Below are positions 1-62,657 of a DNA stretch of 62,657 nucleotides, one piece after another. The stretch's first letter is position 1. Each line of letters begins with the position of its first letter. The notes beneath the pieces were generated by a model. That model was not told where the DNA came from, searched no databases, and saw only the letters and a program-made list of their open reading frames with translations. Origin of the DNA: Halobacteriales archaeon SW_7_65_23 (GTDB lineage Archaea > Halobacteriota > Halobacteria > Halobacteriales > Haloarculaceae); assembly GCA_003022725.1 (NCBI GenBank), contig PXSQ01000027.1, forward strand, positions 1-62,657, written 5' to 3'. A program made the position numbers and the translations under genes.

Positions 1-108
1 TAGTGGTTGTTGTGATTATTTTCAGAGTGCCCCAGAAAAACAGGTGTTTCGGGGCTTGAACCGTCGGTATTCTGTCTGCCCGGCGGTAAAGAGTCACAAC
101 AACCACTA
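1..108. mobile_element. Family A MITE-like element (copy A1, left edge at window boundary)
   Basis: TAGTGGTTGTTGTGATTATTTTC...GGCGGTAAAGAGTCACAACAACCACTA, terminal inverted repeats, followed by TCA. Confidence 0.75.
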
Positions 109-142
109 TCAGTGGCGACGGGTCCCCGACCGCTCCCGGCGC

Positions 143-946
143 TCAGCGCGGGCCGTCCTTGCCGGGGTCAGGATCGAAGTCGGTCCCGGCCTCGCTGTCG
201 TCACCCAGGTGGTAGGTGTTGTCGAGGTACTCGAGAGCGTCGACGACGCCGCGGGCGACCTTGAGCTGGCCGCGCCGGAGGTTCTTCGAGACGGCGGGCT
301 TGGAGACGTCGAACTGGTCGGCCAGATCGCCGAGCGTCGTTCCGCGGGGCGACTGGAAGTAGCCCCGTTCGAGCGCCGACTCCAGGGTCTGCCGTTCGAC
401 GGTCGTCAGGCCGCGGCAGGCGTTGATGAGCTGCAGGCCCGCCGAGACGTTCTGGACGAAGTCCCGCAGCTCCGCCGGGCCGTTCTCCTGGCGGTTCATG
501 ATGATGAACTCGTTGTTGCGCTCTAGTTCGGCGAGCGTCTCGTCGGCGACGCCGGTGTCGTCGAAGCCGACGTGCCACAGCTCCGAGCCGGCCTCGATGT
601 AGAACGGGCCGGTGATGTAGCCGTCGTTGCCGCGGATCCGCTGCATCGCGTCCGTCTCGTCGATCGTCGTGCGGATGTGGGCGGTGTCGTCCCAGCGTTT
701 CTGGAGCTGGTAGTCGTGCATGTTCGAGTGGGCACGGAGCGTCTCCAGCCCGTTGTCCAGCGCCTCGCGGTCGTCGCCCTCGACGACCATCCGCGTCTCG
801 AGTTCGCGGCTCGCGGCGTCGAAGTCCCACTGGATCGCCGCGAACGACACGTCGTGATCCAGGGTACTGTCGATGAACGGACAGTCGTGTTGCTCCATTT
901 CCATCGAGATATCTATCACACGCTCGTCCTCCCTTTCCCCACCCAT
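143..946 (-). CDS. Bacterio-opsin-activator-type (HTH_10) helix-turn-helix regulator
   Basis: C-terminal LTTVERQTLESALERGYFQSPRGTTLGDLADQFDVSKPAVSKNLRRG; start uncertain (second Met MEMEQ possible). Confidence 0.85.
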   Translation of the reverse strand: MGGEREDERVIDISMEMEQHDCPFIDSTLDHDVSFAAIQWDFDAASRELETRMVVEGDDREALDNGLETLRAHSNMHDYQLQKRWDDTAHIRTTIDETDAMQRIRGNDGYITGPFYIEAGSELWHVGFDDTGVADETLAELERNNEFIIMNRQENGPAELRDFVQNVSAGLQLINACRGLTTVERQTLESALERGYFQSPRGTTLGDLADQFDVSKPAVSKNLRRGQLKVARGVVDALEYLDNTYHLGDDSEAGTDFDPDPGKDGPR

Positions 947-991
947 CCGCTACCTGCGGTATTAAATGCTTGGCTCAAGAACCCCCGCTTG

Positions 992-2656
992 ATGACAGTT
1001 CACAGGCACGGCGACCGCCCCTACGGGTGGATCGGCTCGCTCAGCGAGCGGCGAGCGACGCTCTCGCCCGAGCGCGTGGGCCTGATCGACGCCGACACCG
1101 GCGCCGAGTTCACCTACGCGGACCTCGACGAGCGGGCGAACCGCACTGCACGCCTGCTCCGGAACTGTGGCGTCGGGAAAGGCGACCGCGTCGCCGTCGT
1201 CTCGCGGAACCGCCCCGAACTCGTCGACCTCTACTTCGCGACGGCGAAGCTCGGTGCGATCCTCGCCCCGCTCTCCCACCGCCTCGCCGCGCGCGAACTC
1301 GGCGGGATGCTCGCCGACGTCGACCCGGAACTGCTCGTCGCCGGGGGGCCGTTCGCGGAGAAATGCACGGACGCCCTGGCCGAGGACGCGCTCGACCCCG
1401 CCGACCGTACCCTGCTCGGCTTCGGCGACGAGACGGCGGGGGAGGACGCCGCCGCGACCGGCGAGCAGACCTTCGCGGACGCGTTCGACGCCGACAGCGG
1501 CTGGGAGCGATACGACGGCGCACTCGCCGACGACGGGACGGCCGTCGACGGTCCCGAACTCGCGCTGTCGGACCCGCACCTCTTTTTGCACACCGGCGGT
1601 TCGACGGGGCTGCCCAAGCAGGTGGTCCAGACCCACGGCGGGATCGCCTGGAACGCGTTCAACACGATCATCTCCTGGGGGCTGCGCCCCGACGACACGA
1701 CGCCGATGGTGTTCCCCATGTTCCATACTGGCGGCTGGAACGTCCTCACTATCCCCTTCTTCCACATGGGTGGGACGGTGATCATCTCGCGGGACTTCGA
1801 CGCCGGCCGGGTGCTCTCGCTGGTCGAGGAACACGCCGCAACGGTGCTCGTCTCGGTCCCCGCAGTGCTGCGGTTCATGGTCGAGGACGACGACTGGGCG
1901 GCGACAGACCTCTCCTCGCTGCGGCTGGTCAAAAGCGGCGGCGGCCCCTGCCGGGACGCGATCATCGAGGCCTGGAGCGAGCGCGGGCTCTCGGTCTCCC
2001 AAGGGTACGGCCTCACCGAGTGCGGCCCGAACAACTTCGCGATGCCCGACAACTTCCCCCGGGAGAAAACCGACAGCATCGGCATGCCCTGCCTGTACGT
2101 CGACGCCCGCGTCGTGGACGACGACGGCACGGAACTCCCGCGAGGCGAGGTCGGCGAACTCGAACTCGCCAGCCCCCACGCGGGCGACCGCTACTGGCGC
2201 AACGAGCGCGAAACCGAGAGGACGTTCGGTGGCGGCGGTGACGCCGGCCACGACGGCGACGGGACCGACGGCGAACATCCCTGGGTCTCGACGGGCGACC
2301 TCGCGCGGATCGACGAGGACGGCTACTTCCACATCGAAGGCCGCAAGAAGAACATGTTCGTCTCCGGCGGCGAGAACGTCTACCCGCCCGAAGTCGAGGA
2401 CGTCGTCACCGACCACCCGAAGGTGACCGAGGCCATCGTCGTGCCGGTCCCCGAGGAGAACTGGGGCGAGGTCGGGAAAGCCGTCGTCGAGGGCGACGAG
2501 TCGCTCACCCTCGACGAGCTCCGGGGATTCATGGAGGGCCGGATCGCGAAGTTCAAGCTCCCGAAACACCTCGCGTTCGTCAACGAGATGCCCACGAGCG
2601 GCCCCGGCAAGATCGACCGCAAGACCGTCGAGGAACGGTTCGGCGGCAGGGGATAA
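992..2656 (+). CDS. AMP-dependent acyl-CoA synthetase/ligase
   Basis: HTGGSTGLPKQVVQTH and YGLTECGPNN, STGDLARIDEDGYFHIEGRKKNMFVSGGENVYPPEVE motifs. Confidence 0.93.
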   Translation: MTVHRHGDRPYGWIGSLSERRATLSPERVGLIDADTGAEFTYADLDERANRTARLLRNCGVGKGDRVAVVSRNRPELVDLYFATAKLGAILAPLSHRLAARELGGMLADVDPELLVAGGPFAEKCTDALAEDALDPADRTLLGFGDETAGEDAAATGEQTFADAFDADSGWERYDGALADDGTAVDGPELALSDPHLFLHTGGSTGLPKQVVQTHGGIAWNAFNTIISWGLRPDDTTPMVFPMFHTGGWNVLTIPFFHMGGTVIISRDFDAGRVLSLVEEHAATVLVSVPAVLRFMVEDDDWAATDLSSLRLVKSGGGPCRDAIIEAWSERGLSVSQGYGLTECGPNNFAMPDNFPREKTDSIGMPCLYVDARVVDDDGTELPRGEVGELELASPHAGDRYWRNERETERTFGGGGDAGHDGDGTDGEHPWVSTGDLARIDEDGYFHIEGRKKNMFVSGGENVYPPEVEDVVTDHPKVTEAIVVPVPEENWGEVGKAVVEGDESLTLDELRGFMEGRIAKFKLPKHLAFVNEMPTSGPGKIDRKTVEERFGGRG

Positions 2657-2762
2657 TCACAGCAATCATCGTGGAGCGCGCCTTCCGTCGCGGTCGGTTG
2701 GACCCCTCGCCACCGCCGACCCTTTCGACGGAGTTTTAAGTCCGTACACTGGTACCGCCGGT

Positions 2763-3548
2763 ATGTCCGACGGCACGCTCACGATCGAGAGGAAGGGCGG
2801 CGTTGCGACCGTGACGCTCGACAACCCCGAGGGCCGGAACGCGTTCGACACCGGGACCGCGGACGAACTGATCGAGGCGGCGACGACGCTGGGGACCGAT
2901 CCCGACGTCCGCTGCATCGTGCTGACGCACACGAGCGACTTTTTTGGCATTGGGGCAGACCTCACGCAGCTCACTGGCGACGCCTCCGACGAGCCCGACA
3001 TCCGGCAGCTGGCGGGTCGCCTGCACGAGGCCGTGATCCAGTTCCACCAGGCGCCGACGCCGGTCGTCGGCGGCATCGACGGCGTCGCCGCGGGTGCGGG
3101 GTTCGGGCTGGCACTGCTCCCGGACCTGCTGCTGGTAAGCGAGGACGCCCGCCTGGAGTTCGCCTATCCGCGGATCGGTCTCACCGGCGACGGCGGCTCT
3201 ACGTTTTTCCTGCCGCGGCTGGTCGGGCTCCGCGCCGCGAAAGAGATCGCGCTGCTGGACGAGCCGATCGACGCCGAGCGCGCAGTCGAACTGGGGCTCG
3301 CCAACGAGGTCGTGCCGGCCGACGAGTTCGACGAGCGACTGGACGAACTCGCCAGTGACATTGCGGCGGGGCCGACCACAGCACTGGGCAACACCGCGCA
3401 GCTGCTGACCGAGAGCTTCGACCGGAGCCTCGAATCCCAGCTCGCGGCCGAGACCGACACGATCGGGCAGGCGACCGCGACTGAGGACTACGAACGCGGC
3501 TTCGCGGCGTTTTTCGGCGACGAGGATCCGGAGTTCGTCGGGCGCTGA
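2763..3548 (+). CDS. Enoyl-CoA hydratase/isomerase family protein
   Basis: Crotonase-fold pattern: RNAFDTGTADELIEAA, GIDGVAAGAGFGLALLPDLLLVSEDARLEFAYPRIGLTGDGGSTFFLPRLVG. Confidence 0.92.
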   Translation: MSDGTLTIERKGGVATVTLDNPEGRNAFDTGTADELIEAATTLGTDPDVRCIVLTHTSDFFGIGADLTQLTGDASDEPDIRQLAGRLHEAVIQFHQAPTPVVGGIDGVAAGAGFGLALLPDLLLVSEDARLEFAYPRIGLTGDGGSTFFLPRLVGLRAAKEIALLDEPIDAERAVELGLANEVVPADEFDERLDELASDIAAGPTTALGNTAQLLTESFDRSLESQLAAETDTIGQATATEDYERGFAAFFGDEDPEFVGR

Positions 3549-3699
3549 CGGGTCCGGCTCCCCGACTGCTCCCGCGATGGAGAATTAATCCGCCCCGGAA
3601 TTAATTTTCACGTGGGAAATTGAATGACAGAGTCGGGGGAGGTGGCAAAATATGGCAACTACTAAGATAGCGACGGCACCACGTACACACAGAGCGCAC

Positions 3700-4917
3700 A
3701 TGAATTTCAGCGAGGATCCGTCACACAATCTCATCAGATCGACGGCCGAGAGCATCGCGGCGGAGTACGGGCCGGAGTACTGGCGGGAGAAGGAGGAGGC
3801 CGGCGAGTTCGCCGAGGCGTTCTGGGACGAACTGGCCGAGGCGGACTTCCACGGCCTGCTGATCCCCGAGGAGTACGGCGGCGCGGAGATGGGGATGCAG
3901 GAGATGGGGCTCGCGATGGAGACCCTCTGTGCGGAGGGCTGTGGGATGGCGGGCACCTGGTATCTGGTGCTGACCGCCGGCATGGCCGCCGTCGGGATCA
4001 AAGAGCACGGCACCGAGGAGCAGAAGGAAAAATATCTCCCCGACATCGCGGCGGGGAAGCGGAACTTCTCGATCGGCATCACGGAACCGCGGGCAGGGAC
4101 GAACACGCTGAACGTCGAGACGCGCGCCGAGAAGGACTCCGCCGAGGAGACCTCGGCTGATCCCGCAGAAGCCACGGCTTCTGCGGACGGCGACGAGTAC
4201 GTGCTCAACGGCGAGAAAGCCTGGATCACCTTCTCCGATCGGGCGGAGAACATGATACTCGTCACGCGCACGACCCCGCGCGAGGAAGCCGACGGGCGGA
4301 CCGACGGGATCAGCCTGTTCATCATCGACATGGACGACCCCGGCATCGAGGTGTCGCCGATCCCCAAACACGCGATCAACTACTCGAAGTCCTGCGAGGT
4401 GTTCATCGAGAACGTCCGCGTGCCCGAGGAGAACCTGCTGGGCGAGGAAAACGGCGGCTGGTGGCCCCTCGTCGATATGCTCAACCCCGAGCGGATCGGC
4501 TTCGCCGCCGCCGGCACCGGCATCGGCAAACTGGCGGCCGACACCGCCATCGAGTACGCCAACGACCGCGAGGTGTTCGGAACACCGATCGGCACCCACC
4601 AGGCGGTGTCGTTCCCGATCACGAAGCCGTACGCCCGCATGGAGACGGCGGCGCTGATGCGGGACAAGGCCGCCTGGCTGTACGACCAGGGCGAGGACTG
4701 CGGCTACGAAACCAACGTGGCGAAGGCGACGGCCGTCGAGGCAGGTATCGAGGCGGTCAAGCAGTCGATGCAAGCCTTCGGCGGCTGGGGGTACGCCACG
4801 GAGTACGACGTCGAGCGCTGGTGGCGCGAGATCAACCTGACGCGGCTGGCCCCGGTCACCCAGCAGATGGCGTACAACCATATCAGCCAGCAGCTCGGCT
4901 TCCCGAGGTCATACTAA
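3700..4917 (+). CDS. Acyl-CoA dehydrogenase
   Basis: [76 protein letters not shown]. Confidence 0.93.
4141..4186 (+). repeat. Paired perfect micro-hairpins inside acyl-CoA dehydrogenase gene
   Basis: GCCGAGG-AGA-CCTCGGC (4141-4157) and CCGCAGAAGCC-AC-GGCTTCTGCGG (4163-4186). Confidence 0.85.
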
Positions 4918-4919
4918 GG

Positions 4920-6824
4920 ATGTTCGAGAAACTACTCGTCGCAAACAGGGGGGAGATCGCCGTTCGCGTCATGGCCGCCTGTGAGGAACTGGGGATCGAC
5001 ACCGTCGCCGTCTACAGCGACGCGGACCGCGACGCCGGCCACGTCGCGTACGCCGACGAAGCGTACAACGTCGGCCCCGCACCGGCCAGCGAATCGTACC
5101 TCGACCAGGAGACAATCGTCGAGACTGCCCAGGAAGCGGGCGCCGACGCGATCCACCCCGGCTACGGCTTCCTCGCGGAGAACGCGAGCTTCGCCCGCCG
5201 GATCGAGGAAACAGAGGGACTGACCTGGGTCGGCCCGCCCAGCGACGCGATGGAACAGCTCGGCGAGAAGACCCGCGCCCGCCAGGCCATGCAGGCGGCG
5301 GATGTCCCGGTCGTGCCGGGAACGACCGAACCGGTCGAGACGGCCGCGGAGGTCCGCGAGATCGGCGAGGAGTTCGGCTACCCCGTCGCGATCAAGGCTG
5401 AGGGCGGCGGCGGCGGCCGCGGGATGCAGATCGTCCGCGATTCCGGGGACGCCGAGGACGCCCTGGAAACCGCCAAGCGCGAGGGCAAGGCGTACTTCGA
5501 CAACGACTCGGTGTACGTCGAGAAGTACCTGGAGGCGCCGAAACACATCGAGGTCCAGATCCTCGCCGACGAGCACGGCAACGTCCGCCACCTCGGCGAG
5601 CGGGACTGCTCGCTGCAGCGGCGCCACCAGAAGGTAATCGAGGAGGCACCGAGTCCGTCGCTCTCGGACAACCTCCGCGAGCAGATCGGTGACGCCGCCC
5701 GCCGCGGGGTCCGCGAGGCCGGCTACACCAACGCCGGGACCGTCGAGTTCCTCGTCGAGGACAGCGGTGCGTCGGAGACGCACCAGAACGGAGGCGGCGA
5801 AGCCGCCGACAGCGACTTTTACTTCATGGAGGTCAACACCCGGATCCAGGTCGAGCACACCGCCACCGAGGAAGTGACGGACATCGACGTCGTCCGCTGG
5901 CAGATCCGCGTCGCCGCGGGCGAGGAGCTCTCCTTCGCACAGGACGACGTCGAGATCGAGGGCCACGCGATCGAGTACCGGATCAACGCCGAGAACCCCG
6001 CCAGGGAGTTCTCGCCCACCCCTGGCCCGCTGGAGACGTACGACCCGCCGGGCAGCATCGGCGTGCGCCTCGACCACGCCGTCAGCCAGGGTGACGAGAT
6101 CGGCGGCGACTACGACTCGATGATCGCGAAACTCATCGTGTGGGCGGAAGACCGCGAGTGCTGCATCGAGCGCTCGAAGCGGGCGCTGGAACACTACGCG
6201 GTGGAGGGTGTCCACACGACGATCCCGTTCCACCGGCTGATGCTCACCGACGAGGCCTTCGTCGAGGGCCGCCACACCACGAAGTACCTCGACGAGGAGC
6301 TCGACGACGAGCGGATCGCCGACGCGGTCGACCGCTGGGGCAGCGAGCCCGCGTCCGGCGGGGGACCGTCCGCCGAGATGCACGAGGTGACGGTCGAGAT
6401 CGACGGCAGGCGGTTCGACGTCGTGCTCGAAGACCTCCCGAAAGGCGTGGGCAGTGGGGCCGCGTCCGGGGCCGAGGCCGGCGGAAGTACTGACGGCGCG
6501 AGTAGTTCAGGTGCGAGCAGTTCGAGTGGGGGCAGTTCTAGCGGCGGCAGCAGTGCGAGCGCCGGCGGGTCCGGTAGCGGGTCGTCGGACGACGAGGCGG
6601 CGAAAATGAAGGACGGCGCGATCGCCGCCGACATGCAGGGGACGATCCTCTCCGTGGACGTCGCCGAAGGAGACGAGATCACCGAGGGCGACGTCATCTG
6701 CGTGCTGGAGGCGATGAAGATGGAAAACGACGTGACGGCGCCCCGCGGCGGGACGGTCGAAAGCGTCAGCGTCGCGGCGGGCGACACCGTCGACATGGGT
6801 GACACCCTGATCGTCCTGGAGTGA
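4920..6824 (+). CDS. Acyl-CoA carboxylase biotin carboxylase subunit with C-terminal biotin carrier domain
   Basis: [20 protein letters not shown] start; biotin site EAMKMEND; Ser/Gly-rich linker. Confidence 0.95.
5766..5807 (+). repeat. Paired perfect micro-hairpins inside biotin carboxylase gene
   Basis: GGTGCGTC-GGA-GACGCACC (5766-5784) and GGCGGC-GAA-GCCGCC (5793-5807). Confidence 0.85.
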
Positions 6825-6828
6825 TACC

Positions 6829-8583
6829 ATGAAAGTACGCGTCTCAGCCGAAACGACCGAGGAACAGGCGCGGGTCATCGCCGAGGCGTTCGCCGCGCAG
6901 TACTATGACGACGTCACGGTACTGACCGACGGCGGCGAGGAACTCGCCGACGTGCCGTATCACGGTCCCGGCCACGTCCCGGGCCCGGAGCCCGAGAGCG
7001 GGCCGACCGAGCGCGAACAAACGCTGTGGGAGGAGATCGCCGAGATCCACGAGGGCGGCCCGGAGAAGTACAAGGAGCAACTGCCCGAGCAGGGCAAACA
7101 CTTCGTCCGTGACCGCATCGACCTGTGGTTCAATTCCGGGCAGAGCTCGGCAGGCAGCCAGACGCAGTCCGGCAACGACGACGGGTTCCTGTTCGAGGAC
7201 GGCACGTTCGCGGAGTTCGACGCCGACGACAAGCTCCCGGCGGACGCGATGATCACGGGCGGCGCCGAGTTCGAGGGCCGGGACGTCCACTTCATGGCCA
7301 ACGACTACACGGTCAAGCGCGGCAGCATGGCCGCCAAGGGCGTCGAGAAGTTCCTCCGGATGCAGCAGCGGGCCTTGAAAACGGCAAAACCGGTGCTGTA
7401 CCTGATGGACTCCTCGGGCGGACGGATCGACCAACAGACCGGCTTCTTCGCCAACCGCGAGGGGATCGGGAAGTACTACTACAACCACTCGATGCTCTCC
7501 GGGCGGGTCCCGCAGATCTGCGTTCTCTACGGGCCCTGTATCGCGGGGGCGGCTTACACCCCTGTCTTTGCCGACTTCACGATCATGGTCCGGGACATGT
7601 CCGCGATGGCGATCGCCAGCCCGCGGATGGTCCAGATGGTCACCGGCGAGGACATCTCCATGGAGGACCTGGGCGGCCCGGACGTCCACGCCCGCCACTC
7701 GGGGAGCGCCGACCTCGTCGCCGACGACGAGGAGCACGCCCGGGAACTGGTCGCGCAACTCATTTCCTATCTGCCGGACAACAGCGACGAGAAACCGCCC
7801 CGGACTGAGGGGACCACCCCCGCAAAGTCGCCGAAGGACATCGACAGCGTGATCCCCCAGGCGCCGAACCGGGGCTACGACATGACGACGCTGATCGACT
7901 GCGTCGTCGACGCCGGCTCGTGGTTCGAACTCCAGCCCGAGTTCGGCCCGGAGATACTCACCGGGTTCGCGCGCATCGACGGCCGACCCGTGGGGATCGT
8001 CGCCAACCAGCCCGCCCAGCGCGCCGGCGCCATCTTCCCCGACGCCGCCCAGAAAGCCGCCGAGTTCATCTGGAAGTGCGATGCGTTCAACGTCCCGCTA
8101 CTGTACCTCGCTGACACGCCCGGCTTTATGGCTGGCTCGGGGGTCGAGAAGGAGGCCATTCTCGAGAAGGGCCAGAAGATGATCTACGCGACCTCCTCGG
8201 CGACGGTCCCGAAACAGTGCGTCGTGGTCCGGAAAGCCTACGGCGCCGGCATCTACGCGATGTCCGGCCCGGCGTACGATCCCGAGTCGACGATCGCACT
8301 TCCGTCGGGCGAGATCGCCATCATGGGCCCGGAAGCGGCGATCAACGCCGTCTATGCGCGGAAACTCGCCGAGATCGACGACGAGGAGGAGCGCAAGCAC
8401 AAAGAGCAGGAACTCCGTGAGGAGTACCGCGAGGACATCGACGTCCACCGGATGGCCAGCGAGGTCGTCATCGACGAGATCGTCCCGCCGAGTACCCTCC
8501 GCCGCGAGCTGGGGAACCGCTTCGAGTTCTACGAAACTGTCGAGAAGGACCTTCCTGACAAGAAACACGGGACGATCCTCTGA
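6829..8583 (+). CDS. Acyl-CoA carboxylase carboxyltransferase subunit
   Basis: MDSSGGRIDQQTGFFANREGIGKYYYNHSMLSGRVPQICVLYGPCIAGAAY; second CT half ADTPGFMAGSGVEKEAI. Confidence 0.94.
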   Translation: MKVRVSAETTEEQARVIAEAFAAQYYDDVTVLTDGGEELADVPYHGPGHVPGPEPESGPTEREQTLWEEIAEIHEGGPEKYKEQLPEQGKHFVRDRIDLWFNSGQSSAGSQTQSGNDDGFLFEDGTFAEFDADDKLPADAMITGGAEFEGRDVHFMANDYTVKRGSMAAKGVEKFLRMQQRALKTAKPVLYLMDSSGGRIDQQTGFFANREGIGKYYYNHSMLSGRVPQICVLYGPCIAGAAYTPVFADFTIMVRDMSAMAIASPRMVQMVTGEDISMEDLGGPDVHARHSGSADLVADDEEHARELVAQLISYLPDNSDEKPPRTEGTTPAKSPKDIDSVIPQAPNRGYDMTTLIDCVVDAGSWFELQPEFGPEILTGFARIDGRPVGIVANQPAQRAGAIFPDAAQKAAEFIWKCDAFNVPLLYLADTPGFMAGSGVEKEAILEKGQKMIYATSSATVPKQCVVVRKAYGAGIYAMSGPAYDPESTIALPSGEIAIMGPEAAINAVYARKLAEIDDEEERKHKEQELREEYREDIDVHRMASEVVIDEIVPPSTLRRELGNRFEFYETVEKDLPDKKHGTIL

Positions 8584-8612
8584 GGCGGTCCTGCCGCGAG
8601 AACGCTTCTTTC

Positions 8613-8980
8613 CTAGACCGGCGCCCCTTGGTAGGTGTAGTCACCGAACCCGAGGAGCGGGAAGAAAATGAATCCCAGGAACCACAGCCCGAGTGCGAAC
8701 CCGATACCCTGTCCGAACGCCCGCGACACGCCGCTTAACATCTTGTACAGCCCATAGATGTTCACCAGGGGGATGAACAGAATGATCAGCAGCCACCACC
8801 ATTTGTTGTCACCGATCTGTAACATGATGTAGAGATTGTATATCGGGATGATCGCTGCCCAGCCCGGCTGGTTGGCCTTCGTGAACGTTTTCCACATGCC
8901 CGCGATTGCCAGGACCACGAGGACGAGCACGACCAGTCCGAACGTCCCGAACACGGACTCCTGGAGAACGATCCCACCCA
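8613..8980 (-). CDS. Small membrane protein (DUF5684-like)
   Basis: KANQPGWAAIIPIYNLYIMLQIGDNKWWWLLIILFIPLVNIYGLYKMLSGVSRAFG. Confidence 0.75.
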
Positions 8981-9284
8981 TGTGTATGCCTAACATATAT
9001 GCGAATTCTAATACCATTCACATAATACTTCCGGCCATTCCGGGTGGTGGATTGCCGGTAGCGGGAACAGTCGAACAATCGAGTGCCGGTCGCCGGTAAT
9101 GACTCACCGGAAATTCCCCGCCGCAAGGAGGATGAAAATTCGCTTTGAGTTATCCAGCGAACCGGGCCGACGGAACGGGTCACGCGGGGACGGAACAGCC
9201 GGGGCCGAACCAGTGACTCAAAATCAGATTTGAGTCACCGGAGCGTTTTATGCTATCGGGAGTCAACCACTGGACAAGCCACCT

Positions 9285-9746
9285 ATGTCACGACTGCTTC
9301 CCACGGGGACGGACGCTTCGCCCGACAGGGGCGGCGACCCGTCGGTGCTGTACGTCGACAGCGACCAGACCCAGAACGTGATCTCGACGCTCTCCTCGGA
9401 CACCGCCTACGAAATCTTCCGGCGGCTGGACGAACAGCCGCTGACGCCCTCGGAGCTGGCCGACCGCCTCGACATCTCGGTCCAGAACGCGAGCTACCAT
9501 CTGGAGAACCTCCAGGAGGCGAACCTCGTCGAGGTCATCGACACCTGCTACTCGGAGAAAGGGCGCGAGATGGACATCTACGCGGTCACGAGCGACCCGA
9601 AGGTGTTGATCCTGGGCAGCGGGAACGACCAGGCGAGCGTCCAGCGGGCATTCGGCCAGCTCGCCGGCGTTGTCGGCGTCTCCGCAGTGTTTATCGCGGC
9701 CTGGCAGTCAGTCGCGGGGCTCGTGGAAACGCTTATCGGCTCGTAG
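9285..9746 (+). CDS. ArsR-like winged helix-turn-helix regulator
   Basis: TLSSDTAYEIFRRLDEQPLTPSELADRLDISVQNASYHLENLQEANLVEVIDTCYSEKGREMDIYAV. Confidence 0.88.
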   Translation: MSRLLPTGTDASPDRGGDPSVLYVDSDQTQNVISTLSSDTAYEIFRRLDEQPLTPSELADRLDISVQNASYHLENLQEANLVEVIDTCYSEKGREMDIYAVTSDPKVLILGSGNDQASVQRAFGQLAGVVGVSAVFIAAWQSVAGLVETLIGS

Positions 9747-9779
9747 TAATCTCTGACCGGGGAGTCGTCTCACCACGCT

Positions 9780-10634
9780 CTACGCCTCGAAGACGCCGCT
9801 CACGTAGTGGTGGACGAATACGCCCGAGTACAGCGCGGTGACAGCCATGTCGAAAGCGAACCGAACGCCGCCCGCGAAGGAGAGCCCGAACGAACGGAGC
9901 ACGACAGTCGTCTCACCGTACCGGATGGTGAGTGCGATCGGACTCTCGGGGTTGGCAAGCCGCGTGTCGAGCGCGACGCCGACGCCCAGCAGGAGCGCGA
10001 ACCCGGCGACGACGAAGAACGCTTTCCGCCTGTGGAGCGTGGTGACCTGCCAGCTGGTCCGGAGCGCGCTGGCCGGGCCGTACCCGCCGACGAAGCACGC
10101 CTCGGGGACGAACCAGAATTTCAACAGCAAGTAGAGGACGCTGGCCGCGACGGCCAGCAGCACGACCACGTCGGTAGTGAAGGCGCTCGCACCTGCCGCC
10201 TGGAGCGCGGCGCGGACCGGCCGCGAGAGCACCCGGGCGACGAACAGGCCGGTCGAGCCAAGCAGGGTGACCACGAGGAGTGCAGCGCCGGCGAACGCCG
10301 GGAACCGCCGGAACACTGTCCGGAGAGCACTCGCAGGCGACGGGTTTCGCTGGGCCAGCGTCTCGCGCCCGACCACGCCGACGTACCCCCTGCCGACGAA
10401 CACCCCGGCGACGCCGAGGAGGGCGCCCACCAGCGCCAGCTCACGGGGGCCGAGCAGCACGGCCAGCTGGAGGAAGCCGACGCCCAGAAACACCGCCGGG
10501 ATCGACGGCCGGGCGAGCACGAGTCGGCTGCTCCACCGGAGCGACTCCGTCACGGACCGCTGGAGTGCCGTACCCTCGACCTGCTGACAGCGGACGCAGC
10601 CACACCCCTCGACGTCTGCTCGTAATTTAGCCAT
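9780..10634 (-). CDS. Multi-pass membrane protein, unknown function
   Basis: Long ORF with several hydrophobic segments and CGCVRCQ near N-terminus. Confidence 0.65.
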   Translation of the reverse strand: MAKLRADVEGCGCVRCQQVEGTALQRSVTESLRWSSRLVLARPSIPAVFLGVGFLQLAVLLGPRELALVGALLGVAGVFVGRGYVGVVGRETLAQRNPSPASALRTVFRRFPAFAGAALLVVTLLGSTGLFVARVLSRPVRAALQAAGASAFTTDVVVLLAVAASVLYLLLKFWFVPEACFVGGYGPASALRTSWQVTTLHRRKAFFVVAGFALLLGVGVALDTRLANPESPIALTIRYGETTVVLRSFGLSFAGGVRFAFDMAVTALYSGVFVHHYVSGVFEA

Positions 10635-10779
10635 CGGTGCGTGCGCAGGGGTGGTATGCTCGCGTTCCCCGACGGGAACTGGCGATCCAGCGTCGGCGGA
10701 ACAGTCCGGTCAGTTGCAGTCGGTTCGCAGCCCTGAGCATGGTGGTTGACTCCCTGTCTGGACAGTCCGAGCGCTACGG

Positions 10780-12000
10780 TTACGGGTTCGCAGACACGGG
10801 CAGCTGACTGTCGGGCGGCGGGGCGTCCCCTGCTGCGGTTTCGCTACAGCCGATCGAGTCCGTAATCCCGGCCAGTGCGTCGACGTCGGGGAGGCCGCTC
10901 ACGCGGTAGTAGAGACCGTTACAGCGCCAGGAGAGACTCGTGCGCCCGTCGATCGTCAGCAACGTGCCGTCCACCTCCCCGACGTCCGTCTCCACGACCC
11001 GGTCGCCCTCACTGCGGACCGAACGCTCCGACGCCTGGATCGTGATCGTCCGGGACTCCTGTGTGTACGTCAGCAGTACGCCCTGATCGTCGTCGAGCGT
11101 CTGGACCGTCGCACGCCGCAGTTCGTACCCTGAGGGAACTGCCGGCTCCGGGAACGAGAACTCGACGGCGTCAGTGGCGGCCCCGACAGTCGGATACGTC
11201 TGGGTTTCAGGCAGGGTCGCACCTGTCACGTCGACCCGCTCTGGCGGTTTGAACTCGAACGCCTCCTCCTCATCGATGTCAGCGCCGACAGTGAGTTCGT
11301 GGTACTTCCGGATGTTCGACGCGACTACGTTCCCCTCCTGGTCAGTCCACTCGATCCGCTGTTTGATCGGGTAGGCCGTCTCGGTGTCGATCCACAGCGT
11401 TTCCTGTGCCACGTACCACCGCTCCTCGCTGGCCTCTTCGAGTTCGAACTCGTAGTCCGTTGCACCCGCCTGGACATCGAGCGAGAGTGTGATCGCGGTG
11501 TCGTCGGGCGGCGTTAGCTCGACGACGTGAGCGCTCCGATCGTCGACTGTCTCCCGTCCGACGTAGTTCGCCTGGTACCGGTCGAGTAGTTCACGGGTCT
11601 GGCCCTGGAACACCTGCGTCGCGTCCGACAGTGCCCGGTCGGATTCGACACGAACTGCCCGCTGTTCGTCCTGGAAGTACTGCCACTTCGTCGAGCCGTT
11701 GACCACGGTCACGTCGCTCTGTCTGTCGGTCTCGATCGACTCGATCACCTCGATCCTGGAGTAGGAGGGTGGCTGCTGGGTGACGGACACCGTCACCATT
11801 TCGAACTGATCGTCCCGCTGGAACACCTCCGTCCGGACCCCCTCGATCGTCTTGTTGTCCGTCGACTCGACCGCATCACGGACCAGCTCCTTCGGGTCCG
11901 GGTCGTCGTCGGCCGGTGCTCCACCCAGCCCAAACGAGGCTGCTAACAGCAACCCCGACAGCAGGAGTACTCCCGCAAACTGGAGGCGTTCCGACGCCAT
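10780..12000 (-). CDS. LolA/outer-membrane-lipoprotein-sorting-like secreted protein
   Basis: N-terminal signal segment; EVIESIETDRQSDVTVVNGSTKWQYFQDEQ and WIDTETAYPIKQRIEW. Confidence 0.7.
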   Translation of the reverse strand: MASERLQFAGVLLLSGLLLAASFGLGGAPADDDPDPKELVRDAVESTDNKTIEGVRTEVFQRDDQFEMVTVSVTQQPPSYSRIEVIESIETDRQSDVTVVNGSTKWQYFQDEQRAVRVESDRALSDATQVFQGQTRELLDRYQANYVGRETVDDRSAHVVELTPPDDTAITLSLDVQAGATDYEFELEEASEERWYVAQETLWIDTETAYPIKQRIEWTDQEGNVVASNIRKYHELTVGADIDEEEAFEFKPPERVDVTGATLPETQTYPTVGAATDAVEFSFPEPAVPSGYELRRATVQTLDDDQGVLLTYTQESRTITIQASERSVRSEGDRVVETDVGEVDGTLLTIDGRTSLSWRCNGLYYRVSGLPDVDALAGITDSIGCSETAAGDAPPPDSQLPVSANP

Positions 12001-12193
12001 GTACTCGTGTTAGCCAATCTCATACATAAAGGGTTGTGTTCACGATACGAACAAAGACAGCGTCGGACTTTGAGAGACGTGCCTGTGACCGCCGGTCGTC
12101 CACACGAACTGGGCGGCAACCAGTCGGATCCCGCGCTCGTCCGCTCGTTCCCGCTGTGATCGGCCGCTGCCCGACAGCCGTCGTGTGCGTCGG

Positions 12194-12757
12194 TCACGGA
12201 GTGTCGCGCTGTGCGAACCACTCGGCGAACTTCGCGAGCGCTCGGCCCCGGTGGGAGATGGCGTTCTTTTCCGCGGTGCTCATCTCGGCGAAGGTTCGGC
12301 CGTCGAACTCGAAGATCGGGTCGTAGCCGAACCCGCCGTCGCCGCGCGGGGCGACGATCCGGCCGGGGACGACGCCCTCGAAGATCCGGACCGGGAGCTG
12401 TTCGTCGTCTGCGACCTGCTCGTCGGTAGTCGCGCTCCCGCGCTCGGCCGCGTCGATGTCGTCCCCCCGGCGGTCGGTGTCGATCGGCTCCGGCGTCGCC
12501 TCGAACGGCTCGCCGTCACAGTAGGCGATCACACCACGGAACGCCGCAGACCGGTTGTCCTCTTCGGCGGCGAGCTCCCAGACCCGCTCGATGCCCAGGG
12601 TGTCCTGGACGTACGAGGAGTAGGGGCCGGGAAAGTCCGAGAACGCGTCGATCGTGAGCCCGGAGTCGTCGACGATCACCGGCTCGCCGACGTGGCGGTA
12701 CGCCGCACGGGGCGCCTCCTCGACCTTCCCGGCGTTCGTTGTGACGAACGTGACCAT
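12194..12757 (-). CDS. XTP/dITP diphosphatase (RdgB/HAM1 family)
   Basis: TTNAGKVEE, VDDSGLTIDAFSDFPGPYSSYV, GFGYDPIFEFDGRTFAEMSTAEKNAISHRGRAL. Confidence 0.93.
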   Translation of the reverse strand: MVTFVTTNAGKVEEAPRAAYRHVGEPVIVDDSGLTIDAFSDFPGPYSSYVQDTLGIERVWELAAEEDNRSAAFRGVIAYCDGEPFEATPEPIDTDRRGDDIDAAERGSATTDEQVADDEQLPVRIFEGVVPGRIVAPRGDGGFGYDPIFEFDGRTFAEMSTAEKNAISHRGRALAKFAEWFAQRDTP

Positions 12758-12870
12758 GTCGGCGCTGGGCGTGGCCCGCGAAAATACCCATCGGTTTTTC
12801 GGTTGTCCGCGAGTCCACGGCCTCGACGGGGACGGTAACGCGGCCAGGAACCGACACACAGCGGTCCGGA

Positions 12871-13146
12871 TCAGTCGACGACGACCTCGACGGGTTCGTC
12901 GTCGGCGTCGGCTTCCTCGTCGCCGTCGCCGCTGGCCCGTTGCTGGTACAGCAGGGCGCCGGCGACGGCGATGATAATCCACGACCGCCAGTTTGCGAGG
13001 TTCAGCGTGTAGCCGATGCCGAATTCCTTTTTGACGAGCATCCCCTTGCCAGGCTGCCAGTAGCCCGAGAGCAGACGCCGGAGCGACGGTTTCTCGAAGT
13101 TGTACGGCACGCCGAACAGTTCGCCAGATGACGGTTTCTCGACCAT
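12871..13146 (-). CDS. Small haloarchaeal membrane protein (DUF5808-like)
   Basis: GVPYNFEKPSLRRLLSGYWQPGKGMLVKKEFGIGYTLNLAN. Confidence 0.7.
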   Translation of the reverse strand: MVEKPSSGELFGVPYNFEKPSLRRLLSGYWQPGKGMLVKKEFGIGYTLNLANWRSWIIIAVAGALLYQQRASGDGDEEADADDEPVEVVVD

Positions 13147-13214
13147 ACCCGCCGATACGCTCGCCGGTGTTAAGATGGTTTCCCTCGCGGGTAGCTGCGG
13201 TCGAGCGCCGCTCA

Positions 13215-13335
13215 TTGTGATTGGTGCGATTGTCGTCGTGACCACGTCACAGGAAGGTTGGTTCGCAGGCTGGAGACCACGAATTGTGACTCTCCAGCGC
13301 AAAAGACTCCCAACAATCACTATCAACAATCACTA
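13215..13335. mobile_element. Family A element, divergent copy (A2)
   Basis: TCA flank at 13212-13214 and 13336-13338; right end ACAATCACTA with tandem duplication of ...CAATCACTATCAACAATCACTATCA. Confidence 0.55.
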
Positions 13336-15780
13336 TCAGGGCCCACGTTCGTCGGGATCGAGCCCGGACTGATTGACGGCGTAGATCGTCACCGCCTCGT
13401 TCTGGAAGGCGACCGAGAGGCCGCTGTACGCCCAGAACTCGCGGATGTCGTCGAACCGCTCTCGTTCACCCTCGCCGACGTAGATGTACTCGACGTCATG
13501 CGCGCGTAGCGTTCGAGTCGCGTTGGGCCAGGAACCGACGTAAATCTCCTCGACAGCGCTGGCCCGTCTGTCGTACACGTCCTGGCCGCGGTAGCCCGCC
13601 TGGTGGTTCCAGCCCGCGACTGTGACAGCGCCGGAGAACACGGACGCCGCGTTCTGCCACCGATAGTTGTACCGCGACGGTGCCTCGACGATTGTCGGCT
13701 GTCCTTGCTCGTCGAGCCAGTAGATCGCCGCCATCTCCTCGCTCTTCCAGCGGTCGTGTGGCGCGAGCCCGTCGATCGAGCCCTCCGTCGGCGCCTCCAG
13801 GTACCGTGTCGGCTCGCCATCGACGTTGCTGTTGGCCGTCAGCGCGGCGAAGGGGAGGCTGGTGACGACGACGGCGCTCACCAGCACCAGCGCGAGGACG
13901 GCGGGTCCAGCCGCTCGGATCTCCCGGAGGCGGTCGACGGCGTCGCTCACCAGCAGTGCGGCCGCGGCACCCCCGGCGGCGCCGGCGAGTGTCCACCCCT
14001 GGACGGCCACCTTCAGCGTCGTGTTCCACCGGATCCGGTCGGGCGGCCACACCTTCGCGTGGACGAGTTCGAGCGCGAGCAGGAGTCCGAGCCCGCCGAC
14101 GAGCAACACGGCCTCGAACCCGAGCCGGTCGGTCCGGACGAGCCACCACGCGACCAGCAGCAGGGGACCGACGGCCGCGAGCACGGCCGGCACAGCCGGG
14201 TGATCAATTGCCACCGGAACGACGACCAGGAAGAGGACGACACCACCGAGCGCGATGCGACTCCGCCGGTCCCTCGGGACACCCGCTTCGACGCTCCGTG
14301 AGAGCAACAGCGCGACGAAGAGGGCAAGCAGCCCGCCGTAGACGGCGAGAAACGGCCCCAGCTCGCTCTGCGGGGGGAACAGTCCGACGCCGTCGTTGGT
14401 CGGGACGCCCCCGAGCAGGAACGGCGACGCGACCAGGACGCCGATCAGGCCGACCGGAACCGCGAGAGCTGCGGCGAGGACGAGCCGCCACGCTTCGTCT
14501 GCGAGACGGCTGCTGGTGTCGCCGCTGCCGATCACGAACCGGGTGCCGTCGGGGAGTAGCGTCACCGGGTGCGAGCCGGCGGCGGCCATCGCCAGCCACG
14601 CCAGCCCCACGGCCGTCGGCAGCGACCAGGTGTTTATAAAGCCGAAGAGGCCGGCCACGAGGCCGAGCCCGCCGAACACGAGACTGCGCCGCCGCCAGCG
14701 GTCGCCGGCTGGCGTGTGGTAGTAGCTCAGCCCGACCGCCGCCGCGAGCAGGACGTACCCCGTCGAGAGGCCGTGGCCGTGGAGGTCCGCTTTGATGAAC
14801 GAGTACAGCGGGAACTCGTAGAGCCCACCCTCGATGACGTAGCGGGCGTTCCACCAGAACCACTCGCTGCCGGTCCCCTGCGTGGTGACGGCTTCCTGAA
14901 ACGTGTATCCGCGGTCGGCGACGAGCGCGCCGAACAGCGCGTCGCCGGTCTGCTCGCGGATCACGGCGGGGAAAAGCTCGTAGGCGAGCCGGAGGAACGC
15001 CGTCAGGAAGCCGGCGAGAGCGACGAACAACGCGCCGAACGCGCCCCCGAGGTGGTATACAGCCAGACGTGATTCAGTCAAGCCATGCCGTCCCGAATCC
15101 CGTTGTTCGGGCCGTGACACAGCCGATGGACTGTCCTGACACTGTACAGAGTCACGCCTGGCTGTATAGGAGCGGTCGCGCGCCGCGAGGATCGACCCGA
15201 CCAGCCCGTAGGCGGTCACGAACAGCACGCCGTAGAACGTCGACAGCGCCAGGAAGTAGCCGTACCGGAGCTCGATCCCCGACAGCAGTGACAGGGAGGC
15301 GACCTGGAGCTGGGTGCCGTAGTAGTAGCGGATCGGCTCGCCGGCCCACCAGAAGTCCTCCGGCGGGAGGGCATCGGCGCCCATCAGTGCGTTCGTCAGC
15401 CCGTAGTGGAGGAACTGCTCGCCGCCGGCCGGCGTGATGGCGGCGTTGAACGCCGAGTACAGCAGGTAGAACGCGAATCCGAGCAGGAAGACGCCCCCAC
15501 TGCCGGCGACGGCCCGCCAGTCCGGGTTGACGCCGCGGTAGAGGGCGAATCCAGCACACGCCCCGACGACGAGCACGCCGGCGACGACCGCGTGGCGGCC
15601 GTATGTCACCTGCCCGAGCCAGAACGTGACGACGGCGAGCACGACCAGCGCGACCGGGAGCGAAAACGCTGCACCGCGGCGCGGCAACGGCCGGAAGACC
15701 GTTGCTGCGATCGGCGCACCCAGCGCCGTGAGGAGGGCGAGGACTATCGACCACTGGAGGATGGGGGCCCACTCCATCAT
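13336..15780 (-). CDS. Large membrane protein, DUF2298-like, interrupted in frame by a family B element
   Basis: MMEWAPILQWSIVLALLTALGAPIAATVFRPLPRRG; many TM segments; continuous ORF through 15056-15168. Confidence 0.85.
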   Translation of the reverse strand: MMEWAPILQWSIVLALLTALGAPIAATVFRPLPRRGAAFSLPVALVVLAVVTFWLGQVTYGRHAVVAGVLVVGACAGFALYRGVNPDWRAVAGSGGVFLLGFAFYLLYSAFNAAITPAGGEQFLHYGLTNALMGADALPPEDFWWAGEPIRYYYGTQLQVASLSLLSGIELRYGYFLALSTFYGVLFVTAYGLVGSILAARDRSYTARRDSVQCQDSPSAVSRPEQRDSGRHGLTESRLAVYHLGGAFGALFVALAGFLTAFLRLAYELFPAVIREQTGDALFGALVADRGYTFQEAVTTQGTGSEWFWWNARYVIEGGLYEFPLYSFIKADLHGHGLSTGYVLLAAAVGLSYYHTPAGDRWRRRSLVFGGLGLVAGLFGFINTWSLPTAVGLAWLAMAAAGSHPVTLLPDGTRFVIGSGDTSSRLADEAWRLVLAAALAVPVGLIGVLVASPFLLGGVPTNDGVGLFPPQSELGPFLAVYGGLLALFVALLLSRSVEAGVPRDRRSRIALGGVVLFLVVVPVAIDHPAVPAVLAAVGPLLLVAWWLVRTDRLGFEAVLLVGGLGLLLALELVHAKVWPPDRIRWNTTLKVAVQGWTLAGAAGGAAAALLVSDAVDRLREIRAAGPAVLALVLVSAVVVTSLPFAALTANSNVDGEPTRYLEAPTEGSIDGLAPHDRWKSEEMAAIYWLDEQGQPTIVEAPSRYNYRWQNAASVFSGAVTVAGWNHQAGYRGQDVYDRRASAVEEIYVGSWPNATRTLRAHDVEYIYVGEGERERFDDIREFWAYSGLSVAFQNEAVTIYAVNQSGLDPDERGP
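15058..15166. mobile_element. Family B element (B1) inserted in frame in a coding sequence
   Basis: TA|TACAGCCAGACGTGATTCAG...AGTCACGCCTGGCTGTA|TA; 109 bp plus 2-bp TA duplication. Confidence 0.85.
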
Positions 15781-15827
15781 CGGAGACGGGTTTCCCGGCG
15801 AATAAGTGTCTTCTGACCTGACACTCC

Positions 15828-15883
15828 GGGTCGACCGCACGCAGTACCGCGGTCGATCCCGGAACGACTCACAATAATCACTA
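15828..15883. mobile_element. Family A short-variant fragment (A3, left end lost)
   Basis: CCGGGTCGACCGCACGCAGTACCGCGGTCGATCCCGGAACGACTCACAATAATCACTA identical to part of the copy at 24366-24445; followed by TCA. Confidence 0.8.
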
Positions 15884-17405
15884 TCACTGGTACCGACCGC
15901 GGCCCTCGATCTCGCGCAACTGGTTAAGCACCGCGCCGTCCCCGACCGTCCGGTAGGCGTCCTCGGCGGACCGCTGGAGGCGATCGGCGTCGTCGTCGGT
16001 CCCCGCGAGGCTCTGGGCGAGCACGCCGCGTCGTGGGATCGCCGTGGACGACGCCGGCGTCGTGGAGGCGCGCGAGGTGGCGGGCGACCGCCCGGACCCG
16101 GTCCGCGGTCAGCGCCTCGCGGAGGTCGCAGTCGCCGACGCGCTGGAGGGTGAGCGTGGTCTCCGCGACATCGACATCCCGGAGCAGCGGCGTCGGGACG
16201 CCGGCCCGGCGCGCCTCGCTGGTCAGGCGCGCCTCCTGGCGGGTACGCTCGCGCCGGAGCCGGTCGTCGAGTTTTGGGTGGCGATACGCGCGGGGCTGGC
16301 GGCACTTCACGACTTTGTCGTCGTCGATTGAAACCGTCGCCTCCGCCCCCTGCACGGTGTCGTTGTCGGCCGGACGGCCCACGGATTCGTCGTCATCCCG
16401 CCACGTGACCGGCACCTCGTCCGGCCGGAAGTCCGAGCCGATCCCCGACTGCTCGATCGAGAGCGTGTCGCCGGCGGCGTACATCTTCGCGCCGAGCACG
16501 GCGACCATGCCGGCATTATCCCGGAGAAATCGGCTCTCGGGGACGAAAAAGTCGGCGCCGCGCTGCTCGCACATCGAGGCGAGCATTGCCTGGAGGCGGT
16601 CGTTCTGGCCGACGCCGCCGCCCAGCACGAGTTCGTCGCTGCCGGTCAGCGACAGCGCGCGCTCCGAGACCTCCGTGAGCATCGCGAACACGTTCTCCTG
16701 GAGGCCACGGCAGACGTTCTCGACGGGTGAGAAGTCCATCCCCTTGACGACGTACGGCAGGTCGACGTACTCGCCGTCTCTGGCTGCCTGTTCGACTTTC
16801 GGGCCACCGGGGTGTGACCAGCCGACGTGTCGGGTGAACTTGTCGATCGCGTTGCCGACGCCGGTGTCCATCGTCTCGCCGAGCACGCGGTACCGGCCGG
16901 CGCGGTAGCCCAGCAGGTGGGCGTTCGCGCCGCTGGCGTTCAGACAGACCGGCGAGGAAAAGCCCGAGCGGTGGCGGCCGATCTCCAGGTGGGCGACCAT
17001 GTGGTTGACGCCCACCAGCGGGACGTCCAGTCGCTGGGCCAGTGCGCGGGCACTCGTCCCCGCGAGACGCAGACAGGGACCCAGTCCGGGGCCGCGAGAG
17101 AAGGCGACGGCATCAACAGGCGCAGCCTGTTGTCCCGACGAGCTTCGCTCGTCGACGTCGACCGGCGAGTCGCGGTCCCTGCCGTCAGTTTCGCGAGCCT
17201 GCGCCAGCACCCGCTCGATCACGGTTGGGAGGTGATCGGCCATGTGCTCGGCGGCCTCCCGTGGATGGATGCCGCCGCTGTCGGGCAGGTACGCTTCCGT
17301 TTCGATTGTGACGTCGTCGGTCACGCTGTCGTAGAGGGCGGCGCTGGCGGCCCACGCCGTTCCCTCGATCCCCAGCACGCGAACGTTACCGCGCTCTGTC
17401 GCCAT
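15884..17405 (-). CDS. kae1-bud32: Kae1-Bud32 fusion (KEOPS), Bud32 part frameshifted and internally deleted
   Basis: LGIEGTAWAASAALYD, VAFSRGPGLGPCLRLAGTSARALAQRLDVPLVGVNHMVAHLEIGRH; HDAGVVHGDPTTR, then C-terminus in another frame VLAQSLAGTDDDADRLQRSAEDAYRTVGDGAVLNQLREIEGRGRYQ*. Confidence 0.88.
17114..17154 (-). repeat. Paired perfect micro-hairpins inside kae1
   Basis: CAACAGGC-GCA-GCCTGTTG (17114-17132) and CGACGAGC-TTC-GCTCGTCG (17136-17154). Confidence 0.85.
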
Positions 17406-17619
17406 CGATTTCCCGTCTGACTGGGACGGAAAAGACTACTTCGATCCAGGAAGCGTCCGGCAGTGATCCACTACGCTCCAGGTGGAATCGCGATACCTCC
17501 TACAAGTCATCGTTGCTATCGGTTTTTGACTAGCTGCTCACCGTAATCTACCGCAACAATCCACAGGAAGGATGCCGACACGCGGAGTGGCCGACCGCTC
17601 TCAGATAACGGAACGGATT

Positions 17620-17754
17620 CTACGTCCACTCGGTATAGCCGCACTTCCCGCAGTGGAGGCGGTCGTCGTGGTCGGCGAGAAAGGAGTCGCCGCAGCGCTG
17701 GCACATCTCGCGGTCGGTGCTGCCGCCCTCGTCGTACAGTTCGTAGCGGGGCAT
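17620..17754 (-). CDS. rps27ae: Ribosomal protein S27ae (eS31)
   Basis: [44 protein letters not shown] zinc ribbon, next to S24e. Confidence 0.92.
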
Positions 17755-18066
17755 CTATGCCTCCTCGGCCTCGCCGCCGCCCTCTTCGGCGGTGATCTTG
17801 TTGCGTTCGAGCATGTAGTCCTGCTCGACGTCCTGGGCGTGCTTGGGGGAATCGTACACTTTCGCGTAGCCGACGGTCTTGCGCATCCCGAACTTCGTGT
17901 CGAGGTCGTGGACGACGACCTCCTTGGAATCCTTGTTCAGCATCGCCGCAAGGGAGTCCCGAACCGACAGCCGCTCGGGCGTCGACTCCTCGTGTGTCAG
18001 CTCGAAGCGCACGTCCGTCCGGTGCAGCATCGGGTTCTCGTCTTCGTCGAGGATGGTGATGTCCAT
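17755..18066 (-). CDS. rps24e: Ribosomal protein S24e
   Basis: MDITILDEDENPMLHRTDVRFELTHEESTPERLSVRDSLAAMLNKDSKEVVVHDLDTKFGMRKTVGYAKVYDS. Confidence 0.95.
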   Translation of the reverse strand: MDITILDEDENPMLHRTDVRFELTHEESTPERLSVRDSLAAMLNKDSKEVVVHDLDTKFGMRKTVGYAKVYDSPKHAQDVEQDYMLERNKITAEEGGGEAEEA

Positions 18067-18171
18067 GTTGCTGTATCTTCCCGCCGAGTCGCCTAAAAGG
18101 ATTTCGAAGCGTCGAACGGCTAGGAACGGGTCACGGGCGAAGACGTGGCTGCCGTCGTGGTGCGAACTGCT

Positions 18172-18284
18172 ATACAGCCACCAGTATGACTCCGTACAGT
18201 GCCAGGACAGTCCATCGGCTGTGTCATGCCCCGAACAACGGGATTTGGGACGGCATGGCGTAACTGAATCACGTCTGGCTGTAT
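18172..18284. mobile_element. Family B element with hybrid B/D left end (B2)
   Basis: TATACAGCCACCAGTATGACTCCG... (D-like end) ...AATCACGTCTGGCTGTATAT (B end). Confidence 0.8.
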
Positions 18285-18394
18285 ATCGTGGTCGCTTACG
18301 TGTAACGTGACCGAGCAGTAACCGAGCAGTCACGGAGCGAGATTTACAGGACGAAACAGCGAACTTACAAGCCCCAGCGGCGTACGGGAGGGCA

Positions 18395-19516
18395 GTGAGT
18401 CGATCAGGCGAGTTCTGCCCGCGGTGTGGCGATCCCATTGAGCGGTCCGTGGAGAGTCCCGACTGGGAAACAGACCGGGATAGCTCGCTGTGCGATGCCT
18501 GCTACGCCGAGGAGTACGACCTGATCGACGCACCGGACCGCGTCGAGATCCGGGTCTGCTCGCAGTGTGGCGCCGTCCACCGCGGCAATCGGTGGGTCGA
18601 CGTCGGCGCCGAGGACTACACCGACGTCGCCATCGAGGCGGTGACGGAGGCGCTGAGCGTCCACGTTGCCGCCGAGAGCATCTCCTGGCAGGTCTCGCCC
18701 GAACAGGTCGACCAGACCACGATCCGCATGCACTGCCAGTTCTCCGGAGTGTTGCGGGGAACGCCGGTGACGGAGGAGGTCACCGTCCCGGTGAAGATCG
18801 GCCGCGAAACCTGCACCCGATGTGGCCGGATCGCCGGCGGCTCCTACGCCAGCGTCGTTCAGGTCCGGGCGCGGGACCGCGAACCCGACACCGACGAAAC
18901 CGACCGGGCGCGGGAGATTGCCCACGAGCGCGTGGCGGCACTAAAAGCCAAGGGCGACCGCGAGGCGTTCGTCAGCGAGATCAACGAGGTGGCCGGCGGC
19001 CTGGACCTCCGCCTCTCGACGAACCGGCTGGGCGAGCAGGTCGCCCGCCAGCTCGTCGAGGAGTTCGGCGGCGAGTACAGCGACCACGAGACGCTCGTGA
19101 CCGAGGACAGCGACGGCAACGAGGTGTACCGCGTCACCTACGCCGTCTACCTGCCGCCGTACCGCCCCGGCGAGGTCATCGACCCCGAGGACGAGGAGGG
19201 CCCCGTACTGGTCGAGAGTAGCCGCGGCCAGCTCCGCGGGACCCGCCTCCGCAGCGGCGACACCTACACGGCAGCGTTCGAGGACGGCGACGCACCCGAC
19301 GCGGAGCGGCTCGGCTGGTACGACGATGGCGAGGAGACGCCGCTGGTCGCCGTCGTCGACGAGCACGCGGTCCAGGTGCTCGATCCCGACATCTACGAGA
19401 CCGAGACGATCGCCCGCCCATCCTACCTCGACTCCGACGCCGAGACAGTCCGGGTCCTGCGAGGGAACGACGGGCTGGTCGTCCTCCCGGGGACGGCGCC
19501 GGCGAACGCTCGGTAG
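18395..19516 (+). CDS. NMD3-related ribosome-export/ribosome-binding family protein
   Basis: CPRCGDPIERSV...LCDACYAEEYDLIDAPDRVEIRVCSQCGAVHRGNRWVD paired zinc ribbons. Confidence 0.88.
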   Translation: MSRSGEFCPRCGDPIERSVESPDWETDRDSSLCDACYAEEYDLIDAPDRVEIRVCSQCGAVHRGNRWVDVGAEDYTDVAIEAVTEALSVHVAAESISWQVSPEQVDQTTIRMHCQFSGVLRGTPVTEEVTVPVKIGRETCTRCGRIAGGSYASVVQVRARDREPDTDETDRAREIAHERVAALKAKGDREAFVSEINEVAGGLDLRLSTNRLGEQVARQLVEEFGGEYSDHETLVTEDSDGNEVYRVTYAVYLPPYRPGEVIDPEDEEGPVLVESSRGQLRGTRLRSGDTYTAAFEDGDAPDAERLGWYDDGEETPLVAVVDEHAVQVLDPDIYETETIARPSYLDSDAETVRVLRGNDGLVVLPGTAPANAR

Positions 19517-19545
19517 TTGCCCCGATCGAAGGAGAGGCGGACGAG

Positions 19546-19573
19546 CAGGGAAAAAGAATTACAGCCACCAGTA
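19546..19573. mobile_element. Family D right-end fragment (D1)
   Basis: GAAAAAGAATTACAGCCACCAGTA followed by TGA. Confidence 0.7.
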
Positions 19574-19579
19574 TGAGGA

Positions 19580-20797
19580 TCAGAACCGGGCTGGGAGATC
19601 GATCTGTTCCTGAACGGCCAGAATTGCGCCGCGCTGAGCGCTCGCGAGCAGCGCACCCCCGGCGACCGAGAGGTAACTCATCCGTCCCTGCAGTAGCGGG
19701 TTCCGGTAGGTGACAACCCGCTCGCCGGACCCGACGTCGTACCCGTCGAACCCGTTCTCACGGCCGACGTACGCTACGCCGCTGCCGACGACGGGCCGTG
19801 GCCCGCCCGCCGGGGCCGACCACAGCCGCTCGCCCGTCGCGGCGTCGAACGCGAGCAGTTGCTCGCCGCTTTTTGCCAGGACTACGCCGTCGGCGACCGC
19901 GAGCGATACCGCCCAGTCGGTGGTGTCGGCCGTCCAGGCCTCCTCCCAGTCCTCGTCGACCGCATGGAGGCGGTTCTCGCTGGTCCCGACGAAAGTCAGG
20001 TCGTCGCCAATCGTCGGCCGACCGGGCCGCCCCGCCGTCTCGTAGCGCAGTTCGCCGGTGCTCTCCTCGCTGTCGAGGGCGATTTCTTCGAGGCCGTGCT
20101 CCTCGAGGAACGCGCTCCCGCGGGACCCGACCACCCGGTCGGCGCCGACCGCGACGTGCGTCGACTGCACGGGAGCGGTCGATTCGACCTCGCCGGTCGC
20201 CGCGTTGAGGGCAACCACGCTCGCCGGGGCGCTACTGGCGGCCCGCGACTTGAGGTACAGCCGGCCGTCGCGCACCAGGGGTGACGTTCTGAACCCGCCG
20301 GCGACACCCAGCTGTGCCCCCTCCTCGGCCCCGCCCAGGTCCGTCCGCCAGCGTCGCTCGCCCGTCGTGCGGTCGAACGCGACCACCTGTGGCTCGAGGA
20401 CCGTTGCCGTGAACACGCGCTCGTCGTCGGTTGCCAGCACGCCGCTGACGACCGACCCCGGAACCGACGCCCGCCAGCGCGTCGTGCCCGTTGAGGCATT
20501 GAGCGCGTGGATCCGGGGTCCTTCGCTCGACAGTTCGAGGACAGCAACCGTATCCCCGGCGACGAGCGGCGCCGAGTCCGTCGAAGGGAGCTCGTCACGC
20601 CAGCGCGTCCGCTGGGTGAACTGCGGCCCTCTGTCGGCAGTTCGGTTGGTGTTCGCCGCGTCGCCGCCGTGCTGGTACCAGCGCCCCTTGATCGGCGTCG
20701 TCCCCCGCGCGGCGCCGGCCGCCGCCCCGGCGGTCACCGCTGCAGACCCCGCAAGCATCCCCCGCAGGAACCCCCGGCGTGAAACGTCCCGTGTCAT
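19580..20797 (-). CDS. PQQ-binding-like beta-propeller secreted protein (Tat signal)
   Basis: SRRGFLRGMLAGSAAV twin-arginine signal; repeated ALNASTGTTRWRA / FDRTTGERRWRTDLGG / FDAATGERLWSAP. Confidence 0.88.
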   Translation of the reverse strand: MTRDVSRRGFLRGMLAGSAAVTAGAAAGAARGTTPIKGRWYQHGGDAANTNRTADRGPQFTQRTRWRDELPSTDSAPLVAGDTVAVLELSSEGPRIHALNASTGTTRWRASVPGSVVSGVLATDDERVFTATVLEPQVVAFDRTTGERRWRTDLGGAEEGAQLGVAGGFRTSPLVRDGRLYLKSRAASSAPASVVALNAATGEVESTAPVQSTHVAVGADRVVGSRGSAFLEEHGLEEIALDSEESTGELRYETAGRPGRPTIGDDLTFVGTSENRLHAVDEDWEEAWTADTTDWAVSLAVADGVVLAKSGEQLLAFDAATGERLWSAPAGGPRPVVGSGVAYVGRENGFDGYDVGSGERVVTYRNPLLQGRMSYLSVAGGALLASAQRGAILAVQEQIDLPARF

Positions 20798-21179
20798 ACC
20801 TCCCAGCTTTTGCGAGCAACGGAAAAAGTATGACGGTGAGCCAAACGCTGATTTCACTCTCATCGCAGGAGAGCGTGGGGCAACTGTAGAACGTGGAGAC
20901 CACCGACAGTTCGACCCGGTTTCTGCCGGCGTCACTATCCACCGCGTTACTGCCGACTACACAATCGTCATCCTGGCGGACTGAAAGGGCGAGGCGGGCT
21001 CGCGTCAGCGGAGCGACGCTGAGGAGGCCCTATTCGAGCGAGTGAAACGAGCGAGAATATCCTGCTCAGCGGGCGCGAGCGCGCCGAGGGCTTTCTCCGA
21101 GTGAGTCCTACCAGTTGCTTCGAACTCAATTCCTAGCCAGAACCGGTACGTTTGCCTGCCTTGGAGCCAACACAGAAGT

Positions 21180-21458
21180 ATGAGCGAGCCAGTGACCGTC
21201 ACAGCCGGGGAGATCACGGCGGAGTACCGCGAGACCGACACCGAGCGCCAGCTCACCTTCTCCGCCGACGGCCGGACGGCGACTGTCGCCCAGAACGTGG
21301 AGGGGTATGCCATGCTAAAAGTCCGGGACGGCCCCGACGGCGACGAACTGGAGCGGTACTATGGGTTCGACATGGCGCTGGATCACGCCGCGGAGCTGCT
21401 GGGCGTCTCCCCGCAGGACCTGCCCGTTCCCAACCCCGCCGAGGATATGGGGATGTGA
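21180..21458 (+). CDS. Small conserved haloarchaeal protein, unknown function
   Basis: 93-codon ORF MSEPVTVTAGEITAEYRETDTERQLTFSADGRTATVAQNVEGYAMLKVRDG... Confidence 0.75.
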   Translation: MSEPVTVTAGEITAEYRETDTERQLTFSADGRTATVAQNVEGYAMLKVRDGPDGDELERYYGFDMALDHAAELLGVSPQDLPVPNPAEDMGM

Positions 21459-21653
21459 TACTGGTGGCTGTACGTACGTGAAAACTCGAACTGAGAATCC
21501 AGGCGGAACAGGTCTGTCTCCGCAGATAGACAGCCAGACGTGATTCAGGTACGCCATGCCGTCCCAACTCCCGTTGTTCGGGCCATGACACAGCCGATGG
21601 ACTGTCCTGGCACTGGACGGAGTCACGTCTGGCTGTCTAGCAGAGACTGGTGA
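21459..21653. mobile_element. Family D element (D2) carrying nested family B, right end interrupted by family C
   Basis: TGA|TACTGGTGGCTGTACGTACGTGAAAACTCGAACTGAGAATCC...GCAGATA[B4]TAGCAGAGACTGGTGA. Confidence 0.85.
21529..21637. mobile_element. Family B element nested in D2 (B4), 109 bp, TA duplication
   Basis: GCAGATA|GACAGCCAGACGTGATTC...GTCACGTCTGGCTGTC|TAGCAG; uninterrupted D reads GCAGATAGCAG. Confidence 0.92.
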
Positions 21654-21761
21654 TACTGTCGGACGTGACTCTGTGTCACATTGTGACACTCTCCTGGCTG
21701 TATTCGCACGGTTGAACGGCTAAACGTGACGCGTGACTCCACGAAATTACGTCCGACAGTA
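21654..21761. mobile_element. Family C element (C1), 108 bp
   Basis: TACTGTCGGACGTGACTCTGTGTCACATTGTGACAC...CCACGAAATTACGTCCGACAGTA. Confidence 0.9.
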
Positions 21762-21855
21762 TCAGCGACCGCGACGCAACCTCGCCCTTTCAGTCCGCCA
21801 GGGGCGTTGATTGTGTCGCCTGCAGGATTGCGGTGGATTGCGGCCGGTCGCCGAC

Positions 21856-22063
21856 TCACTCCTCGGCCATCTCCCGGGCGGCAGCGCTGTCGGCAGACTC
21901 CGCCCGGTGGGCGCCGCGGGCGATCTGCCGGCAGTAGCCCATCGCGGCGAGGGCGGCCGTCTCGCCGGTGCCGGTCACGTCGACGTCGATCTGGGTGGCG
22001 ACCCAGGTGCCGTCGTCGCGTTCGGTCAGCGAGAGCAGGGTGTGGCCACGCTGCGTGCTGTGC
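21856..22063 (-). pseudogene. C-terminal part of a small haloarchaeal protein, no clear start codon
   Basis: EHSTQRGHTLLSLTERDDGTWVATQIDVDVTGTGETAALAAMGYCRQIARGAHRAESADSAAAREMAEE*; no usual start upstream in frame. Confidence 0.4.
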
Positions 22064-22098
22064 TCACTCGCAGTGAACCGCCTCGCTACGCTCGGCGG
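22064..22098. repeat. Paired micro-hairpins
   Basis: TCACT-CGC-AGTGA (22064-22076) and CCGCC...GGCGG (22078-22098). Confidence 0.6.
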
Positions 22099-22101
22099 AT
22101 G

Positions 22102-22539
22102 CTATCGTTCCTCGGAGTCCAGCACCCGGATCTGGTCCCCACGGACCGTCACGGGAATCGGGACCGTCGCCTCGTACAGTTCGACGGTCACCTGGTCTTT
22201 GCCCTCGTCGATGCGCTGGACCTGGGCCTTCTCGCCCTTGAACGGCCCGGCGATGAGTTCGACGATGTCGCTCTCGGCGATGCCCTCCACGTCGGGCGTC
22301 GGCGAGAGGAAGTGTTCGACCTCCGCCATCGAGGTCTGACCCTCGACGACGCCGCGGGCGTGGGGGATCTCGTCGAGGATCCGCTCGAACACCGAGTCGT
22401 CGTCGGCCTCGACCATCACGTAGGAGGTGACCGAGTCGGGCGCGAGCGCCGCGTGGATCGACGACTCCTCACGGTTGATGATCATGTCGGCGACTGTCTG
22501 CTCCTGGCTGGCCGTCGTCTTGACCGCGTAGATGCCCAT
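22102..22539 (-). CDS. spt5: Transcription elongation factor Spt5
   Basis: NGN-KOW: MGIYAVKTTASQEQTVADMI...IAESDIVELIAGPFKGEKAQVQRIDEGKDQVTVELYEATVPIPVTVRGDQIRVL. Confidence 0.95.
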   Translation of the reverse strand: MGIYAVKTTASQEQTVADMIINREESSIHAALAPDSVTSYVMVEADDDSVFERILDEIPHARGVVEGQTSMAEVEHFLSPTPDVEGIAESDIVELIAGPFKGEKAQVQRIDEGKDQVTVELYEATVPIPVTVRGDQIRVLDSEER

Positions 22540-22554
22540 CCTGGACCACCCGCG

Positions 22555-22728
22555 TCAGGGCCCTCCGGGCACGAAGCTCATGAACAGGAAAATCATGAAC
22601 CCCATAAACCCGACGAGCAGGATGCCGACGCCCGCGATCTTCGCGACCTGGCTGAACTCCTCCCAGGACGGGGTGCTGGCGAGCTTCAGCACCCGAATGT
22701 ACGAACTGAGATCCGTTGGCGTGTTCAT
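22555..22728 (-). CDS. secE: Protein translocase SecE/Sec61-gamma subunit
   Basis: [57 protein letters not shown], upstream of spt5. Confidence 0.9.
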
Positions 22729-22894
22729 ACGCGACGGTTCTCGCTGCTCGCTTTTCTATGTATTGGTTGGGGGCGGGCGAAACATTCGATGAAATTTTCC
22801 GGGTAGGGCCGCTCTCGCGGCGGGATACTGGCTGACGGTTGCTGGTAGTGCTGTTGCGACGACGGTTCGTAGATCGCCGAACCGGAAAACGGGA

Positions 22895-24058
22895 TTATTC
22901 GACGTAGTCGATGTCGTCGCCGAGTTCCTTGGCGGCGCGTTCCTGCTCGGCCTCGCTCTTGCCGTAGATCTGCGGGCTCTCGACGCCCGTGACGACGATC
23001 ATCGTCTCCATCTTGCCCTCGAACTCCTGGTTGACGGAGGCGCCCCAGATGATGCGGGCGTCGGGGTCGATCCGGTCGTAGATCTCCTCGACGACGCCCT
23101 CCGCTTCCTCGATGGACATGTCCGGACCGCCGACGACGTTGACCAGCGCGGAGTTGGCACCGTCGAACTCCACGTCCAAAAGCGGCGAGCGGAGTGCGGA
23201 GCGGATGGAGTCCTGGGCCTTGTTCTCCGAATCGCTCTCACCGAGGCCGATCATGGCGACGCCGCCGTTCTCCATGATCGTCCGGACGTCGGCGAAGTCG
23301 ACGTTGACGAGGCCGGGCTTGGTGATCAGTTCGGTCATCCCCTTTACCGACCGCATCAGCACGCGATCACAGATCTTGAACGCGTCCTGCAGCGGCATCG
23401 ACGGCGCGTAATCGAGCAGCCGGTCGTTGGGCACGACGATGACGGTGTCCGAGACCGAGCGGAGTCGTTCGAGGCCGGCGTCGGCGTTCGCCCGCCGTCG
23501 CTCACCCTCCGCGGTGAACGGGATCGTGACGATCGAGATGGTGAGCGCGCCGGCGTCCTGGGCAGCCTGGGCGATCACCGGCGCCGCGCCCGTGCCGGTG
23601 CCCCCACCGAGGCCCGCCGTGACGAACACCATATCGGAGCCGTCGATCGCCTGCTGGATGTCCTCCATGTTCTCCTGGGCGGCCTCCTCGCCGATCTTGG
23701 GGACCGACCCCGCGCCGCGGCCACCGGTCCGCTTGCGCCCGATGAGGATCTTCGTGTCCGCGGTCACCTCGTCGGCGAGGTGCTGGGCGTCCGTGTTCGC
23801 CGCGACCAGTTTCGCCCCGTGGATCCCCTCCTCCATCATCCGCGTGACCGTGTTGCCGCCGGCACCCCCACAGCCGACGACCGTGATTTTCGTTTCGAGA
23901 TCTTTGACGACGGACGCGAGCTCCTCGTCGGTCATCTGCCCCGACGTCGATGGCTCCTCCGCCGTCGTCCCGCTGGTGGTGTTCTGCCCGCCCTCCTCGC
24001 GGGCCTCCTCCCGTTCCTCTTCGGCCTCGTCGATGGCGTCGTCAATAATCGAGTCCAT
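22895..24058 (-). CDS. ftsZ1: Cell division protein FtsZ (FtsZ1-type by secE/spt5 neighbourhood)
   Basis: [51 protein letters not shown]. Confidence 0.95.
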
Positions 24059-24365
24059 GATTTAAGTAGTTCTTAATAGCGAGGGTATTATAGTTTTTCC
24101 CCACGCGTCAGACGAGTGTCAGACGCGCGTCCGTGAGTTCCTCTGGAGATAGCGAGTGTATCTCCAGGCGAAAAGAGGGTGTGTTTCTGCGGGCGCGAGA
24201 CCAGCGGCTGCGACCCTATCGAGCCATCATAAGCCCTTGCTAAAGAGGACACACTGGCTCGTTGCCACCGTCGCCACGACTTCGCTTTCCAGTACACGCA
24301 CATGTTCGCGCTGTTCGTCGCCGCGTCTGCGATGCCCCTGTTGGAAACCAGCGTGACCGGGCTGA

Positions 24366-24445
24366 TAGTGATTATTGTGACTGTTTACCGGGTCGACCGC
24401 ACGCAGTACCGCGGTCGATCCCGGAACGACTCACAATAATCACTA
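24366..24445. mobile_element. Family A short variant (A4), 80 bp
   Basis: TGA|TAGTGATTATTGTGA...TCACAATAATCACTA|TGA with internal hairpin GGGTCGACCGC...GCGGTCGATCCC. Confidence 0.9.
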
Positions 24446-24487
24446 TGAGACACCAACAGTTATTAGAAACAAATCCAAGCTGTACGC

Positions 24488-26344
24488 GTGGCTAGTAGTC
24501 TGCTCCCCGCGGTTGCGTCCATACTCATCCTCGGGCTCGCCGCGCAACTGCTCGCCAACCGACTGCAGGTCCCGAGTGTCGTCTTCTATCTCCTCGTCGG
24601 GATCGCTCTCGGGCCGGAAGTGTTCGGACTCGTCACGCTCGAAACGTTTGGCGAGGGGCTGGAGACGATTGTGGGGATCAGCGTCGCGATTATCGTCTTC
24701 GACGGGGCGTTTGCGCTCAAAGTCGAGCGGGTTCGGGAGGCGGGGACGACGGCACTCCGGCTGGTGACGGTCGGCGCAGTGGTGATGTTCATCGGAACGG
24801 CGGTTGCGATCCGGGCGCTCGAAGGAACCGAGTGGGAGATCGCGCTCCTCGCGGGGGCGCTGCTGGTCGCGACTGGGCCGACGGTCATCACGCCGATTCT
24901 CGAGATCGTTCGGGTCAGAGAGCACGTGGCAGCGGCCTTAGAGACAGAGGGGATCATCAACGACGTTACTGCCGCAATCGGGGCGGTCGTCATCTTCGAG
25001 ACGCTGCTGTTGGACGACCTCGGCGTGCCAGCGACAATCCTCTCCTTTCTCCAGCGGTTCGGTATCGGTGTCGCGTCCGGGATGCTCGCCACGCTCATCA
25101 TCTACGTGCTGCTCGAAAGCGATATCGCACCCGAACGGGAGGTACAGGCCGCTCGCTTCCTGATCCTCTCGGCTGCAATCGGTCCGTTCGCGCTCGCGGA
25201 GGCGTTCGCTGCAGAGGCCGGCATCGCGGCGGCAGCGACCGCCGGCATCGTGCTCGGCAACCTCGAACTCGACCACGAGGAGGAGATCGAGGAGTTCGCC
25301 CGGAACGCGACGCTGATCGTCCTGTCGTTCGTGTTCGTCTCGCTTGCGGCACTGATCGAGTTCGACGCGATCCTAGAACTCGGCGTCGGGGCGATCCTGC
25401 TCGTGCTCGTCGTCATGCTGGTGTTGCGGCCGCTGGTGGCGATCATCTCCACGATCAGCGTCGAGCGGTTCTCCTGGTCCGAGCGGCTCTTTCTCGCAAG
25501 CGTCGGGCCACGAGGGATTATTCCGGCGAGCGTTGCGACGCTGTTTGCCATCGAACTCGAACTGGCCGGGAACGTCGAAGCGGGGCAGATACTCGTCGGG
25601 ACGGTGTTCGCAGTCATTCTCGCGACCGTCGCAATCGAAGGCGGGCTAGCACGACAGATCGGAGACCTACTCGGAGTGAGTCCAATGCGCACAATCATCG
25701 TCGGGGGCGGCCGGGTCGGTCGGGCGCTCGCGGAACGACTGGAGAACAGGGGCGAGTTCGTCATCATCGTCGAGGACGACCAGACGGAGATAGAGCGGTC
25801 ACGCGCTGCCGGGTTCACCGTCCACGAGGGCGACGGCACGGAGACGGACGTGCTGCGCAGTGCAGGCATCGACGGTGCCAAGATCATCGTTGCAGCGACG
25901 CGGGACGACGACCAGAACCTGCTGATCTGCCAGCTCGCGCTCTCGAAGTTCGGTATCGGGTCGGTGTACTCGCGGGTCAACGATCCCGAGAACGTCGGCG
26001 CGTTCGACAGCCTCGACGTGAGGGCGATAGACTCCTCGACGGCGACTGCGGTCGCAATCGACGACGAGATCGAGCGCCCGGCGCTCACCCACTGGATGAA
26101 CGAGATCGGCGACGGCCACGACGTCCAGGAGATCGAGATCACGGCGGAGGATCTGATCGGGAGATCCATCGAGGAGGTCAACGCCGAGATACCGGACGGC
26201 TGTATCGTCGCCACCATCGGCCGGGACGGCGAGGCACACGTCCCCAAAAGCGAGGACACCCTCCAGCGGCACGACCACGTAACGTTTCTCGGCGACGCCG
26301 ACGCCGTCAGGCGTGCGATGAAACGCTTCCACCCGCACGACTGA
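24488..26344 (+). CDS. Cation:proton antiporter with C-terminal TrkA-N/TrkA-C domains
   Basis: Multi-TM CPA1-like region; RTIIVGGGRVGRALAERLENRGEFVIIVEDD; EDLIGRSIEEVNAEIPDGCIVATIGRDG. Confidence 0.92.
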   Translation: MASSLLPAVASILILGLAAQLLANRLQVPSVVFYLLVGIALGPEVFGLVTLETFGEGLETIVGISVAIIVFDGAFALKVERVREAGTTALRLVTVGAVVMFIGTAVAIRALEGTEWEIALLAGALLVATGPTVITPILEIVRVREHVAAALETEGIINDVTAAIGAVVIFETLLLDDLGVPATILSFLQRFGIGVASGMLATLIIYVLLESDIAPEREVQAARFLILSAAIGPFALAEAFAAEAGIAAAATAGIVLGNLELDHEEEIEEFARNATLIVLSFVFVSLAALIEFDAILELGVGAILLVLVVMLVLRPLVAIISTISVERFSWSERLFLASVGPRGIIPASVATLFAIELELAGNVEAGQILVGTVFAVILATVAIEGGLARQIGDLLGVSPMRTIIVGGGRVGRALAERLENRGEFVIIVEDDQTEIERSRAAGFTVHEGDGTETDVLRSAGIDGAKIIVAATRDDDQNLLICQLALSKFGIGSVYSRVNDPENVGAFDSLDVRAIDSSTATAVAIDDEIERPALTHWMNEIGDGHDVQEIEITAEDLIGRSIEEVNAEIPDGCIVATIGRDGEAHVPKSEDTLQRHDHVTFLGDADAVRRAMKRFHPHD

Positions 26345-26453
26345 TAGTGATTGTTGTGATTATTTTCGGAGTCGCATCGCATTCTCGGGAGTTTCACGGG
26401 CTGACACCGGCGTCTGATGGGTCGACGGCGGTAAAGACTCACAACAATCACTA
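26345..26453. mobile_element. Family A element (A5), 109 bp
   Basis: TGA|TAGTGATTGTTGTGATTATTTTCGGAGTCGCATCGC...GTAAAGACTCACAACAATCACTA|TGA. Confidence 0.95.
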
Positions 26454-26463
26454 TGAGAGGCAG

Positions 26464-27831
26464 TCAGTCAGTGAGCGAGAACCGCGTTTCCTGCTCGACC
26501 CGCACGACGCCCGGCGGGATCTGCTCGCCGTCGACTTCGACCGGTTCGCCGTCTGCCAGCCGGCCGAACGCCGGCCCCTCCGGGATGCCGAGCGACCGGG
26601 CGCGCTCCGGATCGAACACCGTCTCCCTGGCGACGGCGGCGTCCCCGTCGCGCTCGACGCTGTCGTAACGCTGCCGGAGAGTATCGAGCAACTGGTCGAC
26701 GATGCGTTCGCGCTCGTGTTCGGCTGCGAGAACCGCCGGACCGGTCGGCCGTGTCCCGCCCTGGTCGGTCCCGAACGCGAGTGCCGTCTCCGCGAGTGCG
26801 GCGTAGGTCGCCTCGCGGTCGATGCCCCGCACCTCGTCGAGCAGCGCCGTGGGAAGGTCGACGACAGCGAACTCGCCGTCGATGCCGTCCGTGGCCCGCT
26901 CGCCGAACCGGAGTCCGTCCTCGACTGACTGGACCGCCTGTTCGATGCGGCGGACGAGTCCGAGGTCGACGCCGTCGGTCTCCCTGACCCAGGTTTCCGA
27001 GACGGCACGACAGTCGAGGGCGGCGAGCGCCTCCCGGACCGCCGGCCGGTCGCCGTCGATCAGCGCGTAGGCCGCACGGCTCGCTTCGACGGCCGCGGCG
27101 AGCACGTCGCGGTTCGCCGGGTCGTCGAGGTCACCGAGCGCGTCCAGCCCCCAGTCGGCGGCGACGTGGCCGATTGCCCAGTCGGTTTCCCGGATCACCC
27201 GCTCGAAGCGCGGCGCGTAGTGACCCCCGCCGACGCCGACAAGCTGTCGCCGGCTCCAGTCGCCACCGTTCTCGGGTTCGCGGTCCGGCTCGACGCCCTG
27301 CAGGTCAAGAATCGCCCGTGCGACCGCTCGCGCCGCCTCGGGGTCTTCCCACTCCGCCTCGCTGCTCCCGACTTCGACGAACATCGACGGCGCGCCGACA
27401 GCGGTCGGGCCGTGGTGGGTACACTCCATGCCGACCTCGTAGCGTTCGGGTGCATGCTCATCCAGGCGTGCGAGTACGTGAGCGTGCGCGTTCGGGCAGG
27501 CACGGGCGAACGCGCCCGCCTCGCCGCCGTGGTCGGCAGGGCCGAAGTTGCCGGTGTGGTGGGCCGTCAGCAGCCGCCCGGTCTCCCCGGAGTGCTTGGA
27601 GGCAAACGCCAGCAGCGACGGGTCGTCGAAGGCGTCGGCGGGGCGGTCGAGGTGGAGGTGGGGGCCGTCGAACTCCCGGAGTTGGACGCCGTCGCGCTCG
27701 TAGACAGTGCCGCCACCGTCGCCGTCCGGGCGGCTGGAGTCCTCGCGCCGGTTCCACGCCGCGATATCGAGCAGTTGCTCGCCGATGTGGGCCGATGCCT
27801 CGTCCGCACGCGAGATGACGATGCCGAGCAT
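26464..27831 (-). CDS. dtdA: D-aminoacyl-tRNA deacylase (DtdA/GEK1 family)
   Basis: MLGIVISRADEASAHIGEQLL; LTAHHTGNFGPADHGGEAG; ECTHHGPTAVGAPSMFVEVGSSEAEW; GVGGGHYAPRFERV. Confidence 0.92.
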   Translation of the reverse strand: MLGIVISRADEASAHIGEQLLDIAAWNRREDSSRPDGDGGGTVYERDGVQLREFDGPHLHLDRPADAFDDPSLLAFASKHSGETGRLLTAHHTGNFGPADHGGEAGAFARACPNAHAHVLARLDEHAPERYEVGMECTHHGPTAVGAPSMFVEVGSSEAEWEDPEAARAVARAILDLQGVEPDREPENGGDWSRRQLVGVGGGHYAPRFERVIRETDWAIGHVAADWGLDALGDLDDPANRDVLAAAVEASRAAYALIDGDRPAVREALAALDCRAVSETWVRETDGVDLGLVRRIEQAVQSVEDGLRFGERATDGIDGEFAVVDLPTALLDEVRGIDREATYAALAETALAFGTDQGGTRPTGPAVLAAEHERERIVDQLLDTLRQRYDSVERDGDAAVARETVFDPERARSLGIPEGPAFGRLADGEPVEVDGEQIPPGVVRVEQETRFSLTD

Positions 27832-27922
27832 AGCGTGACTCGTGCTATCGTACCCTGGTCGGAGCGAGCGCTAAAGCGCGTCGGTATCGCACCGCGAGAA
27901 GAGGCCGACTCGCCAGTGACGG

Positions 27923-30058
27923 TCAGGCCCCGGCCGCCCCGTCGAGGGATTCGGCGAGCAGTTCGGTGATGCCGACGACGTCGATTTCGTCCTCGAAGTC
28001 GCCGGTCTTGCGGCCGTCCTCGTACATCGTCATGCACATCGGACAGGCGACAACGAACTTCTCGACGGCGTCGCCCGCTGCGGTGTCCTCCAGCGCCTCC
28101 CGGATGCGCTCCTCGCTGGGTTTTGGGTCCTCGTCGAAGTCCATCCAGAGGCCGCCACCGCCGCCACCGCAGCAAAAGGAGTCGGCGCGGTTGCGCGGCA
28201 TCTCGTGGAGGTCACAGCCCGTCTGCTCGACGAGGTCCCGGGGCGCCTCGAACACGTCGTTGTACCGCCCGAGGTGGCAGGGGTCGTGGTAGGTGACGGT
28301 GTAGTCGAGCGCGGCGGGCACGTCGAGGGTCCCTGACTCGGCGAGGTCGGCGACGACCTGGGTGTAGTGGGCGACGTCGATCGACCCGTCGGCGTTCCAG
28401 TACCCCTCCAGGGGCACCTCCATCATCGGGTCGTCGGCGTACTCCGCGAAGTCGATCTCGGGGTACTCGTTGGTGATCGTGTTGAACGAGTGCGGGTCGG
28501 TACAGACGACCGTCTCGAACTCGCAGTCCTCGAACGCACCGATCAGCTGTGTGGCCTGGTCCACGTACAGCAACTCCTCGCCCATCCGGCGGATGTCGTT
28601 GCCGTCGTACACCTCGTCCTCGTAGAGGATGCCGTAGTCGACGCCGGCGGCCTCGAAGATGCGGGCGAGGCTCCTGGCGACCTTCTTGTTGCGGTCGTCG
28701 TAGCTGGGGTAGTCGCCGACGTACCAGAGATACTCGACGGGTTCCTCGCGGGCGTCGGGCACCTCGAACTCCAGCTCCTCGGTCCAGTCCGGGCGATTGC
28801 GGGCGGGGTTGCCGAACGTGTTGCCCTGCTGCATCACGTTCTGGAACACGTCCTGGGCGTTGCCGTCGACGTCGGCCTGCTCGACCATCTGCCGTTGCAT
28901 CTCCGTGAACTGCGTGACGTGCTCGATCTCGACGGGGCAGGCGTCCATGCAGGCCATGCAGGCCATGCAGGACTCCATCGTGTCGGTGTCGATGACGCTC
29001 GTCCCGCCGTCGGCGATGATCGGCACATCCTCACCGCCGGCGTCGCGCTCCTCGCGGTAGGCTTTCAGGTCGAGAATGACGTCGCGGGGGTCCAGCGGCC
29101 GGTCGGAGGCCTTCGCCGGGCAGACCGACGAGCAGCGGCCGCACTTGGTGCAGGCGTCGTGGTCGAGCAACTGCTTCCAGGTGAAGTCGTCGATGTCCGC
29201 GAGTTCGGTGTCGGCGGCGGGATCGGCGGGGACGCCCGGCAGGCGGACACCAGCCTTCCGGTCGCGCGTGACCACGTTCGCGAACGAGGAGAACATGTGG
29301 AACGGCTTGGCGTAAGGGATCCAGGCGATGAACCACAGCGCGAGGATCGAGTGGCTCCACCAGAAGACGGGGTAGATGTCGGTCGCCGTCTCGGCGGAGA
29401 GGCCGGCGGTCGTCCACACGGTCGCCAGGAAGTAGCTGACGAAGCTCACCTGCTCGAACGACTGGGGGCCGCCCTGCCAGCTGACGATCCGCATCGATTC
29501 GAGCAGGAAGCCGCCGACGCCGAGGCCGAACAGCGCCCAGACGAACAGGTCGTCCTCGTAGCCGGTGTGTTTGCCCCACAGCCGCTCGTTGCGGACGACG
29601 TACCGCCGGTAGATCGCCACCGAGATGCCACAGACGAACAACAGCCCCATCAGATCCATCACGAACGAGTACGAGAGGAAGAAGTCGCCGACGTAGAACG
29701 ACTCGTTCGTGAGCGGCTTGTAGGCGTACTTGTCGATCGCGAGGATCGTCGTCCCGATGAACAGCGTCAGAAAGCCCCAGAGGATGAACGCATGCATCAT
29801 ACCGCCGACCAGATCCCGGTCGAACTGCTTCTCGTTGGAGGCGGCGATCCGCGTCGCCTCGCGGATGCGCGTCCCCATGTCGCCGAGGCGCGGGAACGGG
29901 TCCTCCCGCCCCTGCGTGTAGCGGGTGAAGCGCTGATAGAGCCCGACACCGAGCACCAGCAGCGTCACCGCTGTCAGGAAATAGAAGATCGCCTCCTCGA
30001 GCTGGCTGATCTGCCAGAACGTCTCGCGAGTGGGAGTGATCTCCCCGTCTTGGACCAT
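27923..30058 (-). CDS. Heterodisulfide-reductase-related Fe-S oxidoreductase with membrane N-terminus
   Basis: HDACTKCGRCSSVCPAKAS, ESCMACMACMDACPVEIEH, two CCG-type regions (YHDPCHLGRYNDVFEAPR, NRADSFCCGGGGGG). Confidence 0.93.
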   Translation of the reverse strand: MVQDGEITPTRETFWQISQLEEAIFYFLTAVTLLVLGVGLYQRFTRYTQGREDPFPRLGDMGTRIREATRIAASNEKQFDRDLVGGMMHAFILWGFLTLFIGTTILAIDKYAYKPLTNESFYVGDFFLSYSFVMDLMGLLFVCGISVAIYRRYVVRNERLWGKHTGYEDDLFVWALFGLGVGGFLLESMRIVSWQGGPQSFEQVSFVSYFLATVWTTAGLSAETATDIYPVFWWSHSILALWFIAWIPYAKPFHMFSSFANVVTRDRKAGVRLPGVPADPAADTELADIDDFTWKQLLDHDACTKCGRCSSVCPAKASDRPLDPRDVILDLKAYREERDAGGEDVPIIADGGTSVIDTDTMESCMACMACMDACPVEIEHVTQFTEMQRQMVEQADVDGNAQDVFQNVMQQGNTFGNPARNRPDWTEELEFEVPDAREEPVEYLWYVGDYPSYDDRNKKVARSLARIFEAAGVDYGILYEDEVYDGNDIRRMGEELLYVDQATQLIGAFEDCEFETVVCTDPHSFNTITNEYPEIDFAEYADDPMMEVPLEGYWNADGSIDVAHYTQVVADLAESGTLDVPAALDYTVTYHDPCHLGRYNDVFEAPRDLVEQTGCDLHEMPRNRADSFCCGGGGGGLWMDFDEDPKPSEERIREALEDTAAGDAVEKFVVACPMCMTMYEDGRKTGDFEDEIDVVGITELLAESLDGAAGA

Positions 30059-30241
30059 GTGTATGCCCTGCACGCGACGCGCTTAAAAGTTTAGTCACAC
30101 CTCGTGCCGGTGGTTCGGAGTTTAATGGGTTCGTAACGGGGCAGCGAGGTCCTGAACGCGCTCGCGAGCGGCCGAATGCAGTGTCTAACGTGTGAACTGT
30201 GAGTTAGATTTTTATACTCGTGTTGTTGAATGGAAGGTCTG

Positions 30242-30853
30242 ATGGACAACAAAACCGAGGAGCTCCGTGACATCTTCCTCGACGTCGCGGACGAGGAGAC
30301 GGTAACTGAGTCCCAGGAGGCCGAACGCGGATCGCTCACCGGCGACGACAGGCCGGTAGACGGGCGGCTCCGGGGGGTGCTCGAGGAGATGCGCGAGAAG
30401 TTCACCTTTGCTGCGGAGCTGTCAGACGAGGAGTACTGCGAACTCGTGCGGCTGTTCTACGACGGCGCCGACGACGGGGAGATAGCGGCAGCGCTCTCCC
30501 GCTCGCCCGAGGAGATATTCGCGGCGCGGCTGGACCTCCACCTGATCCGCGACGACGACCCGCTGGGGGACGCTGTGGGAGCGTCCGAGCTGGACGCGAT
30601 CCACGCCATGCTCGCGACCGAGGACTCGGCTGCGACCATCGCGGAGGAACTCGGTCTAGACGAGACGACCGCCGAGCGCGCCCGCGCGATGGTCGAGGCC
30701 GAGAACCGCGCCAGGCGGGTGAGCCAGCGCTTCCGGACGAGCTTCGAGGAGATCCTGACGGACGCCGATCTCGCCGTCGACCTGACGGGTGGGGCCCGCG
30801 AGGACGGGCTCGAAGAGGCGACAGAGGGCGCGGAAGTCGACGTCGACTTCTAG
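30242..30853 (+). CDS. Conditioned-medium-induced protein 4-like (haloarchaeal Cmi4)
   Basis: MDNKTEELRDIFLDVADEETVTESQEAERGSL... with helix-turn-helix-like DDGEIAAALSRSPEEIFAARLDLHLI. Confidence 0.75.
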   Translation: MDNKTEELRDIFLDVADEETVTESQEAERGSLTGDDRPVDGRLRGVLEEMREKFTFAAELSDEEYCELVRLFYDGADDGEIAAALSRSPEEIFAARLDLHLIRDDDPLGDAVGASELDAIHAMLATEDSAATIAEELGLDETTAERARAMVEAENRARRVSQRFRTSFEEILTDADLAVDLTGGAREDGLEEATEGAEVDVDF

Positions 30854-30973
30854 AACTGGCCTGCCGCGTCGCCGCGCCTGCCGACTGATCGGCTGTACGA
30901 CGGCTGTCCGACGGACTGATAAAAAGGGTTTATACGTGGGTACGCCTAACACACGACGACCGGGGCTGGACAG

Positions 30974-31540
30974 ATGGCAGACATAATCGGACAACTTGAC
31001 GGGGCGACGAACGTCCTGCTAAAGGTGCCGCCGCTAGACGAGGGGCGAGACGTCTGTGCGTCGCTGCTTGGCGACGGCGAGCGGAACGTGCTGTTCGTCT
31101 CGTTCACCCGCCAGGCAGCCGCCTGCGTGGACCAGGTTGCGGACGAGCCGGGGCTGCGCACCGTCGGCGTGATCACGGTCGGGGACACGTCGGCGGCTGT
31201 CGACTACGAGGGCGTCGTCACCGAGAACGTCTCGTCGGCCAGCGATCTGACGGGGCTGGGGATCCAGATCGGCAAGTTCCTCTCGGAGTGGGACGACCCC
31301 GTGTTCGTCTGTTTCGAGTCCCTGACTGCGATGCTCCAGTACGTCGACTACGAGACGGCCTACGAGTTCCTGCACGCGATCACCGGCCAGGTCCACGCCG
31401 CCGGCGCCCGGGCGCACTTCCACGTCGACCCCAGCGCCCACGACGACCAGAAGATCGCCGGCATCGCGTCGCTGTTCGACGCCACTGTCTCCCTCGAGGA
31501 CGGCGTCGAGGTCCGTACCCGGGCGCTACTCGAAGGCTGA
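30974..31540 (+). CDS. RecA/KaiC-like haloarchaeal protein, probably without Walker A (DUF7504-like)
   Basis: MADIIGQLDGATNVLLKVPPLDEGRDVCASLLGDGERNVLFVSFTR...PVFVCFESLTAMLQYVDYETAYEFLHAI. Confidence 0.75.
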   Translation: MADIIGQLDGATNVLLKVPPLDEGRDVCASLLGDGERNVLFVSFTRQAAACVDQVADEPGLRTVGVITVGDTSAAVDYEGVVTENVSSASDLTGLGIQIGKFLSEWDDPVFVCFESLTAMLQYVDYETAYEFLHAITGQVHAAGARAHFHVDPSAHDDQKIAGIASLFDATVSLEDGVEVRTRALLEG

Positions 31541-31610
31541 GCGTCCGGATCTGCGTCGGTCTGTTCTGCCCGTTTGTAACGTGCCGACCGGTCGCTGAAC
31601 TTTATATCCG

Positions 31611-31970
31611 ATGGCGGGAGCAGGTGGGGGTGTGCTGCTGGTGATCGCCTACACGCGGGAGTCCCGGACCAGCCTGCGGAACGTCGCGCGCGCTCACGAG
31701 GACAGCGTCGTGCGCCAGTTCGGGCGGGTCGCCCTGTTCGAAGCGACGGAGTTCGGCGCGTTCCAGGCGCTGCGCCTCCGCGAGAAACACGGCGAGGCGA
31801 TCCAGGTCGAGCGCACCCGGCCGTTCAACGAGTTCGACGCCGTCCGCCCGGCGGTCCGGGAAGCGGCCCGCGCATACGAGAACCGCGAGACGCCCGCTGT
31901 CCCGTACGGCCGATTCGCTGACGGCCGCAACCTGCCGCCCCCCGAGGCGATGAAGGGGGTGGAGCTGTGA
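31611..31970 (+). CDS. Conserved haloarchaeal protein, unknown function
   Basis: ORF overlapping the next gene by 4 bp; VIAYTRESRTSLRNVARAHEDSVVRQFGRVALFEATEFGAFQALRLREKHG. Confidence 0.75.
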   Translation: MAGAGGGVLLVIAYTRESRTSLRNVARAHEDSVVRQFGRVALFEATEFGAFQALRLREKHGEAIQVERTRPFNEFDAVRPAVREAARAYENRETPAVPYGRFADGRNLPPPEAMKGVEL

Positions 31971-32833
31971 CCGACGCGGCCGCCAGCGGCGCGGACGTCG
32001 TTCGCGTCCGCGTCGGCGACGTCGTCCGGTCCGGACGGGCGATCACCCTCCCCGACGATGTCGATCCCGCGAGCGTCGTCGAGGCGATCCAGTCGCCGGA
32101 CGACGCGGACGACACCGACAGTCGGATCGCCGTCGACGCGTCGGAGCCGGGACCCGTACACGAGCACGTCGGGTACGTCCACCCGGGGATGGGGCTACGG
32201 ACGCGGACGGCGCTGGCCCGGGCCGCCCGGTCGCGGGGAATGACGGCGCCCGACGACGAGGAGGTCGAATCGATCCGCGAGCGTCTCACAGCGATCGACG
32301 TCGGGGAGGGAGACATCGCGGACCATCGGCGTGCCGTTGCGGAGGTGACCACTGAGACCGAGCGCCTGCGGGAGCAGGTCGCGGCCGCCCGCGGAAAACT
32401 GCAGGCCGCCCGCGAGGGCGGGGGCGACGCCACGGCCGCGACCGCGGAGCTGGAGTCTGCCGTCCGGCAGCTCTCCGAAACCGAGACCGACAGCGTCGCC
32501 GCCAGCCAGCGGCTGCAGCGTGCCCGCGAGGCGGCCCGCGAGCGCCGCGACAGGCGCGAACGCCTGCGAAGACTCGAAGATAGGGCGGCGAACCTCGAAC
32601 GGGAGGCCCGCGCTCACCTCGTCGGACAACTCGCGGACCGCTACAGGGAAGCGGTCGCAGCGGTCCCCAGCGCCGGGAACGTCGCCGATCCGTTCGACGC
32701 CGATCCCGTGACGGCGGCGCTGGCGATCGCGAGACTGGCGGCGCTGTCGGCGCCCGTCGTGCTCGCCTGCGACCGGTTCGGCTCGGCCGCCGCGGCACGT
32801 CGGTGGCTCGACGCGCCCGTTGTGAGGGTTTAA
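31967..32833 (+). CDS. Coiled-coil haloarchaeal protein, unknown function
   Basis: GTG start overlapping TGA of upstream gene; long Glu/Arg/Ala helical middle. Confidence 0.75.
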   Translation: MTDAAASGADVVRVRVGDVVRSGRAITLPDDVDPASVVEAIQSPDDADDTDSRIAVDASEPGPVHEHVGYVHPGMGLRTRTALARAARSRGMTAPDDEEVESIRERLTAIDVGEGDIADHRRAVAEVTTETERLREQVAAARGKLQAAREGGGDATAATAELESAVRQLSETETDSVAASQRLQRAREAARERRDRRERLRRLEDRAANLEREARAHLVGQLADRYREAVAAVPSAGNVADPFDADPVTAALAIARLAALSAPVVLACDRFGSAAAARRWLDAPVVRV

Positions 32834-32858
32834 GTCCGAAGCCGGGACCAGACCGCCC

Positions 32859-33593
32859 ATGGCATCGCTGGACTGGCACCAGACGCGGCGCGACGGGGTG
32901 ACGCTCGTCGAACTGGTCGTCGGGGCCGAGGCGGCGGAGTGGGTCCGGGTCGAGAGCCGGCTGCAGCCGGTGTGGCCGCCGCGCAGACAGGGGGTCCCCG
33001 TCGCCGGCTGGGACGGCGCCAGCTTCGAGGGGCGGATCGAGCCCGACGCTCCGCTCGTGCTCGGGTACGCATCGCCGGCGGCGCCGCTGGATCCGCCGGC
33101 GCAACTGACGACAGTCGACGACAGTGAAGAGTCGCCCGACGGAACCGCGGTGTCGCCGCGGGCGATCGTCCGGACGCTCGGGGAGAGCGCGCCGCCACGC
33201 GACGTCGTGCCGGCCGGGACAGGCTCCGAACAGACGGAATCGGGGGACTCGGCCGCCGGGACGCCAGCTACGGCCGGGCGGCCGCCGCCAGCGGGATCGA
33301 CGACGAGCACCGCCACGGCGGCAGTGAGCGACCCGGAGGCGGCGATTGAGCCGTGGTTCGACGCCGTCGGGGAGCGGCTCGGGGAAGCCGAACGGCTCGC
33401 GGACGTGACTGGCGTCGAGGAGGCCCACGGCGCCGTCGAGGCCGTCGGGGGGATCGACGCGGCGCGGGACCTCCGGAAGCAGCTGGAGGCCGACAGGCAG
33501 CAGCTCCGGAGGCTCCGGGAGCGCCAGCAGCGGCTCGCCGAGCGGCTGGCGGCCGTCGAGATCCCGCTGTCGACGCTCGAACGGGTGACATGA
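32859..33593 (+). CDS. Haloarchaeal protein of unknown function with C-terminal coiled coil
   Basis: ORF with ATGA overlap to the MinD-like gene; LRKQLEADRQQLRRLRERQQRLAERLAAVEIPLSTLERVT. Confidence 0.72.
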   Translation: MASLDWHQTRRDGVTLVELVVGAEAAEWVRVESRLQPVWPPRRQGVPVAGWDGASFEGRIEPDAPLVLGYASPAAPLDPPAQLTTVDDSEESPDGTAVSPRAIVRTLGESAPPRDVVPAGTGSEQTESGDSAAGTPATAGRPPPAGSTTSTATAAVSDPEAAIEPWFDAVGERLGEAERLADVTGVEEAHGAVEAVGGIDAARDLRKQLEADRQQLRRLRERQQRLAERLAAVEIPLSTLERVT

Positions 33594-34273
33594 TCCTCGC
33601 AGTCACCGCGGGGAAAGGCGGCGTCGGGAAGTCGACGGTCGCGTACAACCTCGGCGCGGAGCTCGACGCGGTCGTGATCGACGCCGACCTCGGGATGGCG
33701 GACCTGCCAGCGACCCGCGGACCGGACCTCCACGACGTGCTCGCCGGACGAGCAGCGACGCTGGAGGCCGTTCGGGAGGAGGGTCCCGTCGACCTGCTCC
33801 CCTGTGGCCGGTCGCTCGCCGGCGCGCGGGCGGCGGAGCCGGCGGCGCTCGCCGAGACCGTCGACGCAGTCGCGGCGGCGTACGACCGGGTCGTGATCGA
33901 TTCACCGGCCGGCCTCCGGAGCGACGCCGGCCTGCCGCTGTACGCGGCGGACGCCTGTCTGCTGGTCACCCAGCCGACCAGGCCGGCGCTCGCAGACGCG
34001 CTCCGGGCCCGCGAGCTGGCGCGGGTGATCGACACTCCGCTGGCCCGGATCGCACTGAACCGCGTCCACCCCGACCGGTTCGACGCGGGCGACCAGCGGG
34101 TCGACCGGATCGCCTCGACGCTCGACGGGCCGGTGACCCGCATCCCCGACTCCGCGGCCGTCGCCCGCGCCCAGCGGTCCGGCCAGCCAGTCCGCCGGAT
34201 CGCCCCCGACTCCCGGCCGGCCGAGCAGTTCGCCGAACTGGCGTCGCTCGCGCGACGGGCGGTGGAGGCGTGA
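33590..34273 (+). CDS. MinD/ParA-type ATPase
   Basis: Deviant Walker A AVTAGKGGVGKSTVAYNLG, VIDADLGMADLP, VVIDSPAGL. Confidence 0.93.
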   Translation: MILAVTAGKGGVGKSTVAYNLGAELDAVVIDADLGMADLPATRGPDLHDVLAGRAATLEAVREEGPVDLLPCGRSLAGARAAEPAALAETVDAVAAAYDRVVIDSPAGLRSDAGLPLYAADACLLVTQPTRPALADALRARELARVIDTPLARIALNRVHPDRFDAGDQRVDRIASTLDGPVTRIPDSAAVARAQRSGQPVRRIAPDSRPAEQFAELASLARRAVEA

Positions 34274-34283
34274 CGGTGTCTGA

Positions 34284-34525
34284 TACTGGTGGCTGTAATT
34301 CTTTTCCTCACCAGTCTCTGCTAGACAGCTAGACGTGACTCCGTCCAGTGCCAGGACAGTCCATCGGCTGTGTCATGGCCCGAAAACGGGAGTTGGGACG
34401 GCATGGCGTACCTGAATCACGTCTGGCTGGCGTACCTGAATCACGTCTGGCTGTCTATCTGCGGAGACAGACCCGTTCCGCCTGGATTCTCAATTCGAGT
34501 TTTCACGTACGTACAGCCACCAGTA
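34284..34525. mobile_element. Family D element (D3) carrying nested family B, flanked by TGA/TGA
   Basis: TGA|TACTGGTGGCTGTAATTC...CTA[B5]TATCTGCGGAGACAG...GTACAGCCACCAGTA|TGA; about 108 bp without B. Confidence 0.95.
34324..34455. mobile_element. Family B element nested in D3 (B5) with 24-bp tandem duplication
   Basis: GACAGCTAGACGTGACTCC...GCGTACCTGAATCACGTCTGGCTG repeated twice...TC, flanked by TA. Confidence 0.9.
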
Positions 34526-34596
34526 TGAGCCCGGTGTCCTGCTGGTATCTGCTGTCCAGCGAAACCCATACGTCCGTGCGGGAGAATGTAGAACCG

Positions 34597-34950
34597 ATGT
34601 CAGAGGCAACGGAAGGGGCCGGCAACAGCGCCGAGGAGTACAGCGAGGCGTGCCCGATCGTGGAGGCGGTCGAACAGATCGGCTCGGAGTGGCGGCTGCT
34701 GGTCCTGCACGACCTCCAGGACGGCGAGAAGCGGTTCAACGACCTCAAACGGTCGACCGGCGCGAGCTCGCGGACGCTCTCGCGGGTGCTGGACGACCTC
34801 GAGGGGACGGGGCTGGTGAACCGTCGGGTCGAGGAACGGCCGATCGCCAGCTACTACAGCCTTACCGAGAAGGGCACCGCGCTGTGTCCAGTGCTGGACG
34901 AACTCGGCGACTGGGCCGACGACTGGGTCGAGCTCGACGGACCGGAGTAG
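34597..34950 (+). CDS. HxlR-family winged helix-turn-helix regulator
   Basis: CPIVEAVEQIGSEWRLLVLHDLQDGEKRFNDLKRSTGASSRTLSRVLDDLEGTGLVNRRVEERPIASYYSLTEKG. Confidence 0.92.
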   Translation: MSEATEGAGNSAEEYSEACPIVEAVEQIGSEWRLLVLHDLQDGEKRFNDLKRSTGASSRTLSRVLDDLEGTGLVNRRVEERPIASYYSLTEKGTALCPVLDELGDWADDWVELDGPE

Positions 34951-35904
34951 CTACGCGTCGGCCCGGTCGATCTGCAGCGACTCGTCGGCGTCGGGGAACG
35001 GGACCGTCACCTGCATCCCGTCGTCGGCGACGAACACCTCGCCGTCGAAGCGCTCGCTCGCTTCGGCCTCGAGTTCGTGTGCTCGCCCGGTGTACCGCGT
35101 CGAGATGTGCGTCAGCGCGAGCCGCTCGGCTCCCGCTTCGGCCGCGAGTTCGGCAGCCTCGCCGGCCGTCGAGTGTGCCGTCTCCCGGGCGCGGTCGCGG
35201 TGGTCCTCGCCGAACGTCCCGTCGTGGATCAACAGGTCGGCGTCCTCGGCGGCGTCGACCGTGGCCGCGGTCGGGCGGGTGTCGCCAGTGTAGACGACCC
35301 GGCGGCCGGGGCGGGGTGGCCCGACGACCTCGTCGGGCTGGATCACGCGACCGTCGTGCTCGACGGGTTCGCCTTCGTGGAGTTTCGAGTATTTCGGACC
35401 CGGCGGGATGCCGAGTTCCTCTTCGGCTTTCCCGCGGTCGAACCGCCCCTTGCGCTCGTCCTCGACCAGCGCGTAGCCGACGGCCTCGGTCCGGTGGTCG
35501 ACGGCAAAGGCGCGGATCTCGTACTCGTCGCAGGCGAGGACGACGTCGCCGGGCTCGACCTGGGTGACCCGAACCGGGTAGGAGGGCCGCTCGCCGGTCG
35601 CACCCAGCAGCGTCTCGACCCTGCTGCGGGTGCCCGCCGGGGCGTGGACGGCCAGCGGCGCTTCGCGGTCGTTGAAATCCCAGGTCTGGATCAACCCCGG
35701 GAGGCCAAGGACGTGATCGCCGTGGAGGTGGGTGACAAAGACGTGTTCGACGTCGAACCCGGTGCCGTAGCGCATCATCTGGCGCTGGGTCCCCTCGCCG
35801 CAGTCGAACAGCAGCCGCTCGCCCTCCCTGGCGAGCACCAGCGCGCTGGGGTTGCGCTCCGTCGTGGGAACCGCCCCGCTCGTCCCGAGAAACGTCACCT
35901 TCAT
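34951..35904 (-). CDS. rnz: Ribonuclease Z
   Basis: MKVTFLGTSGAVPTTERNPSALVL; THLHGDHVLGLPGLI; YTGDTRPTAATVDAAEDADLLIHDGTF; ALTHISTRY. Confidence 0.95.
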   Translation of the reverse strand: MKVTFLGTSGAVPTTERNPSALVLAREGERLLFDCGEGTQRQMMRYGTGFDVEHVFVTHLHGDHVLGLPGLIQTWDFNDREAPLAVHAPAGTRSRVETLLGATGERPSYPVRVTQVEPGDVVLACDEYEIRAFAVDHRTEAVGYALVEDERKGRFDRGKAEEELGIPPGPKYSKLHEGEPVEHDGRVIQPDEVVGPPRPGRRVVYTGDTRPTAATVDAAEDADLLIHDGTFGEDHRDRARETAHSTAGEAAELAAEAGAERLALTHISTRYTGRAHELEAEASERFDGEVFVADDGMQVTVPFPDADESLQIDRADA

Positions 35905-35991
35905 CGCTTGATGCTGTGGGACCAACGGATAAACGCGTATCGACTCGCTGGAGGGGTACTGTTTTTACCCAGGCCGGCGTACGTCACGGAC

Positions 35992-36660
35992 ATGAAGTTC
36001 GTCATCGTCGGCTTCGGTCGCGTGGGTATGCGGACCGCCCGGACGCTCCGGGACGAGGGGCACGAGGTCGTTGTCATCGAGCGCGACAGGGAACGGGTCA
36101 ACCGCGCGCGGGACGAAGGCTTCACCGTAATCGAGGGTGATGGCTCGGACGAGCGGGTGCTCGACCGGGCGGGACTCGAGGACACCGACGCGATCGCGGG
36201 GCTCACCAGCGACATCAACACCAACTTCTCGGCCTGCGTCGTCGGGGAGGCCCACGGCTGCCGGACCGTGTTGCGCGTCAACGAGGACTTCAGCGGCGAC
36301 CTCTACGAGAAGTACACCGACGACGTCGACGAGGTGATCTACCCCGAACGGCTCGGCGCCGCGGGCGCCAAGACCGCACTGCTGGGCGGGGACTTCAATG
36401 TCATCGCCGACATCACCAAGGAGCTGTCGGTCGCCAGCGTCGAGATCCCGGAGGGGTCGCCGGTGATCGGGACCCGCGTCATCGAGGTCGAACTGCCGGG
36501 CAAGGCGCGCATCTACGCACACGGTCGCAAAGACGAGATGATGTCGATCCCGCTCCCGCAGACGGTGATCGAGGCCGGCGACGCCGTCGCTGTCATGGCC
36601 AACCCCGAAAGTATCCCCGAAATTCGGGCGACGCTCCGCGGCGAGCAGGCGGCGCTCTAG
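35992..36660 (+). CDS. TrkA-family potassium channel/uptake regulatory protein
   Basis: MKFVIVGFGRVGMRTARTLRDEGHEVVVIERDRERV; TrkA-C tail. Confidence 0.92.
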   Translation: MKFVIVGFGRVGMRTARTLRDEGHEVVVIERDRERVNRARDEGFTVIEGDGSDERVLDRAGLEDTDAIAGLTSDINTNFSACVVGEAHGCRTVLRVNEDFSGDLYEKYTDDVDEVIYPERLGAAGAKTALLGGDFNVIADITKELSVASVEIPEGSPVIGTRVIEVELPGKARIYAHGRKDEMMSIPLPQTVIEAGDAVAVMANPESIPEIRATLRGEQAAL

Positions 36661-37232
36661 CCGGAGTGGCGGCCGATCCCCCGGAACGTCCGGTCGATCT
36701 CCTCGAACTCCGCGAGGCCGTCGTCGAGTTCCGCTCTGAGTTCAGCGGCCTCCTCGCGGAGCGCCTCGACTTCCTCGTTCGTCTCGAACTCCCGGCCGGA
36801 CAGTTCGGTTTCAAGCAGCGCGAGCTTCGAGGTTACTTCGAGGTACCGCGAGAGCTGCTCGTCGTGGCGCTGGGCCTGCAGCTGCTGGTCGATCGCCTTC
36901 ACGAGATCCGCCTTCTCGACGGGCTTGCAGAGGTAGTCGTCGAACGACAGCTCCGCGATGTCGAGCCCGGGATCGACCGCCGTGAGCATGATCACCCGGC
37001 AGTCCGCACCCTGCTCCTGGATCCGTTCGAGCACCTCGTCGCCCGAGACGTCCGGCATCCGGCGGTCGAGCAGCACCACGTCCACCTCCTCGTCGAGTTC
37101 TGACAGCGCCGCCTTACCGCCGTACGCCACCCGGGTATCGTACTCGTTTCGCAGCCGCAGGGCGTACACGTCGGCGACTTCTTCCTCGTCGTCTACCACC
37201 AGTACCGTGGCGGTCTCGCTGCCCGAAGTCAC
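36657..37232 (-). CDS. HalX-domain response regulator
   Basis: VLVVDDEEEVADVYALRL, VDVVLLDRRMPDVSGDEVLERI, CKPVEKADLVKAID, C-terminal helical HalX region. Confidence 0.92.
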   Translation of the reverse strand: MTSGSETATVLVVDDEEEVADVYALRLRNEYDTRVAYGGKAALSELDEEVDVVLLDRRMPDVSGDEVLERIQEQGADCRVIMLTAVDPGLDIAELSFDDYLCKPVEKADLVKAIDQQLQAQRHDEQLSRYLEVTSKLALLETELSGREFETNEEVEALREEAAELRAELDDGLAEFEEIDRTFRGIGRHSG

Positions 37233-37429
37233 ATCTCATCTCCGATTGTCCACCATTATAAGTCTATCTTTGACTCGGACGCGGATCAGGGTGCGATCGG
37301 GGACCGACAGCGCGTCGCGAGTCCCTGCACCGGCGATCGTGGCTCGTGCTGTCCTGCTAATCGCCTCCCAGTATTTATGCCCAAGCAGGATAATCACTCA
37401 GTACAGCAGCGGTACCCGGTGCATTCCAG

Positions 37430-38512
37430 ATGAGCGACGACGACACGTCCGGGGGGGACGACTGGTTCGAGAGCGCCTTCGAAGACGACGAGGACGACGA
37501 GCCGGGAAACGCGGACGTCGACGGGCACACTCCCGGGGACGACGCCAGCGAGGCCGAGCAGGGAGAGACCGGTGACGAGTCCGAAGACAGCGCCGCGTTC
37601 GGCGCCAGCGACGATGACGGCGGCGCCTTCAGCGACGAAGATAGCGGCGCCTTCGGCGACGATGGGGCCAGTTCCTTCGAGGAGGAGATAGAGAGTGCGT
37701 CGTTCGGCGGGGCGGACGCTGGCGACGACGACGGGCTGTTCGACGACGAGGGCTTTGCGAGTGCCTTCGAGGGCGCCAGCGGCGACGCGGAGTTCGACGA
37801 CGAGGAGTTCGAGTCGGAGATCCCCCGCATCGACCTCGGGATCGAAGGGCTGGACAACATGATCCAGGGCGGTGTGCCGAAGCGGCACCTCATGGTCGGC
37901 ATCGGCGGCCCCGGGACCGGCAAGACGACGTTCGGCCTCCAGTTTCTCAACCACGGGCTCAGAAACGGCGAGAACGCGGTGTTCATCACGCTGGAGCAGA
38001 GCCGCGAGGCGATCATCAGCACGGCCGACGAGCGCAACTGGGAGTTCGACCGCTACGAGAGCGAGGGAAGCCTCGCAGTGGTCGACCTCGACCCCGTCGA
38101 GATGGCGAACAGCCTCGACAACATCCAGGCCGAACTGCCGGAGCTGATCGAGGGCTTCGGCGCCGACCGGCTCGTGCTCGACTCCGTCTCGCTTTTGGAG
38201 ATGATGTACGACAACCAGGCCCGGCGCCGCACCGAGGTGTTCGACTTCACCCGGGCGCTGAAGAAAGCCGGCGTCACCATCTTCCTCACCAGCGAGGCCA
38301 GCGACTCCAACCCCTACGCCTCCCGGCACGGCATCATCGAGTACCTCACTGACGCCGTGTTCGTCCTCCAGTACGTCCGCGGCGAGACCCAGGAGACCCG
38401 CCTGGCCGTCGAGATCCAGAAGATCCGCAACGCCAACCACTCCCGCGACAAGAAGCCCTACGAGATGACTGACCGGGGCATCTCCGTCTACCAGCAGGCG
38501 AATATTTTCTGA
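37430..38512 (+). CDS. KaiC/RAD55-like RecA-superfamily ATPase with long acidic N-terminus
   Basis: GIGGPGTGKTTFGLQFLNHGLRNGENAVFITLEQSREAI; RLVLDSVSLLEMMY. Confidence 0.9.
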   Translation: MSDDDTSGGDDWFESAFEDDEDDEPGNADVDGHTPGDDASEAEQGETGDESEDSAAFGASDDDGGAFSDEDSGAFGDDGASSFEEEIESASFGGADAGDDDGLFDDEGFASAFEGASGDAEFDDEEFESEIPRIDLGIEGLDNMIQGGVPKRHLMVGIGGPGTGKTTFGLQFLNHGLRNGENAVFITLEQSREAIISTADERNWEFDRYESEGSLAVVDLDPVEMANSLDNIQAELPELIEGFGADRLVLDSVSLLEMMYDNQARRRTEVFDFTRALKKAGVTIFLTSEASDSNPYASRHGIIEYLTDAVFVLQYVRGETQETRLAVEIQKIRNANHSRDKKPYEMTDRGISVYQQANIF

Positions 38513-38668
38513 CCACCTTTTTCGTCGTCGGGTGTCCTCGCTCGCTTCGTTCGCTGCGGGCACCACTCCTCGAAAAACGCGGGTGAAAAAGGCCGCTCGC
38601 TCACTCTGTTCGCTCGCGGGAGAAACGGCTCGCTTCGCTCGCCGTATGCTCGGTCTCCTGGCGGTAGC

Positions 38669-39232
38669 TTATTCCATCGACCGATCGTCACCCGACAACG
38701 CGTGGCCTCGCGCTCGAGCGTAGACAAATACAGCGGACAGGACGAGGACGACGGCCAGGGCGTCTCGCGTCGGCCCGGTCGTGAGGAGGAGGGCGGGCAG
38801 TGTGACGAGGACAGCGAGGGCCAGTTCCTCCGGCGCACCGGCGTAGCGCACCCATCGGCGCGGCCGTATCCAGCGCCCCCTCGCGTGGTCGTAGACGCCG
38901 CGATTCGATCCCACGCTGCCGGGGCCCGCGCCCACGCCGCCCGCGAACACGTCCATCAGCGCGTGGCCGGCCAACGCGAGCGCGACCACGGCGGCCAGGA
39001 GCGCGGCGCCCGTCCCGGTTACCGCCGCCGCCCCGACCGCCGGGGCGGCCGCGACGGCCGCGAACACCGGGTAGTGCGTGGTACGCCGGTGGGTCCACAG
39101 GAGGTCCACGTCCGGGAGCGCACCGGCGAGGAAGCCGACGGCGGCGGCGGCCGGGACGAACGCCGGCGCCAGCGCTGCTGCGGCGGCCGCGCCGACGGAC
39201 GCGCCGAACAGGCCGTGCGTCGTCGCCATCAT
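38669..39232 (-). CDS. Membrane-bound metal-dependent hydrolase-like (YdjM-type) protein
   Basis: MMATTHGLFGASVGAAAAAALAP; GALPDVDLLWTHRRTTHYPV. Confidence 0.75.
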   Translation of the reverse strand: MMATTHGLFGASVGAAAAAALAPAFVPAAAAVGFLAGALPDVDLLWTHRRTTHYPVFAAVAAAPAVGAAAVTGTGAALLAAVVALALAGHALMDVFAGGVGAGPGSVGSNRGVYDHARGRWIRPRRWVRYAGAPEELALAVLVTLPALLLTTGPTRDALAVVLVLSAVFVYARARGHALSGDDRSME

Positions 39233-39247
39233 GGTACTGCCTCTTGA

Positions 39248-39343
39248 TACTGGTGGCTGTACGTACGTGAAAACTCGAATTGAGAATCCAGGCGGAACGG
39301 GTCTGTCTCCGCAGATAGCAGAGACTGGTGAGTAAAAGAATTA
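39248..39343. mobile_element. Family D element (D4), right end truncated
   Basis: TGA|TACTGGTGGCTGTACGTACGTGAAAACTCGAATTGAGAATCCAGGCGGAACGGGTCTGTCTCCGCAGATAGCAGAGACTGGTGAGTAAAAGAATTA, terminal CAGCCACCAGTA missing. Confidence 0.88.
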
Positions 39344-39935
39344 GCTCGGCGTCCGGCTCGGCCTCTGGCGGCTGACGCGACATCCGATCGCCCGGCGTAT
39401 CTACGATCGGGTCGCCGACGCCGGCGTCGTGTTCGCCCAGCTCGACCGGTTCGAGCGGGAGACAGCCGTCGCCCGCGGCATCGCCGATCCACCCGAGGAC
39501 GTGACAGTACGGGTCTCGCCGGCCGGCGACGGCGTCCCTCCCGCACTCCGGGACGCTCACCTCGCCCCTGGCGACCTGCTCGTCCTGGCCGAACGCGATG
39601 GGGAACGCGTCGGCCACTGCTGTCTCGCCGATCGCCCCGTTTACGTCCCCGAACTCTGCCGCCGACTCGTCGTTGAGGGGAGCTACCTCTGGCAGCTGGC
39701 CGTCGTCCCGGCCGAGCGTGGCCGGGGGATCGGCACCGCACTCGTCGCCCGAGGAGTCACCGCCGCCGCGGCCACCCTGTCGGCCGACCGGATCGCCGCG
39801 CTCGTCGCACCCGACAACGTCCCCTCGCGGCGTGCGTTCGCCAGCCTGGGCTTCCGCCCGACCGCCCGGTACACCAGCTACGGCGTCGCCGGCCGCGTCC
39901 GCCACCGCCGCCGTCCGCTCGATGAGTATGTATAA
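39344..39935 (+). CDS. GNAT N-acetyltransferase, possibly 5'-truncated
   Basis: YLWQLAVVPAERGRGIGTALVARGV, LVAPDNVPSRRAFASLGF; reading frame LGVRLGLWRLTRHPIARRIYDR runs back to an in-frame TAG at the D4 boundary without a clear start. Confidence 0.75.
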
Positions 39936-39977
39936 ATAAGTACCGAGAGTATAAATATATAAGTCAGAAATATATAG
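39926..39977 (+). promoter_or_regulatory. AT-rich candidate promoter region (several TATA-like boxes)
   Basis: TATAAATAAGTACCGAGAGTATAAATATATAAGTCAGAAATATATAG immediately upstream of 39978. Confidence 0.55.
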
Positions 39978-40700
39978 ATGCGGGCTGTAGCCGGGAACGA
40001 AGGCATGTCAGACAGTTTCCTGCCGTCCGCCGTCTCCCGGCGGGTGGCCGCACAGGCGGAGCGCCGCTGGGACAGTTCGGTGGGTATGGGGTTGCTCGGG
40101 CGGTTGACTGGCGCGGATTACCTGAGCCTCGTGGCGCTGTTTTTCGCGTGGACGAGCGCAGTGCTGCTGTTACAGGAGGCGAGCCACGCCGGAATCATCG
40201 TGATGTTCGGGGCGTTCCTGTTCGACAAACTGGACGGGTACTACGCCCGCAAGCGGGGTATCTCCTCCCCGTTCGGCCGGCAGGTCGACTCGTTCATCGA
40301 TGTGTTCGCCTACCTCGTAACGGGGGCACTGCTGTACCACGTCGCCCTGTCGCCGACGCTGTGGATGTCGGTCGTCGTGGGGTTTGCGATCCTCAGCTTC
40401 GGCGGGCTCCGGCTCGTCAGGCACGCGAGCGAAGGGTTCGGCGAGGCCGGCGACACGAGCTACTACGTCGGCTGGACGGTGGTGCACGTCAACTTCGTCG
40501 TGCTGGCGACGTTCTACCTCGCGCTGTTCGTTCCCTGGTTCGACGGCTGGCTCGCGGCCGTTCCCATCGTCGCGGCCTGTCCGCTGATGGTCTCGGGGTA
40601 CAAGAGCTTCAAAACCACCGTGAGTCACGCACTCGCCGGGCTGTTCGTCGTCGTCGCGCTGGCGCTCAGCTGTCTCGCTGTGTTCACGGGGACGCTGTGA
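39978..40700 (+). CDS. CDP-alcohol phosphatidyltransferase family protein
   Basis: FDKLDGYYARKRGISSPFGRQVDSFIDVFAY approximates D-GYYAR...G..D..D motif; multi-TM. Confidence 0.85.
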   Translation: MRAVAGNEGMSDSFLPSAVSRRVAAQAERRWDSSVGMGLLGRLTGADYLSLVALFFAWTSAVLLLQEASHAGIIVMFGAFLFDKLDGYYARKRGISSPFGRQVDSFIDVFAYLVTGALLYHVALSPTLWMSVVVGFAILSFGGLRLVRHASEGFGEAGDTSYYVGWTVVHVNFVVLATFYLALFVPWFDGWLAAVPIVAACPLMVSGYKSFKTTVSHALAGLFVVVALALSCLAVFTGTL

Positions 40701-41413
40701 TGGGCGGCGGGGTTCGCCTCCGGTTCGACCCACACGTCCACACCGGCGCGTCCTACGACGCCCGGGGCAGCGTCGACGCGGTGCTCGCCCGCTGTCGCGA
40801 CCAGGGGCTCGACGCCGTCGCGATCACCGACCACGACACCGCCGTCGCGGCCCGTCGGGCAGTCACTCGCCAGGACCGATACGGGGTCCTGATCGTTCCG
40901 GGCGTCGAGATCTCGACTGCTGACGGGCACCTGCTCGCGCTCGGCGTCAGTACCGACCCTCCCACGGGCTGTCCGTTCGCCCGGACTGTCGAGTGGATCC
41001 GCGACCGCGGCGGGCTGGCGGTTGTCCCCCACCCGTTCCAGCGGAGCCGCCACGGCGTCGAGGGGGGTGCCCTCACCGACTGTGACGGAATCGAGACGTT
41101 CAACGCCTGGGCAGTTACTGGGGTACAGAACCGCCGGGCTGCGGTGCTCGCGCGGCAACGCGACTACCCCGCACTCGGCGGGAGCGACGCGCACCACCCT
41201 TCGGCGGTCGGGACAGCCTACACGGAGGTCCGCACCGCAGACGAGACGGTCGACGCCGTACTCGATGCGGTCGCGGCGGGGCGGTGCCAGGCGGTCGGTA
41301 GCTCGTATCCGCTCCGGGCGTCGCTCCGGAAGTACGCGGCAGCGGTCGGCCGGTGGGTCCGATCCGACGACGGTGCACCAGGACCGTCGCAAGCTCGCTC
41401 CCCGGGAACCTGA
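40700..41413 (+). CDS. PHP-domain metal-dependent phosphoesterase
   Basis: RFDPHVHTGASYDARGSVDAVLARCRDQGLDAVAITDHDT; GSDAHHPSAVG. Confidence 0.92.
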   Translation: MGGGVRLRFDPHVHTGASYDARGSVDAVLARCRDQGLDAVAITDHDTAVAARRAVTRQDRYGVLIVPGVEISTADGHLLALGVSTDPPTGCPFARTVEWIRDRGGLAVVPHPFQRSRHGVEGGALTDCDGIETFNAWAVTGVQNRRAAVLARQRDYPALGGSDAHHPSAVGTAYTEVRTADETVDAVLDAVAAGRCQAVGSSYPLRASLRKYAAAVGRWVRSDDGAPGPSQARSPGT

Positions 41414-41522
41414 TAGTGATTGTTGTGCGTCTTTACCGCTGTCGACCCATCAGACTCCGGTGTCAGCCCGTGAAACTCCCGAGAATGCGATGCGACTCCG
41501 AAAATAATCACAACAATCACTA
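41414..41522. mobile_element. Family A element (A6), 109 bp, inverted relative to A5
   Basis: TGA|TAGTGATTGTTGTGCGTCTTTACCGCTGTCGACC...GAAAATAATCACAACAATCACTA|TGA. Confidence 0.95.
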
Positions 41523-41562
41523 TGAGAGCGACGAGCCGGCCTGTCACGGCGCTGGCCGCCTG

Positions 41563-42693
41563 CTACCGCTCGGGATACTCGTCCAGCGCCCCCTGCAGGT
41601 GCTCGCGTTCCTCGCGGCGCCCTTCGAGCTGACCCTCGATGTTCTCGGTGGCGATGCGGTCGCGCTCTACGTCGGTCAGTTCCTCGCGCGCTTGTGCGGC
41701 GTTGCGGAGGCGCTCGTAGTTCCTCCCGCGGGGCAGCGCCGCGACGTCGCGCAGCGGCTCGACGGCGTCGGGCGCGAACCGGTTGACCGCCGCCGTCAGC
41801 TCCCCGCAGCGGTACTTCAGGTCGCTCGCGGCCGGCGGCGGCCAGTCGATCCGCAGCGGGGCGGCGTCCAGCTGTTCGAGGTACGTCTGCTTGCCGCCGA
41901 TCGTCCCTTTCAGCGCGCCCGGATCGTCGACGTAGTGGTCGAGCTTCGACCGGGAGTAGTCGGCGTACTCCAGCAGCTGGCTGATCGTCTCACTGCCCGG
42001 CTCCCGCTCTTTCGCGTATCGCAGCAGCTCCTCGGGCGGCTGTTCGAACGGCACCAGCGGGTAGTCGCCCATAGCTGCGACGAACGCGAGCACCTCGCGG
42101 GCCGGGGAGTTCCGGCGGAACTCGGCGAACGCCCCGGTCACGGCGTCGTTGTACGCTTCGATCGGCTCGCGTAGCTGCTCGGTCGGCGCGTCGAGATCGG
42201 CGTCGCCGAGCCGCGAGAGTCGCTCCAGCTCGGCGATCTCCTCGTCGATCTCGCGGACCCGATACCGGATGTCCCGGCGCGCCTCGTGGTACGCCTCCAG
42301 GGCCGCGTCGCGTTCCTCCAGCCGACCCACGAGGTCCGCGACCGGCTGGAGCTGGTCGTACACGTGCTCGAAGTCGGACTCGCTGAACCACTTCTGCTGG
42401 AGGTACTCGTCGCACTCCTCGAACGTCTCCGAGAGCAGCAAGTCGTCGGAGATGTGCTTGTTGACCTCGGCGATCTGGCTCTGGAACTCGATGTTTGTCT
42501 GGATGTCGCCGCCGTCGTCGGTGACCTGGTCCTCGTAGCGATCGAGGACGCCGACGAATTCGTGGTAGACGTCCGCCAGCCGTTGGAGCCTCTCCTCGCC
42601 GAACTCGGCGACGCGCTCGTTCGCGCGCTCGAGGCGCTGCTCGCACTGTTCGAGTTCGGCCACGGGACCGCTCTCGACACTATTCGTAGACAT
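41563..42693 (-). CDS. Coiled-coil haloarchaeal protein, unknown function
   Basis: 377-codon ORF from [39 protein letters not shown], heptad-like acidic/basic pattern. Confidence 0.75.
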
Positions 42694-43051
42694 TGTCGGG
42701 ATCGAACACCTCCGTGCCGACGGTGTCGCCGTCGATCGTCCGGTGGAAACACGATTCGTAGCCGGTGTGACACGCCCCGCCCTCCTGGGACACCCGGTAG
42801 AGGAGGGCGTCGCCGTCGCAGTCGACACGGATCTCCTCGACGTGCTGGACGTGCCCGCTGGAGTGGCCTTTCTGCCAGAGCTCCTCCCTGCTCCGGGAGT
42901 AGTAGTGCGCCAGTCCGGTCTCGCGGGTCTGCTCGAGTGCCTCCGGCGAGACGTACGCCAGCATCAACACCTCGCCGGAGTCGGCGTCTTGGGCGACCGC
43001 CGGGAGTAACGACTGCTCGTCGAACGCAAGGTCGGGGGCGTCCGCGCTCAT
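42680..43051 (-). CDS. hisI: Phosphoribosyl-AMP cyclohydrolase
   Basis: [68 protein letters not shown]. Confidence 0.95.
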
Positions 43052-43113
43052 ATCCACCCTGTGGTCGCTGTGGGAGATAGGCCTTTTCCTCTGTTGACAG
43101 CGGTCCGTGGCGT

Positions 43114-43143
43114 CGGCGGGAAGCCCGTGGGCTCCCGCCGGAG
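43114..43143. repeat. GC-rich hairpin upstream of hisI
   Basis: CGGCGGGAAGCCCGTGGGCTCCCGCCGG. Confidence 0.6.
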
Positions 43144-43170
43144 CACCGGGATAGCCCGCGACGTCTATCA

Positions 43171-43279
43171 TAGTGATTGTTGTGACTATTTTCGGAGTTG
43201 CATCGCATTCTCGGGAGTTTCACGGGCTGACACCGGCGTCTGATGGGTCGACAGCGGTAAAGACTCACAACAATCACTA
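43171..43279. mobile_element. Family A element (A7), 109 bp
   Basis: TCA|TAGTGATTGTTGTGACTATTTTCGGAGTTGCATCGC...GTAAAGACTCACAACAATCACTA|TCA. Confidence 0.95.
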
Positions 43280-43695
43280 TCAGAGAAGATAATCGAGCGA
43301 CAACACCTATGCGGGTCCGGAGGGTACCGTTCTGATTTTCAGTAGTATTCAGTAGCAGTCACCCATACTGGGTCCCACGCGATGAGAGCGTGTGTCCGAT
43401 TGCTACGTCTGGCTGGCTGCACAGCCGTGTTACTCCCGTGATGTTGTGACAGTCCACCCATCTCTGTCTCCCGCTGTGTCGCAGTGAGTGACACCGGACA
43501 GGACTGAGACAGTCGGGTCTGACGGCTCCTCACCACACCTGTTCGAGCCGTGGACTGAACGCCAGCAGAACGGTGACGCCCTCCATGCAGACCGATGAGA
43601 GGGAATCGTGGAAAGCTGGCGTGCGCACCCGCCTCCATATAGGCGACGGGTTTCGCATTCCGAACGCCTCCTCCTTTAACCATCTGGTGAAACAT

Positions 43696-44592
43696 ATGAC
43701 TGACTCCTCCTCAATACGACCGAATTTTGTAACAGTTACACAACCCTGGGATGTGACGGATGGCCGTGCAGCGAGCAGTGGGTGGCAAGCACACGACAGG
43801 TCCTTCGGGCTGCTGAATCCGGTTGATCTGCTGTTGCTTGCGGGCGTACCGATCGTACTGCTCGGCGTCTTCGTGCTCCCGCTGCAGGTCCGCGAGCAGT
43901 TAGTATTCGAGGTCACCGACCCGACGGTACTCGACGCGTACGTCTCCCATTACGTCCACCTGGACCAGTCCCACCTGTTCGGTAATCTCCTGGTGTATGC
44001 GCTCGTTGGGCCAGTCACGTACCCGCTGAGCGTGCTGAGCGGGTGTCGATGGCTGTTCAGACGGGCGCTGCTGACGTTCCTGCTCGTCTTTCCGCTGGTT
44101 CTTTCGGGGATGCAACAGCTGTTTCCGCGCGAACGGATCCTGTTCGGGTTCTCCGGGATCAACGCGGCGCTGTTCGGGCTGCTCACGTTCGTGCTCGTGA
44201 GCTACGTCAGCACCCACCTCTCGAGTAGCATCGACGAGAGCGACGCTCCGGCACTCCTGTTTTTTATGCTCTCGCTTATCACCGTCATCGCAGTGCCGTC
44301 CCGCGCGTGGATGGAGGAAATCACGCTCGTGTCAGTCGGGATCAGCCTGATCTACGTCGTTGCCCTGCTACTCTGTGTGGGCGTCCCCGACTGGAGGAGC
44401 ATCGTCGACGGGTGGGGTGGCGGCCGCGCCGAAATCGCGCTCATCGGCGCCGGTGTGCTCCTGCTGTTCCCGTTTGTCGGCTTCCACCAAACGTTCACCG
44501 GTGACGGCGGCGTCTACGATCTCTACGCCCACTTCCTCGGCTACGCACTCGCGTTTATCGTCATGTACATCGTCACCGTCATCGTCGATTAG
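43696..44592 (+). CDS. Rhomboid-like membrane protein
   Basis: YVSHYVHLDQSHLFGNLLVYAL; GFSGINAALFGLL (GxSG); multi-TM. Confidence 0.78.
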   Translation: MTDSSSIRPNFVTVTQPWDVTDGRAASSGWQAHDRSFGLLNPVDLLLLAGVPIVLLGVFVLPLQVREQLVFEVTDPTVLDAYVSHYVHLDQSHLFGNLLVYALVGPVTYPLSVLSGCRWLFRRALLTFLLVFPLVLSGMQQLFPRERILFGFSGINAALFGLLTFVLVSYVSTHLSSSIDESDAPALLFFMLSLITVIAVPSRAWMEEITLVSVGISLIYVVALLLCVGVPDWRSIVDGWGGGRAEIALIGAGVLLLFPFVGFHQTFTGDGGVYDLYAHFLGYALAFIVMYIVTVIVD

Positions 44593-44634
44593 GGGGCGAT
44601 GGTCGCGAAGGCAGGTCAAATCAGATCTTTCCGC

Positions 44635-45642
44635 TCACAGCAGCGCGTCGAGCACGTCGTCGGCGTCGTACCGGACGGGGTCGGTCGCTGGCGCGTCGAT
44701 CTCGTCGGCGTAGTCGGCGACGGCCGCCTCGGCCTCGTCGGGATCGAGGTCGGCCGTGTTGAGCATCCCGGCGTCGACGGTTGCAGGCGAAATGGGGACA
44801 GCCATCGATTCGTAGAGGCCGACGTACTCGGCGGGGGAGGGCAGCGCGAAGTCGTCGTATCCGCCGAACGTCTCGTTGCCGGCGTTGTGACAGAGCACCA
44901 GCGAATCGGGCTGGGACCCGTGCAGGATCGACGTCGTGACGCCGGAGTACGCGGGGTGGACGAGCGCACCCTGGCCCTCGACGAAGGCGACGTCGTGGTC
45001 GCCGGCCTGCTGGACGATGCGCTCGGTCGCGCCGGCGGCGAAGTCGGCGATGGCGCGGTCGATGGCGATCCCCCAGCCGGCGACCATGATCCCCGTCTGC
45101 CCGGTCGGGACGACGGCGGCGTCGAGGCCGCGCTCGCGGGCGGCGTCCCGGAGCTCGAAGCTGCTGGTCATCTTGCCCGACGAGCAGTCCGTGCCGACCG
45201 TCAGGACGACCCGCGCGTCGACCTCGCCGGCGGTTCCCTCGGCAACGGTCAGGTCGTCTGGCGGCCGGCGGACGTCCCGGAGCGAGACACCGTGGTCGTC
45301 GGCGAGCGCGGCGAACTCCTCGTCCTCGCCGAGGAAGTAGTGCAGGCCGGCGATCACGTCACAGCCGCGTTCGATCGCCGCACGGACGTCGAGCCGCCAG
45401 GACTCGTCGAAGCCGCCGCCGATCGGCGCGATCCCGATCAGCAGCGCGTTGCAGTCAGGGACATCGTCCATGCTCGCGACGATCGGTGCGTCCTGGACAT
45501 CTGGGACGTGCTCGCGCACCCGCTCGCCTGCACGCTCCCGATCGAGCACCGCCACAACGTCGTCGTCGGCGTACCGCAGCACGCCGACGGCGGTTTTCGC
45601 CCTGTCCGGGAACTGCTCGTGAGCGAGGATGGCGAGGCGCAT
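44635..45642 (-). CDS. DUF1611-type P-loop/NTPase-like protein
   Basis: VLTVGTDCSSGKMTSSFELRDAARERGLDAAVVPTGQTGIMVAGWGIAIDR, VEGQGALVHPAYSGVT. Confidence 0.85.
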   Translation of the reverse strand: MRLAILAHEQFPDRAKTAVGVLRYADDDVVAVLDRERAGERVREHVPDVQDAPIVASMDDVPDCNALLIGIAPIGGGFDESWRLDVRAAIERGCDVIAGLHYFLGEDEEFAALADDHGVSLRDVRRPPDDLTVAEGTAGEVDARVVLTVGTDCSSGKMTSSFELRDAARERGLDAAVVPTGQTGIMVAGWGIAIDRAIADFAAGATERIVQQAGDHDVAFVEGQGALVHPAYSGVTTSILHGSQPDSLVLCHNAGNETFGGYDDFALPSPAEYVGLYESMAVPISPATVDAGMLNTADLDPDEAEAAVADYADEIDAPATDPVRYDADDVLDALL

Positions 45643-45751
45643 ACGTCGACTGCCGGGACACGGCCCCGTAAGCGTACCGCTCGTCGCGCCACGTGACGCG
45701 ACCACACGGGACCAGCAGAGACATATGCGTCGCTCGCGTCGTCCGGGGTAC

Positions 45752-46363
45752 ATGAGCGAAGCCGTCGAGCGGTTTCTCCGGACACACGCCGATGAGTTCG
45801 CGGTCGGCGAGCGGCTCCACGACGTGCCGCCACACGTCGTCTGCGAAGTTACCTTCGAGGGCAGCGGGCGGTCTGCAAGGTGTCGACTGAGCCCCGGGGC
45901 CACGCCGGCGTGGAGGGTCGCGTCCAGCGCTACGTCGAGCGGGAGACCGCAGTTGCGGTGCCCGAGGTGCTCACCGTTAGCGCCGAGGGGTACGTCGCCG
46001 CCTACGACGACGCGGCACCCCGCGAGGAGGAGTACGAGGACCGCGTTCTCAAGGAATCGTGGCTGCGCACTGCCGGGCGGACGCTCGCCAGCCTGCACGA
46101 GGACGCGACGTTCGACCGGCCGGGGCTGCTGGCGGTCGACGGCGACCCCGGCGACCCGGCGGCCGGCCTACGAGTCGGTGCGGCCACTGCCGACGGATCT
46201 GGATACCTGTCAGGAGGCGTACATGGGGCTCGTCAGCGTCTCGTATCTCGATTCGCTGCACACGCAGACGGGGATCGACGAGGAGACACGGGAGCGTGCC
46301 GAGTGGATCGCCTCTACTGCGTCCGAGCAGTTCCACGCGGCTCGGAACGCGTTCGCTGAGTGA
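45752..46363 (+). pseudogene. APH-type phosphotransferase, frameshifted and internally deleted
   Basis: Three frames: MSEAVERFLRTHADEF...VCEVTFEG / AVCKVSTEPRGHAGVEGRVQRYVERETAVAVPEVLTV...GRTLASLHEDATFDRPGLLAVDG / AYESVRPLPTDLDTCQEAYMGLVSVSYLDSL. Confidence 0.75.
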
Positions 46364-46392
46364 GATCCTACGAAGGAATTTATCTTCCGGTA

Positions 46393-46501
46393 TACAGCCA
46401 GACGTGACTCCGGACAGTGCCAGGACAGTCCATCGGCTGTGTCATGCCCTGAACAGCGGGATTTGGGTCGGCATGGCGTAACTGAATCACGTCTGGCTGT
46501 A
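46393..46501. mobile_element. Family B element (B3), 109 bp
   Basis: TA|TACAGCCAGACGTGACTCCGGACAGTGCCAGG...CTGAATCACGTCTGGCTGTA|TA. Confidence 0.93.
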
Positions 46502-46542
46502 TAGCTCGGTCGGTCAGCCGGTACGGGTGGGACTGAAAGGGG

Positions 46543-46632
46543 CTGCTCGTTCGACCATCCCGGACGACGCAAGTAACGCAGGGAGCGAAGTGACCGAGTA
46601 ACACAGCGAGTCCCGGATGGTCGAACGAGCAG
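46543..46632. repeat. Long inverted repeat between convergent genes
   Basis: CTGCTCGTTCGACCATCCCGGAC (46543-46565) pairs with GTCCCGGATGGTCGAACGAGCAG (46610-46632), 22/23 complementary. Confidence 0.9.
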
Positions 46633-46689
46633 GGGCTTTCTTGCTGTCTTCGGAACCGTCTTCGACTTTTCTCGTCTGAACGACTCCGC

Positions 46690-47583
46690 TTACAACACCC
46701 ACAACTGGACGGTCCAGAACGACTCCCAGGCGTCCCGGAGGGCGTTCTCGGGCTCGCCGGTGGCGTCGACGGCGTCGGTGGCGTCCGCGAGGTGCATCAT
46801 CTCGCCGAGCACGGACCGTTCGCCGACGACGTAGAGGCGGTCAGTTTCGCGCTCCTCGAGGGCGGCAACGCACCGATCCAGATGTTCGTCGATCTGTTCG
46901 TCCCGGAGGCGTTCGAAGCGGGCCTGCGAGAAGCCGCCCTTGGAGTGCTGGCTCTTGATGTCGCTGTCGAACCCGTGGAAGGCGGTGCGCTCGTCGCCCT
47001 GGTAGGTGCCCATCGCGAACAGGTCCGAGCGGATCAACGCGAGGGTGTACCGGCCACGGGGCTGGAACCACTCGCGGTCGATGCGGAACCCGTCGTCCCA
47101 CTCGACGAACGGCTCCGGCGCCACGGGTGGGCGGAGGCAGGCTGCAAGGAGGGACCCGTCGTCACCCAGTGCCAGGCACGGCGCGGCCCGGGAAACGAGC
47201 GCCGCGCGCTCGCCGAACGCCTCCCGGAGCTCCGCCGGCCTGTCGTAGCCGTCGGCGACGTACGCCGACAGCGCGCCCTGCGGGCCCGTCTCGACCGACG
47301 CCAGCCTGGCGAGTACCTCGTCCAGCTCGCGGCCGCGGAGTTCCGCCTCACGGCGGTAGGAGAGGGTCGTCTCGCCGGACTGCAGTCGATCGACCTGGTC
47401 TTCGAGCTGCGTGACCCGGTCTTCGAGCTTGTTGGCCCGGCGCTGGGCCTCCTGGCGGTCGGTCACCGCCTCGGTGCGGCGCTGCTCTTCGGCCTCGAAT
47501 TGCTCCTCCAGGCGCTCGATCTCGGCCTCCAGCTCCTCGATCTCCTGTTTGAGTTGCGTCCGACCGAGCAGGTCGTCCAGCAT
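46690..47583 (-). CDS. Vms1/ANKZF1-family (aeRF1-like) protein
   Basis: N-terminal coiled coil LKQEIEELEAEIERLEEQFEAEEQRR; AMGTYQGDERTAFHGFDSDIKSQHSKGGFSQARFERLRDEQIDEHLDRC. Confidence 0.85.
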   Translation of the reverse strand: MLDDLLGRTQLKQEIEELEAEIERLEEQFEAEEQRRTEAVTDRQEAQRRANKLEDRVTQLEDQVDRLQSGETTLSYRREAELRGRELDEVLARLASVETGPQGALSAYVADGYDRPAELREAFGERAALVSRAAPCLALGDDGSLLAACLRPPVAPEPFVEWDDGFRIDREWFQPRGRYTLALIRSDLFAMGTYQGDERTAFHGFDSDIKSQHSKGGFSQARFERLRDEQIDEHLDRCVAALEERETDRLYVVGERSVLGEMMHLADATDAVDATGEPENALRDAWESFWTVQLWVL

Positions 47584-47628
47584 TGTCTCATCCCCGGACC
47601 CCACCCCTTATAAATCTCGTGTCACGCC

Positions 47629-47711
47629 AAGTACGTGAAAACTCGAACTGAGAATCCAGGCGGAAAGAGTCTGTATCCGCAGATAGCAGGGACTGGTGAG
47701 TAAAGGAATTA
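47629..47711. mobile_element. Family D remnant (D5), both termini missing, abutting C2
   Basis: AAGTACGTGAAAACTCGAACTGAGAATCCAGGCGGAAAGAGTCTGTATCCGCAGATAGCAGGGACTGGTGAGTAAAGGAATTA. Confidence 0.82.
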
Positions 47712-47819
47712 TACTGTCGGACGTAATTTCGTGGAGTCACGCGTCACGTTCAGCCGTTCAACCGTGCGAATACAACCAGGAGAGTGTCACGACGTGACAC
47801 AGAGTTACGTCCGACAGTA
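47712..47819. mobile_element. Family C element (C2), 108 bp, inverted relative to C1/C3
   Basis: TACTGTCGGACGTAATTTCGTGGAGTCACG...CGACGTGACACAGAGTTACGTCCGACAGTA|TGA. Confidence 0.92.
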
Positions 47820-47831
47820 TGAGTATATCGT

Positions 47832-47900
47832 TGGTTTCACGGGCTGAAACGCACAACACGCGATTCCATAGCGGTGAAAAGTCACGCACAACCGTATGAC
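47832..47900. mobile_element. Possible degenerate family A relic
   Basis: GGTTTCACGGGCTGAAAC...GCGGTGAAAAGTCACGCACAACCGTATGA resembles interior and right end of A5. Confidence 0.35.
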
Positions 47901-47973
47901 GCGAGAACGGCCGAGATACGCCCTGCACCTGTCTTCACAATCCTTATCGGATCCCCTCCGGAAGGGGGTGGTA

Positions 47974-48906
47974 ATGAAGGTCTCCGTGATTATCTGCACG
48001 TATACGATGGATTTGTACGACGATTTCCAGGATGCGGTCGACAGCATCCTAAACCAGTCGCACGACGACGTGGAAGCCGTGCTGATCTCGGACGGAAACG
48101 AAACCGTATACGAGCAGATGGAAGAGGACTACGGTGACAGGGACGACGTGGTCGTCGGGATGACCGACGAAAACGTGGGCGTCGGCGAGGCGCGGAATCT
48201 GGGGATCGACCTGTCGACGGGGGACGTCATAGCGCAGATCGACGACGACGCCGTCGCCGCTCCCGACTGGGTTGCAGAGCTCGTCCGTGTATACGAGCAA
48301 ACAGACGCCATCGCCGCTGGCGGGAAGATGGTGCCTCTCTGGGTGGCCGGTAAGCCCCGATTTCTCCCGGAGGAGTTCTACTGGCTGATCGGCGTCAACC
48401 ACCGGTGGTTCGCCGAACCCTTCGAGGAGGTCCGCAACACCTACGCCTCGAACATCTCGTTCCGGCGGGAAATCATCGAGGAACTCGGCGGGTTCGACCC
48501 CAACGTTGGCCGGAAGGGCGATGCGGAGATTCAGGCGACCGAGTCGGAGATCGGCACCCGCCTCCAGCGCGAGTTCGGCCGGGGTGTGATCTACAACCCC
48601 GACGCCGAAGTCGCACACAAGATCTTCGGCTACCGGACTGACCGGAGGTGGATCGCCGAACGCGCGTTCTATCAGGGGTACTCGAAACGCGTCCTCGAAA
48701 CGCTGTTGCCGGAGGCTGACACGTCCGAGGAGTCCGACTTCCTGCGGTTCCTCGGCATCGAGGCGATCCCGCGCCGCATCCGGGGCATCGTCGACGACCC
48801 GTCGCGGGAAAACGTTGAACAACTCCTCTGGCTAGTGTTGCTCACCGCGCTCGTCGGCTTCGGCTACGTGTATGGGATTTTGACCTGGGATGGCGACACA
48901 GCTTGA
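47974..48906 (+). CDS. Glycosyltransferase family 2 (AglG/AglI-like)
   Basis: MKVSVIICTYTMDLYDDFQDAVDSILNQSHDDVEAVLISDG; AQIDDDAVAAPDWV; C-terminal TM. Confidence 0.92.
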   Translation: MKVSVIICTYTMDLYDDFQDAVDSILNQSHDDVEAVLISDGNETVYEQMEEDYGDRDDVVVGMTDENVGVGEARNLGIDLSTGDVIAQIDDDAVAAPDWVAELVRVYEQTDAIAAGGKMVPLWVAGKPRFLPEEFYWLIGVNHRWFAEPFEEVRNTYASNISFRREIIEELGGFDPNVGRKGDAEIQATESEIGTRLQREFGRGVIYNPDAEVAHKIFGYRTDRRWIAERAFYQGYSKRVLETLLPEADTSEESDFLRFLGIEAIPRRIRGIVDDPSRENVEQLLWLVLLTALVGFGYVYGILTWDGDTA

Positions 48907-49016
48907 GGTGCCTCCGATCCCGTCGTCTCGTTGCGCCGGCGTAAGCTGGCCGTAACTATCAGGATGGTCGGTACACAACCGATGGGCTGAAATTCACCAC
49001 CGCCCAGGATCACACT

Positions 49017-50288
49017 ATGTCAGGACAGACCCGGGTCGGCGTCGTCGGCCTCGGCTACGTCGGGCTCCCGCTTTCGCTCGCGATGCACAGGGCCGGCTAC
49101 GACGTGGTCGGCGTCGACGTCGACGAGGACACGGTCGCATCGCTCCGCGACGGTCACTCGACAGTCAGCGACGTCTCGGACGCGGACGTCGCCAACGCAC
49201 TGGAGGAAGGAATTACGTTCACGGCTGACTATGCCGCACTCTCGGCCGTCGACGGCGTCTCGATCTGCGTGCCAACGCCGCTGCGGAAAACCGACACGCC
49301 GGATCTCTCCTTCGTCGTCGACGCTGCGCAACAGCTTACCCCCATGGTTCCCGACGGCTGTACAGTTGTCCTCGAAAGCACTGTCTACCCCGGAGCGACC
49401 CGTGAGGTCGTCGGCGACACGCTCGCGGAAAACGGGGAGACGATCGGCAAGGACATCTACCTGGCGTTCTCCCCGGAGCGGATCGACCCCGGCAACGAGG
49501 AGTACGGCCCCACGGAGATCCCGAAGGTCCTCGGCGGGGTTACCGACGCCTGCGGTGACCACGCAGAGGCGCTGTACGAACAGGTGTTCGACGAAATCGT
49601 CCGGGTGAACTCCGCCACGGAGGCGGAGCTCGTCAAGCTGCTCGAGAACACGTTCCGCGCGGTCAACATCGGTCTCATCAACGAGCTCGCACAGGTCGCT
49701 CACGAACTGGACGCCAACATCTGGAGCACGATCGACGCGGCCGCCACGAAGCCGTTCGGCTTCATGTCCTTCTATCCGGGGCCGGGGCTGGGGGGCCACT
49801 GTATCCCCGTCGACCCCTTTTATCTCTCCTGGAAGGCAAGCCAGCAGGGGATCGACACCCGCTTCATCCACCTCGCGGACACGGTCAACCGCGAGATGCC
49901 CGGCCACGTCGTCCAGCGGATCGTCGAACTGCTGAACGACCGCGGGGTTGCGGTGTCGACCGCGGACATTCTCGTTGCCGGTGTCGCGTACAAACCGGAC
50001 GTCTCGGACACGCGCGAGTCGCCCGCGATCGACATCATCAACCAGCTCGAGGGCTGGAACGCCGACGTGGCGTACCACGACCCACACGTTCCGACGCTGG
50101 ACGTTGTCGGGACCGAGTACGAGTCCGTCGAGCTGATCCGCGAGCGCCTCCAGGCAACGGACTGCGTGGTGCTCGTGACCGATCACTCAGCGTTCGACGT
50201 CGCGGAGATCGTCGAACACGCGCCGCTGGTGTTCGACACCAGAAACGCGACCGAGGGGCTCGGCGACGACGGGATTGTCCACCTGTAG
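49017..50288 (+). CDS. Nucleotide-sugar (UDP-glucose/UDP-ManNAc type) 6-dehydrogenase
   Basis: VGVVGLGYVGLPLSLAMHRAGYDVVGVDVD; AFSPERIDPGN; PGPGLGGHCIPVDPFYLSWKA. Confidence 0.94.
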   Translation: MSGQTRVGVVGLGYVGLPLSLAMHRAGYDVVGVDVDEDTVASLRDGHSTVSDVSDADVANALEEGITFTADYAALSAVDGVSICVPTPLRKTDTPDLSFVVDAAQQLTPMVPDGCTVVLESTVYPGATREVVGDTLAENGETIGKDIYLAFSPERIDPGNEEYGPTEIPKVLGGVTDACGDHAEALYEQVFDEIVRVNSATEAELVKLLENTFRAVNIGLINELAQVAHELDANIWSTIDAAATKPFGFMSFYPGPGLGGHCIPVDPFYLSWKASQQGIDTRFIHLADTVNREMPGHVVQRIVELLNDRGVAVSTADILVAGVAYKPDVSDTRESPAIDIINQLEGWNADVAYHDPHVPTLDVVGTEYESVELIRERLQATDCVVLVTDHSAFDVAEIVEHAPLVFDTRNATEGLGDDGIVHL

Positions 50289-50305
50289 CGTCGGAGCAGG
50301 TTCGG

Positions 50306-52057
50306 TCAGGGTTTCCGCAGCAGCCACTCCCCCAGCGCCAGGGCGTCCAGCCCCATTCCGTAGAAGTCCTTGATCGCCTCGGTCGGGGTCGTCACGATCG
50401 GCTCCCCGTGGTCGTTGAACGAGGTGTTCAGCACGACCGGGACGCCGGTGATCGACTCGAACTCGCTGATCAGGCGGTAATACCGCGGATTCTGGTTCTC
50501 GTTGACCGTCTGCGGGCGCGTCGTGTCGTCCGCCGGGTGGAGCACGGCCTCGATGTCGTCTTTGTGCTCCTGGCTGACGTCGAACGTTTTGATCATGAAC
50601 GGCGAGGGCTCCGCGTTCTCCAGGTACTCGTCGGCGGCCTCCTCGAGCATCGAAGGGGCAAAGGGCCGCCACTCCTCGCGGTGTTTCACGTACCGGTTCA
50701 CCCGGTCGCGGGACGCCTCCGTTCGCGGGTCTGCCAGGATGCTCCGGTTGCCGAGTGCGCGTGGGCCCATTTCGAGCCGACCCTGGAACCATCCGATAAG
50801 CTTGCCGTCTGCCAGCAGCTCCGCGACCTCCCGTTCTATGTCGTCCGACTGCTCGTACTCCAGTTTGTTCTTCTCGAGCGTCTCCTCGATCCTGCTGTTC
50901 GAGTACGAGGGCCCGTGGTAGACGGTCGGCATGTCGAGGGGTTTCTTCTGGTGCAACATCCCTGCGCCGAGCGCAAGGCCGCCGTCGTGTGCCACGGGCT
51001 GGATGTAGATGTCGTCCACTGCGTCGAGTTCCATCACGCGCTTGTTCATCTTGCAGTTCAGCGCCACCCCACCCGCGAGTCCCACGTTCGACGTGCTGAA
51101 CTTCCGGAGGTATGCCCGCACGATATCGAGGACCGTTTCCTCGAGGAACTGCTGAATAGTGAACGCGAAGTCCTGCTCCCAGTCGGTGTACTCACCAGCC
51201 TCCTTCTTGCGGGAGCGTCCGAACATATCCTCGAGCTTTTCGACGCCGTCCTCGATCTCGCCTGTCGTCACTTCAGTCACGTCATAGTCGACACCGCCGT
51301 CGACGACCGATCGCAGTTTGCGATCGATCCGCTCGTTGTGCTTGCCGTATGGTGCGAGCCCCATGATCTTTCCTTCGCCGTTGAACGCTCGGTAGCCGAG
51401 AAACTCCGTCGCTGCACCGTACAGCAGTCCGAGGCTGTTGGGGTGCTCGTACGTCCGCTCGCGGGTGAGTTCGCCGTTTTTCGCCCGCCAGACGACCGTC
51501 GAGTCGTATTCGCCCCTGCCGTCAGCTGTGAGGACGAGCCCCTCCTCGAACGTTGCAGGGTAGTAGGCGCCGGCCGCGTGACACCGGTGATGCGAAAGCG
51601 TCGAGATCGGGGGCACCGGCCCGGTGAACTCGTTCTCGAGCCGCTGTTCGACGAGTTCGACCAGTTCGTCCGAGCGGGCGCCGAGGTACTTGTCGACCGT
51701 ATCGGTCACGGTGGCGACGTTGCCCAGCAGCGACCCGGAGCTCTCCTCGCCGGCAGACCGCCTGAAGAAACTCGGGTTCGTGACGACGTTCTGGACGTGG
51801 CTCGAGAGCAGTTTCGAGAGGAGTTCCGGACGGTACGGGAGCAGAATCTCGTCGACGTCGGCCAGTTCAATTCCGCAGTCGTCGAGACAGGCCCTGATCG
51901 ACCGTTTCGGAAACTGGTTTGCGGCGTGTTTCCGCCGGGAGAGGCGTTCTTCCTCGATCCCGTAGACAACTTCCCCGTCCTCGAAAATCACGGAACTCGG
52001 GTCGTGGACCCCGAAGCCACGGGTAGTCGGTTTGAACGAGAGAACGTAATCGGACAT
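50306..52057 (-). CDS. NodU/CmcH-type carbamoyltransferase
   Basis: GVHDPSSVIFEDGEVVYGIEEERLSRRKHA; SHHRCHAAGAYYPATFEEGLVLTADGRGEYDS; NVGLAGGVALNCKMNKRV; GRLEMGPRALGNRSILADPR. Confidence 0.95.
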   Translation of the reverse strand: MSDYVLSFKPTTRGFGVHDPSSVIFEDGEVVYGIEEERLSRRKHAANQFPKRSIRACLDDCGIELADVDEILLPYRPELLSKLLSSHVQNVVTNPSFFRRSAGEESSGSLLGNVATVTDTVDKYLGARSDELVELVEQRLENEFTGPVPPISTLSHHRCHAAGAYYPATFEEGLVLTADGRGEYDSTVVWRAKNGELTRERTYEHPNSLGLLYGAATEFLGYRAFNGEGKIMGLAPYGKHNERIDRKLRSVVDGGVDYDVTEVTTGEIEDGVEKLEDMFGRSRKKEAGEYTDWEQDFAFTIQQFLEETVLDIVRAYLRKFSTSNVGLAGGVALNCKMNKRVMELDAVDDIYIQPVAHDGGLALGAGMLHQKKPLDMPTVYHGPSYSNSRIEETLEKNKLEYEQSDDIEREVAELLADGKLIGWFQGRLEMGPRALGNRSILADPRTEASRDRVNRYVKHREEWRPFAPSMLEEAADEYLENAEPSPFMIKTFDVSQEHKDDIEAVLHPADDTTRPQTVNENQNPRYYRLISEFESITGVPVVLNTSFNDHGEPIVTTPTEAIKDFYGMGLDALALGEWLLRKP

Positions 52058-52217
52058 ACTCCCCTCTTTCCCCAATTGTGGCATATACTTTTTGAAATCC
52101 ACACCCGATACGCTGATAGAGCGACCCTTGCCGGAACGGCCGATCCGACTCTCTGGGGACGGCCCGTCCGTGTCCGGCAACCGACACATTCAACCGGGCG
52201 GCTATAGGAGTACAGGT

Positions 52218-53162
52218 ATGCCCACTGCGCTGGTCACAGGGGTCGCCGGCTTCATCGGGTCGACCCTCGCCGACGCGCTGCTGGATCGTGGCTACGACGT
52301 CGTCGGTATCGACAACTTCGAGACTGGCCGCCGCGAGAACCTTGACCGCCTGCGTCCCCGGGATTCGTTCACCTTCTCCGAAACTGACATTCGCAGCAGG
52401 GATGAGGTCCCAACGGTGATGGACGGGGTCGAGTACGTGTTCCATCAGGCCGCTGTGCCCTCGGTCCCGCGGAGCGTCGAGGACCCGGTCACCTCCACGG
52501 ACGGGAACTGTACCGGCACCGCCGTCGTCCTCGATGCGGCGCGGAAGGCGGACGTCGACACTGCTGTCGTCGCCTCGTCGTCGTCGGTGTACGGATCCAG
52601 TGAGGAGCTCCCGAAAGTCGAGACGATGGAGTCGGCCCCGGAGTCGCCCTACGCACTCTCGAAGTACTACACCGAGCAGCTTGCGTTGCAGTGTAGCGAC
52701 CTCTACGACATCGACACAGTGGCGCTCCGGTATTTCAACGTGTTCGGCCCGTACCAGGACCCGGAAGGGGAGTATGCGGCCGTAATTCCGAAGTTCATCG
52801 GCCTGATGCTCGCGGGCGATCGGCCGGTCATCTACGGCGACGGCGAACAGTCACGCGATTTCACTTACATCGAGAACGTGATCCAGGCAAACGTCCTCGC
52901 TGCGGAGGGTGACGTGACCGGCGAGACGTTCAACGTGGCTTGCGGGAACAGGATCACAGTAAACGAACTCGTCGAGACGCTGAACCGGAAGCTCGGGACC
53001 GACTTCGATCCGATCTACGACGATCCCCGTCCCGGCGACGTGCGCCACTCGGCGGCCGACATCTCGAAGGCACGGGAGCTGCTCGGCTACGATCCGGAGG
53101 TGTCCTTCGAGGAGGGAATCGAGCGGACGATCGCCGCGTTCGAGCAGCGGCACGCGAACTGA
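52218..53162 (+). CDS. NAD-dependent epimerase/dehydratase (UDP-glucose 4-epimerase-like)
   Basis: ALVTGVAGFIGSTLADALLDRGYDVVGIDNF; SSSSVYG; YALSKYYTE. Confidence 0.94.
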   Translation: MPTALVTGVAGFIGSTLADALLDRGYDVVGIDNFETGRRENLDRLRPRDSFTFSETDIRSRDEVPTVMDGVEYVFHQAAVPSVPRSVEDPVTSTDGNCTGTAVVLDAARKADVDTAVVASSSSVYGSSEELPKVETMESAPESPYALSKYYTEQLALQCSDLYDIDTVALRYFNVFGPYQDPEGEYAAVIPKFIGLMLAGDRPVIYGDGEQSRDFTYIENVIQANVLAAEGDVTGETFNVACGNRITVNELVETLNRKLGTDFDPIYDDPRPGDVRHSAADISKARELLGYDPEVSFEEGIERTIAAFEQRHAN

Positions 53163-53182
53163 TTCCCATCCGATCTTCACTC

Positions 53183-54319
53183 ATGGACGACGAGATCGGT
53201 GGCGTCTGCATCGTCACGCAGCCGGGGGGCGGGCAGAGTGAGAAAACCCACGCACGCGACCTGGCGCGCATCGTAGGCGAACTCACCTCCGTGGCTGTCA
53301 TGACAGCCAATCTATCGCCGAATTCGCCACTGCGAGACGAGCAAGAGGTCGTGGAGTTCAGTTCGAGCGCGGTCGGTGACAATATCATGATCGCTGCCGT
53401 ACAGTTTCTCGTGAATCAGGTGCGACTCTGCCTGGCGATCCACCGCCGCGACGAGTCGATCGTCCTGTTTTTCGGCACCACGTCGTACCTGTTACCAGTG
53501 CTGTTCGCACGACTCCGCGGCAAGCGCGTGGCGGTCCTGCCGCGCGGTGACGTTCCCCTGTCACTCCGCCTCCGGTGGGAACAGCGAGCCCCGGACAACG
53601 TTGCGCGGCTGTTTGCGGGGATGGTCAGAGTGCTCGAACGGCTCACCTACGTAGCTGCGCACGGCATCATCACGTACTCGCCAGGAGTGGCGCAGGCACT
53701 CGACCTCGACCGGTATAAGTCGAAGCTCCACACGACCGGAGCCCGATTTATCGACACCGACCGGTTCTCGGTCGAGGTTCCCTACGACCAGCGGGGACGA
53801 ACAGTCGGCTTTCTCGGGCGACTCGACGTCGAGAAGCGCATTCCGACGCTCGTCGAGGCGGTCGCACAGCTCCCCGACGACATACAAGTGCGGTTTGTCG
53901 GCGACGGGGCGTACCGGGAGGAACTCGAACGACGGCTCGCCGACGAGATTGCCACTGGACAGGTCGAGGTGGTCGGCTGGGTCGATCACGAGGAGGTGCC
54001 GGCCGAACTCAACAGGATGCGGCTGCTGTTGCTCCCCTCCAAGACGGAGGGCCTGCCGACGACAATCCTGGAGGCGATGGCCTGCGGTACGCCGGCGTAC
54101 GCGACGCCGGTATCGGGGGTCCCGGATGTCGTACAGGACGGCGAAACGGGCTTTCTGATGCAGTCCGTCGATCCGGATGCTATCGCCGCCGGGATCACAG
54201 AGATCCTCGACCGGCCCGATCTCGTGACGATCAGCGACCAGGGTCGCGACCTCGTCGAAACCGAGTACAGCTTCGAGGCAGCCGTGCAACGGTACGAGCG
54301 GATCCTCCGGACCATATAA
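53183..54319 (+). CDS. Glycosyltransferase family 4
   Basis: VGFLGRLDVEKRIPTLVEAVAQLPDDIQVRFVGDGAYR; LPSKTEGLPTTILEAMACGTPAYATPVSGVPDVV. Confidence 0.92.
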   Translation: MDDEIGGVCIVTQPGGGQSEKTHARDLARIVGELTSVAVMTANLSPNSPLRDEQEVVEFSSSAVGDNIMIAAVQFLVNQVRLCLAIHRRDESIVLFFGTTSYLLPVLFARLRGKRVAVLPRGDVPLSLRLRWEQRAPDNVARLFAGMVRVLERLTYVAAHGIITYSPGVAQALDLDRYKSKLHTTGARFIDTDRFSVEVPYDQRGRTVGFLGRLDVEKRIPTLVEAVAQLPDDIQVRFVGDGAYREELERRLADEIATGQVEVVGWVDHEEVPAELNRMRLLLLPSKTEGLPTTILEAMACGTPAYATPVSGVPDVVQDGETGFLMQSVDPDAIAAGITEILDRPDLVTISDQGRDLVETEYSFEAAVQRYERILRTI

Positions 54320-54375
54320 GTCCCCGACAACGGGTTACGTAACACCTAACTGTCCCGGCAGGGTATCGACCGAGT

Positions 54376-55350
54376 GTGACAGTTGTCGTCTTGGGTGTCG
54401 ACGCGCTGGATCCGGATCTGGTCGATCCTGTGGACCATCCACACCTTTGTCTGGAACGTCACGAACGGATCGAGACGATCGTCAGCTCCGCCGGTGAGCC
54501 GAGCACCCACGAACTCTGGCCGACGATCATCACTGGACTCCCACCGGACGAACACGGGCTCGTGCTCGACGATGGCGTGGCGTGGGAGAACCCGGCACTG
54601 AATTTCGCCAGCACTGTCGCTGACTACATGCTGCCCGAATCGATCCGAACCAAAATCGGCGCGTGGTTGCTGAACAACACCGCCGAGGATGCATTTCGGG
54701 TTCCGGCCACCTACTACGCGGAGCGTGGCATCTCGACTGTCTTCGACGGGATCGCGTCGAAAGCGATCGGCGTACCGAACTACGTTGTCGATACAGAGTC
54801 TGACGACCGTGAACATCAACTACGACGGAACATGGGTGACCTGTTCGAGCGGGATCCCGATGCAAAAGGGGGACACACCTCTGCGAACGTTGCGGAGTTT
54901 TACGAACAGTGTCTGGAAATGATGATGATCCGGGTCGCGCGCACCAGGAGGGCCCTCCGGAGCAGGCAGTACGAACTTGTGTTCGGGTACACGAGCGGCC
55001 TCGATCTGATCGGACACGTCTCACACGACCGGCCGAAGGTCCGGAACAGGGCCTACGGCGAGCTCGATCAGCTTGTGGCCGAACTCGCCGGCGACCTCCG
55101 TGCGGACGATACGTTGGTGCTCGTGAGTGATCACGGGCTTCAGAACGGGTTGCACACCGACGAGGCGATGGTTGCGAGCACCACGCCCGGGCTCTTGGAG
55201 GGTGTGACTGATGTCAGGGATATCAGGGGTGCGATCGAGAGGGCCATCCGACAGTCAGATTACTCACCGGAGTCACTCTGGGACGAACAGCGTAGTGGAG
55301 CATCAGCAGAACGGGTTGCAGAACAACTCGAAGATCTGGGGTACATGTGA
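54376..55350 (+). CDS. Alkaline-phosphatase-superfamily (type I phosphodiesterase-like) protein
   Basis: TVVVLGVDALDPDLV; STHELWPTIITGLPPDEHG; LVSDHGLQNGLHTDEAMVAST. Confidence 0.85.
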   Translation: MTVVVLGVDALDPDLVDPVDHPHLCLERHERIETIVSSAGEPSTHELWPTIITGLPPDEHGLVLDDGVAWENPALNFASTVADYMLPESIRTKIGAWLLNNTAEDAFRVPATYYAERGISTVFDGIASKAIGVPNYVVDTESDDREHQLRRNMGDLFERDPDAKGGHTSANVAEFYEQCLEMMMIRVARTRRALRSRQYELVFGYTSGLDLIGHVSHDRPKVRNRAYGELDQLVAELAGDLRADDTLVLVSDHGLQNGLHTDEAMVASTTPGLLEGVTDVRDIRGAIERAIRQSDYSPESLWDEQRSGASAERVAEQLEDLGYM

Positions 55351-55368
55351 GATACCAGCCCCACTCGG

Positions 55369-56490
55369 TCAATTACTCGTTCTCTTCTCCTCCAGAACGT
55401 TAGCGTACAAGTCCGCGTACTCCCCGGCGACGGCTTCCAGCGTGTAGTTTTCTTCGACTAGCTGCCGCCCGCGCTTCCCATACTGGTCTCTGAGATTAGA
55501 GTCTTCCGCGAGTTCGGCGAGCCTGCTCGCGAGATCGTCGGCGTCGTCGACACGGTGGAACAGACTGACGTTCTTGTACGGAAGCAGGAACGGGTCGATG
55601 TCCGAAAAGACGCATGGATTACCAGCGCCGAGGGCTTCGACGGCGGCGCTGGCAAACCCTTCCCACCGCGACGGCATGGCGTAGATGTCGATCCGCGTCA
55701 GGAGCTGGTAGACGGTGAACCGATCGACCATGCCGAGGAAGTGCACCTGCTCACGGACGCCGAGCCGATCCGACAGCGCTTCGAGTTCGGCTCTGGCCGG
55801 GCCGTCGCCAGCGATCACGAGGTCGAGGCGTTGCTCCGATCGTTCGTTGGCGCTACCCAAGCCCTTGATGAGCACGTCGATCGCCTTCTGTTCGGTGAGG
55901 ATCGCTGCGGTTCCGACGACGAGCGCCCCCTCCGGAATGTCCAGCCGGTCACGGAGGTCGTAATCGCTGGCCCTGGCGTCCTCGATCCGTACCAGGTCGA
56001 CGCCGTTCGGGATGATTTCGACGTCCTCCTCGTCGATGAGCGCTCGCTCCCACCGGGTAAACGACTCGTAGACTGCCCGCGAGTTCGGGACGATCCGGTC
56101 TGCGAGCCCGTTTGTGAGCCCGTTTGCGATCCGTCCTTTCCGGGTAAACCCGTTGCGCGTGTTCCCTTCGCGGGAAACCAATGGAATTCCGAGCCCGTAT
56201 CCCAGGAGTTTGGCAAACGACCCGGAGTGATTGTGGTGGGCCTGGATGAGATCGTACCGTTCCAATTCATTATGTGCACGCCTGTACGTGCTGCTATCAA
56301 TTCCAAATTTATTCCGACGGGCGTTGAGACAAGTTAAACCTACTCGATCGTCTCCTTCGAACGATTTTGCGTCAAACCATGCAAGTATGTCCACAGAGAA
56401 GTTCGTGTGATCGGTAATCGCAGTCCCTATGGTCGCTGGTACTGATGTTTCTGAAACTGCATTTACCACGTAACAGATATTGGTCACCAT
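55369..56490 (-). CDS. Glycosyltransferase family 4
   Basis: VGTAAILTEQKAIDVLIKGLGSA...LDLVIAGDGPARAELEALSDRLGVREQVHFLGMVDRFTVYQLLTRIDIYAMPSRWEGFASAAVEALGAGNPCVFSDI. Confidence 0.92.
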   Translation of the reverse strand: MVTNICYVVNAVSETSVPATIGTAITDHTNFSVDILAWFDAKSFEGDDRVGLTCLNARRNKFGIDSSTYRRAHNELERYDLIQAHHNHSGSFAKLLGYGLGIPLVSREGNTRNGFTRKGRIANGLTNGLADRIVPNSRAVYESFTRWERALIDEEDVEIIPNGVDLVRIEDARASDYDLRDRLDIPEGALVVGTAAILTEQKAIDVLIKGLGSANERSEQRLDLVIAGDGPARAELEALSDRLGVREQVHFLGMVDRFTVYQLLTRIDIYAMPSRWEGFASAAVEALGAGNPCVFSDIDPFLLPYKNVSLFHRVDDADDLASRLAELAEDSNLRDQYGKRGRQLVEENYTLEAVAGEYADLYANVLEEKRTSN

Positions 56491-56616
56491 CTAAACTGTA
56501 TAAAACGTATTCTGGCTTTGTCTGTTTGTTCGACACACAGTTCGGTCCTCAACAAATTAAACTACTCCATTGCTTATGATCAGTGGTGAGAAAGAATTAC
56601 AAATGGGTAAAGACAA

Positions 56617-57984
56617 TTGCGTCCGATGAACACGATTCTCATCACTGTCGATGCTCTTCGGGCAGATCATCTGGAGGAGTACGGATACGATCGGAACACA
56701 ATGCCTGGACTATCTCATGTGACAACTTCTGGGATGACATTTAAAAATGCATTTGCGAATGGACCATACACTCGTGTTTCTGTCCCTGCTATTCACTCCT
56801 CAGTTCGCCTGGCGCATGCGAACCTATCATCTCTACCTACGATATCTGGTGAACTGAGTAGGGCTGGTATGACAACTGCCTGTATCGGCACTAGAACCGG
56901 ATTTAAATCAGCAGAGGGATCTCTTCATTTTGATACCTATGTTACGCACGGCCGTGATGAGTATCATAAAAAAAGCAGACAGCAGCAACCCAAGCATGTG
57001 AAAATCGAAAAACAACTTACTTCAGCAGTGAGCAGGGCCACTCAAATATCACCAAAATTACACCAAGTAACGGAACGGATCTACAATTCATTGCCGATAT
57101 CCGAATCAAGTTTTGAATTCAAAGGATATACTAGTGCTAAGGTAGTTACGGATTCCGCGGTAGACTGGCTAACCGAACACTCTGGTGATGATTTTTTTCT
57201 CTGGCTTCACTACATGGAAGGCCATCGACCATATGGTGTACACAATAATGATCCTAAGTATACGAGTGAGGTTTCTAATGACAGAATTCGCAAACTGATG
57301 AAGAAAGCCGGGACGAATCCTACCGATATGACTTCTGAAGAACACGAGTTAGTTGTCGACCTCTATGATTCTGATCTCAAATACTGTTCATCTCAACTCG
57401 ATCGTCTTTTTAGCCATTTAAAAGACCTGAGCCTCTGGCAGAACACAAATATCATTTTCACAAGTGATCACGGAGAAGAGTTTCATGACCATGGTATGTA
57501 TTTCCATAGGAATTTACCATATGATGAATTGCTTCACGTCCCGCTAATAGTCTACCAGCCCAATAATGAGAGAGAGGAAGAAATTTTGGAGCAGCGTGAA
57601 CTAGTTGATGTGGCACCAACGATACTTGATTTCCATAATGTAAAAAGCCCAGATAGTTTCGAAGGTGTTAATCTCCTCTCAGGGGAGTCAAGAAAGGTTA
57701 TTGCTACAGGTAGCCAGCAAAACGTTGATCCAGTTGTCGCTGGTCGTTGGGACGGATATAAATATATCTACACACCTAATAAAGAGTATTTATATGATCT
57801 TTCGGCATCCTCGAGAGAAGTAAAAGACATTTCAGATGAAAGAGAAGATATGAGTGATAGATTCCGACAAGAAATACCGAAGAAGTATTTTGATGAAGAA
57901 ATAAAAGAAGAACTTCGAGAACCCGAGGATGAAGTAGATCGGGAACGACTTAAAGCGCTTGGCTATCTCGAAGTCGACGAATAG
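56617..57984 (+). CDS. Sulfatase-fold (AlkP superfamily) protein 1
   Basis: NTILITVDALRADHLEEYGYDRNTMPGL; FFLWLHYMEGHRPY; NIIFTSDHGEEFHDHGMYFHRNLPYDELLHVPLIV. Confidence 0.9.
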   Translation: MRPMNTILITVDALRADHLEEYGYDRNTMPGLSHVTTSGMTFKNAFANGPYTRVSVPAIHSSVRLAHANLSSLPTISGELSRAGMTTACIGTRTGFKSAEGSLHFDTYVTHGRDEYHKKSRQQQPKHVKIEKQLTSAVSRATQISPKLHQVTERIYNSLPISESSFEFKGYTSAKVVTDSAVDWLTEHSGDDFFLWLHYMEGHRPYGVHNNDPKYTSEVSNDRIRKLMKKAGTNPTDMTSEEHELVVDLYDSDLKYCSSQLDRLFSHLKDLSLWQNTNIIFTSDHGEEFHDHGMYFHRNLPYDELLHVPLIVYQPNNEREEEILEQRELVDVAPTILDFHNVKSPDSFEGVNLLSGESRKVIATGSQQNVDPVVAGRWDGYKYIYTPNKEYLYDLSASSREVKDISDEREDMSDRFRQEIPKKYFDEEIKEELREPEDEVDRERLKALGYLEVDE

Positions 57985-58206
57985 ATCGGGGAGTCACGAC
58001 ATTTATTATGCGAAGGACCCAAGAACTGATCGGGTAAATACCGGTCTGTATTTTGATCTCTGAGGTGCTCGTCAAATTAGTTCGGGCAGATTGAAAATTC
58101 TGACCTGATATTAATTGACAACCCAAACTTAAGTCAGATCTACCCTACACACGAACACTGGCCTTCGCAAGAGCAGATATAAAAACCTGCATAAAAATCA
58201 TCTCAC

Positions 58207-59658
58207 ATGCAGCAAGGACGGCACAATATAATTTGGATCGTATTAGATACAGTCCGAGCTGAAAGTACCTCCTGCTATGGATATAAGCGTGATACAACAC
58301 CGTTCCTGAAGTCTTTGGCCAACGAATCCATGTTTTACTCACACGCATTTTCCTCCGCACCCTGGACTACACCGTCACATGCGGGAATGTTCACTGGGAC
58401 GTTGTCCGTTGCACACCAAACTGATAGATCCAACGAACGACTAACTCCTGATCTCCCTAGCTTGGCAACGTTACTCGGTGAAACCGGGTACAAAACAGTA
58501 GGTTTTTCGAACAATGCTCACGTTTCGCCCGACTTTGATTTCGACAGAGGATTCCACCATTTTCAGTTCAACACTGAATCGTATAACGAACCGCTTGACG
58601 GCGGAGTCCCAATCTCGAGAATACGTTCGAATACCAGTGATGGCACGTGGTACGAGCAACTGGATGAAGCTCTACAATATATCAGGGACCGGGATGGATC
58701 TGCACTCAAAACTGTTGGCAACTGGATCTACCGCAAGGCATCAGAAAACGGCTGGGTTGGCCACAGCGACCGCGGCGCAGCATCCACAAATGAGTTTGTC
58801 CGCAAGTTTCTTTCAAATCCCCAAGACCAACCGTTCTTCTTATATTTAAACTACATGGAAGGGCACGCTCCGTACCAGTCGCCCGACGAGTTTCAGTACA
58901 GATACACTGACGATCCATTGGTTTCGCACTGGAGTTCGCAAGAAGACTACTTTGGTCAAACGGTAGAGGATCAAGAACAAAAAATAAATGCATTACGTGA
59001 TCAGTACGATGGGTGTATCTCCTATCTCGATTCGAAAATAGAGGAACTAATAGAGATTTTACGGCAAAAAAATCAATTTTCAAATTCAATGGTGGTGGTT
59101 ACAAGTGATCACGGAGAAGCGTTCGGGGAGTGGGGTCTCTACGAACACAAGGCTGGTCTATATAATGAACTGACTCACGTCCCACTTATTATTAATACCC
59201 CAAAATCAGAATCGGTAGATATCTCGATCCCAGTATCGAACCGATGGTTATTTTCCACTTCGTTGAAACAAGCCGGTGTCGAGGTTCCTGAACATGCTAT
59301 CGATGCAGATCTGCTAAACCCTTCTCCAAAACCGGTTCTGATGGAAAGCGAGGGCCTTCCATACAATGATTGGGTCTATGATAATGGTGTCTCGAGTAGA
59401 TTTTCTAAACCACATGAAGCCATTGTCATGAATAATAAAAAATACATACAGTATGACACTGATGATGCGGAGCTATTTGAAATTCAGAGGGAATCACGGA
59501 CTAACCAACGTTTCGATTCCGAAGAAAGTGAAACTATGGGATCGAAACTCCGGGAGTTACTTACAGATGCAGCAAGATCTACGAGAAGTGATAGTTGTAG
59601 AGACGATACTATCACCGAAGAAACGAAATCACAATTACGTGAGCTAGGATACCGATAA
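58207..59658 (+). CDS. Sulfatase-fold (AlkP superfamily) protein 2
   Basis: HNIIWIVLDTVRAESTSCYGYKRDTTPFLKSLA; FFLYLNYMEGHAPY; VVVTSDHGEAFGEWGLYEHKAGLYNELTHVPLII. Confidence 0.9.
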   Translation: MQQGRHNIIWIVLDTVRAESTSCYGYKRDTTPFLKSLANESMFYSHAFSSAPWTTPSHAGMFTGTLSVAHQTDRSNERLTPDLPSLATLLGETGYKTVGFSNNAHVSPDFDFDRGFHHFQFNTESYNEPLDGGVPISRIRSNTSDGTWYEQLDEALQYIRDRDGSALKTVGNWIYRKASENGWVGHSDRGAASTNEFVRKFLSNPQDQPFFLYLNYMEGHAPYQSPDEFQYRYTDDPLVSHWSSQEDYFGQTVEDQEQKINALRDQYDGCISYLDSKIEELIEILRQKNQFSNSMVVVTSDHGEAFGEWGLYEHKAGLYNELTHVPLIINTPKSESVDISIPVSNRWLFSTSLKQAGVEVPEHAIDADLLNPSPKPVLMESEGLPYNDWVYDNGVSSRFSKPHEAIVMNNKKYIQYDTDDAELFEIQRESRTNQRFDSEESETMGSKLRELLTDAARSTRSDSCRDDTITEETKSQLRELGYR

Positions 59659-59958
59659 CCATCAAAAAATCTTCCTCAACCAATGTTTGTAGCTATTTAA
59701 TAAAATTGTCTAATTATTTTAAATACTATATATTAATAACAAATAGTGCCACAAACTGTTAATTAAGAAGCTAAGTAATACAATAACGTTCTTCTACCTG
59801 ACCAGTGAGCAAGGAAGCCACTTACTGTGAACAAATTTGTATCACACCCGCTCCGGCGGTTAAGTGACCGCGCCTGTGTCTTTATCGGGATAGATGGAGT
59901 TTTATACCTCGGTTCGGAAAGATGCCGGACTAGGGACGAAGACAACGGTAATTAAGAT

Positions 59959-61419
59959 ATGAAAATTGGACAGACATCGATTATTGTTTTCGTCTCGAAA
60001 GTAGTGGGCTCGGCAATTGGTTTCTTTGCCACGGTCTACTTTGCTCGGGAACTTGGCGCCGAAGTCTTGGGGATCTATGCTCTCGTTCTGACGATTGTGA
60101 GTTGGATGATATTATTAAGTGAGTTGGGGATTGGAAAGGCAGTTACAAAACGTATAAGCGAAGGCAAAGAGCAAGGAGCGTATCTGGCGGCTTCGTTGGT
60201 GTGGATTATCGCTCTAATAGTTCTGTTCGCCGGGTGTATTATTGTTTTACGACCGGTATTCGAACGGTACATCGATGGATTCAGTCAGTATATTTCACTA
60301 TCGGTCGTGTGGGTAATAATCGGGTTGCTCGCCGTGAACATATTCTTTAAAATCACGTACCGTATCCTCAAGGGACAGCGACTCGTTCATATAGTCGGAA
60401 TCCTGAACACTGTCCAGGTCGGTGGCCAGAGCCTCATTCAGCTCGCTCTGGTCATTGGTGGTGCTGGTCTTGGTGGATTATTTATGGGCTGGACAATCGG
60501 TGGATTGATTGTCGCATTGATTGGTCTGTACTGGGTGCGTGTCCGTCCAAGAGTGCCCAGCAAGCAGCATTTTCGGAGCCTCTATGATTACGCTAAGTAT
60601 TCCTGGCTGGGGTCATTAAAATCCCGCACGTTCAACGATGTCGATATTCTACTCCTGGGGGTGTTCGTCCAGTCCTCGCTAGTTGGAGTGTATTCAGTTG
60701 CATGGTCCATCGCAAAGTTCCTAGAACTGTTTGGAGGCGCAATCAGCCAGACGATGTTTCCCGAGATTAGCTACATGGCAACACAAAAAAAAGATCAAGC
60801 TGTCTCCGGGTTGATCAATGATTCGCTCGCCTACACAGGACTGATCGCTATCCCTGGTCTGGTCGGCGGCGGAATTCTGGCCGAACGGCTCCTCCGCATA
60901 TACGGGCCGGAGTTCAGGCAGGGAGCAAGTGTTCTGATTCTCCTGGTCCTGGCCACCTTACTGTACTCGTATCTGGAACAGCTGTTAAACGCATTGAACG
61001 GAATCAACAGGCCGGACCTCTCATTTCGGATCAACGTAGTTTTTATTAGCCTCAATGCGGGCCTGAACGTGCTGCTCATCCCAGAATATGGAATTGATGG
61101 CGCAGCAGTTGCCAGCGTCGTCTCAGTAGGGTTTTCGCTAGTACTTGCTTACAGGAGCCTTGCAAGATTGGTTACATTCAAAACACCTATTGGTGAGATT
61201 ACGTATCAGATCCTGGCAGCACTCATGATGGGCATCCTGATAGTTGTTGGTCTCGGAATCGTTTCGGCCACGAGTCTCGGTCAACACAATTTCGCTCTAG
61301 TTATACTCCTAGTAATCAGCGGTGCTGGTATTTATTTACTCACATTGCTTGGTTTATCGAAGCGGTTCAGGCAGACGATCCTTCGGAATCTACCGAATAT
61401 CAGTAGGTCTAGTGCCTGA
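59959..61419 (+). CDS. Flippase (Wzx/RfbX-type oligosaccharide exporter)
   Basis: 486 aa multi-TM; SIIVFVSKVVGSAIGFFATVYFARELGAEVLGIYALVLTIVSW. Confidence 0.92.
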   Translation: MKIGQTSIIVFVSKVVGSAIGFFATVYFARELGAEVLGIYALVLTIVSWMILLSELGIGKAVTKRISEGKEQGAYLAASLVWIIALIVLFAGCIIVLRPVFERYIDGFSQYISLSVVWVIIGLLAVNIFFKITYRILKGQRLVHIVGILNTVQVGGQSLIQLALVIGGAGLGGLFMGWTIGGLIVALIGLYWVRVRPRVPSKQHFRSLYDYAKYSWLGSLKSRTFNDVDILLLGVFVQSSLVGVYSVAWSIAKFLELFGGAISQTMFPEISYMATQKKDQAVSGLINDSLAYTGLIAIPGLVGGGILAERLLRIYGPEFRQGASVLILLVLATLLYSYLEQLLNALNGINRPDLSFRINVVFISLNAGLNVLLIPEYGIDGAAVASVVSVGFSLVLAYRSLARLVTFKTPIGEITYQILAALMMGILIVVGLGIVSATSLGQHNFALVILLVISGAGIYLLTLLGLSKRFRQTILRNLPNISRSSA

Positions 61420-61433
61420 ACCCAGAATTACGC

Positions 61434-62489
61434 TCACCAGGTTCCGTGGAACGTATCGAACTCCAACTCCTCTAGCGGCTTCTCGCCGATCGCAATCTTG
61501 TACTCGCCGGGCGTCAGCATCGGCTTGTGAAACTGCGGCCCGTCGTCGGTCGTGATCCGCGGACAGCCGGTGTTCACGTACGCGTCCAGGCCGAAGTTAC
61601 GCAACCGATCCGGGGTCACTTCGTCCATCGTGATCAGGTAGGCGTCGTCGTTGTTCTCGACGATCTCCTCGGCTTCCTCCCATCGACCCTGTCCGATTTT
61701 CGTACAGAAGATCACGCCCCAGGTGTCCGCGTCCATCGCCTTGTGAACCGAGGCGTAGCGCTGTTTCATGAACTTCTCCGTGTCGGCGACCGTCACCACG
61801 TTATTCACTGGATCCGCAATCACGACGTGTTTGTCGGGGTACTCCATCGCCAGCCCGAGCGGGTGGAACTTCCCGCCGCCGACGTACAGCACCTGCTCGG
61901 CGTCGACTTCGGCCGATGCGTAGTTGCAGCCGAGCACCTGTCCCTCGTGAGTGAGGCGTTCGTCCCCGCGCCGAGTGTGGACGTTGTAGCCCCGATCCTC
62001 GAGGTACGCCTGCATCTCATCGAACTTGTTCATGTGCTGGGCGGTCGTGACCAGGCCGACGTCCGGATCGTCCTCGGGCGGTGCGATCTCCTCCTCGAGC
62101 GCCCGGTCGACGATCGGGGTGACGTCGACGTTCGAGAACAACGGTACGTAGATGATCTTCTCGGACTCCTTCATCGGCGAGTGGCCGAAGTGAACGAACA
62201 CGTCGGTCCGCTTCATGAGGAAGGTGTCCAGATCGCAGGCGCCGTAGCAGGGTTGGCCGGAGATGAGGACGTTCACGTCGTCGGGCAACAGTTCCCGAAG
62301 GTCGTCGGCGACACCCGGTCCGCGCCGCTTTAGTCCTTCTGGGAACTGGAGCCCGACTGAGGTCGCGTCGCGCTCGGCGACCGCGTCCGTGATGCGGTCG
62401 AGTTCGTAGTCCCACTCGCGGTCGTGCCGGAGCGACATCCCGGTCTCGCGGAGGTCGCCGTCCGGCCGATCCGTCGATTCCTGACTCAT
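61434..62489 (-). CDS. dph2: Diphthamide biosynthesis protein Dph2
   Basis: VGLQFPEGLKRRGPGVADDLRELL; SGQPCYGACDLDTFL; FVHFGHSPM; GCNYASAE; NTGCPRITTDDG. Confidence 0.94.
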   Translation of the reverse strand: MSQESTDRPDGDLRETGMSLRHDREWDYELDRITDAVAERDATSVGLQFPEGLKRRGPGVADDLRELLPDDVNVLISGQPCYGACDLDTFLMKRTDVFVHFGHSPMKESEKIIYVPLFSNVDVTPIVDRALEEEIAPPEDDPDVGLVTTAQHMNKFDEMQAYLEDRGYNVHTRRGDERLTHEGQVLGCNYASAEVDAEQVLYVGGGKFHPLGLAMEYPDKHVVIADPVNNVVTVADTEKFMKQRYASVHKAMDADTWGVIFCTKIGQGRWEEAEEIVENNDDAYLITMDEVTPDRLRNFGLDAYVNTGCPRITTDDGPQFHKPMLTPGEYKIAIGEKPLEELEFDTFHGTW

Positions 62490-62559
62490 TGCACTCCTGT
62501 ACCCGTCCGGAGCGTAAAACAACGACGTTTCGAAACGACGCCGACGCGGCGACTCCTCA

Positions 62560-62657
62560 TACTGTCGGACGTAACTCTGTGTCACATCGTGACACTCTCC
62601 TGGCTGTATTCGCACGGGTGAACGGCTGAACGTGACACGTGACTCCACGAAATTACG
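62560..62657. mobile_element. Family C element (C3), cut by window end
   Basis: TCA|TACTGTCGGACGTAACTCTGTGTCACATCGTGACACTCTCCTGGCTGTATTCGCACGG...CACGAAATTACG; about 10 bp missing. Confidence 0.9.

Follow-up and report, generated by a model that had tools for sequence, protein, structure and literature searches.

We have found that a short palindromic element lies in frame within a membrane-protein gene of a haloarchaeon, to which it adds 37 codons. With a probability of roughly 0.85, we consider this element, which we refer to as B1, to be an ordinary haloarchaeal MITE/SMR-type element that entered the gene by one rare, ancestral, in-frame insertion and has been passively tolerated there. The window (the whole stretch of 62,657 nucleotides of Halobacteriales archaeon SW_7_65_23 that was analysed) carries the interrupted gene at 13336..15780 on the minus strand. 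Its product of 814 amino acids, read from MMEWAP, matches Pfam PF10060 (DUF2298) with an E value of 6.9e-109 and the NCBIfam domain TIGR03662 (Chlor_Arch_YYY) with an E value of 1.3e-122.

B1 occupies positions 15056..15168 (minus strand), a span of 113 bp that includes both TA copies and is delimited by the sequence, by six-frame analysis and by a gap in homologues. The 109-bp unit together with the 2-bp TA duplication amounts to a net 111 bp, or 37 codons (YTARRDSVQCQDSPSAVSRPEQRDSGRHGLTESRLAV), and the minus-strand reading frame runs continuously through it with no stop; the added residues follow RS in the host protein, start with Y, end with VY and are succeeded by HLGG. The ends of B1 (TATACAGCCAGRCGTGA) are inverted repeats, and nine such ends are present in the window against a chance expectation of 0.03. 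The terminal repeat at the 5' end on the gene strand reads TATACAGCCAGGCGTGA including the TA (15152..15168, minus strand), and that at the other end reads TATACAGCCAGACGTGA, again including the TA (15056..15072, plus strand). An earlier note had described a 109-bp element with its TA in a DUF2298-like gene, in frame, 37 codons long and without a stop, and both the open reading frame and the homologue gap agree with that description. We also note a repeated tail, ACTCACAAYAATCACTAT(CA), which occurs in the window at 15826-15884 and 24388-24446 and also at 48, 13262, 26393 and 43219; two of these copies, at 15826 and 24388, match at 100% identity over 59 bp, and the former sits just upstream of the DUF2298 start.

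Aligning the window's DUF2298 protein with those of relatives (26 sequences, 27 in all) places the insertion within a single lineage. A gap of exactly 37 residues falls between RS and HLGG in 24 of the 26 other homologues, and homologues L031 and L034 read RSYHLGG at this point, which corresponds to an empty site with a single TA. The other carriers of the insert are the two closest species, Halobacteriales archaea QS_4_66_20 and SW_10_66_29 (G008 and G011), so the lineage-specific insertion of 37 amino acids that the earlier note had expected from such an alignment is indeed found. In these species the insert (L038 and L039) has the same site, orientation and in-frame phase as B1 and is likewise stop-free; the two elements are 95-96% identical to B1, and the best other copies in the window's own genome reach 92%. 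We reject independent insertions in the three species because the elements share the same TA and the same orientation and are closest to each other. The simplest reading of these sequences, drawn from incomplete metagenome assemblies (the window's own genome is 79% complete), is that one insertion would have occurred in the common ancestor of the three species and been followed by vertical descent.

We propose that B1 would be a copy of a high-copy, non-autonomous palindromic element whose integration at TA duplicates this dinucleotide, and that one copy would have entered a loop-coding stretch of the gene in the common ancestor of the three haloarchaeal species. The gene would have stayed open because 109 + 2 bp make 37 codons and because the orientation and phase happened to be free of stops. 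The protein would thereby have gained a 37-residue loop, probably disordered, between two transmembrane helices; since then, the gene would have been held by selection, with the insert drifting in the manner of intergenic copies. We infer that the loop is translated and that it is neutral.

The AlphaFold model of the host protein, for which an alignment of 26 sequences served as input, has a mean pLDDT of 87.9 and a pTM of 0.92. Across most of the insert, pLDDT is 48-52, and confident helices flank it on both sides; in the model, the insert thus forms a loop of low confidence between two transmembrane helices, and these 37 residues are probably floppy or disordered. A structural comparison of the predicted fold with STT3/AglB oligosaccharyltransferases and AftA gives a probability of 1.0 but low TM-scores (mostly 0.31-0.40 among the leading hits), and we refer to the fold of the DUF2298/TIGR03662 proteins as GT-C-like on the basis of this prediction. 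Such a predicted fold suggests that these uncharacterised proteins might act as membrane glycosyltransferases.

The two parts of the gene, outside and within the insert, were compared for signs of selection. With the insert removed, pN/pS is 0.26 between the window species and the other two carriers and 0.19 between those two, which indicates purifying selection on the protein to either side of the insert. The insert itself has eight variable sites among the three sequences and a pN/pS of 0.36-0.70, each pairwise comparison yielding 2-2.5 synonymous and 2-4 nonsynonymous changes; these values below 1, resting on few changes, may reflect weak constraint. It is conceivable that the loop now serves the GT-C-like protein, for example by contributing to binding, regulation or stability, and that this benefit explains its retention, as might be suggested both by the pN/pS point estimates and by a frame that is intact in all three species despite a synonymous-site divergence of about 28% separating the window species from the other two. 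We nevertheless regard such a domestication as unlikely. The substitutions are few, and although the divergence of the insert (4-6 of 109 positions) lies below the synonymous divergence of the gene, we do not take this as a sign of coding constraint, since orthologous intergenic copies differ equally little (mostly at 2-11 of 109 positions). The insert shows no codon adaptation to the host gene (GC3 is 0.43 in the insert vs 0.89 in the gene), and the loop is modelled at low confidence. Retention of the frame also proves little, because in a neutral simulation nine random substitutions leave it open 68% of the time. Passive tolerance of the insert fits these data, which do not demand a function.

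B1 belongs to a family, element B, of which we located at least 197 copies in loci fetched from five genomes: 91 in the window's own genome (G000), 62 in G008, at least 41 in G011, two in G009 and one in G108. Counts of an internal motif over whole genomes gave 89 for G000 and 51 for G008, and among 400 genomes of the order that were searched, the ends of element B are numerous only in the window's clade. As is expected of a MITE, the element is 109 bp long, has inverted ends of about 15-17 bp and no coding content, and is accompanied by a target site duplication: the TA is duplicated, with the empty-site homologues implying a single TA, and 110 of the 159 copies that were located carry TA at both ends (as do 58 of the 74 full copies outside a second element, C). 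Besides B1, the window contains copies at 18171..18285 and 46391..46503 (both plus strand and scored non-genic), as well as two copies nested in element C, one at 21527..21639 on the minus strand (the left end of C being at 21458) and one of 108 bp at 34324..34431 on the plus strand. Many B copies, mainly in G000 and G011, occupy one TA of this outer element of about 110 bp, whose ends are ATACTGGTGGCTGTA, to give a composite of about 221 bp. Dozens of copies of the composite exist, among them those in the window at 21458-21640 and 34322-34526 and one (L315) in G108, which belongs to another family of the order. The arrangement is apparently an ancestral nesting that later spread as a unit.

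Two further observations concern sequences that resemble parts of element B. Solo ends (TACAGCCAGACGTGATTCACTC) that lack the rest of the element and are followed by unique sequence occur at L083, L162, L163, L172 and L174. A third short palindromic family, with ends GATACTGTCGGACGTGA, is present in the window at 21651-21764, 47711-47820 and 62546-62657; its ends resemble those of B in style (CGGACGTGA against CAGACGTGA), suggesting related transposases.

The earlier note had gone further and proposed that the size and sequence of the element may be tuned to tolerate coding insertion, and this the census contradicts. A codon-bias model, which detects just part of the true coding positions, classed 188 of the 197 located copies, and the only genic copies among them are the three DUF2298 orthologues, which count as one of the roughly 141 independent sites that could be tested (76 of them outside element C). 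The same classifier scored 40-43% of control TA sites as genic; for the 76 sites outside C, the probability of finding at most one genic is about 7e-16 at a genic rate of 0.4 and 6e-11 at a rate of 0.3. Three other loci were considered as genic copies and set aside. L124 lies between two genes, directly after a stop codon; L070 is also between two genes, the left one having a plausible start near the element; and L100 has a score of about 4 on both sides, below the threshold of the final census, and its reading hinges on an assumed duplication. The DUF2298 site alone is genic and the remaining copies that we checked are intergenic; element B therefore lives between genes, has entered a gene once and is not specialised for genic life.

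We have weighed these counts against the habitual in-frame insertion that is known from Rickettsia palindromic elements (RPE), families of which often lie in genes, nearly half of them in R. conorii (Ogata et al. 2000, 2002, via PMC10969869). A family of this kind, shaped for survival in coding sequence, might be expected to show the net length divisible by three that we see in 108 of 135 full copies and the elevated six-frame openness of the 109-bp copies (0.36 vs 0.26 in shuffled sequences). The copies are related, however, and not independent, and the consensus alone, with three of six frames open, gives P=0.25 against shuffles; together with the scarcity of genic sites, this makes so habitual a coding insertion extremely improbable. 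The statement in the earlier note that other copies are open in the frame equivalent to that of B1 is true of 50 of the 108 full 109-bp copies and fails for the rest. The likeness to RPE that it drew holds for the outcome, in that a palindromic element in frame has added a peptide of tens of residues, as is described for Rickettsia (PMC10969869), and in that the inserted orientation is stop-free in B1 and its two orthologues; it does not extend to a habit or a class, since genic in-frame insertion is not frequent in B.

B1 folds far better than shuffled sequences, both as DNA (z -4.6) and as RNA (z -5.0, with a predicted stem of -54 kcal/mol), and a hairpin of this strength in the middle of the mRNA could regulate how the downstream part is translated or degraded. 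We think a role of this sort very unlikely to account for the insert, as the palindrome is common to every copy by virtue of the inverted repeats, and there is no sign of a selected role at B1.

The nearest descriptions of element B are those of MITEs and of the short mobile repeats of Haloquadratum walsbyi. Like MITEs, element B is short and non-autonomous, has inverted repeats and a TA duplication, reaches high copy number and is mostly intergenic. A difference is that we found no autonomous element with matching ends: pairs of B ends were sought across some 1.3 Mb of loci from these incomplete genomes and enclosed no such element, and DDE_3 (PF13358) was absent from the three main genomes, also incomplete assemblies; the single DDE_3 found, in G009, lacks the ends of element B. 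Element B is presumably mobilised in trans by an unseen transposase. Type A short mobile repeats of H. walsbyi (SMR-A; HqIRS42, HqIRS43 and HqIRS55), compared here by description, are similarly about 110 bp long with prominent inverted terminal repeats and no transposase, are present in dozens of copies for which a matching transposon is not known, and are often nested in other mobile elements, as B is in element C (PMC3119063). The two differ in that SMR-A reportedly insert with no target duplication (PMC3119063), whereas B duplicates TA. SMR-A are also reported to target near-terminal PATE/IS605 palindromes (PMC3119063), and B may differ in this too, as many of its copies lie outside element C.

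The DUF2298 gene offers a clean case, spanning three species, in which an archaeal protein has incorporated a small mobile element and relatives preserve the empty site. The family as a whole provides a quantitative counter-example to design for coding insertion, as its survival is overwhelmingly intergenic, and the lone genic case combines a permissive loop with lucky length, phase and orientation. Were the insert to have been exapted in this clade as a functional loop of a GT-C-like glycosyltransferase, which we consider improbable, it would represent MITE-driven protein innovation in an archaeon.
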